Assembly: GCA_017511645.1 (NCBI GenBank)
Contig: JAFWJH010000006.1
Location: 1 to 43,065 of the forward strand
Length of the DNA: 43,065 nucleotides
Reading direction: 5' to 3'
DNA from: Candidatus Saccharimonadota bacterium
GTDB lineage: Bacteria; Patescibacteriota; Saccharimonadia; Saccharimonadales; Saccharimonadaceae
Part shown: positions 1-43,065 of the stretch, one piece after another
Numbering within the stretch: the stretch's first letter is position 1
Layout: every line of letters starts with the position of its first letter
The notes under the pieces: generated by a model
Seen by the model: only the letters and a program-made list of their open reading frames with translations
Database searches by the model: none
What the model was told of the DNA's origin: nothing
Program-made: the position numbers and the translations under genes

Positions 1-67
1 CCGGTACTGGAGTATCAGGTTCTACTGGACTACTTGGATCTAATATGTTAATAGTAAACTTAGACAC
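1..67 (-). CDS. start of an unrecognised protein (partial)
   Basis: An open frame starts with GTG at 67-65 and runs off the window edge after 22 codons. The peptide begins MSKFTINILDPSSPVEP and is rich in Pro, Ser and acidic residues towards the end of what is visible. A good sigma-70 promoter lies upstream at 126-154, which supports a transcript here. An AGGAGG-like sequence precedes the GTG, but its spacing of about 15 bases is too long, so the true start could differ. No family can be assigned from so short a piece. Confidence 0.35.
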   Translation of the reverse strand, partial: MSKFTINILDPSSPVEPDTPVP

Positions 68-125
68 AGTGGCTTTATTACACCTCCTAAAATAGTAAAC
101 TATTTATGACCTTATGCTTATATTA

Positions 126-154
126 AGTATAGGGTAAATGAGGAAGAAATGCAA
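126..154 (-). promoter_or_regulatory. sigma-70 promoter for the partial gene at the window edge
   Basis: On the minus strand, TTGCAT (149-154) and TATACT (126-131) are separated by exactly 17 bases. A leader of about 50 bases with an AGGAGG-like site follows. A short inverted repeat (AAATAG and CTATTT) lies in the leader near position 95-110. Confidence 0.6.
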
Positions 155-187
155 GGAGAAAATTTTGGGTAAAAAAGTTGCCAGGAT

Positions 188-219
188 AAAAATAAAGTCC
201 TCTTGGGACTTATTTTATT
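188..219 (-). terminator. hairpin terminator after tRNA-Asp
   Basis: The arms AATAAGTCC and GGACTTTATT pair with one bulged base around a short loop. The hairpin begins 5 bases past the CCA end of tRNA-Asp and is followed on the minus strand by a T-rich stretch. Confidence 0.65.
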
Positions 220-223
220 CTAG

Positions 224-300
224 TGGCGGAACCGACGAGACTCGAACTCGCGACCTCTGCCGTGACAGGGCAGCGCTCTAACCAACTGAGCTACGATTCC
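224..300 (-). tRNA. tRNA-Asp (GTC)
   Basis: The minus strand folds into a complete cloverleaf. The acceptor arms GGAATCG and CGGTTCC pair, the D arm is GCTC/GAGC, the anticodon stem is CTGCC/GGCAG with loop CTGTCAC (anticodon GTC), and the T loop is TTCGAGT. The discriminator is G and the CCA end is encoded in the gene (224-226). Confidence 0.95.
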
Positions 301-310
301 AGCTGTTATT

Positions 311-338
311 AATTATACAGTACTTTTTGAAAAAATCA
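311..338 (-). promoter_or_regulatory. promoter of tRNA-Asp
   Basis: On the minus strand, TTGATT (333-338) and TATAAT (311-316) are 16 bases apart. Position 300, the tRNA 5' end, is 10 bases past the -10 box. The -35 box lies only about 5 bases from the stop codon of the upstream DHH gene. Confidence 0.6.
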
Positions 339-342
339 ATAG

Positions 343-2256
343 TTACATGCCTGGTATCTTGAACGCGCCCGGATCGGCAGCCTGTGGGGTATAGACTTGG
401 TCTTGCATGGCTGGCTGTGGCCCAAGCGAAGTAGGGGCCTCTGGTGTAGTCTCTGGAGCCGGAGCGGCTGGTTCGATCGGAGCTAGTGGCTCAGTAGGCA
501 TAGCTGACTCGGTGGCTGGAGTATTCATATCGATAGGTGGAGTTGGTGGCGGAGGCAAAACTTCTTCGCCTGGAAGTGGCATATAATTCATCTCGGGAAC
601 GCCGTTAATTTCTGGAGTAGAAGCTACCGTTGGAGCCATAGTAGAAGCAGGGTTGTCGCTCATGATAGGCTCGGTTGGCTCGGCGGCTGATTCGCCAAGG
701 CTAGAAATGGCGTCTTCTAACATCTTGCCGTATTTTTCGGTGCCTTCGTCTGGAGCGCTAAAATCTACACCAGTAGATGGCTGGATAACTTTTTCGGGTT
801 TGTCGCCAGATTTATTAGTTCCCTCTTGTTCTGGTAAGGTTTCGTCTGGTGATAGAATTGGTGGAAGAGACGGTTCGTCTAGGCCTGGTGCGGCAACAGG
901 TTCGGCCGGGTCTACCGGTTCTGCTGGTATTACCGGCGCAGGGATATTAAAGTCTGAAGTTGGGGTAGATTCTACTGAGGCGGTAGGCCCTGGAGATTCG
1001 ATAGGTTCGGTTGGCTCTGTTGAGGCACTGTCTAGCTTGACTGGTTGATTGCTAAGGTCTGGGACTGTCTCGCTACCAGCTTGAGCGAGGCTAGCTTCGG
1101 CGGCCTTGAGATCGTCCAATAAAGTGGAATTCTCTTCTGTAATAGTGGCATCTACTTCTTTGGATTCGTCAGCGCTTTCTTCGTTGCCGTGTTCGATATC
1201 TAACTTAGTAGGATCATTGTCACGCTTGGGGGCATTATCGCCGAGCAACGAATAGAGCTCGTTATCTATATCTGGAGTGATATTTTGGGAAATTAACTGC
1301 TGATTGGCGCCAGACTCCATCAAACGAGAGGCAATCTGCATAGTATCTGGGGTAGTTTTGGCATTAGAAAAGCGATTAGTCGCAGCAACGATGCCGGTGA
1401 GGAAGGCTGTAGCTTCTTCTTTTTCGAGCTTGACTTTACCACTGACACTATAAAGTAATTTCGCGATCATTTCAGACACGGAGCTGGCAGATTTATCGCT
1501 CCATTCAATTTCGCCTAGCTTGCCAGGATTGCCAGTAGTAATATTCACGATAACGGCATCGTGCATGATGCGGCCATGCTCACGCAAAGCAGCATCGAGA
1601 TCGATGCCATTAGCAACATCAAGAGCAAGGACAAGGTCTACATTGAAATCACCATATGAGAACTCGAGATCGTCTTCACCGATACGGGTCTTGTATGGAG
1701 TAATGAAAATCTTTACGTAATCACCGTCTAACTTATAGCGAAGGTGATCGGCTTTGTCTTTGTTTAACGCAATGACGAAATCTTGTAAAGTGTCCGCGGT
1801 GGACTCAAAAGTCTCTTCCGGTTTTAGAAACTCGAGCGCGTTAGGGGTAGAGCCAGAATAAATAGCGGTGGCGCGCTTACCAAGCTTGTCTAAGAAAAGT
1901 GATAAGCCAATAGCGGCGGCCATTTCGTCTACTGATGGGTCACTAGACAAAGCTACAAGGACATTTTGCGATTCGGCGATTTTTTTAGCTACTTCTGTAG
2001 ACAAATCTGTGCTGGCAGCCGGGGCATCACTCGAGATATTGGCATAATCTAGGTCTGGGGTTACTACTGACGAATTTTCGACAACAGCAGGAGCCGGCGG
2101 CGCAAAAGCAGCGGCTGGATTGGATATATTAGATTCGTCAGTATCCGTTTTTGGTGCTGGAGCATCAGAAACTGGCACGCTAGGTGTCGGGATGTCAGAA
2201 ACTGGGGCTGTCGAAGCCGGAGTGACTGGGTTAGTTGAAACCGCATTTTGGTCCAT
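343..2256 (-). CDS. DHH-fold protein with lost catalytic motif and long Pro/Glu-rich tail
   Basis: This 637-residue protein has a Pro/Ala/Ser-rich N-terminus (1-85), a region of about 85-330 resembling the DHH phosphoesterase fold of NrnA/RecJ-type proteins, and a long acidic Pro/Glu/Thr-rich tail (about 345-637). In the fold, the first motif reads DPSVDEMAAAIGL, and the ASSVSEMIAKLL segment matches the helix that follows the DHH signature in the family. The position where active enzymes have DHH reads NITTGN, and other metal-binding Asp/His positions also look changed. It is therefore probably not a nuclease and may act as a binding or structural protein. The start codon is placed by a promoter (TTGCGG, 17 bases, TAACAT) ending 6 bases before the ATG, which predicts a leaderless mRNA. 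The homology is judged by eye. Confidence 0.7.
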   Translation of the reverse strand: MDQNAVSTNPVTPASTAPVSDIPTPSVPVSDAPAPKTDTDESNISNPAAAFAPPAPAVVENSSVVTPDLDYANISSDAPAASTDLSTEVAKKIAESQNVLVALSSDPSVDEMAAAIGLSLFLDKLGKRATAIYSGSTPNALEFLKPEETFESTADTLQDFVIALNKDKADHLRYKLDGDYVKIFITPYKTRIGEDDLEFSYGDFNVDLVLALDVANGIDLDAALREHGRIMHDAVIVNITTGNPGKLGEIEWSDKSASSVSEMIAKLLYSVSGKVKLEKEEATAFLTGIVAATNRFSNAKTTPDTMQIASRLMESGANQQLISQNITPDIDNELYSLLGDNAPKRDNDPTKLDIEHGNEESADESKEVDATITEENSTLLDDLKAAEASLAQAGSETVPDLSNQPVKLDSASTEPTEPIESPGPTASVESTPTSDFNIPAPVIPAEPVDPAEPVAAPGLDEPSLPPILSPDETLPEQEGTNKSGDKPEKVIQPSTGVDFSAPDEGTEKYGKMLEDAISSLGESAAEPTEPIMSDNPASTMAPTVASTPEINGVPEMNYMPLPGEEVLPPPPTPPIDMNTPATESAMPTEPLAPIEPAAPAPETTPEAPTSLGPQPAMQDQVYTPQAADPGAFKIPGM

Positions 2257-2313
2257 AGTTAAATGTTAGCATAAGCTTAAAAAAACCGCAAGATTTTATT
2301 AGGGACTTCCCCC

Positions 2314-2342
2314 TTTACTTTTTCGGTTAAAAGAGTTATAAT
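2314..2342 (+). promoter_or_regulatory. promoter of rpsT
   Basis: TTTACT (2314-2319) and TATAAT (2337-2342) are separated by 17 bases. The leader is about 33 bases long and carries an AGGAAG ribosome-binding site 6-8 bases before the ATG at 2382. Confidence 0.65.
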
Positions 2343-2381
2343 AAGTAAAAGTCATTAATTTTTAATCTAAATAGGAAGAAA

Positions 2382-2768
2382 ATGCCGATTATTAAATCTG
2401 CCAAGAAGGCTGCCCGGCAGGCGGAAAAGCGCACCGAGCATAACGTAGAAATCAAAAAAGCAATCAAAGCCGCTTTGAAGGCTTTTAAGAAGAATCCTAC
2501 TCCTGAGACTCTTGCAAAAGCTCAATCTGAGTATGATAAGGCCGTAAAAAAGGATTTGATGAAGAAAAACACTGCTTCACGTCGCAAAGCAAAGCTACAT
2601 GATATCGCCAAAAAGGCTGGCGTAAAGTTGGAAAAAAAGGTTGCCAAGACTGCTGCGCCAAAAACTACTACTAAAACTACTGTCGCCAAAAAGCCAGCTG
2701 CCAAGGCTACAACGAAGAAAGCCGCAGCAAAAACGACTGCACCAAAAGCCAAGACGGCAAAGAAGTAG
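2382..2768 (+). CDS. rpsT: 30S ribosomal protein S20 with a Lys/Ala-rich tail
   Basis: S20 binds 16S rRNA early in 30S subunit assembly. The N-terminus MPIIKSAKKAARQAEKR and the helical body with the KNTASRRKAKLH segment are typical of the family. Bacterial S20 is usually 85-90 residues. This one has 128 because of a tail from about residue 85 made almost only of Lys, Ala, Thr and Pro, resembling histone H1 tails; it may add nucleic-acid contacts. The last 62 bases overlap the 3' end of holA on the other strand. The gene has its own promoter and a strong terminator right after the stop, so it is a single-gene unit. Confidence 0.95.
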   Translation: MPIIKSAKKAARQAEKRTEHNVEIKKAIKAALKAFKKNPTPETLAKAQSEYDKAVKKDLMKKNTASRRKAKLHDIAKKAGVKLEKKVAKTAAPKTTTKTTVAKKPAAKATTKKAAAKTTAPKAKTAKK

Positions 2769-3315
2769 ATTTGAGATCTAGATCAAGTTTAGAGAGCTCG
2801 GCGAGAGCTCTTTTTTCTTTGGTTCCCTGACGGGCTTTGAAATCTTTGAGGGCCTGAGAAATCAAAAGGCCGCAAAACATAATGGGGTCTTCTTCGGATT
2901 GGATTTTTTCCAGCATCTTAACAGCCTTTTTACCGTCGTGTTTGGCGGTTCGATAGATATCAAACACTAAGTTGAAGTTAGGATTTTTGGGCAGAGTGAA
3001 TTCTTTGAACTCGATTTGATCTTTTAGCGATTTGTAGATAGCAGAACGCTTGTCTAATTTAAGCTCTAGAATTGCGATATCATGTGGAGTATTGAGATAT
3101 TCTGATAGTTTTTCATAAGCTGGTTTGTTAGTAGTAAGGTCGCGGATAAGGATGGCACGTTTTTTACTAAAAAGCGAGTTGCCCAGAAAAATGCTAGGGA
3201 AATCAGCGGCGGTAAGGTCGGCGCCTTCGATGATTTCGTAATCTTTGGTGCCTAGAAATCCAGCGATTTCCTGCTGAGCACGTTGACGATCATCGCCGTA
3301 GAAAACTTTAATCAT
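2707..3315 (-). CDS. holA: DNA polymerase III delta subunit-like protein, short form
   Basis: Delta is the clamp-loader subunit that opens the sliding clamp. The protein starts MIKVFYGDDRQRAQQEI, typical of the delta N-terminal domain, followed by beta-strand and helix patterns such as AILIRDLTTNKPAYEKL and a C-terminal helical part with FCGLLISQALKDF. It has only 202 residues, against about 330-350 in most bacteria, so the middle or collar region is reduced. The chosen ATG (3315) overlaps the last 8 bases of fpg, implying translational coupling; a longer upstream reading would only re-read fpg. The 3' end overlaps rpsT by 62 bases. The family call rests mainly on the N-terminus and overall pattern. 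Confidence 0.7.
   Translation of the reverse strand: MIKVFYGDDRQRAQQEIAGFLGTKDYEIIEGADLTAADFPSIFLGNSLFSKKRAILIRDLTTNKPAYEKLSEYLNTPHDIAILELKLDKRSAIYKSLKDQIEFKEFTLPKNPNFNLVFDIYRTAKHDGKKAVKMLEKIQSEEDPIMFCGLLISQALKDFKARQGTKEKRALAELSKLDLDLKSTSLPSWLLVQSFLLRLSSL
2793..2816 (+). terminator. terminator of rpsT, inside the holA coding region
   Basis: AGAGCTC (2793-2799) and GAGCTCT (2805-2811) form a 7-bp stem around the loop GGCGA, followed by a run of six or more T. It starts 25 bases after the rpsT stop and is at the same time coding sequence of holA on the minus strand. Confidence 0.8.
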
Positions 3316-4171
3316 GGTTTCGCTCCTGGCAGCGTGGACAAAGATGAGTGCCGCGGCCAGCCACCCTAATTTTAATAATTTCGGTGCTACATTTTGGGCA
3401 AGGCTGACCTTCACGATGAAAAACTTGGGCAAATTTCTCTAGATAATCGCCTTTAGTGCCGTCCGCTTTAACATAAGTAGCCATAGTGGAGCCGCCGGAT
3501 TCGATAGATTTATCCATCACGTCGCAAGCGGCTTGGAGCAATTTTGCGGCTTCTTCTCTGGTAATGCTACCCGAGCGGCGCTCTGGGTGGATACCAGCGG
3601 CAAAAAGTGATTCGTCGGCGTATATATTACCCAAACCACAGATAATGGTTTGGTCTAAAATTGTAGCTTTGATACATGAGTTTTTGTGCTTTTGGAGTTT
3701 GTCGTAAAACTCATCTATCGTCATAACCCAGGGTTCTTTGGCGAGTTTTTTGATGAAAGGGTCGCTTACGACTTCTGTAGTTCTTATAATCTTAATGAAG
3801 CCAAATTTGCGCTGATCATTAAAATAAAGAGTGCCGTCTGTGAATTTTATAAGCACACGAGTCTGCTTGTTGGGAAGCTCAGCGGTAAAATTATCGCTGG
3901 GGTGGCCAGCGGCGTAGCGCTCTTTCCTGGCTCCGTCGTAGATAAGCTGTCCGGTCATGCGCAAGTGAATCATCAGCGAGGTGTCGTTATCTAAATCTAA
4001 AATTAAAGCCTTGCCAAAACGGCGAATCTCTTTAATAGCATGATTCTCGGCTTGGCCTGGCTGGCCCTGAAAAGATTTATCACAAAAAACTTCGATTTTG
4101 GTGATTTTTTTGTGTAAAATAAAATCTTTCAAGCCACGACGGATAGTTTCAACTTCTGGCAACTCCGGCAT
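3308..4171 (-). CDS. mutM: formamidopyrimidine-DNA glycosylase (Fpg/MutM)
   Basis: Fpg removes oxidised purines such as 8-oxoguanine and then cuts the abasic site. The N-terminus after the initiator Met is PELPEVETIRRGL, giving the catalytic Pro1 and Glu2 of the mature enzyme. The FGKALIL segment supplies the conserved Lys, and the C-terminus has the zinc finger CPKC...CPRC with the DNA-contacting Arg in VAGRGTH. At 287 residues the length is normal. The start at 4171 is fixed by this motif and by the ribosome-binding site AAAGGAG; the frame stays open upstream but without family similarity. It forms an operon with holA. Confidence 0.95.
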   Translation of the reverse strand: MPELPEVETIRRGLKDFILHKKITKIEVFCDKSFQGQPGQAENHAIKEIRRFGKALILDLDNDTSLMIHLRMTGQLIYDGARKERYAAGHPSDNFTAELPNKQTRVLIKFTDGTLYFNDQRKFGFIKIIRTTEVVSDPFIKKLAKEPWVMTIDEFYDKLQKHKNSCIKATILDQTIICGLGNIYADESLFAAGIHPERRSGSITREEAAKLLQAACDVMDKSIESGGSTMATYVKADGTKGDYLEKFAQVFHREGQPCPKCSTEIIKIRVAGRGTHLCPRCQERNHD

Positions 4172-4188
4172 AATTCTCCTTTCTCTTG

Positions 4189-4217
4189 ATTCTAGCATAT
4201 TTTCACAAAATTGTGGA
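4189..4217 (-). promoter_or_regulatory. likely promoter of fpg-holA with an overlapping palindrome
   Basis: On the minus strand an extended -10 box (TGC TAGAAT, 4189-4197) lies about 20 bases before the ribosome-binding site. The -35 region is weak (TCCACA) and falls within an inverted repeat, CACAA and TTGTG (4204-4215), which could be a regulator site. Confidence 0.4.
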
Positions 4218-4246
4218 AAAACGCTACATTTAGCGTAAAAAAGTGC

Positions 4247-4276
4247 TTGACACACACTAAATATGGGGGTTATAAT
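4247..4276 (+). promoter_or_regulatory. strong sigma-70 promoter with a possible NrdR-like box
   Basis: TTGACA (4247-4252, perfect) and TATAAT (4271-4276, perfect) are 18 bases apart. The spacer holds ACACTAAATATGGGG, which by eye matches about 12 of 16 positions of the NrdR box consensus. A hairpin-forming repeat ACGCTA/TAGCGT (4221-4235) lies just upstream. The NrdR assignment is speculative. Confidence 0.6.
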
Positions 4277-4332
4277 GAAAAACATAACGGTAATACTAAT
4301 AAACATAACAGGCAAAAGCCAAAAGGAAAATC

Positions 4333-4773
4333 ATGAAGAAAATCATTTATCGCAATCCAAATGATGCTGAAAACTTTGATATGAAGAGGTTTTTAAAATC
4401 ACTCAGCAAGTATGCGAAAATCTCAGAAAAAGAAGCTAACGAGGCTTTGGCAGAGTTCGACCAGTACGAGACGATGCATGTTTCCTGCTTGATAGAGGCA
4501 GGCATGAAATTGATCGGCGACAAGGCGGGCGATGAAGCGATGAAAGAGTATTTTGATGAACACGCAGAGTATTTTGACGAGGGTAAATTCGAAAGGCTTC
4601 GTCGCATTACTGGCTACCTCGTGGGTACTTTGGACCGCTGGAACGATGCCAAGAAAGCTGAAGAAAGCGCTCGCGTAAAGCACTCAGTGAACTCGGCGAT
4701 TGATGATGCGGCGAGACTAGCTGCGCTAGAAACCCAAGCAATGGAACACAACATCGCTTACGCAACACGCTAG
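4333..4773 (+). CDS. small protein with a tail resembling stand-alone NrdD-type proteins
   Basis: The protein has 146 residues, is helical and charged, and has no signal peptide or membrane segment. The part at about 95-120, RITGYLVGTLDRWNDAKKAE, resembles the GY(L/Y)..(L/V)..WN..K..E tail found in class III (anaerobic) ribonucleotide reductases and in short proteins annotated as related to NrdD. It has one cysteine (SCLIEAG) and no glycyl-radical site, so it cannot be a reductase by itself. It has a strong promoter of its own and a ribosome-binding site (AAAAGGAAAA). Its last 4 bases overlap the RhuM-Fic gene on the other strand. The function is unknown; a role in nucleotide metabolism is only a hint. 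Confidence 0.55.
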   Translation: MKKIIYRNPNDAENFDMKRFLKSLSKYAKISEKEANEALAEFDQYETMHVSCLIEAGMKLIGDKAGDEAMKEYFDEHAEYFDEGKFERLRRITGYLVGTLDRWNDAKKAEESARVKHSVNSAIDDAARLAALETQAMEHNIAYATR

Positions 4774-5744
4774 TTTTCGAGCAATTTACAGATGAGGGCC
4801 ACTAGGAGGCCCTTTTCTGATGGGCTAGATTCAGCAATGAGAAGCGCCAAAGCAGTGAGGGCTCGGTCGCTAATTTTGGTTTCGCCGTTCTTGGTAAGAT
4901 GATAGTCATTGATAGTGAGAAAAACTACAAAAAGCAGAGCGCCAATGCGTTTGTTGCCATCGTAAAATGGGTGGTCTTTGATGATGAGGTATAGAAGGTT
5001 GGCGGCTTTTTCGGCAGTAGAGGGGTAGACGTCCTTTCCGTCGAAAGTTTGAGCGATAGCGCCCAACGTGGAGTCAAAGGAAGCGCCTCTTGGTTTTCCG
5101 AAAAGTTCGTCGCCCTTGACGCTGCGTTTTAGTTCGGCGATCATTTTTAAACCATCATCTCTAGTAATGACTTTGGTGGCTTTTTTACCTTTAGCAAAAG
5201 AGATATGCCCTTCATCGTATTCCTGGAGAGCCTTAAAACTGGGGGCGTATTTAGTGATGACCTCGAGAATGCCGCCGGCTTCGCTGGCTGATAAATCAGA
5301 GGCGGCGACTAAACGCTTGACGATACCAAGCGCGCCTTCGATCTCGTGAAGCTTTTTGGAATCTAGCTCTTTGAGGCGGCGCTGATTAATAACTACGCCG
5401 TCGATGACATAGTGGTGGAGGACTTTAGTAGCCCAAATGCGAAAATCGGTAGCCTTTCTAGAATTAACACGATAGCCAACAGAGATAATGGCATCGAGGT
5501 TGTATACCTTAACTTGGTAAGTTTTGCCGTCTGCTGCAGTATGTGCAATTTTTGCACATACTGCACTTTCTTCTAATTCTCCATCTCGAAAAACATTGCG
5601 AATATGGCGCCCAATTACAGTACGATCTACGCCAAAAAGTTTTGCTAGTTGTTCTTGCGTGGCCCAAATAGTTTCTTTATTCGAATCAACTCTAAAAACT
5701 ATTTCTCCTTCGTGGACTTTATAGATTTCAATGTTTTTTTCCAT
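4770..5744 (-). CDS. RhuM-Fic fusion protein
   Basis: The protein has 324 residues in two parts. Residues about 1-145 match the RhuM virulence-protein family, with TIWATQEQLAKLFGVDR (a helix-turn-helix-like segment) and RIWATKVLHHYVIDG. Residues about 195-324 form a Fic/Doc domain with the intact catalytic loop HPFYDGNKRIGA. Fic domains usually transfer AMP, or phosphate in Doc, to target proteins, often as toxins or effectors. The N-terminal DNA-binding-like part and palindromes at the promoter and inside the gene suggest autoregulation. No antitoxin gene is adjacent, and no clear inhibitory helix motif was found. The ribosome-binding site is AAAGGAA. It could be a stand-alone regulator or toxin, or an effector acting on the host bacterium. 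Confidence 0.85.
   Translation of the reverse strand: MEKNIEIYKVHEGEIVFRVDSNKETIWATQEQLAKLFGVDRTVIGRHIRNVFRDGELEESAVCAKIAHTAADGKTYQVKVYNLDAIISVGYRVNSRKATDFRIWATKVLHHYVIDGVVINQRRLKELDSKKLHEIEGALGIVKRLVAASDLSASEAGGILEVITKYAPSFKALQEYDEGHISFAKGKKATKVITRDDGLKMIAELKRSVKGDELFGKPRGASFDSTLGAIAQTFDGKDVYPSTAEKAANLLYLIIKDHPFYDGNKRIGALLFVVFLTINDYHLTKNGETKISDRALTALALLIAESSPSEKGLLVALICKLLEN
5536..5564. repeat. perfect 13-bp inverted repeat inside the RhuM-Fic gene
   Basis: The arms GCAGTATGTGCAA (5536-5548) and TTGCACATACTGC (5552-5564) are exact complements around the loop TTT. The core AGTATGTGCA recurs at the promoter (5757-5779), which points to a shared binding site rather than chance. It lies about 180-210 bases inside the coding region. 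Confidence 0.75.
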
Positions 5745-5756
5745 ATAATTCCTTTA

Positions 5757-5779
5757 AGTATGTGTATGCTGCACATACT
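5757..5779 (-). promoter_or_regulatory. operator-like palindrome at the RhuM-Fic transcription start
   Basis: AGTATGTG (5757-5764) and CACATACT (5772-5779) are exact complements 7 bases apart. They lie just downstream of the -10 box, where a repressor would block initiation. The half-site is the same as in the intragenic palindrome at 5536-5564. Confidence 0.6.
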
Positions 5780-5780
5780 G

Positions 5781-5809
5781 ATAATAGCACTAGTGCAATA
5801 ATATGTAAA
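5781..5809 (-). promoter_or_regulatory. promoter of the RhuM-Fic gene
   Basis: On the minus strand, TTTACA (5804-5809) and TATTAT (5781-5786) are 17 bases apart. The spacer contains the 10-bp palindrome GCACTAGTGC (5787-5796). Confidence 0.55.
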
Positions 5810-5822
5810 TAACACTAAGAGC

Positions 5823-8255
5823 CTATAGTTCGCCCCAGTTTTGGCCGGTAGAAACTTCGACGGCGAGCTTGATATCCAGCTCGGGCGCGACGTTTTCCAT
5901 TTCCTGCTGAAGAATCTTGGCGACGTTTTTGGCAATAGATTCGTCGCATTCAACGATGAGCGAATCGTGGACTTGCATAACAAGCTCGGCGCCCTTAGGC
6001 AAGGCCTTGTCTACATTAATCATGGCGCGTTTCATGAGGTCGGCTTCGGTGCCCTGAATCGGCATATTCTGAGCGGCGCGTTCAGCGGCTTGGCGTATTA
6101 GAAAATTAGTAGATTTGACATCTGGAGTAGGGCGACGACGGCCATAAAAAGTCTCGACATAACCTTGCTCGCGAGCTTGCTTTAAAATGCTCTCGAGTTT
6201 GCGTTTGATAGGAGCACGAAGCTCAAAATAATTGTCAATAAATTTCTTGGCTTCTACCACCGACATCTTGGCGGCGTCGGCAAGACCCTTAACACTCATT
6301 CCATAGAGCACGCCAAAGTTGATCACTTTGGCGGCGCGGCGCTGGTCTTTGGTAACTTGGTTAAATGGTACATTAAACGCCTCTGATGCAGTCTTGGTAT
6401 GAATATCAATACCAGAATTAAAATCATCGATCAGGGCTTGATCACGAGCAAGGATCGCAGCAAGGCGAAGCTCAAACTGAGAGTAATCGGCCGAGACCAA
6501 AACCTTGCCCTTTGGCGCAATAAAGCCAGTGCGAATACGCTTGCCTTCACCGGTACGGACGGGAATATTTTGGAGATTAGGGCTTTGAGAAGAAAGACGG
6601 CCGGTAGCGGTGACATTCTGGGTAAAGGTAGTGTGGATACGGTCATGATCGTCGGCCAGATCGGGCATAGGAATAATATAGGTGGAGAGAAGCTTTGAAG
6701 CTTCGCGGTATTCGATAATTTTAGCAATAATAGGGTGGAGATCTTTTAATTTTTCTAACTCTTTGGCGCCGGTGGAGTAGCCGCGAGAAGTTTTTTTAAT
6801 TCCCTTGGTTGGTAAACACAAATCTACAAATAATACGTCACCGAGCTGATAAGGCGAGTTGAGATTGAACTCTTTGCCGGCGAGGGCAAAAATCTCGTCC
6901 TCGATGCGGCTGACTTCGGCGGAATATTCATTTCGAAGTTCGGCGAAATAAGCGCTGTCGATCAGCATACCCTTTTTTTCCATTTTGTACAAAACTGGAA
7001 TTAGGGGGAGATCAAGCTGTGTTAAGACTTCGAGGAGTTTGGGGTATTTTTCTAAGACAGACTTTTGCGAGGCATATTCTTCTTCGGGAACTGTTAGTGT
7101 AGGCTGTTCGCGGGATAGTGGGTTTAGAAGGAAGGCGGCTTGAGAGAGGTCCCAAAAGGGTTTGCCGCGCAAGATTTCCTTGGCGATCTTATCACTGCTA
7201 TGCATGATTGATTTGATATCCCAGCCAATGATCATATCTGCCGGAACGTTCGTTCGAGGCTCATTCGACCTCGCTCGTTCGCGCACGTCGTCACGTGGCT
7301 CACTCACTTCGCTCGCCTCGTAAGGCTCGCGGGACACGGTCTCTTGAGCCTCAAAGCGAACGTTTTGAGTGCCAGTATCAGTTTTTTGTATCTTTCGAAT
7401 CAATGAGTTAAACTCTAGCTTCTTCAACCCAGCGACGACTCGGTCGCGGTCGAAACGGAAGTCGGGGAGGCTAGCGAGGTCAACGGGAGCATCAAACATA
7501 ATTTGTGCGAGCTCACGCGACATATAGGCACTGTCCTTCCCTGCCTCAAGCTTGGCCTTGATCGAGCCAGTGATTTGAGCAATATTTTTATAAATACCGT
7601 TTAGATCGCTGTACTCGTTTAATAATTTTGCAGCGGTTTTTTCGCCGATGCCCGGCACACCAGGAATATTGTCTGAGGCATCACCCTTTAAGGCTTTGAG
7701 GTCGAGGAATTGAGATTTTTTGATGCCGTACTTTTGCTCGACTTCTGACACATTTATTTGTTCAATATTGGAAAAGCCTTTTAGAATACGCCACATGTGG
7801 GTATTTTCATCGACAATTTGAAGCATATCGAGATCGGATGAAATAATATAAGTCTCGTATTCGCACTCACCGTCGGAGCCAAGGGTTTCGTCGGCCTGAC
7901 GACTGAGTGTACCAATAATGTCATCGGCCTCATAATTATCAATCTCAACAAAATCCCAGCCTAAATCGCCAACTAGCTCTTTTAATAGCGGGATTTGTGC
8001 ATAAAAATCGTTACCAGGCTTGATGCGTCCAGCCTTATAGTCTGGGTAGATTGCTCGACGACGCGAAACAGAAGTTTTAGAATCCCAAGCTACTACTACT
8101 TTGGTGGGGTTTATTCTTTTAACAATTTCCATAGCGATAGCAGCAAAACCATAGATACCACCAGTAGGCGTACCATCAGATAAACTCAAAGGGCCCATGG
8201 CATAATAGCCACGATAAAAAACTGATTTACCATCGATGAGGACTAATTTTTTCAT
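5823..8255 (-). CDS. polA: DNA polymerase I
   Basis: PolA fills gaps and removes RNA primers. The 810-residue protein has an N-terminal 5'-3' exonuclease (about 1-290, with EADDIIG and the DNIPGVPGIGEKTA helix-hairpin-helix), a middle domain, and a polymerase domain with motif A DYSQFELR (about 587), motif B KVINFGVLYGM (about 645) and motif C MQVHDSLIVE (about 763). The middle domain keeps the shape of the 3'-5' exonuclease (FWDLSQAAFLLNP) but not its metal-binding acidic residues, as in Taq and Bacillus enzymes, so no proofreading is expected. A Ser/Glu/Arg-rich insert (about 298-340) lies between the exonuclease and middle domains and is related to an insert in the tlyA-like gene. It is the last gene of a three-gene operon; the gap to the gene before is 1 base. 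Confidence 0.97.
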   Translation of the reverse strand: MKKLVLIDGKSVFYRGYYAMGPLSLSDGTPTGGIYGFAAIAMEIVKRINPTKVVVAWDSKTSVSRRRAIYPDYKAGRIKPGNDFYAQIPLLKELVGDLGWDFVEIDNYEADDIIGTLSRQADETLGSDGECEYETYIISSDLDMLQIVDENTHMWRILKGFSNIEQINVSEVEQKYGIKKSQFLDLKALKGDASDNIPGVPGIGEKTAAKLLNEYSDLNGIYKNIAQITGSIKAKLEAGKDSAYMSRELAQIMFDAPVDLASLPDFRFDRDRVVAGLKKLEFNSLIRKIQKTDTGTQNVRFEAQETVSREPYEASEVSEPRDDVRERARSNEPRTNVPADMIIGWDIKSIMHSSDKIAKEILRGKPFWDLSQAAFLLNPLSREQPTLTVPEEEYASQKSVLEKYPKLLEVLTQLDLPLIPVLYKMEKKGMLIDSAYFAELRNEYSAEVSRIEDEIFALAGKEFNLNSPYQLGDVLFVDLCLPTKGIKKTSRGYSTGAKELEKLKDLHPIIAKIIEYREASKLLSTYIIPMPDLADDHDRIHTTFTQNVTATGRLSSQSPNLQNIPVRTGEGKRIRTGFIAPKGKVLVSADYSQFELRLAAILARDQALIDDFNSGIDIHTKTASEAFNVPFNQVTKDQRRAAKVINFGVLYGMSVKGLADAAKMSVVEAKKFIDNYFELRAPIKRKLESILKQAREQGYVETFYGRRRPTPDVKSTNFLIRQAAERAAQNMPIQGTEADLMKRAMINVDKALPKGAELVMQVHDSLIVECDESIAKNVAKILQQEMENVAPELDIKLAVEVSTGQNWGEL
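7272..7334 (-). repeat. in-frame repeat element inside polA (copy 1)
   Basis: A GC-rich stretch, unlike the rest of polA, codes for a Ser/Glu/Arg-rich linker including SEPRDDVRERA. Its best-conserved part aligns with the insert in the tlyA-like gene (37168-37225) at about 24 of 30 bases, in the same reading frame; the flanking part also shares TACGAGG and GCGG blocks. It lies in a domain linker, where extra residues would be tolerated. Confidence 0.6.
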
Positions 8256-8256
8256 C

Positions 8257-8694
8257 TTAAATCCCTATATACTCGCGACCAGGACGACGCGAAATTAGTT
8301 TTTTGATAGTGAGCAAGACTTTGGGGCTAGAGTGGCAAGAGCCTAACTCACAAATCTCAGTGGTATCTTCAGCATCGAAAGCTAGGGTGGCGGTACTGAT
8401 GCCATCATAGACCATCACTGCGCGGTTAACAGTGTCGGATTCAAAACTTTCGTCTGCTACCATGATACAGTCGTCATATACATAATACGTGGTGCGAATG
8501 TTGCTGCCCTCACTATAATTATCAGTTACGGAAAATCTATAGCCATCTGGCACGACGGCAGAAATCTCGCCGTTTAGCATGCCAAAAAAGGTTGAAATAA
8601 GCAGCGTAATACAAATAGCAGCGGTGGTCCACAAGGTATAGCGCATCCAGTTGCCTTTTTTGTAGGCGACTGCGCTGAGGTCCTTGCCGCTCAA
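8257..8694 (-). CDS. unknown single-pass membrane protein
   Basis: I do not recognise this 145-residue protein. Residues about 17-40 form one membrane helix (WTTAAICITLLISTFFGML), followed by an outside part of mostly beta-type sequence with three cysteines (DDCIM, ICELGSCH). The N-terminus and the short stretch before the helix should lie inside. The start appears to be TTG at 8694, which overlaps the stop codon of the kinase gene before it (TTGA) and sits 8 bases after a good ribosome-binding site AAGGAG; an ATG at residue 17 is the alternative. It is the middle gene of the kinase-polA operon. Confidence 0.7.
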   Translation of the reverse strand: MSGKDLSAVAYKKGNWMRYTLWTTAAICITLLISTFFGMLNGEISAVVPDGYRFSVTDNYSEGSNIRTTYYVYDDCIMVADESFESDTVNRAVMVYDGISTATLAFDAEDTTEICELGSCHSSPKVLLTIKKLISRRPGREYIGI

Positions 8695-9257
8695 AACTCA
8701 ATCTCCTTCAGTACCTTGTCGATATCTTGCGTCATTTCTTCGATAGTGCCATTATTCAGAACATAGTAATCGGCGGCAGCAATAGGGCCACCTTTTTCGA
8801 GATTCTCGATCTCGGAACGGTCGCGTTCGCGAATGGCGGTGGCGTCGAAAGCCCGGCCCGGACGGTGAGCCACACGCTGGTAACGCAATTTTTTATCTAC
8901 TACGACAGCGAGAAAAGTAAGATTCTTAGGGAACTCGTGTTTTAATGTAATGTATTCAGTCCAAGAGTAGACGCCGTCTAATACAATGCGCTTTTGGCCG
9001 GCGGCGATTAAATCTTTGGTTTCTTCGATAACTTGGCGTACAACCCAATCTTTGCCTTCGGTGGCACGGATCATTTCGCGGAACTCTTTTTCTGATTCGC
9101 CGTCTTCGGTACGAACAATTCCCCGCTTTTCCATTTCTTTATAAATCATGCCGCCAAAGTAGACTTTGGGGTAACCTTTTGATGTGAGGTGGTCTACAGC
9201 AACAGATTTGCCGCTGCCGCTCATGCCAACAATGGCTAAGATCTTAACATTGTCCAT
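8691..9257 (-). CDS. small P-loop nucleotide/nucleoside kinase-like protein
   Basis: The protein has 188 residues with an N-terminal Walker A GMSGSGKS, a strand ending in VLDGVYS (Walker B-like), and a lid-like Arg-rich part, RVAHRPGRAFDATAIRERDRSE. The layout resembles dephospho-CoA kinase and the AAA_18/dNMP kinase-type proteins. The substrate is unknown; dephospho-CoA kinase is one option, since the closing part (AAADYYVLNNGTIEEM) resembles the CoaE C-terminus with its D..I.N.G pattern. It is the first gene of the operon with the membrane protein and polA. A TGA-TATACT box ends 6 bases before the ATG, so its mRNA should be leaderless. Confidence 0.75.
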   Translation of the reverse strand: MDNVKILAIVGMSGSGKSVAVDHLTSKGYPKVYFGGMIYKEMEKRGIVRTEDGESEKEFREMIRATEGKDWVVRQVIEETKDLIAAGQKRIVLDGVYSWTEYITLKHEFPKNLTFLAVVVDKKLRYQRVAHRPGRAFDATAIRERDRSEIENLEKGGPIAAADYYVLNNGTIEEMTQDIDKVLKEIEF

Positions 9258-9263
9258 ACACCA

Positions 9264-9281
9264 AGTATATCATGGTATAAT
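9264..9281. promoter_or_regulatory. divergent leaderless promoter pair
   Basis: On the minus strand TGA-TATACT (TATACT at 9264-9269) ends 6 bases before the ATG at 9257. On the plus strand TGG-TATAAT (TATAAT at 9276-9281) ends 5 bases before the ATG at 9287. Only 29 bases separate the two start codons, so neither transcript has room for a ribosome-binding site. Confidence 0.7.
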
Positions 9282-9286
9282 AGGGT

Positions 9287-10099
9287 ATGGCGAATTTTTT
9301 TACTCCTGATGATCCGCTTAATCAGATTATTGCAAGAACTTTTCCTGAAAAGAAAATTATAAAGACTCAGCACATTTTGACGGGATGGACTAATATCGTA
9401 ATTGAGGTGACGACAGATGTGGGTGCGTATTTTTTCCGTTTTCCTAGGAACCCATTTTGGTCTAAGATGATTGTAAAAGATGCGGCGGTGTGTAACTTTG
9501 TGGATGGCAAGACTAGTTTTTATACGCCACAGATGACCTTGTATTATGACGAAAAGAACCGACCGTATTCGGTACATGAAAAAATTGAAGGATACACTTT
9601 GGGGGATCGGATTTATCATTTATCACATACAACACTAACCAATGCGGCATATGATGTCGCGAAGTTTATCAAAGAATTGTCAAACATTAATCTTAGTAAT
9701 GCTCCAGAAAAAGCTAAATATCCTTTGAGCAAGTTTTTACACGAGCTAGATTATGAACATTACGCCAAACATATAGACGATGATCACAAATTTATTAAAG
9801 AGACCGAAATGGACAATTTAGTGCATGGAGACTTAAATCTTGGCAATATTTTGCTTGATACAAATGACAAAGTAATTGGCATAATAGACTTCTGTTTTGC
9901 GGGGACGGGCAACCCGAATATGGATGTGGCGCGGATGGTGTCACGCCCAGCGCCAGAGGAGTTTGAAAAAACTTTTCTCAGTTGTTTTGACGACTTGGAC
10001 GAGATAGAACGCATGCGCAAAGCTTGGAAGAATATTGACAACGGCTACGCCGAACACATTCGAGCCAATTTTCCAGAGATTAATTTGAACCAGTTGTAA
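9287..10099 (+). CDS. aminoglycoside/choline phosphotransferase-family kinase
   Basis: The 270-residue protein shows the APH/choline kinase fold: the catalytic loop LVHGDLNLGNILLD (His, Asp and Asn in the usual order) and the metal-binding Asp in GIIDFCFAGTG. The N-lobe is short and has a small-residue loop, LTGWTNIVIEV. Known members phosphorylate small hydroxyl compounds such as choline, ethanolamine, sugars or antibiotics; the substrate here cannot be read from the sequence, and resistance should not be assumed. The gene has its own leaderless promoter. Its last 20 bases overlap the zeta-like gene on the opposite strand. Confidence 0.85.
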   Translation: MANFFTPDDPLNQIIARTFPEKKIIKTQHILTGWTNIVIEVTTDVGAYFFRFPRNPFWSKMIVKDAAVCNFVDGKTSFYTPQMTLYYDEKNRPYSVHEKIEGYTLGDRIYHLSHTTLTNAAYDVAKFIKELSNINLSNAPEKAKYPLSKFLHELDYEHYAKHIDDDHKFIKETEMDNLVHGDLNLGNILLDTNDKVIGIIDFCFAGTGNPNMDVARMVSRPAPEEFEKTFLSCFDDLDEIERMRKAWKNIDNGYAEHIRANFPEINLNQL

Positions 10100-10886
10100 G
10101 ATATTTTATTTTGGCATTGCGGCGGGCGTCGTCATCGGCAGCGGGGAAATCTTCGCGTGTCGAATATTTGGTAAAAATCTCGGTACTGTCTTTAATCGGG
10201 CCGTCATATACCGGAGATTTGTCGTAAACACTCCAAATAATAATGCGGGTATCAGGGGCATGCTCGGCATAAAACTCAAGAGCGTGCGAGGTAGCGCGAA
10301 TGAACTCTAGTTCGGTTTCTTTGGAATGACGCCAAGCGCGACCAGAAAGATATTTTTCAGTAACGGTAGGTGATACAGCAATCATCAAGATAAGCATTTG
10401 ATAATTTGACCCATCAAGAAACTTGAGTAAGATGGACTCCATTTTTGGATCAAGCAAAGTAACATCTAATATAATATCGTAGCCACCCTTTAAGAGCTCG
10501 GACAAGGTCATAAATAACATAATGGTGCTAAACTCGTCGGTCATTTTGCGGAGGTTTTCGTCACCGTAAAAATCTTTGATTTCTTGGTAGTGTGGATGAT
10601 ATTCTACGAAACGACGAGCAGCCATCAGAATAGGTTCGAAATTGTTTTTCTCACAGTAGGCCTCTACGGCTGGGAGAATCTGAGTAGTTTTGCCCGAGCC
10701 AGAAACGCCGGCGATACGAATAATCTGACGATTTTTGGTAGCGGCAAGAGTAAAATCTGCAAGAACTTTTTGCAAAATTTCGGGGTATTCTTTGAGACCG
10801 ACTTGCCATTCTGGCTTTACCTCGCTAGGCCAGTGGGCGCGCATATATTCGATAACTTGGATTAACTCTCGATTACCTTCAGACAT
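10080..10886 (-). CDS. zeta-toxin-like P-loop protein
   Basis: This 268-residue protein has a Walker A AGVSGSGKTT at about residue 60 and a following segment RRFVEYHPHYQEI that resembles the D/R...HP.Y substrate loop of zeta toxins (UDP-GlcNAc kinases). A later Arg-rich helix (GRAWRHSKETELEFIRAT) could be the lid. About 55 residues before the P-loop form an N-terminal helical domain. No epsilon antitoxin gene is adjacent; instead it ends the dagK-like operon, so a housekeeping kinase role is also possible. The ATG at 10886 follows GAAAGGG and lies 25 bases inside the upstream gene. Confidence 0.6.
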   Translation of the reverse strand: MSEGNRELIQVIEYMRAHWPSEVKPEWQVGLKEYPEILQKVLADFTLAATKNRQIIRIAGVSGSGKTTQILPAVEAYCEKNNFEPILMAARRFVEYHPHYQEIKDFYGDENLRKMTDEFSTIMLFMTLSELLKGGYDIILDVTLLDPKMESILLKFLDGSNYQMLILMIAVSPTVTEKYLSGRAWRHSKETELEFIRATSHALEFYAEHAPDTRIIIWSVYDKSPVYDGPIKDSTEIFTKYSTREDFPAADDDARRNAKIKYLTTGSN

Positions 10887-11761
10887 TTTTTACCCTTTCT
10901 GATTTCGATTTTTTTGATGTTTTCAAACTTTTTCCATTCACCTTCGGTTTGGATCTCTACGGTGGCGGGGGCTAAAAACTCGATAGTGTCACCAGTAGTC
11001 TCACTACCGGGGGTGCGCACAAAAACACTCTTAAACATTAATCTAATTAAACGCCAGAAATTGGTGAGGCGATCTGTTTCGCTGCGAAAGATTTTGGGGT
11101 CTTTGTAATCTTCCCCGCCCTTCATAACGCGGGCCATGCTGCGGCCGTTTAACGCGGCATAGTCAGAAGTGTCTTTGTGTTGTAAAACACCGTTTAGTTT
11201 AAACTCTGGGATAAATTGTTTTTTGTGACGATGCCTGAAATACCAGCCGGCAAGCTCGGTGTAAGAACTGATTTTGCGACCAAAATCGGTTTTTAGTTTG
11301 CGGCGCATGGTAGGAGTGTCGTAGAGTTTGACGGCTTCGGCGGTCATGCCAATGGTGACATAGCATGTGGCATAACGAAAAAGTTTACCATCTACGATGA
11401 TTTCTAATGGATATAATTTATTGGTTGTATTGAAAATATCCTCAAACTTTTTCGTGCCAAGAGTGCGGGATAGGTCGTTGAAATTGCCGTATGGCAAGAC
11501 GGCAAGGGTGGCGTCTTTGCCAGATTTCAGGATGCCGTTTGAAGCGATGATGCCTGTAGCGTCGCCACCGGCAGAAACGATAATGTCCTTGTCTTTAATT
11601 AATTTAGAAAGTTTGGCGATGTTGGCGTCGAGATTGGTTTTTTCGACTTCGTATTTGCCGACCATGTAGCCTTTAAGATTCTTAGCAGGGTCTAAAACTT
11701 CTTTTTTGACATCAGAAAAACGAGAGGAACGTGGGTTGTAAACGATAATTATGCGCTGCAT
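10862..11761 (-). CDS. diacylglycerol kinase-family protein with altered ATP motif
   Basis: The 299 residues match the DAGK catalytic family, which phosphorylates lipids or sphingoid-type substrates: IIIVYNPRSS at the start, SAGGDATGIIASNGI where most members have GGDGT, and LPYGNFNDLSRTLG where most have P.GTGNDFAR. The C-terminal beta domain (VEIQTEGEWKKF) is as expected. Both changes fall in the nucleotide-binding loops, so activity may be altered or lost. It follows the VirB2-like gene by 6 bases and overlaps the zeta-like gene, so it is co-transcribed with rpoD. It would act at the inner face of the membrane. Confidence 0.8.
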   Translation of the reverse strand: MQRIIIVYNPRSSRFSDVKKEVLDPAKNLKGYMVGKYEVEKTNLDANIAKLSKLIKDKDIIVSAGGDATGIIASNGILKSGKDATLAVLPYGNFNDLSRTLGTKKFEDIFNTTNKLYPLEIIVDGKLFRYATCYVTIGMTAEAVKLYDTPTMRRKLKTDFGRKISSYTELAGWYFRHRHKKQFIPEFKLNGVLQHKDTSDYAALNGRSMARVMKGGEDYKDPKIFRSETDRLTNFWRLIRLMFKSVFVRTPGSETTGDTIEFLAPATVEIQTEGEWKKFENIKKIEIRKGKKCLKVIES

Positions 11762-11767
11762 GATATT

Positions 11768-12163
11768 TTAATTAGCAACACCTAGCCACTTAAGAGCTGC
11801 ATAGATAAGAACGTAAGCTACAAGGCCGATCACGATTTCAAACATGCGACGCTTAGCTTTACGAGTTTTTTCCTCACTACCACCGGCGGTAAGATATTGG
11901 ATACCTACGACAGTAATGCCAATGACACCAAGTATACCAATGCCTATAGTCAAAATATCTACGATTAAGTTAAGGAGCTCCATAACTGGATCACCGTCAC
12001 CGCCGCAATCACATCCTGTTAAAATAGAGGTGTCGACAGGGACTGTTCCAGAACGCCCGTCAGAACAAGTGCATGGATCTCCAGCTTTAGCAGCAGAAAC
12101 TGGTGTCGCAAGCATAAGCCCGCCCATGATAACCGCTAATATACTAAATAAAAACCTTTTCAT
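11768..12163 (-). CDS. VirB2/TrbC-like two-helix membrane protein (short paralogue)
   Basis: The protein has 131 residues: a signal peptide (about 1-24, ending PVSAA), a short Cys-rich exported part (CTCSDGRSG...CDCGGDG), then two membrane helices (about 62-85 and 105-127) joined by the loop QYLTAGGSEEKTRKAKRRM. This layout fits VirB2/TrbC-type pilin-like subunits of type IV secretion. The C-terminal 70 residues are nearly identical in pattern to those of the protein at 18474-19634. It lies directly downstream of rpoD (8 bases), an unusual neighbour for a surface protein. The four cysteines could form disulfides outside the cell. Confidence 0.75.
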   Translation of the reverse strand: MKRFLFSILAVIMGGLMLATPVSAAKAGDPCTCSDGRSGTVPVDTSILTGCDCGGDGDPVMELLNLIVDILTIGIGILGVIGITVVGIQYLTAGGSEEKTRKAKRRMFEIVIGLVAYVLIYAALKWLGVAN

Positions 12164-12171
12164 ATAATTCC

Positions 12172-13146
12172 CTACCTTAAATACTCATGTAATTTTTTAG
12201 TATCTTTATTCTTGCGAAGCTTAGAGAGGGCTTTAGCCTCAATCTGGCGGATACGCTCACGAGTAACATCGAATTCATTACCAACCTCCTCCAATGTGTG
12301 AGGGCGACCACCGCCAATGCCAAAACGCAGGCGGATGATTTTTTGTTCCCTGTCGGTAAGTGTGGCAATAATTTCAGAAAGTTGTTCTTTTAGAATCTGG
12401 TTAGCGGCAGAATCTTCGGGAGAGGCGCGCTCTTCGTCTTCAACAAAATCACCGAGCACGGAATCTTCGTCATCGCCTTCGCGGCCAACAGAAGCGTCGA
12501 GCGAGGCAATATCTTGCTTAATGCGCATTACGTAGTCGATCTTCTCTGGTTCCATATCAAGCTCTTTGGCGATTTCTTCGTTAGTAGGCTCACGATTAAG
12601 CTCTGAAGTAAGTTTACGAGTAGTACGTAAAACTTTATTAATAGTCTCTACCATGTGCACTGGGATACGAATAGTACGGGCTTGGTCGGCGATGGCACGA
12701 GTGATAGCCTGACGCACCCACCAAGTAGCATAGGTAGAAAACTTAAAACCCTTATCAGGATCAAACTTCTCGACAGCACGCAAAAGCCCAGTGTTTCCCT
12801 CTTGAATAAGATCAAGAAAATCCAGGCCGCGACCACCATAGCGCTTAGCGATAGATACCACGAGACGCATATTGGACTCTACCATTTTGTCTTTGGCTTT
12901 TTTATCGCCTTTGACGATACGCTGAGCAAGTTCGGCTTCTTCTTCGGGGGTAAGTAGAGGAATTTTGCCGATTTCACGCAGGTAAAGCCGAACAGAATCG
13001 TCGGCAAAAGCGTCAACGTTTTCGGCGGTAATGGCGAGTTCTTCGTCAGAAAGCTCTTCCTCGTTCTCGAGGTCATCATTCTCTGGCTCGTCTAAATCTG
13101 CGGTTAGATCTTTTGCGTTCAAAATATTATCTTTTTTAGCGCTCAT
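12172..13146 (-). CDS. rpoD: primary sigma factor RpoD (compact)
   Basis: This sigma-70 directs RNA polymerase to the -35 and -10 boxes seen across the window. It has 324 residues: an acidic N-terminus (1-45) instead of a full region 1.1, region 1.2 ([17 protein letters not shown]), region 2 with [17 protein letters not shown] and [15 protein letters not shown], region 3, and the region 4 helix-turn-helix [20 protein letters not shown]. The upstream TATACT box ends 7 bases before the ATG, predicting a leaderless transcript. It is followed by the VirB2-like, dagK-like and zeta-like genes. Confidence 0.97.
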
Positions 13147-13161
13147 TAGGCTTAGTATAGT

Positions 13162-14799
13162 CTAATTTTTATCTTTTTGCAAGTCTCGAATCTCTTTCAG
13201 AACTTGGTCATATTGATCGTTTTCTTCATCTAGCTCATTTAACTTATCGCTGAGCTCTTTGATGCGCTGTTTTTTAAGCTCAGAGTTATAACGGGCGAGG
13301 AGCTCCCTAGCTTCACGCTCGAGGTCAGAAGTTTGATAATTTTGATGCTCAGAGTTAAAAACTAGTTCTAGCTCGGCTAGACGAGTCTCATCGTCTGAAA
13401 TCTCGAGCGGAATCTGCACCTTGGTGACACCGCCAAAAATTTTAATGGCTAGGAGGCTGTTTTCGAGTTTTTTAAGCGTGTCATTTTGGATCTCAGTTTT
13501 GGGTTTTTTTAGATATTTTCTGCTAGATTGTTCTAATTTTTTGTTCAATCTTTCGCCCTTTTCACGGAGAATCTCTACTTCAATATCCAGTTTTTTTGCT
13601 ACCTTTTCTTCGTAGCTGGCGCGCTCAACCTCATCTTTGATGTAGCCAAGTAATTTTAGGGCGATGTCAGAGTATTTACGCTTGCCGGGCGCCGAACTTA
13701 GGTCTACTCTTTCTTCGTATTTTTTTAGCAGCCAATCTACGGCAGGAACGCTTTTTGCTACTGCGGCTTGCCAGAGGGTGGGGTCTTTTTGGATTAATTC
13801 GTCGGGGTCTTTGGCGCCGTGATAGTCGGAAATAACAGTAAGGTCGATGCCAAGATCGCCGGCCATCATAATGGCGCGCTCAGTAGCCTTGACGCCAGCT
13901 TCGTCGCCGTCGTAGGCGAGACGGATGTCAGAGGTGAGGTTGGCGAGAGATTTAAGGTGTTGTTCGGTCATGGCGGTGCCAGATGTCGCTACAGCCTCTT
14001 TGACGCCAGCCTGATGTGAAGAGATTACGTCCATGTTCCCTTCCACTATCACGACGAAACCGCTACGACGAATAGCCTCTTTGGCCTGATGCAGGCCAAA
14101 AATAAAACGGGACTTATTAAAAAGTAAAGTTTCTGGAGTATTGAGGTATTTTGGCTCGCCCTTACCTAAGATTCGTGCGGTAAAACCAATTACATTACCA
14201 GTAGTGTCAATAAATGGCACCATCATGCGGTCGCGAAACATGTCGGATTTGAAGCGATTGAGAAGACCAGCAGCGTCTAGCTCGTCTTCAGAAAAACCGC
14301 GTTTTTTGAGAGCTTCTGTCAAGGCTTTACCACTGGCTGGCGAGTAGCCAATTTTGAACTCTTCGACTGTTTTGCGATTAAGATTACGTCGGTAAAATAC
14401 ATACTCGCAGACATTTTTACTGCGAACTAGGCAGGCTTGATAATATTTAGTTGCTAAATTCAAAGCCTCGCGAACGCGAGCTTTTTTGTGGGAGACTTGT
14501 AGGTCGCCGCCGCGATATTTAGCGAGGTCGACTCCGGCTTGGCCGGCGAGTTTTTCCATTGCCTCACGAAAACCAATACCCTCTACCTCCATAACAAAAG
14601 TAAAAATATCGCCGCCTTTATTGGCAGAAAAATCATGCCAAATACCTTTTTCAGGCGAAACCATAAAACTGGGAGTCTTGTCTACACCCCAAGGCGAGCG
14701 ACCTTTGAGATTGCGGCCAGCCCTCTTTAATTCCACGTACTGCCCCACCACATCTTCTACCGACAGCCGGGATTTTATTTCTTCCTTGGCGTCTTGCAT
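13162..14799 (-). CDS. dnaG: DNA primase DnaG lacking zinc ligands
   Basis: DnaG makes RNA primers for replication. At 545 residues the protein has the N-terminal CHC2-type domain (1-95), the TOPRIM catalytic core with VVIVEGNMDVISSHQAG and RLAYDGDEAG, and a C-terminal helical region expected to bind the replicative helicase. The N-terminal domain keeps the family's frame (YVELKRAGRNLKGRSP, KTPSFMVSPEKG, KGGDIFTFVMEVEG), but the four zinc-binding positions read Ser, Gly, Asp and Ala (RSPWGVDK and IWHDFSANKGG instead of CPFH and HCFGCG). The mRNA should be leaderless: the -10 box ends 8 bases before the ATG. rpoD follows 15 bases downstream with its own promoter. Confidence 0.95.
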   Translation of the reverse strand: MQDAKEEIKSRLSVEDVVGQYVELKRAGRNLKGRSPWGVDKTPSFMVSPEKGIWHDFSANKGGDIFTFVMEVEGIGFREAMEKLAGQAGVDLAKYRGGDLQVSHKKARVREALNLATKYYQACLVRSKNVCEYVFYRRNLNRKTVEEFKIGYSPASGKALTEALKKRGFSEDELDAAGLLNRFKSDMFRDRMMVPFIDTTGNVIGFTARILGKGEPKYLNTPETLLFNKSRFIFGLHQAKEAIRRSGFVVIVEGNMDVISSHQAGVKEAVATSGTAMTEQHLKSLANLTSDIRLAYDGDEAGVKATERAIMMAGDLGIDLTVISDYHGAKDPDELIQKDPTLWQAAVAKSVPAVDWLLKKYEERVDLSSAPGKRKYSDIALKLLGYIKDEVERASYEEKVAKKLDIEVEILREKGERLNKKLEQSSRKYLKKPKTEIQNDTLKKLENSLLAIKIFGGVTKVQIPLEISDDETRLAELELVFNSEHQNYQTSDLEREARELLARYNSELKKQRIKELSDKLNELDEENDQYDQVLKEIRDLQKDKN

Positions 14800-14820
14800 A
14801 TGATATAATTATAGCATATG
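14797..14820. promoter_or_regulatory. palindromic divergent promoter between dnaG and the next gene
   Basis: The region between the two start codons is almost a perfect palindrome. It is bounded by CATATG on each side and centred on TATAATTATA, so two TATAAT boxes overlap by two bases and face opposite ways. Each box has TGn in front and ends 8 bases before its ATG (14799 minus, 14818 plus). Confidence 0.75.
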
Positions 14821-15435
14821 GATAGGCAGGAGTATCTTAATCAAATCTCTACCAAGAATCTCCCCAACAAGGGTGGTAAAAAGTCAAACATTTTGTCTTC
14901 AAAGTTTTTCTGGGTGGGAGCAATCGGCGTCGGTGCGCTAGTTTTAATTATCATCATTGGGTCGCTGATTGGTGGGGGCAAAACTAGCGGCAAAGACCAG
15001 CTGTTTTCATTGATTTTGCATATCAATAATACGTCTGAGTTGATTGAAACTTATCAGCCGAGTGTAAAATCTTCGGATCTAAGATCACATAGTGCTTCGC
15101 TACATAGTGTATTGTCTAATACTGGTCGAGAGTTGACCGAGTTTGCAGAGGAAAAATATAATTTTAAAGAGAAGGACATTAAAAAAGATTTGGCCGAGAA
15201 AGAGACTACTGCCAAAGACGGCTTAGAAGCGGAGTTATTTGAAGCCAAGATAAATGGCATCTTGGATAGGATTTATACACACAAGATGGCTTACGAGATT
15301 TCGCTGATTACTAACCGTGAAGCACAAATCATGAAGTCTATTAATAACGAAACCCTCAATGAGATATTAACCACATCATATGATAGTTTAGAAACTTTAT
15401 ACGATAAGTTTAATGATTTCTCGGAAGCTAACTAA
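14818..15435 (+). CDS. unknown membrane-anchored helical protein
   Basis: I do not recognise this 205-residue protein. Residues about 30-52 form a membrane helix (FFWVGAIGVGALVLIIIIGS), and the remainder (about 60-205) is a charged, helical part likely to lie outside the cell, with no cysteine. The N-terminus is basic, so it should be inside. The gene starts at the divergent promoter shared with dnaG and is followed after 14 bases by mscL, so the two form an operon and may both serve the envelope. Confidence 0.75.
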   Translation: MDRQEYLNQISTKNLPNKGGKKSNILSSKFFWVGAIGVGALVLIIIIGSLIGGGKTSGKDQLFSLILHINNTSELIETYQPSVKSSDLRSHSASLHSVLSNTGRELTEFAEEKYNFKEKDIKKDLAEKETTAKDGLEAELFEAKINGILDRIYTHKMAYEISLITNREAQIMKSINNETLNEILTTSYDSLETLYDKFNDFSEAN

Positions 15436-15449
15436 AGAAAGGAGCCAAA

Positions 15450-15887
15450 ATGGCACAAAAATCAGCGGTGGCAAAAGACAACTCTAAAACAGACAGAGCA
15501 AAGGAAGCTCTGGCTAAAGTACATGAGAAAAACTCGGGTTTTCGCAAAGAGTTTATTGAATTTATTAATCGAGGGTCAGTAGTAGACCTTGCGGTAGGCG
15601 TGGCGGTAGGCGGTGCTTTTACTACAATCGTCAATTCCCTGGTGAATGACATCGTGATGCCGATAGTGGGTTTGCTGGCGGGTGGTGTAGATTTTACCGG
15701 ACTAGCTATTCGGATACCAAACTTTTTTGGCACTGGCGACGAAGCAGTGATTGCTTATGGTAATTTTATCCAGAACGTAATTCAGTTTTTGATCATCGCG
15801 TGGGTGATTTTCTTGATTATTAAAGGCATGAATCGTATCAACCGCGCAAAAGACAAAAAGGCTGGAAAAGAGACGAAGAAACTTTAG
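15450..15887 (+). CDS. mscL: large-conductance mechanosensitive channel MscL
   Basis: MscL opens under membrane tension and releases solutes during osmotic downshock. The 145-residue protein has the family start FRKEFIEFINRGSVVDLAVG, the first membrane helix with VGVAVGGAFTTIVNSLVND, the IVMPIVG motif, and a second helix (FIQNVIQFLIIAWVIFLII) ending in a basic tail, NRAKDKKAGKETKKL. A 30-residue Lys-rich extension precedes the usual start; the ribosome-binding site AAAGGAG supports the longer form. It ends 10 bases from a convergent gene. Confidence 0.96.
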   Translation: MAQKSAVAKDNSKTDRAKEALAKVHEKNSGFRKEFIEFINRGSVVDLAVGVAVGGAFTTIVNSLVNDIVMPIVGLLAGGVDFTGLAIRIPNFFGTGDEAVIAYGNFIQNVIQFLIIAWVIFLIIKGMNRINRAKDKKAGKETKKL

Positions 15888-15897
15888 GTTGCCTAAC

Positions 15898-16185
15898 TTA
15901 TATAGTGAGGTTGTAGCTGAGCCGTACAAGATCGGCTAATTCGGTGCTGGATAATTGACCTGCAAGGACGATTTCTAGCCCGCCGCGACCAAAATAGCGC
16001 GACTCCATCGCAGATTCATATTTTCCTTTGAGTAAATTGCTGAGTTTGTCGTCGCAGCGAATTTCTATGGTATTGCGATGCATCACTAGAAAGGTGCGGC
16101 CATTTTTGAGGTAAAGCTCGCGGTCTTTGTCTTTTTGGATAGTAAAATCACCAATGCCGTTTATTTTAGAAATGTCAAATACCAT
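15898..16185 (-). CDS. small protein, possibly MmcQ/YjbR-like
   Basis: The protein has 95 residues. The mixed pattern (GRTFLVMHRNTIEIRCDD, then a Tyr-containing stretch, then a closing helix LSSTELADLVRLSYNLT) resembles the small YjbR/MmcQ fold, whose members often end with a similar helix and SY.L motif. The similarity is weak and judged by eye. It overlaps the end of orn by 25 bases and has the ribosome-binding site GAGGAG, so it is the last gene of the argS-orn operon. Confidence 0.5.
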   Translation of the reverse strand: MVFDISKINGIGDFTIQKDKDRELYLKNGRTFLVMHRNTIEIRCDDKLSNLLKGKYESAMESRYFGRGGLEIVLAGQLSSTELADLVRLSYNLTI

Positions 16186-16685
16186 TTTAACTCCTCTATA
16201 CTACCATTAATGTCATCTAAAGCGCGGTGGTTTTCGGGCTTAGCAAACTTTTTATTCAAAGCGTTTTCAAAATAAATCTTCCAAGCAGAAACGTCTAGCA
16301 TGCGGTAGTGTAGTTTTTTGTCGAGCTCAGGCATCTCGCGTTCGATAAATTTGCGGTCTTGGTGGATGGAATTACCGGCGAGATAAATAGTCTTGCCAAA
16401 ATATTTGCCGACAAAATCTATTATTTCCCCTTCAACTTCGGATATTGCTTTGCCGCTTTGATTTTGCGCAATAAGAGCGTCACGCGAAGTGTGGTTTTTA
16501 TCCCAAAAATCACCAACCATGCGAGATTTCATAAGTTCCTCATCAACTTTTACCACCGCTTCGTAACGAGCAATTTCGTTCAGTTTCATATCAGTGGCAA
16601 TGGCGGCAACTTCGAGGATACGATCTTTTACCGGGCTTAGACCAGTCATTTCTAAATCTACCCAGAGCAATTTGGCTTTTTTCAT
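16161..16685 (-). CDS. orn: oligoribonuclease
   Basis: Orn degrades the 2-5-base RNA fragments left by other RNases, and pGpG. The 174-residue protein has the DEDDh exonuclease motifs in order: LLWVDLEMTGL (Asp and Glu), SIHQDRKFIEREMP (Asp), and ENHRALDDINGSIEEL (His and Asp). Length and motifs are normal for the family. The ATG overlaps the stop codon of argS by one base (TAATG), so translation is coupled. Presence of Orn fits with the DHH protein at 343-2256 not acting as NrnA. Confidence 0.95.
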   Translation of the reverse strand: MKKAKLLWVDLEMTGLSPVKDRILEVAAIATDMKLNEIARYEAVVKVDEELMKSRMVGDFWDKNHTSRDALIAQNQSGKAISEVEGEIIDFVGKYFGKTIYLAGNSIHQDRKFIEREMPELDKKLHYRMLDVSAWKIYFENALNKKFAKPENHRALDDINGSIEELKWYLTFLK

Positions 16686-18328
16686 TACATTTTCTCCGGA
16701 ATGTTAATGCCCAGAATATTGAGACCGTGTGACATAGTGGCCAGGTAGACTCTAACGAGCTGAGCACGAGCGGCCTCTTTGTCTGAGCCGACCACTGGGC
16801 AGTGTTCGTAAAATCTAGAAAATACTTGGGCGAGCTCGTACAGATAGCTTGCTACTTTGTGCGGGGCCATTTCGCGCACCGATTCGTTTAGTGTATTCTT
16901 ATATTCTAAGATTTTTTTGGCGAGATTTTTTTCGTAGTTGTTATATGTGTGAAAAGTGACAGAGCTTTCATTCTGACAGTTGGCCAAAATCTTCTTGGCA
17001 CGAACGGCAGAATAGAGTAAGTATGGGCCGGAGTTGCCGGTCATTTTGACAGACTCTTTGGGGTCAAATACGATGTTGCCGCCCATTTTGTATTTTAAGA
17101 AGGCATATTTGGTGGCAGCGAGAGAGACCTTTTCGTCGGAAGAATTATAGGCGCTTTTTAGTTCGTCGTTTATCATATCTAGCACGTCTACGGCCTTTAG
17201 GAAATTGCCTTTTCTGGATGACATTTTGACGTTGCCAGGCAACTTGACTAAGCCATGAGTAAGATGGCTGGTCTTTGCTACTAAATCTGGTGCGTATTGT
17301 TCGATAGATTTTAGAACTACTTTCATGTATTCTAGCTGTTCGTTGCCGGTAATAACGACGGATTTGTCAAAATGATAATCTTGCCACTTGGTAAAAATTA
17401 GGCCGACATCTTTAGCTTCGTAAGTTGGGACACCTTCCTTATTGATAAACACGCGGGTATGAAGGCCGAACTTTTCGCCGTCGAAAATCACAGCGCCATC
17501 GCTTAGCTCGTAGACGCCTTTTTTTAGTTCTTCTTTGACCTTTTTAAGCCCGAGGCCCGCTACAGTAGACTCTGGATAAAACTTGTCGAACTCGACGCCG
17601 ATTTTGGCATAAAAATCTTTGAAGTAATCGTAGGATAATTCCCTGCCTCGCCAGTAAAGCTTAGCAAGGTCGGTGTCGTGGACATCCTCAGAATTGATGC
17701 GATAGATTTCTTTGTTTAGTTTGGTAATTTCGGCGTGGGCTTTTTCATCGTCTTCATAAGTGGCGGTACCTTCAACATAACATTTAGCGATATCCTCAAT
17801 CTGTAGATTGGCTGTATCTTTTTGCTGTAAGATATACATGGTTTTGGCAACGTGAAGGCCGACATCGCCACCAAAGTTAGCGCGAATTACTTTAGCACCG
17901 GCATACTCAAAAAGTCGGGAGATAGAATCGCCGACGATGCTGGTGTAAAGGTGGCCGACGTGGAGAACCTTAAATGGGTTTGGGTCGGAAAACTCACAAA
18001 TTACTGTCTTGCCGGCAAATTCGTCTGAGGCAATTTGGCTGTCAAAATCTGCGACTAGTTTATTGATTTGGTTCTGTAAAAAGTCGTCTGGTAAAGTAAA
18101 GTTAATAAAGCCTGGGGCAGAGATATTTATATCTATAGTATTAAGATTATCTTTTATTTCGTTAGCAATTTCCATTGGAGCTTTATGCAAATCTTTGGCA
18201 AGTTTCAAAGCGATATTCGAAGAATAATCTGCATCAATATTGTCTGGCGCAGGAGTTATGTCTGGATCGATATCAAAGTCGTAAAGACGTTTGATCACAC
18301 TTTTTAATTGTTCACGGATTTCTCGCAT
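16685..18328 (-). CDS. argS: arginyl-tRNA synthetase
   Basis: ArgS charges tRNA-Arg. The 547-residue class I enzyme has the N-terminal Add-1 domain, a HIGH-type motif in PFKVLHVGHLYTSIVGDS (about 122), the KMSSRKGN motif (about 367), which many ArgS enzymes lack, and the C-terminal all-helical anticodon-binding domain (SGPYLLYSAVRAKKI, then LYELAQVFSRFYEHC). TGG-TATAAT ends 6 bases before the ATG, so the mRNA should be leaderless. It leads an operon with orn and a small gene and faces tRNA-Gly across a shared promoter region. Confidence 0.96.
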   Translation of the reverse strand: MREIREQLKSVIKRLYDFDIDPDITPAPDNIDADYSSNIALKLAKDLHKAPMEIANEIKDNLNTIDINISAPGFINFTLPDDFLQNQINKLVADFDSQIASDEFAGKTVICEFSDPNPFKVLHVGHLYTSIVGDSISRLFEYAGAKVIRANFGGDVGLHVAKTMYILQQKDTANLQIEDIAKCYVEGTATYEDDEKAHAEITKLNKEIYRINSEDVHDTDLAKLYWRGRELSYDYFKDFYAKIGVEFDKFYPESTVAGLGLKKVKEELKKGVYELSDGAVIFDGEKFGLHTRVFINKEGVPTYEAKDVGLIFTKWQDYHFDKSVVITGNEQLEYMKVVLKSIEQYAPDLVAKTSHLTHGLVKLPGNVKMSSRKGNFLKAVDVLDMINDELKSAYNSSDEKVSLAATKYAFLKYKMGGNIVFDPKESVKMTGNSGPYLLYSAVRAKKILANCQNESSVTFHTYNNYEKNLAKKILEYKNTLNESVREMAPHKVASYLYELAQVFSRFYEHCPVVGSDKEAARAQLVRVYLATMSHGLNILGINIPEKM

Positions 18329-18334
18329 AAAATA

Positions 18335-18366
18335 ATTATACCATAATTACAGGGATATGGTATAAT
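18335..18366. promoter_or_regulatory. divergent promoters of argS and tRNA-Gly
   Basis: Two TGG-TATAAT boxes face away from each other: minus 18335-18340 for argS and plus 18361-18366 for tRNA-Gly. Because the boxes match, TATACCATA (18337-18345) and TATGGTATA (18356-18364) form an exact 9-bp inverted repeat. Confidence 0.65.
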
Positions 18367-18376
18367 GAGGAGAGTC

Positions 18377-18451
18377 GCGGGTATCGTATAACGGCTATTA
18401 TGTATCCTTCCCAAGGATGAGATCAGGGTCCGACTCCCTGTACCCGCACCA
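18377..18451 (+). tRNA. tRNA-Gly (CCC)
   Basis: The acceptor arms GCGGGTA and TACCCGC pair. The anticodon stem TATCC/GGATG encloses the loop TTCCCAA (anticodon CCC). The T stem CAGGG/CCCTG has loop TCCGACT. The discriminator is A and CCA is encoded. The D stem is weak (GTAT/TTAT region). Confidence 0.92.
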
Positions 18452-18452
18452 C

Positions 18453-18476
18453 AATCCCACACCAGGGGATTTTTTA
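18453..18476 (+). terminator. terminator of tRNA-Gly
   Basis: AATCCC and GGGATT form a stem two bases past the tRNA CCA end, followed by a run of T. Its 3' end touches the stop codon of the convergent gene at 18474. Confidence 0.75.
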
Positions 18477-19634
18477 ATTCCCTACTCCTAGCCATTGAAG
18501 AAGGGCAAAGATAACGACATAAGCTACTAAACCGATGATAATTTCCAACATGCGACGTTTGGCCTTGCGAGTTTTGGTCTCATCTCCTCCCGCAGTGAGA
18601 TATTGAATACCTACGATGGTGATACCGATAATACCGAGGATAGGTATGCCTATGACAAGAATATCAACAATGAGCTGCAAAAGGTCTTCTATGTTATCCA
18701 CCTTAAGAATAGCGGTTTGGGGCTGAGTTGGGCCTTGAGTAGGGGTATTAGAAGTAGGCTTAGTGTTATTGGAGTTATTAGAGCCATTAGAATTGTTAGA
18801 ATTGTTATTTGGTTTTTTGCCATTGGTCTTTTTGGTAACTTTAGTATACTTACCAAAGGCTGCAGCTTTTATCTTATATATTTGCATGTATGCATTCGGG
18901 TAATACTGACATTTAAAGTTTACATACACATCGCCGGTGTCACCATCTAGCGACACCGACTCCAATTCATGAAGTGGGCATTTTTGTATGTCTCTATTTT
19001 TAATCTTGTATACCGCTTTACGCCTCTTGCTCTTGTTGTAGATAGCTATAATGCTGTAGTCGGATGATGTGTTCATTCCCTGAAAATAATATTTGTTATT
19101 GAAAAGTGGAGCATGGCCTGACGAATACGGGTCAATACCAAATCTACTACTGCTTTTTTGACATTTGCTTCCTTTGTATACTTTTCCAGTTTTAATTCCG
19201 ACGCAGAGGTCTTTACCAGTTTGGTGTACACGGATATATTTTGATCCCCAGACGTAGTTTAGGTTGTTTAGATGATTAAATCTCTGATTTTGTACCTTTT
19301 TAGCTAATTTTCCGGTGGATCTGTCTATAAAATAAATAGTGCCGTTACCGCTTGCGCCGCAGTATTGCTTTGTGTTCTTCTTTATACAATTAGAATACAC
19401 ATAATAATTCTCTGTAACTGTGCCACCATTAGTGCCGCCAGTAATATTATAAGATTTACCATAACTGGAAAAAACCTTTTTGATCTGATTGCTAGGTATA
19501 TTTTTAATGGAGCCAGGATTTATCCTGAGGGCGGATAGAGGCTGAGTGGCAGAAGCCGAAAGCGTGAAAAATAAATTGGCGCATAGACATAATAATAAAC
19601 AGAATATTAAGCTTTTATTCTTCGTAACTCTCAT
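18474..19634 (-). CDS. exported beta-rich protein fused to a VirB2/TrbC-like membrane domain
   Basis: The 386-residue protein has a signal peptide (about 1-30, CLLLCLCANLFFTLSASA), an exported region of about 220 residues rich in Tyr, Lys, Ser and beta patterns with several cysteines (repeated strand units such as GTIYFIDRSTGKL and SIIAIYNKSKRR suggest a propeller-like or beta-sheet fold), an Asn/Ser/Thr-rich linker (about 270-305), and two membrane helices joined by QYLTAGGDETKTRKAKRRM. The last 70 residues match the protein at 11768-12163. It may be a surface module carried on a VirB2-like subunit. I chose ATG 19634; a GTG nine bases upstream is also possible. It overlaps the gene before it by 20 bases. 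Confidence 0.7.
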   Translation of the reverse strand: MRVTKNKSLIFCLLLCLCANLFFTLSASATQPLSALRINPGSIKNIPSNQIKKVFSSYGKSYNITGGTNGGTVTENYYVYSNCIKKNTKQYCGASGNGTIYFIDRSTGKLAKKVQNQRFNHLNNLNYVWGSKYIRVHQTGKDLCVGIKTGKVYKGSKCQKSSSRFGIDPYSSGHAPLFNNKYYFQGMNTSSDYSIIAIYNKSKRRKAVYKIKNRDIQKCPLHELESVSLDGDTGDVYVNFKCQYYPNAYMQIYKIKAAAFGKYTKVTKKTNGKKPNNNSNNSNGSNNSNNTKPTSNTPTQGPTQPQTAILKVDNIEDLLQLIVDILVIGIPILGIIGITIVGIQYLTAGGDETKTRKAKRRMLEIIIGLVAYVVIFALLQWLGVGN

Positions 19635-20127
19635 AGGACGCACCGTCTACACAAGTATATTGAGAAGTTCCATCATATAGTGTATTGTCGTTCAAATCTA
19701 TACTAAATTCTATGCTCATATCGTCATCTCGGTCTAGTGAACTTATACGAATCTTACCTTCATCTACGACGGAATATGCACCATTATCCAAAAGTTCCTC
19801 AAATTCGGAGTCGTACTTACCATATGTACTGTCCGGATAAAATGCGAAAGTATTTTGATCGGACTCACAAATGAGCCACAGAGCACCAGATTCGTCATAG
19901 ACAATTGCCTCTTCGTCTGAAGTTATCGTTTCTTCATCATAATCATAAGGTCTCAATAGAAAAGCTAACACAACTATTGCGATAGCCTCGATGAGCACAA
20001 CTATAGATAGAATAATAATCACGATAAGGCTTTTGTTGTTGCTTTGGTTTAATTGCGTATGGGTACTTATTTGTGTCGCATTGGTATGCACGTTTTTTAT
20101 AAAATCTTTCTTAAAATCATTATTCAT
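19615..20127 (-). CDS. unknown membrane-anchored acidic protein
   Basis: I do not recognise this 170-residue protein. The N-terminus is polar and inside, residues about 33-57 form one membrane helix (SLIVIIILSIVVLIEAIAIV), and the outside part is strongly acidic with two cysteines and the start of many aromatic strands (ALWLICESDQNTFAFYPD). It reads like an extracellular sensor or lipocalin-type domain, but no family is clear. It is the first gene of a pair with the VirB2-like fusion gene, so the two may work together. TGA-TACAAT ends 6 bases before the ATG, with AAGCTT in between. Confidence 0.7.
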   Translation of the reverse strand: MNNDFKKDFIKNVHTNATQISTHTQLNQSNNKSLIVIIILSIVVLIEAIAIVVLAFLLRPYDYDEETITSDEEAIVYDESGALWLICESDQNTFAFYPDSTYGKYDSEFEELLDNGAYSVVDEGKIRISSLDRDDDMSIEFSIDLNDNTLYDGTSQYTCVDGASYESYEE

Positions 20128-20156
20128 AAGCTTATTGTATCACAAATCTAAAATAC

Positions 20157-21176
20157 TTACTGTCCAGCTTGTTCGCTGTCGGGAATCTCAATATATTCAA
20201 CGATTTTACCGCCTTCGCGGAGAGATTCAAAACGCTTATTAAATTCGGTGAAAGGAACCTTAATAGAGACGAAGTTAACCTCGGAATTGGTTTTTTTGAT
20301 AAGTTTAACGAAATAATAACCGTCACCGTTCATCGAGACGAAGCGACCACTACTTTGCTCAGGCTCTAATTTCATAGCTTCGGAAGCGCGGCCGCCGTCG
20401 ATGTTCTTGCTGTCAACGAGACCACCAGTCTCTTCGTAGATGATTTCGTCGCCCAGCTGCTCGGCTACAGCTTGGTAATTATTGCCGTTTGAGGCGAGGA
20501 GAGATTCAACTTTGTTGGCGAGCTTGTTGGCGGTCTCGTCGATTTCCATTTCGACTTTGGCCTTGACGAGAGTGAGATAGAGCATGCGCTCGTATTCGCT
20601 CTTGGTGAGACCGAAATTGTCTTCGATGATCTTAATAAAGCCCTCTTCACTACGATCAATACCGCCAATTTTGAGGTGACGGTCAAACTCGATGGCGACT
20701 TCTTCATCTGAAACGGTGATGTCTAGCTCTTTGGCAAGCTTTGCGGCATAAGCGTATTCCTCGGCTTCGGAAAGAGCAATGCGTTTGTACTCGTCGCGCA
20801 GGGCAGTATATGAACTTTCGTCGAACTGACTACCAGACTGACGTTCGATGGAGGTCATGCTACTGCGATAAAACATTAAATAATCAGAAAAGCGCACATC
20901 TTCATCATCTACGGTGGCAACCGGTACAGGAATTGCCCTGGTGACACGAAAGAGCAGCTCGTCTGTCATGCCGATGCGGTAGAGGGCGAGATAGCCGCCA
21001 ACGATAATCATAGTGATTACCACTAAAGCGATAAGAATAGTATTAACCACGATGCGGTGACGAGTCCACTGAAGAGGATATTTAAACTTGCGGCCAGCGG
21101 CGAGGACCTCCTCGCGACGTTCTTCGACCCTTTCCTTCTCAGTCTTTTTCTCGTCTTTCTTTGAAAACAGTTTCAT
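20157..21176 (-). CDS. SurA/PrsA-like membrane-anchored chaperone or isomerase
   Basis: The 339-residue protein has a highly charged inside N-terminus (1-45), a membrane helix (about 46-70, VVNTILIALVVITMIIVGGY) and an outside part with the SurA N-terminal-type layout: VPVATVDDEDVRFSDYLMFY, long helices with ITVSDEEVAIEFDRHL and NFGLTKSEYERML, then a possible parvulin-like end (FVSMNGDGYYFVKLIKK, VNFVSIKVPF). Such proteins help fold exported proteins. The parvulin domain is short and may lack activity. Its promoter is the divergent element shared with tRNA-Arg; the -10 box ends 8 bases before the ATG. Confidence 0.7.
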   Translation of the reverse strand: MKLFSKKDEKKTEKERVEERREEVLAAGRKFKYPLQWTRHRIVVNTILIALVVITMIIVGGYLALYRIGMTDELLFRVTRAIPVPVATVDDEDVRFSDYLMFYRSSMTSIERQSGSQFDESSYTALRDEYKRIALSEAEEYAYAAKLAKELDITVSDEEVAIEFDRHLKIGGIDRSEEGFIKIIEDNFGLTKSEYERMLYLTLVKAKVEMEIDETANKLANKVESLLASNGNNYQAVAEQLGDEIIYEETGGLVDSKNIDGGRASEAMKLEPEQSSGRFVSMNGDGYYFVKLIKKTNSEVNFVSIKVPFTEFNKRFESLREGGKIVEYIEIPDSEQAGQ

Positions 21177-21197
21177 ATGATATAATTATAGCATATT
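21174..21197. promoter_or_regulatory. second copy of the palindromic divergent promoter
   Basis: The sequence between the SurA-like start codon and tRNA-Arg matches the dnaG divergent promoter for over 20 bases, starting CATATGATATAATTATAGC. The minus TATAAT (21185-21190) serves the SurA-like gene and the plus TATAAT (21181-21186) serves tRNA-Arg. Confidence 0.7.
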
Positions 21198-21203
21198 TGA
21201 TTT

Positions 21204-21279
21204 GGCCCGGTAGCTCAATGGATAGAGCGGCTCCGTCCTAAGGAGAAGGTTGTGCGTTCGACTCGCACCCGGGTCACCA
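21204..21279 (+). tRNA. tRNA-Arg (CCT)
   Basis: The acceptor arms GGCCCGG and CCGGGTC pair, the D arm is GCTC/GAGC with loop AATGGATA, the anticodon loop is GTCCTAA (anticodon CCT), and the T stem GTGCG/CGCAC encloses TTCGACT. The first pair of the anticodon stem is G-A, a mismatch. CCA is encoded. A run of T follows and is the only terminator visible. Confidence 0.9.
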
Positions 21280-21302
21280 TTTTTTTGTGTTATAATAAGC
21301 TT

Positions 21303-22181
21303 ATGGCAAAGAAGGCTGGGAGAGTGAAAAAGTTTTTTTCTGGCTGGTGGACTTTAGTGGCTTTGATAGTGGTGCTCACCGCACTAAACACCGTTACTTT
21401 GATACAAAACTTGGACAGTTATGATTACATAGTGGAGACTAATGCGTTTTTTGCGCCGTTCGAGTTTTATGATAATCGCAAAATCGTAGGGGTGGATATT
21501 GAGATTATTAATCGTGTGGCAGAAAAATTGGATGCTAAGATTGAAATCAAAAATGTAGAGTTTGATCTAATTATCGACAACGTAGCAAGCGGAGTCTTGG
21601 CCGATGCTGGTGCGGCAGGTCTAACCATCACGCCAGCGCGGGCTGAAAAAGTAGATTTTACAATTCCCTATTACACATCGGTGCAATATGTGATTTATAA
21701 TAAAAACGAGGCGCCAGCCATACGAAACGAACACATAGTATGGGAGGCTTTGGCTGGTAAAACTTTAGGGTCGCAAATGGGCAGCACTGGATATATTTTT
21801 ATGTCTGACGAAATAGAAGATGGAGCGCTAAAAGACACCAAGACAAAAATTAAAGGCCTAGACTCGCACCAACTAGCAGCCGACGCGATCAACGCGCATA
21901 TTATAGATTATGCAATAGCCGATGAGTTAGCGGCGCAGTTTATCGTAGAGAAAAATCCGGATTTGGCGGCGCTACCGTTATATTATAGCGGCAATACACC
22001 CGACGAGGACTACCCGGTAGAAGAATCATATGCGATTGCAGTAAATAAACAAAGGCCCGAGCTGCTAGCGGCTTTTAATGAAGTACTGACCGAGATGCTT
22101 GAAATAAGCGAGGATGGCAAAAGTGAAATTGATAAATTGATATTAAAATATATGGGACTAACGGAGGAAACAAATGGATAA
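21303..22181 (+). CDS. amino-acid ABC transporter substrate-binding protein
   Basis: A periplasmic-binding-type (SBP_bac_3) protein of 292 residues. A membrane anchor (about 14-35, WTLVALIVVLTALNTVTL) holds it outside the cell instead of a lipoprotein signal. The body has the family's opening lobe (NAFFAPFEFYDNRKIVGVDI), DAGAAGLTITPARAEKVDFT, which forms much of the ligand site, and the second lobe hinge (GKTLGSQMGSTGYIFM). The ligand should be a polar amino acid, but which one is not clear. The start at 21303 is set by TGT-TATAAT ending 6 bases before the ATG; an upstream start would fall in tRNA-Arg. The next gene overlaps by 8 bases. Confidence 0.9.
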   Translation: MAKKAGRVKKFFSGWWTLVALIVVLTALNTVTLIQNLDSYDYIVETNAFFAPFEFYDNRKIVGVDIEIINRVAEKLDAKIEIKNVEFDLIIDNVASGVLADAGAAGLTITPARAEKVDFTIPYYTSVQYVIYNKNEAPAIRNEHIVWEALAGKTLGSQMGSTGYIFMSDEIEDGALKDTKTKIKGLDSHQLAADAINAHIIDYAIADELAAQFIVEKNPDLAALPLYYSGNTPDEDYPVEESYAIAVNKQRPELLAAFNEVLTEMLEISEDGKSEIDKLILKYMGLTEETNG

Positions 22182-22872
22182 CTTTTTTAATGAAATAGTA
22201 GAGCTATTTACTACACCACAGTATATCGACTCAATGCTGCATGGGTTTGCGCTAACGATGCAAATTGCATTTTTTGCGATTATTATTGGGCTGGTGCTAG
22301 GCACGATTATCGCCCTGATTGACACGGCGAAAAAATCCAAGTGGATGTTTTTGCCAAAGTTGATTTGTAAAATCTACACCACGATTATACGCGGCACGCC
22401 GATGGCGTTGCAGCTATTTATTATGTTCTTTGTGATTTTTGCGATACGAGGGTTTCCGCAGGTGATTATCGCGGTGCTGGCTTTTGGATTTAACTCGGCG
22501 GCTTATGTATCGGAAGTGATCCGCAGTGGAATACAATCGGTAGATGGTGGGCAGACCGAGGCCGGCCTGGCACTGGGGTTATCTAGGTTTACGATTTTCC
22601 GAAAAATCGTAGCGCCACAGGCAATCAAAAATATTATCCCGGCGCTGGGCAACGAAATTATTACCGTAATCAAAGAAACCGCTATTGTAAGTATGGTCGG
22701 GCTGTACGATCTTAACATGGCGGCTAAAGATATCGGCTCGGGCCAAAATATGGCGAGCTACATAGTACCAATGTTTACGGCGGCGCTGTTTTACCTGGCG
22801 GTAGTATACATAATTACCTTTGTGATTAAATGTATTGAGAAAAGATTAAGAAGAAGCGACAGGAGGATTTAG
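22174..22872 (+). CDS. amino-acid ABC transporter permease
   Basis: The 232-residue HisM/GlnP-type permease has about five membrane helices and the family's EAA-type loop, GGQTEAGLALGLSRFTIFRK, which docks on the ATPase. TTIIRGTPMALQLFIMFF and NEIITVIKETAIVSMVG are typical. It follows the binding protein with an 8-base overlap and a good ribosome-binding site (CGGAGG). One permease gene is present, so the channel is probably a homodimer. Confidence 0.95.
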   Translation: MDNFFNEIVELFTTPQYIDSMLHGFALTMQIAFFAIIIGLVLGTIIALIDTAKKSKWMFLPKLICKIYTTIIRGTPMALQLFIMFFVIFAIRGFPQVIIAVLAFGFNSAAYVSEVIRSGIQSVDGGQTEAGLALGLSRFTIFRKIVAPQAIKNIIPALGNEIITVIKETAIVSMVGLYDLNMAAKDIGSGQNMASYIVPMFTAALFYLAVVYIITFVIKCIEKRLRRSDRRI

Positions 22873-22874
22873 TG

Positions 22875-23603
22875 ATGGAAGAAAAAATCTTAAAAATCAA
22901 GGCACTTAAAAAGGTATTTGGCAAAAATAAGGTACTAAAAGGAATAGATTTTGAGTTAGCGGCGGGTGAGAGAGTGGTGGTGCTGGGGCCATCGGGGTCG
23001 GGTAAGTCTACTTTCCTACGCTGCATTAACCGGATGGAAGAGCCAACTTCGGGTGAAATATATTTTCACGATACTTTGATCACTGATAAAAACATCCAGA
23101 AAATGCGGCAAGATATAGGTATGGTGTTCCAGCATTTTAATTTGATTAATAATCTGACGGTGATGCAAAATCTGACTTTGGCGCCGGTGGTACTAAAACT
23201 AATGAAAGAAGAAGAGGCGGAAAAAAAGGCACGTAGCCTGCTAAGGCACATCGACCTGCTAGATAAGGCTGAGGCTTTCCCTGCCAGCCTGTCGGGCGGA
23301 CAAAAGCAGCGCATCGCCATTATCCGGGCCATGATGATGGATCCGAAAGTTTTGCTATTTGACGAGCCGACTTCGGCGTTAGATCCAGAATCAATCGGTG
23401 ATGTATTGTCGCTAATTCACGAAGTGGCGGACGCCGGCATGACAATGATGATTGTGACACACGAAATGGGGTTTGCCAGAGAAATCGCATCGAGGGTAGT
23501 GTTTATTGACGAAGGCAAGATCATAGAAGAAGGCACGCCGAGTGAGTTCTTTGAACATCCAAAAACACCTAGAGTGAAAGAGTTTCTGAAAAAAGTATTG
23601 TGA
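22875..23603 (+). CDS. amino-acid ABC transporter ATPase (GlnQ-type)
   Basis: The 242-residue ATPase has Walker A GPSGSGKSTFLR, a Q-loop in IGMVFQHFNLINNLTV, the ABC signature LSGGQKQR, Walker B VLLFDEPTSALDPE and the switch His in IVTHEMGFA. It powers the import of polar amino acids with the two genes before it. I place the start at ATG 22875, 8 bases after AGGAGG; a GTG at 22872 is directly before it. Its TGA stop is immediately followed by TATAAT, the -10 box of ackA. Confidence 0.96.
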   Translation: MEEKILKIKALKKVFGKNKVLKGIDFELAAGERVVVLGPSGSGKSTFLRCINRMEEPTSGEIYFHDTLITDKNIQKMRQDIGMVFQHFNLINNLTVMQNLTLAPVVLKLMKEEEAEKKARSLLRHIDLLDKAEAFPASLSGGQKQRIAIIRAMMMDPKVLLFDEPTSALDPESIGDVLSLIHEVADAGMTMMIVTHEMGFAREIASRVVFIDEGKIIEEGTPSEFFEHPKTPRVKEFLKKVL

Positions 23604-23609
23604 TATAAT
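23601..23609 (+). promoter_or_regulatory. extended -10 promoter of ackA overlapping the upstream stop codon
   Basis: TGATATAAT is read as stop codon (TGA, 23601-23603) plus -10 box (23604-23609). No convincing -35 box is seen. A leader of about 17 bases with AGGAGA precedes ackA. Confidence 0.55.
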
Positions 23610-23632
23610 ATATCTAATAAATAGGAGAAAAA

Positions 23633-24826
23633 ATGAAAGTATTGTGTGTCAATGCTGGGTCGTCGTCTTTGAAGTTTCAACTTTACGATATGCCGGCAGA
23701 GATTTCTGTTATTAGTGGGTATTTTGAAAAAATCGGGGCAGCGGATAGTTTTTACACTATCAAATATGAAGGCAAAAAAACCGAGACCGTAAAACCAGTC
23801 AAAGACCATTCCGAAGCGGTAAAAACAATGCTCGAAGAATTGGTAAACTACGGGGCGGTCAAAGATCTAGAAGAGATCCGCGGCGTGGGACACCGAGTAC
23901 TACACGGTGGGGAGAAATATGCGGATTCCGTTGTAATTGACGACCAAGTTTTGAAAGACATCAAAGATCTAACAAAATTAGGGCCTCTGCACCATCCTGG
24001 TAATATTGCTGGCATCAAGGCGATGCAAAAGGCCTTGCCAGATGCGGTGCAAGTAGCAGTGTTTGACACGGCGTTTCATCAGACAATTCCAAAAGTTCAG
24101 TTTATGTATCCAGTACCACTAGAATGGTATGAGAAATATGGCGTAAGAAAATATGGTTTCCACGGTACTAGCCACAAATATATTACGGAAGCAATGCAAA
24201 AAAAGCTCGGTAAAGAAGATATTAATTTGATTGTTTGTCACGTGGGGTCAGGGGCTTCGATTACTGCAGTAAAAGACGGTAAAAGCTACGATACGACGAT
24301 GGGCCTTACGCCACTCGATGGGCTGATGATGGGGACTCGATCTGGATCAATTGATCCATCCATTATCAAATATATGATCAACGAAGCAGGGATGTCTTAT
24401 GATGAAGTTGATGACGCTCTGAACAAAAAATCTGGACTACTTGGAATCTGCGGATTTAATGATAACCGTGATGTAGAGAAAGCGATTGGACAGGGGGACA
24501 AAAATGCGCGTTTGGCGCTAGATATGTATGTAGACCGGATAGACCGCTATATTGCCGAGTACTATTTGGAGCTAAGTGGCGAAGTGGATGCAATCGTGTT
24601 TACAGCCGGCGTACTAGAAAATGGGGCAGAGACTCGCGCATCAATCATCGAAGGTTTAGCGCCGCTGGGGATTAAGCTCAATCGCGAAGTAAATGATGCA
24701 ATTGCGAGCTTTAAGGAGATTACGAGCGGTGTTATCACAACAGAAGATTCGACCGTGCCGGTATACGTAGAGCCAACCAACGAAGAAATCATGATTATCC
24801 GCGACGCTTATAAACTCTGCAAATAA
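23633..24826 (+). CDS. ackA: acetate kinase
   Basis: AckA converts acetyl phosphate and ADP to acetate and ATP, a direct ATP source in fermentation. The 397-residue protein has the family signatures VLCVNAGSSSLKF near the N-terminus, GHRVLHGG, the HHPGN-type motif in GPLHHPGN, TAFHQTIP, and HGTSHKYI. The active-site Arg and Asp motifs appear as TRSGSIDPS. Length is normal. No phosphotransacetylase gene is in the window, so the source of acetyl phosphate is not visible. Confidence 0.97.
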   Translation: MKVLCVNAGSSSLKFQLYDMPAEISVISGYFEKIGAADSFYTIKYEGKKTETVKPVKDHSEAVKTMLEELVNYGAVKDLEEIRGVGHRVLHGGEKYADSVVIDDQVLKDIKDLTKLGPLHHPGNIAGIKAMQKALPDAVQVAVFDTAFHQTIPKVQFMYPVPLEWYEKYGVRKYGFHGTSHKYITEAMQKKLGKEDINLIVCHVGSGASITAVKDGKSYDTTMGLTPLDGLMMGTRSGSIDPSIIKYMINEAGMSYDEVDDALNKKSGLLGICGFNDNRDVEKAIGQGDKNARLALDMYVDRIDRYIAEYYLELSGEVDAIVFTAGVLENGAETRASIIEGLAPLGIKLNREVNDAIASFKEITSGVITTEDSTVPVYVEPTNEEIMIIRDAYKLCK

Positions 24827-24855
24827 GCGGGTAGCGGCCATGATATAATGGGCTT

Positions 24856-25794
24856 ATGTACATCTCTGATTTGATTGAAGATTTTTTGGAACATCTCGAG
24901 ATTGAAAGTGGGCGCAGCAAGAGAACGATCGAGAATTACCGCCTGTATCTAGAGAGATTTTTGGAGTTGTCGCAGGAAATCTTGAATAAAGACGATTTAA
25001 AGCCTGGCGATATCAACCGAGAACTTTTGAGAAAATATAGATTGCGACTAAATAGATATGGTTCGGAAAATGGTGGAGATGATCTAAAAACCATCACACA
25101 AGCCTATCATCTAGTGGCTTTACGTGGGTTTTTGAAATATTTGACACGGCGTGAGATAAAATCGCTGGATCCGTCGCTGGTAGATCTGCCGCATGTAGTA
25201 CGCAAGCAAGTAACATTCTTACATTTTGACGAAGTGGAGGATATGTTGAGCCAGATTGATACTTCGACAGAGTCGGGACTAAGAGATCGGGCAATTATAG
25301 AGCTGCTATACTCTGGAGGTCTGCGGGTATCTGAGCTAGTAAGTCTAGATCGTGGCTCTATTAACCTAGAGCGACGAGAGTTTATGGTGCGTGGCAAAGG
25401 TAGCAAAGACCGACCGATTTTTATCAGTCAATCAGCAGCAGACAGAGTACAAGATTATCTTGATGCGCGTACTGATTCCCTGCCGGCGCTGTTTCTGAAC
25501 AATTCGCGAAATACCCAAACGGTAGACACGTCGGGAAATTACCGACGGATTACAGCGCGCTCGGTAGAGCGGATTGTCGAGAAGTATGCGCGGCTGGCCG
25601 GCATTACCAAGCATGTGTCGCCGCACACGCTGAGGCATTCTTTTGCGACAGATCTACTTATGAACGGGGCGGATCTGCGTTCGGTACAGTCGATGTTGGG
25701 GCATTCGGATATCTCGACCACCCAGATTTACACACACGTGACGGATGCGCATCTCAAAGAAATACACGAGAAGTTTCATTCGGAGACGAAATAA
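24856..25794 (+). CDS. tyrosine recombinase XerC/XerD
   Basis: The 312-residue protein resolves chromosome dimers, working with FtsK (39159-41351). Residues about 1-100 form the SAM-like DNA-binding domain (ENYRLYLERFLELSQ), and the catalytic domain has Arg in SGGLRVSELVSL, the Lys loop GKGSKDRPI, the HTLRHSFATDLL box (His, Arg), the LGHSDISTTQIYTHV box (His, Tyr). A TGA-TATAAT box ends 6 bases before the ATG, so the mRNA should be leaderless. Whether it is XerC or XerD is unclear; small genomes often have one. It ends 3 bases from a convergent gene. Confidence 0.94.
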   Translation: MYISDLIEDFLEHLEIESGRSKRTIENYRLYLERFLELSQEILNKDDLKPGDINRELLRKYRLRLNRYGSENGGDDLKTITQAYHLVALRGFLKYLTRREIKSLDPSLVDLPHVVRKQVTFLHFDEVEDMLSQIDTSTESGLRDRAIIELLYSGGLRVSELVSLDRGSINLERREFMVRGKGSKDRPIFISQSAADRVQDYLDARTDSLPALFLNNSRNTQTVDTSGNYRRITARSVERIVEKYARLAGITKHVSPHTLRHSFATDLLMNGADLRSVQSMLGHSDISTTQIYTHVTDAHLKEIHEKFHSETK

Positions 25795-25797
25795 TTC

Positions 25798-27123
25798 CTA
25801 CTTTGAGAGGCTTTCAACAAGCGCCCTTGCTGTTTCTCTAGTGGCAGAGCTCCCGGCGCTTACGCTTTCGATATAATTATAGAGGAAAGTTTCATAATGA
25901 CTGGTGCCTTTAGTGATAATAGACTTATTTGTATTGCTATTGCTTTCTGTACAATCTGCTTTCGCATATGGAGACACAGTCCAGCCACCAAAATAATAGT
26001 ATTGTTTACCTTTATAAGTAAAGTCACCCCTAATTGAGCTTTCGCTACCTGGCTCGTATGTGGCGGCTGGACCTTTGTCAGATACTAGAACCGGGACAAT
26101 CCTACGGTTACTGCCACTTTGATAGCAGAGAAAACCGACCAGGGCGGGGAGATTATTGTTTTTTTCAGCACTATAGTTACCGATATAAGCAAACGTACCA
26201 CTTCGGCTAATAGCATATGGGCTGTCTTTGATGTCGGCAACACCGGACGGCGTGCTCGGATTTGAAGGATTCTCAGGCTCAGTTTCTGGAGTGGAAGGTG
26301 TTTCCCCTGGCTCTGATGGTTCGCTTGGTGAAGTCTGGGGCTTGATCTCTTTGATAGCGTCGGGGTCGTAGAGGCGCATAACGGTAGAGATGGTAGACGG
26401 AGTTTGGTCGCCAGTGCCGTACCAGCAGGTGCGGATATAGAAATCGTAGTAAGCGGACTTTTTCCCTCCTTCACTACCTGAGCCAGCAATAGTAGTAGAA
26501 TTTGGGTCTTTAACGGCGATGATATAAATACCCTCTGCTTTCTGGAGAGTATTGTTGAAATTTCCATTAGAAAGTATGCCGTTGCTATCACCAAAAATTA
26601 AATGCGGGTAGGTAGAAGCTGGAATAAATGTTTTGTCTGTGCTATTTTCAGTACTAATGTTATTATTAGCGGCGGAATAATATATGGTGTCTATGTCGGA
26701 GCTAGAAAGGTTCCGGGTGTTTATGGCGAAGGCTCTTTGGGTGGCGATATTGTTTGCATCGGCGGTGGAATACAAATCCGCGCAACTGGACGGTGAATAT
26801 TGGACAATGAGTTTGATTTCCTCTTCAGACATGCCTTCACCTTCAATGTCGATAGCATTGCCCGTAATAGTCTTCCATAGTTTACTATACTTACTTTCTT
26901 CGCCGTCATTTTTGTCGGCGATATAGGAAGCCTGAACAAAGCGTAAAGCTTCGGCCTGGGCGTCGATCTCTTCGCGAGCGAGAGTAGTCTCGAGGGCAGT
27001 TTGCGCACTAGAAGTACCACCGCTCATCACAGCCACCACAGCTACAGCCACCATCGAGAAAATCCCGACAGCTAGCATCACCTCAATCAGCGTATCACCT
27101 CTCTTGCCCACGCGTTTTATCAT
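25798..27123 (-). CDS. PilV-like minor pilin with large exported domain
   Basis: The 441-residue protein starts with a short basic leader and the prepilin motif RGDTLIEVMLAVGIFSM, with cleavage expected after Gly and the conserved Glu at +5. Asp at +1 is unusual, since most pilins have Phe, Leu or Met. The exported part has a helix (about 30-75), a beta-rich region with Tyr and Asn, a Pro/Ser/Glu-rich linker (about 268-295) and a C-terminal domain with GDFTYKGKQYYYFGGW. It probably caps or primes the pilus. TGA-TATAAT-AAGCTT precedes the ATG. PilD is next upstream, with its own leaderless promoter. Confidence 0.8.
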   Translation of the reverse strand: MIKRVGKRGDTLIEVMLAVGIFSMVAVAVVAVMSGGTSSAQTALETTLAREEIDAQAEALRFVQASYIADKNDGEESKYSKLWKTITGNAIDIEGEGMSEEEIKLIVQYSPSSCADLYSTADANNIATQRAFAINTRNLSSSDIDTIYYSAANNNISTENSTDKTFIPASTYPHLIFGDSNGILSNGNFNNTLQKAEGIYIIAVKDPNSTTIAGSGSEGGKKSAYYDFYIRTCWYGTGDQTPSTISTVMRLYDPDAIKEIKPQTSPSEPSEPGETPSTPETEPENPSNPSTPSGVADIKDSPYAISRSGTFAYIGNYSAEKNNNLPALVGFLCYQSGSNRRIVPVLVSDKGPAATYEPGSESSIRGDFTYKGKQYYYFGGWTVSPYAKADCTESNSNTNKSIITKGTSHYETFLYNYIESVSAGSSATRETARALVESLSK

Positions 27124-27135
27124 AAGCTTATTATA

Positions 27136-27948
27136 TCACATACCGATAGCGTAATAGAAAAAGTCGGCAAAAGTAAGGGTAATGACGAAGGCGATCACCA
27201 TGAAGGGGCCAAAATGGATTCTTTTGTTTTTGGATTTTTTAACCACCGGCGTCATGACGAGACAAGCCAAGACGTTAGCGATAAATAGAGTAATCAGCGC
27301 AAGCCAAGGGCTAGCTAGGGCAAGGCCTAGAGCCGTACCGAGGACCCAGTCGCCATCACCGACCCATTTGCCCTTTGAAATAATATAGAGGATAAAATAA
27401 AGCCCACCGAGAATAGCGACGGAGGCGATAGGGTCTAAGATGATGTTTGAGGAAAAGGAAGAACTAGAAAGAATAAGCCATTCTTTCAGGCATATTACTA
27501 TTATAGCACATATTATAGATATTGTCAAGCATAGGGTCGGTAGCTCGCCGTAAAGGCCGTCGTAGATTGCCAAAAATCCGAGGTTCAAAACAAGAAACAG
27601 CGTAAAGATAAAAACCGCCCATGTCAAAGGACTGGCAGAACCTATATTAATAGTAGTGCCAAGTGCCAAAAAGGTAAGCCCCATGCCAAGTTCGGACAAG
27701 ATTTCGGCAAGGCCGATTTTCTTGCCGCATTTACGGCATTTGCCATGTAAGACCAGCCAAGAGATGATGGGGATATTGTCGTACCATCTCAGCTGATAGC
27801 CGCAACTCAAGCAGACCGAGCGCGAAGAGAGTTTTTTGCTCTTCCCTTTTGAAGTGGTTTTTAGGTGCATGCGGCGGGCTTGGCAACAAAGGAATGAGCC
27901 TAGTGAGCTGCCGATAACAAAAAGTAAAATGATAAAAAATATCTGCAT
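27136..27948 (-). CDS. pilD: prepilin peptidase PilD
   Basis: PilD cuts the leader from prepilins and methylates the new N-terminus. The 270-residue membrane protein has the N-terminal part with two CxxC pairs (CLSCGYQLRWYDNIPIISW and CRKCGKK), several membrane helices, and the catalytic aspartates in LAIYDGLYGELPT and GDGDWVLGTALGLA. TGT-TACAAT ends 6 bases before the ATG, so the transcript should be leaderless. It serves the three pilins encoded around it. Confidence 0.95.
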   Translation of the reverse strand: MQIFFIILLFVIGSSLGSFLCCQARRMHLKTTSKGKSKKLSSRSVCLSCGYQLRWYDNIPIISWLVLHGKCRKCGKKIGLAEILSELGMGLTFLALGTTINIGSASPLTWAVFIFTLFLVLNLGFLAIYDGLYGELPTLCLTISIICAIIVICLKEWLILSSSSFSSNIILDPIASVAILGGLYFILYIISKGKWVGDGDWVLGTALGLALASPWLALITLFIANVLACLVMTPVVKKSKNKRIHFGPFMVIAFVITLTFADFFYYAIGM

Positions 27949-27968
27949 GGTTTTATTGTAACATAGGG

Positions 27969-27996
27969 TTGCGTTTCGTGAAAAATAATCTATAAT
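27969..27996 (+). promoter_or_regulatory. promoter of the plus-strand pilin gene
   Basis: TTGCGT (27969-27974) and TATAAT (27991-27996) are 16 bases apart, followed by AAGGAGA 5-7 bases before the ATG. It is one of the few promoters here with both a -35 box and a ribosome-binding site. Confidence 0.6.
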
Positions 27997-28013
27997 TAAG
28001 CGTAAGGAGAATT

Positions 28014-28487
28014 ATGAAAAAGGGTGAGAAAAGATCTGGTTTTACCATTATAGAAGTTTCGCTAGTGTTAGCCATTGCGGGGTTGATATTCTTGATGGTG
28101 TTTATTGCGTTGCCACAGCTGCAGCGATCGCAAAGGGACTCTAGGCGGCGGGATGATATCTTGATGTTCCTTGAAACTGTAAAAAAATATCAGACAAACA
28201 ATAGAGGGGCGCTACCAACTGATTGGCAGAATGATTTTGCCACGAATTATCTAGGGGGTTCTTTTATAGATCCAGATGGCGCAGCATATGCATTGATTCC
28301 ACAAAAGTGCACAACCACTGATGGCGAGAATTGCGACTATACTGAGCCGGAATATGTAGACCACAATCTATATGTCTTTACGCAGGCGACCTGCAACGGA
28401 GAAAAAGCCGTGCCAACATCCAACCCGAGAAATATCGCAGTAGTATACAAGCTAGAGGGTGCTGGTGTTTATTGCGCAAATACATAA
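28014..28487 (+). CDS. type IV pilin (copy 1)
   Basis: The 157-residue prepilin has the leader MKKGEKRSG, then FTIIEVSLVLAIAGLIFLMV with Glu at +5. A surface domain follows with two probable disulfides near the end (CTTTDGENC and CNGEKAVPTS...YC). The first 60 mature residues are very similar to those of the second pilin at 28624-29211, including ALPxLQRSQRDxxRR. The gene faces the second pilin across a pair of hairpins. Either or both could be the main pilus subunit. Confidence 0.93.
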   Translation: MKKGEKRSGFTIIEVSLVLAIAGLIFLMVFIALPQLQRSQRDSRRRDDILMFLETVKKYQTNNRGALPTDWQNDFATNYLGGSFIDPDGAAYALIPQKCTTTDGENCDYTEPEYVDHNLYVFTQATCNGEKAVPTSNPRNIAVVYKLEGAGVYCANT

Positions 28488-28541
28488 GGGTTTGGACTTT
28501 TCTTTGGGTAAGGAAAAGGCCAACGAAAGAAGCCAATCAGA

Positions 28542-28576
28542 AAATTGAACCGGAAGTGAATCCCGGTTCAATTTTT
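28542..28576 (+). terminator. strong terminator of pilin copy 1
   Basis: AAATTGAACCGG (28542-28553) and CCGGTTCAATTT (28563-28574) pair perfectly over 12 bp around a 9-base loop, followed by T. It could work in both directions and separate the convergent pilin genes. Confidence 0.85.
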
Positions 28577-28582
28577 GCCTGT

Positions 28583-28613
28583 GCTAGTCTAGTTCCGTTG
28601 GAGCTAGACTAGC
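28583..28613. repeat. perfect 10-bp inverted repeat between the pilin genes
   Basis: GCTAGTCTAG (28583-28592) and CTAGACTAGC (28604-28613) are exact complements around an 11-base loop. There is no T run on either side, so it may stabilise the 3' end of the minus-strand pilin mRNA rather than end transcription. Confidence 0.6.
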
Positions 28614-28623
28614 CAGATTAATT

Positions 28624-29211
28624 CTATTGATCGTCGATACAATAGACGCCTGCGCCTTCGAGGCGGTAAAGCACTGCATAGTGACGGGGTGTGTCCTTAA
28701 CGGCTTCATCGTCATTACATTTCGCACCAGTCTGAATATATACCATGTGGTCCATAGACGTTAAGTCGTTCAACGAAAATGTAGTATCTCCCTGCTCAGC
28801 AATAACTACTCCATAGAAGGTACCGTCTGGGTCTTTGAACTCATTCTTTTTTGCGGTACCGTCAGTAGTGCTCGCTCCAGAGTTCATGTAATCACGCACA
28901 AACCTACATGCTTCGTTGTTGCTGCACACAATTTCACCTTTGTTTGTATTTGCTATATTAGCCTCGTCATATGGATCCCAACTGGCTGCGCTAGGTAATG
29001 TGGTTGGGGAGGTTTGGTGGTTTGTTTGATATTGGGTAAGAGAGGTATCTACACGCGCAATATCATTACGGCGAGCCGTATCACGCTGTGAGCGCTGGAG
29101 TGCTGGGAGCGCGACGAATACCATAAGGAAGATCAAGCCCGCGATAGCAAGCACGAGCACGACTTCGATGATGGTGAAGCCTTTCTTAGAGTTGATATTT
29201 TGTTTTGCCAT
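28624..29211 (-). CDS. type IV pilin (copy 2)
   Basis: The 195-residue prepilin has the leader MAKQNINSKKG, then FTIIEVVLVLAIAGLIFLMV with Glu at +5. The exported domain contains CSNNEACRF and a closing Cys pair near the end (KCNDDEAVK...YC). It has a strong ribosome-binding site (AGAAAGGA) and its own promoter, separate from the pilM-pilC operon upstream. Its longer exported domain and stronger translation signals make it a candidate for the main pilus subunit. Confidence 0.93.
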   Translation of the reverse strand: MAKQNINSKKGFTIIEVVLVLAIAGLIFLMVFVALPALQRSQRDTARRNDIARVDTSLTQYQTNHQTSPTTLPSAASWDPYDEANIANTNKGEIVCSNNEACRFVRDYMNSGASTTDGTAKKNEFKDPDGTFYGVVIAEQGDTTFSLNDLTSMDHMVYIQTGAKCNDDEAVKDTPRHYAVLYRLEGAGVYCIDDQ

Positions 29212-29246
29212 ATATAAATCCTTTCTAGATCTTTATGCTTAAGTTT

Positions 29247-29275
29247 ATAATAACCGAAAATAAATGTAAAATCAA
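29247..29275 (-). promoter_or_regulatory. promoter of pilin copy 2
   Basis: On the minus strand, TTGATT (29270-29275) and TATTAT (29247-29252) are 17 bases apart. The leader is about 28 bases long and holds AGAAAGGA. Confidence 0.6.
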
Positions 29276-29282
29276 GTATCTT

Positions 29283-30488
29283 TTACGTGGCAACGGAGTT
29301 GACGAGTGAGTAGATCGGAAGCAGCGTACCACCGACGACTACGCCGATCAGGCCGGCCATGATCACCATAAGGATCGGCTCGATCATGGTAGAAATGCTA
29401 TTGATCTGCTCGTCGAGCTCGTTTTCGTAAACTTGAGCAGCTTTACCGAGCATTTCGTCAATTTTACCAGATTGCTCACCGATGGAGGCCATTTGTGGCA
29501 CGAGCGGTAGCATATATTCGCGATCTTTTAAAGCCTCGGAGAGAGGCTTACCGCCCTTGATGATCTCGAGAGATTTATTGTATTCGGCTTCTACCACAGT
29601 ATTGTTTACCGCGCCGATGGCAATAGTGATGGACTCTAGCATCGGCACACCAGTGGCCAGCATCATCTCAGCGGTGCGAGCAAAGCGCGAAACGTAAAGC
29701 TTGCGAAACAACCCGCCAAAGATCGGAACGTGGATCTTGAAGCTATCCATAACTTTGCGACCTAACGGGGTTTTCTTGACAAAATAAAATGCTCCACTGC
29801 TCAGTGCGATTAAAACAATAAGTACTAGCCACCAAAAACCAGCAAAAAAATCTGTCATATTGACGAGGAACTGTGTAAGGCCGGGCAACTCTTCACCCAT
29901 GTCCTCGTAGAGATTTTTAACCTGCGGCACTACGGCGATCATCATAAAAGCAAGCACTGCAATAATCACCACAAGGATGATTGCTGGATAGACTAATGCA
30001 CCTTTGATCTTGCTCATCATGGCGGCATCCTTTTCCTCTTGATCGGCGAGGCGCTTTAAGGCGAGGTCTAGAGTACCGGATGCTTCACCGGCCTGAATAA
30101 GTGCTAAGTAAACACCATTAAATACGTCTGGGTAGTTGGAAAAAGCATCGTAGAGTGTCTTACCAGATTCGACATTAGCGAGGATTTCTTCGGTAATAGC
30201 ACGCATACCTCTTCCCTGAGTCTGTTCGATGACGGTGCGGAGCGAAGCGGAAAGTGGCAAGCCAGCACCGATCAGGGTGGAAAGTTGACGAGTAAAGGTA
30301 ATACGATCTTTGTTAGTGACGCGACTCTTGCTACCAAAAATGCCAGTGCCTTCTTCTACGACGGATTGTGGGATATAACCCTGTTCTATCAAAAGCCGGC
30401 CGGCGGTTTGTTCGTTTTCGGCCTGGATGTTGCCTTTGACGACTTTGCCAGTCTCCTTTTCTTTGGCTTTGTAATTAAAGCGCTTCAT
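29283..30488 (-). CDS. pilC: type IV pilus inner-membrane platform protein PilC
   Basis: PilC forms the membrane platform on which PilB and PilT act. The 401-residue protein has the start RFNYKAKEKETGKVVKGNI, two GspF-type domains (RQLSTLIGAGLPL and ARTAEMMLATGVPML), and three membrane helices (about 170-195, 215-235, 372-395). SIGEQSGKIDEMLGKAA is typical. It follows pilT with a 1-base gap and is the last gene of the cluster. Confidence 0.96.
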   Translation of the reverse strand: MKRFNYKAKEKETGKVVKGNIQAENEQTAGRLLIEQGYIPQSVVEEGTGIFGSKSRVTNKDRITFTRQLSTLIGAGLPLSASLRTVIEQTQGRGMRAITEEILANVESGKTLYDAFSNYPDVFNGVYLALIQAGEASGTLDLALKRLADQEEKDAAMMSKIKGALVYPAIILVVIIAVLAFMMIAVVPQVKNLYEDMGEELPGLTQFLVNMTDFFAGFWWLVLIVLIALSSGAFYFVKKTPLGRKVMDSFKIHVPIFGGLFRKLYVSRFARTAEMMLATGVPMLESITIAIGAVNNTVVEAEYNKSLEIIKGGKPLSEALKDREYMLPLVPQMASIGEQSGKIDEMLGKAAQVYENELDEQINSISTMIEPILMVIMAGLIGVVVGGTLLPIYSLVNSVAT

Positions 30489-30489
30489 G

Positions 30490-31578
30490 TTAGCCCTTGA
30501 CTAGCCTGTTGAGCTCGTTAATATCTACGGCATATTCGCGGGCGGAGTCGTATGAAATGACACCAGTTTGAACTAGCTTAGCTAGAGTGCGGTCCATGGT
30601 CTGCATACCTTGGTCGGCACCAGTCTGGATGGCAGTATCAATCTGATGGGTCTTGCCATCGCGGATAAGACTACGGATGGCAGAGTTTGCTACCATGATT
30701 TCGGCTGCAACAACGCGCCCGCCACCAATGGCTGGCACAAGACGCTGGGCACAGATAGCCATCAAGATATTGGAAAGCTGCGAACGGACTTGTGGTTGCT
30801 GGTGGGCTGGGAATACATCAATCATGCGGTCGATAGATTGAGCAGCGGAGTTGGTATGCAATGTCGCAAAGACTAAGTGGCCCGTCTCGGCGATAGTAAT
30901 AGCAGCTTGAATAGTCTCGAGGTCGCGCATCTCACCGATGAGCACTACGTCTGGGTCTTCGCGAAGAACTGAACGCAGAGCCGCGGCGAAGCTAAAGGTG
31001 TCATAATGAACCTCGCGCTGAGCGATAACGCTACGCTGAGACTTGTGCGTAAACTCTATTGGGTCTTCGATAGTAATAATATGAGTGGATTTCTCACGGT
31101 TGATCTTATTGATCAACGCTGCAAGCGTAGTAGACTTACCAGAGCCGGTAGGGCCAGTGACCAGTACAAGCCCGCGCGGGAAATCAGCAAAAGTCTCAAC
31201 GATAGCCGGCATGCCGATCTCGTTGATGCTTTTGATCTGATTAGGGATTAGGCGGAAGGCAGCAGCAAGCTTACCACGTTCGTGGAAAGCGTTGACACGA
31301 AAACGGGCGATATCGCCAAAAGCAAAGGAATAATCAAACTCTTTATCTTTAATAAGGATTTTTTGCTGATCGTCATCGAGAGTAGCAAAGATGAGATTTT
31401 TCAGCATTTCTTCGTTGAGGGCTGGAGTACCAGCGACCGGTGTAAGCATGCCGTCTACACGTAAAATCGGCGGCAAACCATATTGCAGATGAAGATCTGA
31501 AGCATTGCGCCGAACGCATTCTTCGAGTAAAGTTTCAATTTTGACTGTACTTACTGTATTTTGCCCACTGTTTTGCAT
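30490..31578 (-). CDS. pilT: type IV pilus retraction ATPase PilT
   Basis: PilT pulls pili back by removing subunits, giving twitching motion. The 362-residue hexameric ATPase has Walker A GPTGSGKSTTLAALI, the Asp box EDPIEFTH, Walker B EDPDVVLIGEMRD and the His box GHLVFATLHTNSAAQSIDR. I place the start at 31578 because TGC-TATAAT ends 6 bases before that ATG; a longer reading would pass through this promoter. The promoter lies just after the pilB stop, so pilT can be expressed apart from pilB. Confidence 0.96.
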   Translation of the reverse strand: MQNSGQNTVSTVKIETLLEECVRRNASDLHLQYGLPPILRVDGMLTPVAGTPALNEEMLKNLIFATLDDDQQKILIKDKEFDYSFAFGDIARFRVNAFHERGKLAAAFRLIPNQIKSINEIGMPAIVETFADFPRGLVLVTGPTGSGKSTTLAALINKINREKSTHIITIEDPIEFTHKSQRSVIAQREVHYDTFSFAAALRSVLREDPDVVLIGEMRDLETIQAAITIAETGHLVFATLHTNSAAQSIDRMIDVFPAHQQPQVRSQLSNILMAICAQRLVPAIGGGRVVAAEIMVANSAIRSLIRDGKTHQIDTAIQTGADQGMQTMDRTLAKLVQTGVISYDSAREYAVDINELNRLVKG

Positions 31579-31599
31579 AATATTATTATAGCACAAGCG

Positions 31600-33360
31600 T
31601 TACGACAAATCACTCGCGACGCGATTGACTTCCTCCATAGTTGTAATACCCGACAATGCTTTCAAGACGCCGTCTTGACGCATGGTAACGGTTCCCTTCG
31701 ACTTCGCTAGCCGCATGATTTCATTGGCGGTAGCATGGGAAATAATTAATTTTTGAATATCTTCGTCGACAGTAATAGTTTCGTAGAGGCCGGCACGACC
31801 AGAATAGCCCCCAGGAGTCTCTTTGGTGTCCATACCTTTTGCTAGCATGTAGAAATCGTCGTTTCTGACCGGTAAACCTGGGTAGCCGAGGTCTTCACTA
31901 ACTTTGGCGACAGATTCCTTGTCTTCGGGCAAAAGGTCACCGACAATACTATTAATGCCTTCGGTCTCGATTTCGGAAGATTTATACATTTCGCGTTTTT
32001 CGGTGACACGGCGCACTAAGCGCTGACCAATCACTACATTAAGTGTAGAAGCGAGTAAAAATGGCTCGATGCCCATATCGAGAAGACGTGGCAAAATACC
32101 AGCAGCAGAATTGGTGTGAAGTGTCGAAAACACTAAGTGACCAGTAAGGGCGGCCTGCACTGCCAGGGAGGCCGTCTCGGCATCACGGATCTCGCCCACC
32201 ATTACAACGTCAGGGTCTTGGCGGAGGATAGAACGCAAACCCGAAGCAAAGGTGAGGCCGGCGTCAACATTAACTTGAATCTGGTTAATACCGTCCATTT
32301 TGTATTCTACTGGATCCTCTAAGGTAACAATATTGATGGCTTCGGATTTGATTTTTTGGATAAGAGCATAGAGAGTAGTGGACTTACCGGATCCGGTAGG
32401 CCCAGAAGTTAGAATCATGCCGTTAGGTTTTTTGATGCCTTCAAGGACATCACGGAGAGCATGGCCACTCATACCCATTTTTTCGATTTCCATAGAAACG
32501 CCTTTCTTGTCGAGAAGACGAATCACGACTTGTTCGCCCCAGGTGACGGGCGAAATGGCGATACGGAGATCGATCTCTTGGTCGTCGACCAATACGGTGA
32601 ACTGGCCGTCTTGCGGGATGCGGTGCTCGTCGATCTTGAGATTAGAAAGAATCTTGATACGAGAAACCAAGGCTGGGGCAACGGTCTTGGGAAGCTCCAT
32701 GATCTTGCGAAGGACGCCATCGATACGACAACGAATGATGAGCGAATTTTCGAGAGGCTCGATGTGAATGTCGGAAGCTTTGGTCTTGGCGGCGTAACTC
32801 AAGATAGTGGTAAGGGCTTTAGAGATTGGCGAATCTTGGACGATAGTCTTGACGTTACTTTGTTCGGTAGCGGCTTCTTCGTCGGTCTCGCGGACAGCTT
32901 CTTTGACGCCAGAGAAATCGCCATGATATTGTTCGAGGGCTTCGCGTACACCACGCTCAGATGACATCCAAACTCGGATAGGTTGATTAATTAGATTAGA
33001 AAGATAGTCAGTAGCTTGGACATTAGTAACGTCGACCATAGCGACATTGAGCATACCATCTTTTTCGCCGAGCGGCACCGCCATCACGCGAGTAGAAGCT
33101 TCTTGCGGGATCTTGGATAAAATATCCTGATCAATATCAATATTTTTGAGCTCAACATAAGGTACGCCGATGATCAGCGCAGTGGCATGGGCGACCATGT
33201 CGTCACTAATGATTTTGCGTTGCGTCAGCTCAGCTAGAACGGGTTTACCTTCGCGCTCGGCTTCTTCCCTGACAGCTTGGACGAGATTGGGATCAGCCAA
33301 ACCTTCGTTAAGAAGTAAATCAATAATCTTGGCTTCAGCTTCTTTGGTGAGAAGTGCCAT
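31600..33360 (-). CDS. pilB: type IV pilus extension ATPase PilB
   Basis: PilB drives pilus assembly. The 586-residue protein has the N-terminal MshEN/GspE_N-type domain, the N2 domain, and the motor with SGPTGSGKSTTLYALI (about 323), EDPVEYKM, RQDPDVVMVGEIRDAETA and GHLVFSTLHTNSAA. The four-Cys zinc motif found in many PilB and GspE proteins is absent. The ATG overlaps the stop of the upstream gene by one base (TAATG). Confidence 0.96.
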   Translation of the reverse strand: MALLTKEAEAKIIDLLLNEGLADPNLVQAVREEAEREGKPVLAELTQRKIISDDMVAHATALIIGVPYVELKNIDIDQDILSKIPQEASTRVMAVPLGEKDGMLNVAMVDVTNVQATDYLSNLINQPIRVWMSSERGVREALEQYHGDFSGVKEAVRETDEEAATEQSNVKTIVQDSPISKALTTILSYAAKTKASDIHIEPLENSLIIRCRIDGVLRKIMELPKTVAPALVSRIKILSNLKIDEHRIPQDGQFTVLVDDQEIDLRIAISPVTWGEQVVIRLLDKKGVSMEIEKMGMSGHALRDVLEGIKKPNGMILTSGPTGSGKSTTLYALIQKIKSEAINIVTLEDPVEYKMDGINQIQVNVDAGLTFASGLRSILRQDPDVVMVGEIRDAETASLAVQAALTGHLVFSTLHTNSAAGILPRLLDMGIEPFLLASTLNVVIGQRLVRRVTEKREMYKSSEIETEGINSIVGDLLPEDKESVAKVSEDLGYPGLPVRNDDFYMLAKGMDTKETPGGYSGRAGLYETITVDEDIQKLIISHATANEIMRLAKSKGTVTMRQDGVLKALSGITTMEEVNRVASDLS

Positions 33361-33731
33361 TATTCATTCTCCTGTTCTGGAGTTTCTGTGGACTGGTCGG
33401 CTTGGTTATTTTCTGTCTCTTCTTCAACATTTTCTTCCACTTCAACTTCTTCGACGACTTCATCTTCGACGTTGGTGCTGACTTCTACACATTCGCCGTA
33501 TTGATTATATTCGACACATTCGCCCACATAAACCTCGACGGTAGGGTTCAGAGCTTTATAATTAAAAACCTCGGGGTCAGGGTCGGCAATGCTAGCATTT
33601 ACACTAGAGCTGACTTTTTTATAAGTGACATCTTCGATCGGGCCAATAAACAGGTTTGTCACGAAAAAAGCAATCAGCACGCCGGCGATAGCGGCAATGA
33701 TAGAAGTAAAGAGATCGGTTTTGACTTTCAT
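33360..33731 (-). CDS. pilus-cluster membrane protein with acidic tail
   Basis: A 123-residue protein with one N-terminal membrane helix (about 9-30, SIIAAIAGVLIAFFVTNLF), a short domain with two cysteines (VGECVEYNQYGECVEV) and a strongly acidic Glu/Gln-rich tail (about 88-123). It lies between the pilO-like gene and pilB, where other bacteria have pilP or a similar assembly gene, but I see no clear PilP similarity. The cluster position suggests a role in the pilus alignment complex. Confidence 0.7.
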   Translation of the reverse strand: MKVKTDLFTSIIAAIAGVLIAFFVTNLFIGPIEDVTYKKVSSSVNASIADPDPEVFNYKALNPTVEVYVGECVEYNQYGECVEVSTNVEDEVVEEVEVEENVEEETENNQADQSTETPEQENE

Positions 33732-34601
33732 TTATTTACCCTCCGCTTTGATAGTTTCGGTAGTTTCGGTGATGGTAGCCGGATCGACATAATAGGCTGT
33801 GGCCTGAGCGCTAAGCGACAAGGTATTGTTGCTGCCCCATTCAATGGTGGCGCGCTCGATGTCAAATTCACGAATAGAACGTTCGACGTTGTTTAATACA
33901 CGCATAGTAGTGCCAGTGTCCGCTTCAACAGCTAACCTAACCGAAATAGCGTTGAGGCCAGTGCCAAGCGTAGAAGCAGAAGTTGTTCCGCTAGGACTAA
34001 GAGATTCTGGCTGCCAACCAGCGTCAATAAATAATTTGTTCAGACTAGCGAGAAGAGCTTCTTCGTTTTTAAAGGCTGGGAGAGCATCTGGAATAATACG
34101 GAGTGCCGAGCAGCTCTTGATCAGCTGGCTAGCGGCGGTAAGTTCGGCAGCGCCGGTGGCTTCTTTGTAAATATTGTTGAGTTCTTTGAAAGTATAGTTT
34201 TTGCCAGAGTTTGGATTGATACAAGAGGAATTGGCCTCTTTTGGTACGGAGTTCAAGGCTTCGTTGGCGGCAAGATTTTCGAGAATATTAGCGCGAAGGG
34301 TGCCTGGTATCTGAGAAGTTTCGATGCTATCTGGATCACAATCTTTGAGCTCTTGGTCCGTGTAGACATCGCCTTTGGGGCTCTTGCAGATGCCGGTAGA
34401 TTTGATGATATTTGAGTACGAAACGATAGATTCCTCTTCGGCAGAGATAACTCTGGCATTGAAGGAAATCTGCTGAACAAAGTGCACCATGAGCGAGATC
34501 GCAGCACCAAGTACTACCGATGCGCCAAGTACCGCTAACAGCATGTATTGCTGGGCTTCTGAGATCTTGACTCTTTTACTGATCGCGACTTCTTTAGCCA
34601 T
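33732..34601 (-). CDS. PilO-like pilus assembly protein
   Basis: The 289-residue protein has one membrane helix (about 16-42, QQYMLLAVLGASVVLGAAIS), a coiled or helical stretch, a small loop domain with several cysteines, and a C-terminal ferredoxin-like part (INAISVRLAVEADTGTTMRVLNNVERSIREFDI). The layout and place after pilN match PilO, which forms the inner-membrane complex with PilM and PilN. Direct sequence similarity is low. No gap separates it from the next gene. Confidence 0.7.
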   Translation of the reverse strand: MAKEVAISKRVKISEAQQYMLLAVLGASVVLGAAISLMVHFVQQISFNARVISAEEESIVSYSNIIKSTGICKSPKGDVYTDQELKDCDPDSIETSQIPGTLRANILENLAANEALNSVPKEANSSCINPNSGKNYTFKELNNIYKEATGAAELTAASQLIKSCSALRIIPDALPAFKNEEALLASLNKLFIDAGWQPESLSPSGTTSASTLGTGLNAISVRLAVEADTGTTMRVLNNVERSIREFDIERATIEWGSNNTLSLSAQATAYYVDPATITETTETIKAEGK

Positions 34602-34602
34602 G

Positions 34603-35763
34603 TTAGTTTCCTCCGTTCACATTATTGGTATTAGTGCTACATGCAGTATCGCCATCGGCACAATCTCTAGCGCGTTCGCCAAACATAGCCTGGATTTGGA
34701 CGTAAGAATCGGTGACGTTGTGACGGCCAGTTGGCGCAATGGCCAACATATGAGAATTGGTGAAACTATAAACTTCTGGAGCTAAGGAAATTACTGCCGA
34801 GAAGCGTAGAACCAATTCATCGCCAACGCCACGTCCATTGGACGAATCGGAGATTTTAATGCCGTCATCGCCACCTGGCACAAGGGTACAAGAATCGTTG
34901 TGCGAGATCCACTCTGGCTTAGAAGCATCTTTAGTGGCATTGCCAGCGTAGGTGGTGCAGGCACTTTCGAAATGCTCAACGCCAGAAATCTGGCCATCAA
35001 GACTCATGTATGGCTGGCCTTCGACTTGTTTTTCTTTGTACCAATCATCGTATTGCGGAGTGCGCCAAATGCGCACGACTTGCTGGCCCTCATAATCTTC
35101 GGTGGTGTAGGCGCTAGCTTTGGTATCTGAAGACGGATTACAACCTTCGGCGTTGATAGTCCAGAGAGCATAAAGACCTTTTGCGGCATCGTTAAAAGTG
35201 GCGCCATCTTGGCCAGACTCAATGATGCAGTAGGATGGGATGACTGCGCCGTTTTTATCGACATAATTACCATAATCGTAACGCATGTATTTCATACTTT
35301 TCTTGAAAGAATCGAGGACGTTGTAATCGATGAAGGGCTCTTTACCGGCATTGGCTTGTGCGTCAAAAGAGAAAGTTGGCTGATCGGCAGACAAGTTGAC
35401 GCTAAGCTCGGAAATAGTAATAGTGTCAGCGCCAGTAGGTATGATGGCGGACAAAATGTTAAAGGTGCGCGAAAGGACCTTTTTGTTGCCAGTGATAGCG
35501 GAAATATCGCCGAGCTGATCTTTGATGGTGAGAAACTCGCTTAAGTCGCTATAAGAATTGAGCTTAGTAGAGAGGCTATCTAGGGTGGTCTTTTTATTAT
35601 CCAGCGCTAATTGTTGACCGCCCATAATGAGGCCAAAAATTGCCGTAATGCCGATACTGGCGGCTGCCACTACGATACAGAGAAAGAAGATAAAATTACG
35701 TAATTTCAAAGCTTTGATCATTTCGCCCTTGATATCGGGGACTAGGTTGATTTCACGCGCCAT
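34603..35763 (-). CDS. pilN: PilN-like pilus assembly protein
   Basis: PilN links cytoplasmic PilM to the periplasmic complex. The N-terminus ENINLVP-type motif appears as MAREINLVPDIKGEM, the segment that binds PilM, followed by a membrane helix (about 26-50), a coiled segment and a ferredoxin-like domain with TITISELSVNLS. At 386 residues it is longer than usual (about 180-200) because of an added domain of about 200 residues rich in Tyr, Trp, Asp and Cys. The start overlaps the pilM stop by one base. Confidence 0.85.
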   Translation of the reverse strand: MAREINLVPDIKGEMIKALKLRNFIFFLCIVVAAASIGITAIFGLIMGGQQLALDNKKTTLDSLSTKLNSYSDLSEFLTIKDQLGDISAITGNKKVLSRTFNILSAIIPTGADTITISELSVNLSADQPTFSFDAQANAGKEPFIDYNVLDSFKKSMKYMRYDYGNYVDKNGAVIPSYCIIESGQDGATFNDAAKGLYALWTINAEGCNPSSDTKASAYTTEDYEGQQVVRIWRTPQYDDWYKEKQVEGQPYMSLDGQISGVEHFESACTTYAGNATKDASKPEWISHNDSCTLVPGGDDGIKISDSSNGRGVGDELVLRFSAVISLAPEVYSFTNSHMLAIAPTGRHNVTDSYVQIQAMFGERARDCADGDTACSTNTNNVNGGN

Positions 35764-36809
35764 TAGTCGTTACTCCTTTCTGACAACCCAATTGCTACAG
35801 CGAACTCGCTGGAAACATTCATTAACGCACGCTGTTGATCGGCAGTGGTACGTACAAGTTGCCATGGGTTACCCTTCATAGTGGGTACACCAGTCTTGGC
35901 TTCGATATATTCTGGGAAAAGCGGGATCATGCTGGCGTAGCTGGAAAGCACAATACCGCCAACTTTGCCGTTGATATATTTGGTCTGGAAGAAACGTACA
36001 GATTTAGCTAACTCGCTAGCATAGCTATCAAGATGGGTGTTCAAAATCTTGAAGACTTGGCCTTCAACCTGCTGTTCATCAAGGCCAAACTTGAGAATAA
36101 ACTGGCGCGCTTGATCTGGACGGACATTGAGGCCATTGGCAATGGCACGAATTAATACATCTACGCCACCCGGGATAGATCGCACCAAGCGAGGCTGGTC
36201 TTTATACATAACGACAAGGTCGGTAGACTCTTCGCCAAAATCTACTATCATAGTGGCATCAATCGCGCCGGGCGTAGTAAGAGCGCGTGCCATAGCTAGA
36301 GGCTCGGGTTCCATCGCGATAATGTTAAGGCCAGTTTTTTCGATCATTTCCATGGTGGACTCGGCATAATCTTTGGCAACGGAAGAGACTAATACTTCGG
36401 TCTTGGCAGGATCGTTGGGACTAGGGCCAATAATAGTATAGTCAGCCTTGGCATCGCTTAGAGCCATTGGAACATATTTATCAAGCTCATATTTAAAAGA
36501 TTTAGCGAGTTCTTTTTCGGGTAAAGTTTCAGTTTCGACAATAGCGGTAAAAGTTTTACTAGCAGGAAGGCCGAGGGCGATGTTTTTGGTCTTGATGCCA
36601 GCTTGGTTAACAGCGCCAAGAATCGCCTCGCCGAGACGTTTTTTGCCCAAATCTGATGAGTCCTGAGTGAGCTGCTGGTTGATCGGCACGTAAGCATACC
36701 TCTGGAGAGCCCAGCCATGTTGGCTACTACCAGAAAGTTGTACAATTCGCATCGAATTTGTCCCAATATCTAGGGAGAAAAAGTCGCCCACGCCATGCAA
36801 TAAGTTCAT
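35763..36809 (-). CDS. pilM: type IV pilus assembly protein PilM
   Basis: PilM is an actin-like protein on the inner face of the membrane that binds PilN. The 348-residue protein has the phosphate-binding loops FFSLDIGTNSMRIVQLS and MIVDFGEESTDLVVMY, and the adenosine-binding stretch GGIVLSSYASMIPLFPEYI. Two ATGs are possible (36815 and 36809). TATAAT at 36817-36822 ends 1 base before the first and 7 bases before the second, so the second is preferred. It leads the pilM-N-O-x-B cluster. Confidence 0.93.
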   Translation of the reverse strand: MNLLHGVGDFFSLDIGTNSMRIVQLSGSSQHGWALQRYAYVPINQQLTQDSSDLGKKRLGEAILGAVNQAGIKTKNIALGLPASKTFTAIVETETLPEKELAKSFKYELDKYVPMALSDAKADYTIIGPSPNDPAKTEVLVSSVAKDYAESTMEMIEKTGLNIIAMEPEPLAMARALTTPGAIDATMIVDFGEESTDLVVMYKDQPRLVRSIPGGVDVLIRAIANGLNVRPDQARQFILKFGLDEQQVEGQVFKILNTHLDSYASELAKSVRFFQTKYINGKVGGIVLSSYASMIPLFPEYIEAKTGVPTMKGNPWQLVRTTADQQRALMNVSSEFAVAIGLSERSND

Positions 36810-36830
36810 ATCCATTATTATATGCTTATG

Positions 36831-37493
36831 TTAATCTAGTGTCAAGCAGTAAAAACGCTCCAGATTACCATTCTTGCCAGCGAGATCATTGTCACGTTTT
36901 TTAACAATAACGAAGTTGTTTTCTTTCAACCAAGATTCAAAATTTTTGATAATTTCACGACGAATTTTTTCATTTTTGACCACACCTTTATTCAATTGAT
37001 CTGGACGAGCTTCAAATTGAGGCTTCAACATGACAAGAAAATCTGTATTTTTGTATGACAAATGATCTTTGGCATGCCTTAAAATCTTAGTCAAAGATAT
37101 AAATGATACATCTGCAACGATAATGTCTGGAGTTTCAATAGAAACAAGTATATTATCTTCTTCGGGGCGCTCCTTGCTCCCGTCTTCACGGGGCTCGTCG
37201 CTGAGTCCTCGTAGCGACTGCGGATTCCCCTCAGAAGACAATATATTTGTTTCTACATTAAAAATATCAGTTTTTTCGTGCAGCTCTATTCTAGGATCAT
37301 AGCGAAGCGGAGATTTCATTTGGTTGGTTCCCTTCTCTACCGCAATGACTTTTTTTGCGCCATGTTCAAGCGCAATCTCGGTAAAACCGCCCGTAGAAGA
37401 GCCAATATCTAACACAACCTTGTTTTTGAAATCAAAATTGAAGGCGCGTACAGCACCTTCAATTTTGTAGTATCCTCTATTTTTTGCGTTCAC
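36831..37493 (-). CDS. TlyA-like rRNA methyltransferase without S4 domain
   Basis: TlyA methylates the 2'-OH of rRNA cytidines. The 220-residue protein has only the FtsJ-type catalytic domain: GYYKIEGAVRAFNFD, the SAM loop VLDIGSSTGGFTEIA, DIIVADVSFISLTKIL and LVMLKPQFEARPDQL. The S4 RNA-binding domain that normally precedes it (about 60 residues) is absent. The start is GTG at 37493, 17 bases inside efp, with no clear ribosome-binding site. An in-frame Ser/Glu/Arg-rich insert (about residues 80-108) contains the repeat element at 37168-37225. Confidence 0.85.
   Translation of the reverse strand: MNAKNRGYYKIEGAVRAFNFDFKNKVVLDIGSSTGGFTEIALEHGAKKVIAVEKGTNQMKSPLRYDPRIELHEKTDIFNVETNILSSEGNPQSLRGLSDEPREDGSKERPEEDNILVSIETPDIIVADVSFISLTKILRHAKDHLSYKNTDFLVMLKPQFEARPDQLNKGVVKNEKIRREIIKNFESWLKENNFVIVKKRDNDLAGKNGNLERFYCLTLD
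37168..37225 (-). repeat. in-frame repeat element inside the tlyA-like gene (copy 2)
   Basis: This stretch codes for LSDEPREDGSKERPEED-like residues and aligns with the polA insert (7272-7334), best over the 30 bases coding for EPR(D/E)D. It contains the inverted repeat GTCGCT/AGCGAC (37197-37218). It splits a loop of the methyltransferase domain between the acidic loop and DIIVADVSF. Confidence 0.6.
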
Positions 37494-38037
37494 GATATGC
37501 GTATGTCTCCGTATCTACCGATACTATATCGCCCTCTTTGATGAAGGCTGGAACTTTGATTGCTACACCGGTCTCTAGAGTCGCGTCTTTCATGACCGAG
37601 CTAGTAGTGTCGCCCTTGACGACATTCTCGGTATAAGTAACCGTAAGCCAGATATTCTTAGGCAAGACGAGGTTAATTGGAGTGCCGTTGTAAAACTGGA
37701 TCTCCATTTCGTCGCCATCACGCATAAAATCTTGCATGTCGCCAACCATGTCGGCACTGAGCTCGTATTGCTCAAAGCTCTCTGGATCCATGAAATAAAA
37801 CTTTTCGTCGTCCTTGTAGAGATACTGTACTTTGCGGGTGGTAACTTCGGCCGGCTCGATTTTTTCTTGACCTTTGAAGGTCTTAGGGAGAAGCGCGCCG
37901 GTGATGAGGTTTTTAACCTTGACGTTGACGATAGAACCACCGCGGCCCATCACTTTTTGGGAATATTCGACTACTTTATACGGTTGGCCGTCTAAAGTAA
38001 TCAAAGTGTTTTTCTTTAGATCTGTTGGTCCGTACAT
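37477..38037 (-). CDS. efp: translation elongation factor P
   Basis: EF-P rescues ribosomes stalled on proline runs; several proteins here have such Pro-rich parts. The 186-residue protein has the KOW-like first domain (TLITLDGQPYKVVEYSQ), the OB domains and the signature GTPINLVLPKNIWLTVTYTE. The tip of domain I reads VMGRGGS, so an Arg stands where E. coli has modified Lys34 and the usual Pro is Met. It follows rpsR by 12 bases. Confidence 0.96.
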   Translation of the reverse strand: MYGPTDLKKNTLITLDGQPYKVVEYSQKVMGRGGSIVNVKVKNLITGALLPKTFKGQEKIEPAEVTTRKVQYLYKDDEKFYFMDPESFEQYELSADMVGDMQDFMRDGDEMEIQFYNGTPINLVLPKNIWLTVTYTENVVKGDTTSSVMKDATLETGVAIKVPAFIKEGDIVSVDTETYAYRERKK

Positions 38038-38049
38038 TTTATCTCCTTA

Positions 38050-38244
38050 TTAGTTAGAAACGAATGGCAAGAGAGCCAAGTGGCGAGCACGCTTAACGGC
38101 AGTCGCGAGTTGGCGTTGTTGCTTGGCAGAAAGGCCGGTCTTGGAAACTGGCTCAATTCGGCCGTAGGTATCGATATAACGCTGCAGAGTTTTGACATCG
38201 CGATAATCGAAATACAAATTCGGATCGTTTTTTATCCTTCTCAT
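38050..38244 (-). CDS. rpsR: 30S ribosomal protein S18
   Basis: S18 binds the platform of the 30S subunit next to S6. The 64-residue protein has [33 protein letters not shown] and [13 protein letters not shown], all family hallmarks. It is slightly short at the N-terminus. The order rpsF-ssb-rpsR is the common bacterial one; rplI, which often follows, is replaced by efp. Confidence 0.97.
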
Positions 38245-38268
38245 AAAATCTCCTTCGCTTTTAAGTTA

Positions 38269-38721
38269 TTAGAATGGGACATCGCTGAGGTCGATTTCGC
38301 CGTCAGGGATATCGTCTGGCATGTCGCTGGCAGCGTCGTCGGCTGCGCTCGCAGCACCGAAGCTACTAGGGCTACCGCTGTTGTCGCGAGCTGCACCGGT
38401 AAAGTTGAAATCTTCTACCACGATTTCGACACGAGAACGCTTGGTGCCGGTGGCTTTGTCTTCCCAGCTACGTTGGTCGAGGCGACCAGATACTAGCACG
38501 CCAGTGCCTTTTTTGGCATATTGAGCGATCATTTCGCCGAGTTTGCCCCAGGCGGAACAATCGATAAAGGAAACATCTTCCTTTTGTTCCCCGCTCGCAT
38601 CACGGTAAGTGCGATTGACTGCTACCGAGAAGCTACAAACACTAGCGCCGTTGGGCGTGTTGCGAAGCTCTGGGTCGCGTGTAAGATTACCAGTGATGAT
38701 TGCTTTAGAAAAACCGCGCAT
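38269..38721 (-). CDS. ssb: single-stranded DNA-binding protein
   Basis: Ssb protects single-stranded DNA and recruits repair and replication proteins. The 150-residue protein has the OB fold (AIITGNLTRDPELRNTPNG, FSVAVNRTYRD, FIDCSAWGKLGE, GVLVSGRLDQRSWED), a disordered Ser/Ala/Asp-rich linker and the acidic tip IDLSDVPF. It is 6 bases after rpsF in the same operon. Confidence 0.96.
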   Translation of the reverse strand: MRGFSKAIITGNLTRDPELRNTPNGASVCSFSVAVNRTYRDASGEQKEDVSFIDCSAWGKLGEMIAQYAKKGTGVLVSGRLDQRSWEDKATGTKRSRVEIVVEDFNFTGAARDNSGSPSSFGAASAADDAASDMPDDIPDGEIDLSDVPF

Positions 38722-38727
38722 AATAAA

Positions 38728-39090
38728 TTATTCTCCTTTTTCTTCGTTTTCTTCGGTTGCTGCCGCTTCGGTGTCGTCTTTACGGCTAGCCTCGATTTTG
38801 GCTTTGCGTTCGTCTACGCGGACGAGCAAATAACGCAAGACTTCGTCGGTGATATTGAGTACACTAGAAATCTTGGCTGGGGCTTCGGCCGGCAATGCGA
38901 CGTTGAAGTAGTAATAGATGGCAAAATCTTGACCGTTAATAGAGTAAGCGAGGCGTTTTTTGCCTTCGTTTTCCTCTTTGTCGATTTTGCCGCCAGCGGT
39001 TTCGATAATTTTTTTCACCTTATCGAGGGCGGGGTCTAGGTTCATCTCTAAATCAGGATGAAACAAGACCGAGAGTTCGTAGTCTTTCAT
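38728..39090 (-). CDS. rpsF: 30S ribosomal protein S6
   Basis: S6 pairs with S18 on the 30S platform. The 120-residue protein has YELSVLFHPDLE at the N-terminus, GKKRLAYSINGQDFAIYYYF and VLRYLLVRVDE, typical of the family, followed by an acidic Glu-rich tail. It is the first gene of the operon and has the ribosome-binding site AAAGGAG. Confidence 0.96.
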   Translation of the reverse strand: MKDYELSVLFHPDLEMNLDPALDKVKKIIETAGGKIDKEENEGKKRLAYSINGQDFAIYYYFNVALPAEAPAKISSVLNITDEVLRYLLVRVDERKAKIEASRKDDTEAAATEENEEKGE

Positions 39091-39152
39091 AAAACTCCTT
39101 TGGTTAAAGCAAACACAGATTGACTTGTTTGCTGAGCTAATATTACGTTGTA

Positions 39153-39161
39153 ATTATATCA
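39153..39161 (-). promoter_or_regulatory. extended -10 promoter of rpsF overlapping the ftsK stop codon
   Basis: On the minus strand the sequence TGATATAAT starts with the TGA stop of ftsK and continues as the -10 box (39153-39158). The leader of about 55 bases carries AAAGGAG before rpsF and could bind S6-S18, as reported for rpsF leaders in other bacteria; no such structure was confirmed here. Confidence 0.55.
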
Positions 39162-41351
39162 TACATTCGCTAACTGATCAAATTCTTCTATCGACGAGAT
39201 GAGGAGGTCGCGGGGCTTGTTGCCGTTTTGGGGACCAATGACGCCGATTTCTTCAAACCAAATCGCGAGGCCCGAGACAAAGCCATGGCCTTTGCCAAGA
39301 TAAGTCTGCAACATAGCGGTAGAAAACTTGCCTTTGCTAAGCGAAATCTCGACAGCCTTGCGCACGATAGGGTCATTCGGGTCGTAGCGACGGCCAAGCT
39401 CGCCGATGCTACCGCCAGCGGCTGGGCCCATGCCCTTAATCTGGACAGTCTGAGCGATAACTTCTTTGTTGTAATCTGGTGGACGCTGCGCGCGAAGGAA
39501 GTCGGTAACCTTAGAAATATCCTCATCAGAAGCCCAAGCGCCCTGGATACGACGAGGCTTACCCATCATCTCGGTGGTGGGCAGAAGCATGTCACCCTTG
39601 CCGAGAAGTTTCTCGGCGCCACCTTGGTCTAGCATAATACGCGAGTCCATTTGCGATCCCACAGCAAAAGCAATGCGGCCTGGGATGTTAGCCTTGATAA
39701 GGCCGGTGATAACCTTGACCTCTGGACGCTGGGTAGCAAGCACTAGATGAATACCGGCAGCACGACCTTTTTGGGCGATACGGACGATAAGCATCTCGAG
39801 GTCTTTGCCTGCCATCATCATAAGGTCGGCCATTTCGTCGATAATAATGACGATATATGGCATTTTGCCGTTTTTCTCGGGGTCGGTAGACTTGGCCATT
39901 TTGGCATTATAATCAGCGATGTTCTTGACTTTCTCTTCTGCCATGAGAGTGTAGCGCTTTTCCATCTCGCCGACGGCCCATTTCATAGCAGAGAGGGCTT
40001 TTTCGGTAGAAGTGATGACTGGAGTGAGGAGGTGTGGGATATCGTTATACTGAGCCATTTCGACCTGCTTAGGGTCTACGATGATGAGCTTCATGTCGGA
40101 CGGGGCGTTGCGATAAAGTAAGGAGCTGATTAATGTGTTAGTCATGACGGACTTACCCGAGCCAGTGGTACCAGCAATGAGAAGGTGCGGCATCTTGGCG
40201 AGGTTGGCCACGACGGCACGACCAGAGATGTCCTTTCCTACTGCAAAGGTAAGAGGGTCGGAAGATTTTTTCCATTCGGGGCTCTCGAGCACGCTGCGCA
40301 TGCGAACGTCGGCCGAGCGGGCGTTAGGGATCTCGACACCAACGGAGCGGGTGCCCGGAATTGGGGCCTCGATACGAATCTTGTCGACGGCGAGGTTTAG
40401 AGCGAGCTCTTTATCGCGGGCGAGAATCTTGGAGAGATTAACTCCAGCTGGCGGGCGCATAGTATACTGCGTGACGCGAGGGCCGACATTGGCGCCCTCC
40501 ATTTCGACCTCGATACCAAACTCGGCGAGGGTGGACTTGATAATATAGGCATTCTGCTGGATGTTGCCGGCGTCGGCGGGAGATTGCTTTTTTTCTAGAA
40601 GGTCGGTAGAAGGCATTTTCCAATCGGGGTCGGAGATGGCCACGAGGGCCTTTTCTTCTTTGGCGGGCTCGGGGGTAGGCTCTGGCTTTTTGATGGCAGA
40701 TTTGTGGAGTAATTTCGAAGCTGGCTCTTTGGCTGTGTCAGACGCGGGGCCGAGGCCAGAGTTGACTTTGATTTCGAGCTGACCGAGCTTTTTCTTTTTG
40801 CTGGTGCCGGTGTCTTGTTCTAATTTTTTACCCGGCTTGACGAGATTTTTGGTGCCCTTGAAAAAAGTGATAGGCGAAAGCTGGAGAATGAAAGCGGTGG
40901 TGACGAAGATTAGCAGAATGTAGATGAAGATAACGACTCCCTGATCGAGAACGTTGGTAGCGAGAGAGTTGAGCCAGCTGCCAAGCAAGCCGCCGTTTTG
41001 CCAAATAGCGGCGACGCCGGAGATCCAAAAAATCATAAGGAGACTAGCAATGTAGACGGGGACGGCGACGCGGTTGTTTTCGCTGCGAAAGATTTTGACA
41101 GCTAGATAGACTAATAGAGCCGGGACAAAGTAGGCGGCGAAGCCGATGATGTTTAGGAAGAAGCCGTGGACCTTGTTAAGTACTGTGCCGCCATGGCCAA
41201 ACCAAGTGATGACAAAGAAAAGCGCGAGAGCGATCATGAGGACCGCGATAATTTGACGCCAAAAACCACCCGGAAGCTCGTGCTCGGGCTTGACCTCTTT
41301 TGTGGTACGACGTTTGGTGTTTGATGTTTTTTTGCGCTTTTTTGTAGCCAT
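39159..41351 (-). CDS. ftsK: DNA translocase FtsK
   Basis: FtsK pumps chromosomal DNA at the division septum and activates Xer recombination. The 730-residue protein has four or so membrane helices (about 35-165), a linker, the RecA-like motor with AGTTGSGKSVMTN (about 395), IIIDEMADLMMMAG (about 505) and LVLATQRPEVKVI, and the C-terminal gamma winged helix (KGKFSTAMLQTYLGKGHG) that recognises orientation sequences. TGA-TATAAT ends 6 bases before the ATG, so the mRNA should be leaderless. Confidence 0.97.
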   Translation of the reverse strand: MATKKRKKTSNTKRRTTKEVKPEHELPGGFWRQIIAVLMIALALFFVITWFGHGGTVLNKVHGFFLNIIGFAAYFVPALLVYLAVKIFRSENNRVAVPVYIASLLMIFWISGVAAIWQNGGLLGSWLNSLATNVLDQGVVIFIYILLIFVTTAFILQLSPITFFKGTKNLVKPGKKLEQDTGTSKKKKLGQLEIKVNSGLGPASDTAKEPASKLLHKSAIKKPEPTPEPAKEEKALVAISDPDWKMPSTDLLEKKQSPADAGNIQQNAYIIKSTLAEFGIEVEMEGANVGPRVTQYTMRPPAGVNLSKILARDKELALNLAVDKIRIEAPIPGTRSVGVEIPNARSADVRMRSVLESPEWKKSSDPLTFAVGKDISGRAVVANLAKMPHLLIAGTTGSGKSVMTNTLISSLLYRNAPSDMKLIIVDPKQVEMAQYNDIPHLLTPVITSTEKALSAMKWAVGEMEKRYTLMAEEKVKNIADYNAKMAKSTDPEKNGKMPYIVIIIDEMADLMMMAGKDLEMLIVRIAQKGRAAGIHLVLATQRPEVKVITGLIKANIPGRIAFAVGSQMDSRIMLDQGGAEKLLGKGDMLLPTTEMMGKPRRIQGAWASDEDISKVTDFLRAQRPPDYNKEVIAQTVQIKGMGPAAGGSIGELGRRYDPNDPIVRKAVEISLSKGKFSTAMLQTYLGKGHGFVSGLAIWFEEIGVIGPQNGNKPRDLLISSIEEFDQLANV

Positions 41352-41411
41352 GTGTCCATTATATCACATTTTTAAGAAAAGCACAAGGGGTATAATATTG
41401 AAAAATAGTGG

Positions 41412-41417
41412 TATAAT
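41412..41417 (+). promoter_or_regulatory. -10 box of the PP2C gene
   Basis: TGG-TATAAT lies 4 bases before ATG 41422 and 10 before ATG 41428. A further TATAAT lies about 20 bases upstream. The ftsK promoter faces away on the other strand, giving a divergent promoter region of about 60 bases. Confidence 0.55.
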
Positions 41418-41421
41418 GAAA

Positions 41422-42807
41422 ATGGTTATGAATAGTGAAAAATTTACTCCAAATAGCGAACAAAATATTGAAAAGTCGAATCTCGAGAGACAAAAACGAA
41501 AATTGATAGGTTTTTATTTGTCTGGTGGGGATGAAAACTATATTTTTAAATCTAATACACCAAATTATAGTGAAGCGACTATCCAGCCAGAGGCCAAAAC
41601 AGGCGTATTAGAAATGATGGCAAATGGAGTGGATTTTTCTGAAAAAGAAGCTAGGCTGCTAAAAAATATCGCCGGGCCAGAACATACTATCGTTAACGGG
41701 GCTGAGTACCCACACCGCAAAGGTTACGATGGCGTTTTTGATGACATGAGCGGCGATAAACATCAGCGAAGAATTTTAACCTATATGACTGGCGGTGCGG
41801 AAGCTTGGGATAGATGGGATCAGACGTCTGGCGATACAGTGAAGGAGTTCTTGATGAGATACCCGACGCCAATGGATTTTGAGAAAGTAGCAGAGGATTT
41901 CCTCTATAATAAGTTGAATGACGGCCATAACGATAGCCAAAAATTGCAAGAATATTATGCAGCAATGGATAGTTTTCAGAATAATGTATACGGCAAAAAG
42001 TATGAATATTTTAAGGCGATGAAAGATCTCCATAGAGAGGCAGCAGAGCTAGATGTGCCGCAAAAGAGTGAGGCCGAATTGAGAGAAAACCGAGAAGTAG
42101 GGCGGAGGTTTTTTGAGATATTTAATAGAGAACCGCTAGTGAAGGGTGTTGGGGCGAGAACGCTTAATAAAGGTGCATTAACCGGCGAAAGAGGTCGGCA
42201 AAATGAAGACGGCGCATATTGCAACTCCAATACGGGAGTATTTGCGGTATTTGACGGTGCAGGAGGTGGAGGCAAAGATCCAGCGCGGGCTTCGCAGTTG
42301 GCAGTAAAAGTGACGGATGCAATGGTGGAGGAAAAGACGCCAAGAACCCGAGATGATCTAGCAGAGATCTTGGAGAAAGCCAATGAGACTATCATAAACG
42401 ATCCCGAAGCCGGTATATCTACGGCAGTAATTGGCAAAATCAGAGATGATGGTGGCCACAAAACTTTGGTATATGCGTCGATAGGAGATTCGCGGATTTA
42501 TTTGGTGAGGGGGGGGGAGTCGGCAATCCAGATCACCAAGGACGAAGGCGAAGGACACCAAATTTACAATGCTATTGGTGTGGAGTGGGGCAAAGCAAAG
42601 CAGTTTGGTGAAGTGCCTTTGCAGGATGGCGATAAGCTGGTGTTTTGCTCTGATGGAATTACCGGTGATTATGAACAAGATTTTATCCCAAATGACGAGT
42701 TTGCACATCTTGTGCAAAGCGCTAATACGCCGGATGAAGCGGCGGCAGCATTGATTCGGAGAGCCACGAAGAAGGATGACCGGACGGCCGTGGTGGTGGA
42801 AATATAA
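41422..42807 (+). CDS. PP2C-family serine/threonine phosphatase with long N-terminus
   Basis: The 461-residue protein has an N-terminal region of about 220 residues of unknown type, mainly helical and charged, with no membrane helix, then a PP2C domain: RGRQNEDGAYC (motif 1), FAVFDGAGGGG (motif 2), LVYASIGDSRIYLVRGG, KLVFCSDGITG and KKDDRTAVVVE. The metal-binding aspartates are all present, so it is probably active on phosphoproteins. No kinase partner is in the window. A run of nine G (42509-42517) lies in the coding sequence after IYLVR. The start could be 41422 or 41428; longer readings lack support because of the -10 box. Confidence 0.85.
   Translation: MVMNSEKFTPNSEQNIEKSNLERQKRKLIGFYLSGGDENYIFKSNTPNYSEATIQPEAKTGVLEMMANGVDFSEKEARLLKNIAGPEHTIVNGAEYPHRKGYDGVFDDMSGDKHQRRILTYMTGGAEAWDRWDQTSGDTVKEFLMRYPTPMDFEKVAEDFLYNKLNDGHNDSQKLQEYYAAMDSFQNNVYGKKYEYFKAMKDLHREAAELDVPQKSEAELRENREVGRRFFEIFNREPLVKGVGARTLNKGALTGERGRQNEDGAYCNSNTGVFAVFDGAGGGGKDPARASQLAVKVTDAMVEEKTPRTRDDLAEILEKANETIINDPEAGISTAVIGKIRDDGGHKTLVYASIGDSRIYLVRGGESAIQITKDEGEGHQIYNAIGVEWGKAKQFGEVPLQDGDKLVFCSDGITGDYEQDFIPNDEFAHLVQSANTPDEAAAALIRRATKKDDRTAVVVEI
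42509..42517 (+). repeat. nine-G homopolymer in the PP2C gene
   Basis: Nine consecutive G bases code for the Arg-Gly-Gly-Glu turn after SIGDSRIYLV. Such runs slip easily during replication; loss or gain of one base would remove the last two metal-binding motifs. Confidence 0.85.
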
Positions 42808-42849
42808 TATTATCTTAGTCTGCTACGGTCTGATTTTAGCTGCCTGGGG

Positions 42850-42878
42850 TTGACGATTTAGGAGAAAAAGTATAAAAT
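42850..42878 (+). promoter_or_regulatory. promoter of tRNA-Glu
   Basis: TTGACG (42850-42855) and TAAAAT (42873-42878) are 17 bases apart, with the tRNA start 10 bases further on. Confidence 0.55.
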
Positions 42879-42888
42879 TAGGGGAGAT

Positions 42889-42963
42889 TAGGCTGTCGCC
42901 AAGTGGTAAGGCAATGGGTTTTCGTCCCATCAGTCGCAGGTTCGAATCCTGCCAGCCTAGCCA
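42889..42963 (+). tRNA. tRNA-Glu (TTC)
   Basis: The acceptor arms TAGGCTG and CAGCCTA pair fully, so the first pair is U1-A72. The anticodon stem ATGGG/CCCAT has loop TTTTCGT (anticodon TTC). The T stem GCAGG/CCTGC has loop TTCGAAT. The discriminator is G and CCA is encoded. The U1-A72 pair and D arm look like tRNA-Gln, but the anticodon is that of Glu. Confidence 0.9.
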
Positions 42964-42973
42964 GAATCAGAAG

Positions 42974-42997
42974 AAGACTCCAAGGGAGTCTTATTTT
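42974..42997 (+). terminator. terminator of tRNA-Glu
   Basis: AAGACTCC (42974-42981) and GGAGTCTT (42985-42992) form an 8-bp stem around AAG, followed by ATTTT. An outer pair CAGAATCA/TGATTCTG (42962-42969 and 42997-43004) extends the hairpin. Confidence 0.8.
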
Positions 42998-43065
42998 GAT
43001 TCTGATTAATTTGGCAGGATGAGAACCGAAGGTTCGGACGCTGTAGGAGTCGAATGAATATCCCA

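Follow-up and report, generated by a model that had tools for sequence, protein, structure and literature searches.

Rickettsia palindromic elements fall into several families of palindromes, about 100-150 bp long, that have entered numerous conserved genes without disturbing their reading frames; the genes are unrelated to one another, and the host-dependent bacterium that carries them has a small genome (Ogata 2000, 2002, as reviewed in PMC10969869). How such small DNA comes to spread within conserved genes has remained unexplained. MITEs are another kind of small dispersed sequence; their terminal repeats are common to the copies and are usually flanked by direct target duplications. The REP/BIME elements moved by RAYT proteins are much shorter and mostly extragenic (PMC3733652). 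Finally, in the template switch at quasipalindromes (the Ripley model), a nascent strand serves as its own template at a hairpin, the two arms become complementary, and the strand returns to the template (PMC7202029). The open literature searched contained nothing relevant on palindromic elements of Saccharibacteria or Patescibacteria, in agreement with the preliminary description of the DNA analyzed here. The elements reported below provide a counterpart to the Rickettsia elements in another phylum. They number in the hundreds, many orthologous sites can be compared in empty and filled form, and insertion has left a footprint that can be read, so that the mechanism becomes testable.

The window, a 43,065-nt stretch of DNA (contig JAFWJH010000006.1), comes from a tiny, host-dependent bacterium whose genome is represented by 0.52 Mb and is 77% complete. 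Related in-frame inserts had been proposed to exist in its polA and tlyA-like genes. The existence of the two inserts, their reading frame and their relatedness are confirmed: an exact match to GAGCCNCGTGANGACGNG occurs at these two places and nowhere else in the 0.52-Mb genome, where the reversed control pattern has no match (with 3 mismatches allowed, the chance expectation in the window is 0.65 matches). The edges assigned at first, 7272-7334 and 37168-37225, were too narrow, as the inserts are complete imperfect palindromes of 117-120 bp. Five randomized sequences generated from the window with a first-order Markov model had no inverted repeat at the scan threshold, and the fold energies of the polA and tlyA copies are 6.1 and 8.2 standard deviations below those of shuffles. 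The relevant features are as follows.

5823-8255, minus strand: polA-like gene, 810 aa, carrying the first element (ORF; orthologues in 39/40 relatives).
7245-7364, minus strand: family B element in polA, entire palindrome (inverted repeat scan; RNA fold z -6.1; R2 match 7244-7365).
7345-7364, minus strand: upstream arm of the polA element on the gene strand, AACGTTCGCTTTGAGGCTCA (inverted repeat scan).
7264-7344, minus strand: core of the polA element (87-89% over 79-84 nt to cores of other genomes).
7284-7297, minus strand: central hairpin of the polA element, CACGT-GACG-ACGTG (pattern match, fold).
7245-7263, minus strand: downstream arm of the polA element, complementary to 7345-7364 (inverted repeat scan).
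36831-37493, minus strand: tlyA-like gene, 220 aa, carrying the second element (ORF; orthologues in 37/40 relatives).
37139-37255, minus strand: family B element in tlyA, entire palindrome (inverted repeat scan; RNA fold z -8.2; R2 match 37140-37254).
37227-37255, minus strand: upstream arm of the tlyA element, TAGAAACAAATATATTGTCTTCTGAGGGG, first core helix included (inverted repeat scan).
37168-37226, minus strand: core of the tlyA element (sequence comparison with other elements).
37179-37192, minus strand: central hairpin of the tlyA element, CCCGT-GAAG-ACGGG (pattern match, fold).
37139-37167, minus strand: downstream arm of the tlyA element, complementary to 37227-37255 (inverted repeat scan).

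In the fold of each copy, the two arms pair as an outer stem, which is followed by an inner helix bearing two hairpins. What they have in common is a three-way-junction core with a hairpin of the CCCGT-NNNG-ACGGG type; the cores share sequence and the arms are unrelated. Hence, the shared repeat noticed initially does exist, but it is merely the core of a longer palindrome, and the 6-bp inverted repeat seen in the second copy is the central hairpin, which in the polA copy reads CACGT-GACG-ACGTG. The pairs of the latter hairpin are the best kept of the alignment. Over 83-85 nt, the tlyA core shares 89-90% identity with elements that lie in a different gene in genomes G006 and G069, and the arms are again unrelated.

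A plain DNA search of the window's genome with the polA insert returned the insert alone, because what the copies have in common is the core structure and parts of its sequence; structure-based models were therefore used. Stretches of related genomes were scanned for hairpins, two families were defined from these, and covariance models were built for them (R2 for family B, R1 for family A), the polA and tlyA copies both being members of the R2 training set. The further copies anticipated in the genome were found in this way, R2 identifying a total of nine. Across the genus, R2 yields 793 matches in 59 of 60 genomes and R1 277 matches in 40 of 60. The family B core is the three-way junction of the window's two copies, and the family A core is short (TAAgnCTTGGCC-NNNN-GGCCnnGAGcg). 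Strong R2 matches beyond the training set, such as G000:C4:61583-61699 (E 5e-23), indicate that the definition of the family is not circular. In the alignment, 26 of 31 pairs have changed on both sides. The genus includes Candidatus Nanosyncoccus alces, its other members being mostly ruminant-gut Saccharibacteria assemblies. Beyond it, a single family B match was obtained, in one of the 116 other genomes of the order (sample of 119 genomes, 3 of them in the genus), and this genome belongs to the same taxonomic family. Scanning eight sources with Rfam 15 at the gathering score returned tRNAs only, leaving the elements unmatched, and all cores detected with a profile of the core alone were flanked by arms.

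Gene context was scored in a 1.18-Mb sample containing 76 B and 41 A copies. An ORF runs through 67 of the former and 20 of the latter; within ORFs, 58 copies of the two families are in sense and 29 in antisense orientation. Among the host genes are those for the isoleucyl- (ileS), valyl-, leucyl-, alanyl- (alaS) and arginyl-tRNA synthetases, as well as mnmA, tsaD, truB, lepA, typA, ligA, queA, tatD and polA; some genes carry two copies. All parsed ileS inserts keep the frame (two loci outside the pattern were left out). Some sense copies specify EPRxDG-like peptides, and copies also occur in antisense and in other frames. The open frames suggest that the inserts are translated as peptides. 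Core enzymes of these reduced bacteria, tRNA synthetases among them, contain lineage-specific insertions of roughly 25-40 residues, which bear on gene annotation and structure prediction.

Insert-free orthologues were found for tlyA and ileS. The tlyA site is a loop between EKTDIF and ADVSF that is short, and thus empty, in 68 orthologues and long in 24 (parsed set, in which some loci were fetched twice); the long loops contain cores of family A or B, in either orientation, or else smaller inserts of other kinds. Of 118 genomes, about two thirds have an uninterrupted and thus empty ileS site, and in roughly one third an insert divides it. Since many species are empty at these two sites and others carry unrelated copies, insertions recur. 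Related genomes have the same inserts in orthologous positions (L295/L296 and L300/L301). No A or B insertion was found between nearly identical strains; the G080 and G120 genomes, compared for fresh insertions over 22 kb alignable at 89% identity, showed no gain of either family.

Several other insertions and length differences came to light in these comparisons. A 187-bp palindromic insertion of a type other than A or B lies between two genes of G120 (L409 8578-8764) and is absent from G080 (L419), where neither of its arms is present. In ileS, L303 (G120) differs from L302 (G080) by a 75-bp in-frame insertion in the loop that closes the central hairpin of a B element; the insert starts with GACGG and is followed by GACGG, and the surrounding sequence is nearly identical. 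The tlyA loop of L185 (UBA3218, the closest relative of the window's tlyA) has a small palindrome without a core, GTGAGCTCAGC-TATG-GCTGAGCTCAC, at the element site. At PolA residues ~290-340 (gene at 5823-8255 of the window), the linker is short and highly variable within the genus, and up to some 50 residues longer in other families of the order.

The arms, about 20 bp in length, are complementary within each copy, but from one copy to another they show no relationship, even where the cores reach 99-100% identity. For example, two G006 copies (in alaS and mnmA) have 75 identical core bases and unrelated arms. The mean similarity of B arms stays at about 0.40 in all bins of core identity from 0.4 to 0.95 (0.41 at 0.4-0.6; 0.40 at 0.9-0.95) and is 0.46 in the top bin, which holds 8 pairs. 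Shuffled arms score slightly lower (0.35), a difference that reflects a weak common pattern, approximately GA..C...AAATA.T.CTTT. Exceptions with shared arms are neighboring G005 copies (L081 13317/15000) and the A copies of G060. Pairing of the arms extends some 21-22 nt outward before falling to background, and a conserved tandem G.A/A.G mismatch marks the boundary between arm and core. Direct target-site duplication, hinted at by a near repeat at tlyA (GTAGAAACA / ATTGAAACT), was sought at the edges of 75 copies and no direct-repeat signal was found.

The origin of the arms is most apparent in ileS. The empty L267 reads GAAGAGCTCGAAAATACTTC where the upstream arm of the filled L299 is GAGGAGCTCGAAAATACTTT; in a longer view, L267 has GACTCCGAAGAGCTCGAAAATACTTCAAATTC, and L299 has GACTCCGAGGAGCTCGAAAATACTTTC before the core and an inverted copy, GGGAAGTATTTTGAGCTCCTC, after it. 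This alignment indicates that the upstream arm is native gene sequence and that the other arm is its inverted copy. Among 23 ileS sense copies, the upstream arm is the closer one to empty sites in 17 and the worse in 2 (19 untied). The net gain is mostly 80-100 nt, as opposed to 110-130 nt for the palindromes, as expected if one arm was already present. At tlyA the net gain, that of the window's copy included, is near the whole palindrome; therefore, either the ancestral loop was longer or both arms are mostly new there. In tlyA of L009 and L208 it is the downstream arm that looks native, and in the antisense mnmA copy of L383 it is the upstream arm. By these comparisons, the native side varies between copies and is not fixed. 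A rule placing the native arm 5' on the element strand would fit ileS and tlyA L009 but is contradicted by mnmA L383. In one case, tlyA L209, the last few bases of the inverted copy seem to match the native sequence downstream.

As anticipated in the preliminary description, these are dispersed palindromic elements that enter coding genes in frame, and they share with Rickettsia palindromic elements their size, their palindromy, their entry into unrelated protein genes and the existence of insert-free orthologues. Unlike those elements as described, the copies reported here have only the core in common, and their arms are site-specific and, in ileS, derived from the target; furthermore, they sit in either orientation. 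Arms made of a flank and its inverted copy find no mention in the descriptions compared. Thus, the elements behave like Rickettsia palindromic elements and yet, judging from the descriptions of the latter, are a distinct kind; their sequences make up families of their own. With MITEs they share small size, dispersal, inverted repeats at the ends and the lack of a transposase gene, but their arms are unrelated between most copies even at 99-100% core identity, and the 75 copies inspected have no direct target duplication. A folded single strand with polarity is reminiscent of REP/BIME elements and their RAYT (Y1) proteins; however, the elements described here are much longer and mostly genic (compare PMC3733652), and no Y1 transposase was found in 15 genomes of the genus.

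Arm mismatches bear on the question of which strand folds. With similar arms removed, the element strand has 63 G.T against 15 A.C mismatches (p 4e-8), counts that shared ancestry of core-near positions has perhaps inflated. The excess is seen in either orientation, at 24 v 7 in sense copies and 28 v 5 in antisense copies. On the host mRNA strand there is no excess of G.T over A.C (22 v 20 elements), nor is there a G.T excess in the bases outside the arms. The relevant structure, or the synthesis that produced it, therefore belongs to the element strand, as RNA or as single-stranded DNA, and host mRNA structure is not the reason; selection at the mRNA level received no support from this wobble test.

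Altogether, we favor as the probable explanation that each insert is a copy of a small mobile element, non-autonomous, of which the core moves and one arm is a self-templated inverted flank. The moved unit would be a core of ~75 nt, with two hairpins on an inner helix. Insertion would bring in this core and place beside it an inverted copy of ~20 nt of flanking target sequence. The original flank, the core and the inverted flank would together make up a single long hairpin, whose arms differ from site to site. This would most likely happen by a self-templating template switch, in which a strand with the folded core at its end primes on the adjacent flank, copies it and then rejoins the chromosome, sometimes at a short match. 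In-frame landings in tolerant loops would survive and be translated as linkers. This model, the best supported of those considered, is related to the nascent-strand template switch at E. coli quasipalindromes (PMC7202029), with the differences that those events improve existing quasipalindromes, while here the core is foreign and some 20 nt would be copied. Weighing against it are the varying native side, the nearly full gain at tlyA, the arms shared by some copies, the lack of an A or B gain between nearly identical strains, and the 187-bp palindrome of another type, both arms of which are new. The elements may, we suggest tentatively, typify a class of mobile DNA whose insertion gives an inverted rather than a direct target duplication, each copy drawing its stem from the host gene and the element determining the strand polarity. 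Neither a transposase nor any other mover was identified. A Y1 transposase received no support from the genomes of the genus mentioned above. Reverse transcriptases are present in 39 of the 60 genus genomes and absent from 21; copy number is no higher where they are present, and copy-rich, near-complete genomes lack them (G052, 99% complete, has 28 copies); this enzyme, too, receives no support as the mover.

Identical cores sitting in different arms could also arise if the core entered older palindromes by ordinary transposition or gene conversion, the arms being old and the cores exchanged between sites. The few core-less small palindromes at element sites (tlyA L185; ileS L275 and L281) and the nested 75-bp insert in the hairpin loop of L303 would fit this scheme. 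We nonetheless consider it unlikely, given that no matching palindrome is present in the insert-free tlyA orthologues or at most ileS sites that lack an insert, and that the ileS upstream arms match empty relatives and are therefore native gene rather than old element. The same match to the native gene weighs against arms that are carried by the element and diverge fast through compensating changes or palindrome correction, as do the unrelated arms of copies with 99-100% identical cores. Compensating changes do occur between orthologous copies (L036/L037 and L192/L195), the arms shared by the L081 pair and by the G060 A copies agree with such descent, and correction of quasipalindromes is known in E. 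coli (PMC7202029); still, this alternative seems to us improbable.

The strong folds and the covariation (26/31 pairs) might be taken to mean that selection maintains the hairpins in the host mRNAs, as signals for pausing, folding or processing. The balance on the mRNA strand (22 v 20), the richness of the element strand in G.T even in antisense copies (28 v 5) and the lack of the insert in many orthologues make this very improbable. An origin as inverted chimeras, through assembly or amplification, deserves mention since most of the genomes are metagenome assemblies and the window's genome is 77% complete, but it can hardly account for inserts that recur at orthologous sites (L295/L296 and L300/L301), lie in frame and have cores conserved in 59 of 60 genomes.

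Palindromes other than those of families A and B were also encountered. Larger ones, ~165-200 bp and of at least one further type, lie at L068 9553-9731, L077 16573-16751 and L078 9246-9425; ileS of L298 and L310 also holds larger palindromes, and some of these larger sequences are within ORFs. In the window itself, at 42889-43027, downstream of a tRNA-Glu gene, a terminator-like hairpin continues into sequence that repeats the 3' part of the tRNA in inverted form, the arms of the palindrome being 42939-42981 and 42985-43027. Similar palindromes are found at L069 73-178, L076 2533-2624 and L077 8963-9057.

Follow-up and report, generated by a model that had tools for sequence, protein, structure and literature searches.

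The DNA primase (DnaG) encoded in the stretch of DNA analysed here, 43,065 nucleotides that we call the window, has lost all four zinc ligands of its CHC2 domain. We consider it likely that this protein, the sole replicative primase of the cell, performs the same job with a zinc-free ribbon, and that its change forms part of a wider loss of structural zinc. Zinc is taught to be a conserved feature of bacterial primase and RNA polymerase and, in the case of primase, to be needed for template recognition.

The dnaG gene and its CHC2 domain

The domain search gave the usual order for DnaG, with the CHC2 domain followed by the catalytic core, the TOPRIM domain and the helicase-binding segment. The gene, its parts and its downstream neighbor are located in the window as follows:

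13162..14799, minus strand: dnaG, DNA primase of 545 residues with an ATG start (open reading frame and TIGR01391)
14521..14790, minus strand: CHC2 (zinc-ribbon) domain, residues 4-93, ligands replaced (PF01807; predicted fold similar to 1D0Q)
14695..14697, minus strand: codon of Ser35, the first zinc Cys elsewhere (alignment, codon comparison)
14686..14688, minus strand: codon of Gly38, the zinc His elsewhere (alignment, codon comparison)
14632..14634, minus strand: codon of Asp56, the third ligand, Cys elsewhere (alignment, codon comparison)
14623..14625, minus strand: codon of Ala59, the fourth ligand, Cys elsewhere and Ser in most of the order (alignment, codons)
14080..14442, minus strand: DNAG_N, N-terminal domain of the primase catalytic core (PF08275)
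13792..14055, minus strand: TOPRIM domain with its acidic catalytic residues (PF13155; invariant E/G/D alignment columns)
13573..13737, minus strand: DnaB_bind, helicase-binding segment (PF10410, 41.0 bits, cut-off 20.6)
12172..13146, minus strand: rpoD-like sigma factor gene, adjoining dnaG downstream (NCBIfam)

With 363.6 bits against TIGR01391 in a profile search (curated cut-off 283.6), the protein is a complete DnaG primase, and PF10410, being above its cut-off, provides the helicase-binding segment of a DnaG primase. Homology of the CHC2 domain is established by PF01807 (86.7 bits on the genome, 83.1 bits on the protein, cut-off 24.9), in agreement with the earlier note, which had described this domain as well conserved apart from the ligands. 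The TOPRIM residues E253, D297 and D299 (numbering of P0001) are present, and are invariant or above 90% in the alignment. Past the helicase-binding segment, the C-terminus (13162-13570, minus strand) is short and evolves fast in the genus of the source genome and in g8, where the open frames of DnaG have about 540-565 residues, against mostly 580-610 in the order. The minus strand of the window also encodes a RhuM-family domain fused to a Fic domain (4770-5750; PF13310, PF02661) and a zeta-toxin-like kinase domain (10080-10886; PF06414).

In the alignment, the C-H-C-C ligands correspond to S35, G38, D56 and A59 of the window DnaG, as had been read earlier from the sequence alone, so that none of the three Cys and one His ligands of a CHC2 domain is left. 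A review (PMC6163395) describes these ligands as highly conserved and as the residues that hold the zinc. SGDA stands at the four positions in 80 of the 80 best-matching named relatives, including Candidatus Nanosyncoccus alces and three loci that miss the strict motif (L009, L079, L080); a sequencing error or an oddity of a single genome is therefore rejected. While the residues are invariant, their codons are not: S35 is encoded by four codons, G38 by four, D56 by two and A59 by four (78 of 81 rows). Among 72 relatives, identity averages 99.3% over residues 35-63, whereas the catalytic core reaches 82% and the C-terminus 57.5%. Since the codons vary while the amino acids stay, in a block that is near-invariant, selection holds the new residues in place.

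The structure predicted with AlphaFold2 depended on the alignment. When only close relatives were supplied, pLDDT was below 50 at residues 33-61; with a wider alignment (84 other rows), we obtained five strands and a block pLDDT of 81-93 (residues 1-70). This model superimposed on the zinc domain of B. stearothermophilus primase (1D0Q) with a TM-score of 0.87, normalized by the target, at 1.9 Å, and a second structure comparison gave a Z-score of 16.4 at 1.6 Å over 97 residues, so that the comparison with the Bacillus zinc domain proposed in the earlier note ended in a match of folds, for a predicted model. Of the 84 added rows, however, 68 were viral DnaG sequences, drawn from a set of 80 in which 64 have zinc ligands. 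Because many added rows carry ligands, the model demonstrates compatibility of the zinc-free sequence with the fold and does not speak for folding without zinc, and it may lean on the zinc-bearing rows. No other part of the protein is as conserved as the CHC2 domain, for which a zinc-ribbon fold is predicted; judged by conservation and model together, the domain is a working zinc-free variant and not a ruin.

The earlier note had held that a primase without zinc would need another way to hold its template. Given that the predicted fold and the conservation of residues 35-63 are both retained, the same job without the metal is the simpler reading, and we do not follow the note on this point. 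The His directly preceding the third ligand is retained in the window DnaG as H55, a position that we take to be equivalent to the start-site residue of C. difficile primase; both H55 and D56 are invariant in 73 rows. In the C. difficile enzyme, a Lys or His at the latter residue affects the choice of start site, according to PMC5204125. Mechanistically, the ribbon would probably be held by hydrogen bonds and by packing around the new Ser and Asp and their Trp and Phe neighbors. Its predicted fold and its conservation make it most likely that the domain continues to select the start site on the template and to present it to the TOPRIM active site, in the way zinc primases do.

Distribution of the zinc-less domain and number of losses

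We collected ligand states from 220 of 223 loci; of the other three, L142 duplicates the window gene, and L143 and L144 lack the domain. The genomes came from two partly overlapping draws, 147 from the class and 145 from the phylum, and by the order we mean what we take to be GTDB Saccharimonadales. Within the genus, all four rows read SGDA (five of five counting the source genome). The pattern is S-x-D-S in all 30 rows from other genera of the family and in all 33 rows from other families of the order, such that the C-H-C-C cluster would have become S-x-D-S, with Ala as the last residue in the genus itself. Other orders of the class are divided, with 13 C-H-C-C and 14 zinc-less rows (n = 27), the zinc ligands being retained by neighboring families of the class, and in the rest of the phylum C-H-C-C was found in 41 of 45 rows, which were chosen and not random (the 30 best and 15 picked among weaker ones).

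To these counts we add a scan of evenly drawn genomes for the DNA pattern of the signature P-[FW]..D-F, which was positive in 37 of 379: all 32 of the order, 2 of 5 from the rest of the class and 3 of 342 elsewhere. A control with the reversed pattern found no match in the scanned genomes. The scan covers the D-type signature, and forms with indels or with a retained third Cys escape it. The alignment check proposed in the earlier note thus came out clade-wide, through the 80 relatives and every row of the order, and neither of the observations named there as refuting was made, namely a strain with CxxH and CxxC or a second, intact dnaG. PF01807 has a single match in the source genome (9 contigs, 76.7% complete), where we found no second dnaG, and exactly one match in each of 26 genomes of the same genus (97-100% complete), for four of which ligand states were collected.

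Fifteen drawn genomes had no usable CHC2 domain and were excluded from the state counts; 14 had no PF01807 match and one (G048) only a short one, and in two of the 15 (G250, G046) DNAG_N was matched at a contig edge. Four genomes that are 98-100% complete (G002, G173, G105, G217; G173 a single contig) had neither CHC2 nor DNAG_N, which need not mean loss of the gene.

A tree of the catalytic part of DnaG, with the zinc domain excluded (146 rows of the phylum), requires at least five changes of state. In it, the zinc-less rows of the class form two groups, one being the order and the other comprising families f17, f21, f23 and f27, and the two are separated at well-supported forks by C-H-C-C clades (f20 with f22, f24-f26; f18). 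An AU test on DnaG did not reject a single zinc-less clade (p = 0.133). A tree of RpoB from 27 genomes, in which the long branches of G003 and G018 call for caution, recovered the same two groups and rejected the single clade (p = 0.0005), so that one single loss in the class is rejected on RpoB and not on DnaG. Separate cases in the phylum are f35 (SRDS, SKCT), f51 (STCT) and f64 (SRDS). The replacements recur throughout: the first Cys becomes Ser, the third Asp, the last Ser, Thr or Ala, and the His nearly anything. Rows with SHDA or SHDT show that the His can persist longest, and rows with SKCT or STCT that the third Cys can persist.

Other zinc sites and the cause of the loss

In the source genome, zinc-free variants of zinc proteins extend to RpoC (the β′ subunit of RNA polymerase) and the ribosomal proteins L36 and S14, next to a zinc finger that is retained in the window:

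Contig C2 of the source genome, G000 (L384; L388 2721-6587), minus strand: RNA polymerase β′, all eight zinc cysteines gone (alignment)
Locus L388 of the source genome: L36 without zinc ligands (sequence reading)
Locus L390, about 1480-1750, minus strand: S14, zinc-free long form (sequence reading)
3320..3409 of the window, minus strand: Fpg/MutM zinc finger with its ligands, CPKC..CPRC (PF06827, 43.6 bits, cut-off 21.3)

RpoC of the source genome is 1294 residues long and contains 3 cysteines. Among 25 genomes, both of its zinc sites, ZBD1 and ZBD2, are broken in nine of nine from the order and intact in the 16 others, five of which are the second group with zinc-less DnaG. The loss hits the zinc cysteines and spares the others, and remnants of one or two cysteines are left in ZBD2 of G057 and G144. 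G003, whose RpoC was too short for the alignment, is outside these 25 genomes; at the RpoB locus of this genome, the first cysteines of ZBD1 are present. S14 is zinc-free also in G012 and G039; the outgroup G168 has both S14 and L36 in the zinc form.

The four-cysteine zinc ribbon of LigA (PF03119, matched in 32 of the 147 class genomes) is lost in 18, retained in 10 and unreadable in 1 of 29 genomes (loci L395-L423, including L411 from G018). It is missing from 6 of 7 f1 genomes, 4 of 7 readable other genomes of the order, all 6 genomes of the second group taken with f19, and both f20 genomes, which have a zinc-type DnaG; since these two lack the ribbon and four genomes of the order retain it, its loss does not track that of DnaG. 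No match to LigA or to the DnaJ zinc domain was found in the source draft genome, which says little as the draft is 76.7% complete. Taken together, the sequences show zinc sites lost across the order in DnaG and at both positions in RpoC, lost in a mosaic in LigA, and lost in L36 and S14 as far as genomes were read. This suggests that DnaG is one case of a broader loss by which, step by step, the nucleic-acid machines of the class have given up structural zinc.

Zinc is not avoided altogether. A survey of 183 kb of the source genome, including the window, found, besides the Fpg finger, the motifs of MetRS (CSGC..CPDH) and GlyRS (CKEC..CPVC) and the zinc sites of prepilin peptidase, TGT and dCMP deaminase, all of which we presume to be zinc sites from what is known of their families. 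Cysteine makes up 0.77% of open reading frames of at least 150 residues over these 183 kb, and in the catalytic part of DnaG 0.44% in zinc-less rows against 0.38% in CHCC rows; on these frequencies, a general avoidance of cysteine is rejected. Because the retained sites coexist with lost ribbons and cysteine is not avoided, the loss is, as far as sequences tell, selective: structural ribbons of the polymerases, the ligase and the ribosome are gone, and catalytic sites and synthetase knuckles stay.

As the likeliest cause, we propose that a small cell dependent on its host spares zinc permanently. This is the weakest step of our reading, and we put it forward tentatively, at slightly less than even confidence. 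The losses in RpoC, LigA, L36 and S14 fit a reduced use of zinc, and so does the choice of proteins, because RNA polymerase and the ribosome are large stores of zinc; the sites kept in Fpg, prepilin peptidase, MetRS, GlyRS, TGT and dCMP deaminase mean that zinc was not scarce enough to end all use. The idea in the earlier note, that a primase without zinc could suit a cell receiving limited zinc from its host, thus gains some support but stays tentative, given the sites retained in the source genome and the three ligands lost from DnaG of Methylobacterium. We judge it less probable that erosion was neutral and then became entrenched, with zinc dispensable, ligands lost by chance in small drifting populations and the new packing fixed, all without selection on zinc. 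Such a course would account for the mosaic of losses across proteins and lineages, for partial states in DnaG (SHDA, SHDT, SKCT, STCT) and in ZBD2 of RpoC (CCSS, SCSS), and for the zinc sites kept in aminoacyl-tRNA synthetases and metabolic enzymes, but it sits poorly with the same replacements (Ser for the first Cys, Asp for the third, and Ser, Thr or Ala for the last) in separated lineages, these being the two class clades, f35 and f64, and with the disappearance of several structural sites of the core machinery, two of them in RpoC of every order genome read.

Oxidants from a host or partner could also have favored the replacement of oxidation-prone zinc-thiolate ribbons, the zinc being lost with the thiols. 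Most lost ligands are indeed cysteines, and the stated sources of the relatives are mostly animal gut or rumen; yet given the cysteine frequencies above, and because MetRS, GlyRS and Fpg still have CxxC zinc knuckles, oxidant avoidance fits the lost thiols less well, and we regard it as improbable. The domain might still bind a metal through Ser, Asp and the neighboring His, as the invariance of D56 and H55 would permit. The remaining positions, filled by Gly, Thr, Asn, Lys or Ser and by Ala, Ser or Thr, are unlike a usual zinc site, however, and we know of no metal site with such a Ser/Asp/His pattern, which makes this proposal very improbable. Finally, loss of the zinc motif in T7 primase ends template-directed priming, so that damage could be expected here as well, with a broken, non-functional domain and a primase working without it. 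We give this hardly any credence in view of the conservation of the CHC2 region, the purifying selection at its new residues and the lack of a broken copy among the 80 relatives.

The order may have permanently rebuilt replication, transcription and part of translation without structural zinc, with hydrogen-bonded cores of the Ser/Asp type taking the place of zinc clusters repeatedly and independently. This is a conjecture to which we give not quite an even chance; on that reading, an RNA polymerase without either β′ zinc site could be its most striking case, a view we hold with equal reserve. Natural, fixed zinc-free versions offer a direct route to asking what the metal does, and the mosaic of retained and lost sites within one class provides sister lineages for comparison. 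Should zinc sparing be true, the enzyme chemistry of host-dependent bacteria would be tied to metal supply.

Comparison with known systems

The window DnaG shares its domain order, TOPRIM residues, helicase-binding segment and predicted fold with the bacterial DnaG proteins of known structure, 1D0Q and Aquifex 2AU3 (the latter matched with 194.8 bits), but has S, G, D and A where these have four zinc ligands. Partly zinc-less domains exist in Methylobacteriaceae: DnaG of Methylobacterium bullatum (L365, NZ_LR743510.1) reads SNCS and that on the megaplasmid of Methylorubrum extorquens AM1 (L371, NC_012811.1) SQCS, both having lost the first Cys, the His and the last Cys and kept the third Cys. 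Their SPF..FSS in place of CPFH..FGC resembles the window DnaG. As they belong to a different phylum, this loss is an independent event, and we know of no comparable host dependence in Methylobacterium. The DnaG matches read from Leptospira, Sphingomonas, Paracoccus, Sinorhizobium, Tistrella, Halomonas and Persicobacter retain the Cys/His motif. In DnaG from viral contigs, the ligands are missing from 16 of 80 loci and present in 64 (11 rows judged by eye). The replacements in viral and phage DnaG (SVDS, SGDS, STCS or STCT; among others in L285, L299, L323 and L347) follow the same grammar as in the window DnaG, although these are genes of mobile elements and, in contrast to the window DnaG, often retain the third Cys. 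With the Methylobacterium and viral cases, the zinc-free CHC2 domain is, at the level of sequence, a recurrent variant.

The C-minus forms of S14 and L36, both present in the source genome, are likewise zinc-free versions of a structural zinc ribbon. In other bacteria, C-plus and C-minus ribosomal proteins are often paired paralogues under Zur, whereas for DnaG no zinc-bearing paralogue was found in the source draft genome or its 26 congeners. Mitochondrial Twinkle resembles the window DnaG as a descendant of a primase-helicase without the zinc function of the primase; it has lost its priming activity, according to PMC7231222, while the catalytic residues of the window DnaG are intact. A search of open-licence PMC texts, which is weak evidence of absence, found no account of zinc loss in the primase of Saccharibacteria or other Patescibacteria. 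Compared with these systems, what is new to us is the fixed and complete loss of the DnaG ligands over a whole order, together with that of the β′ zinc sites.
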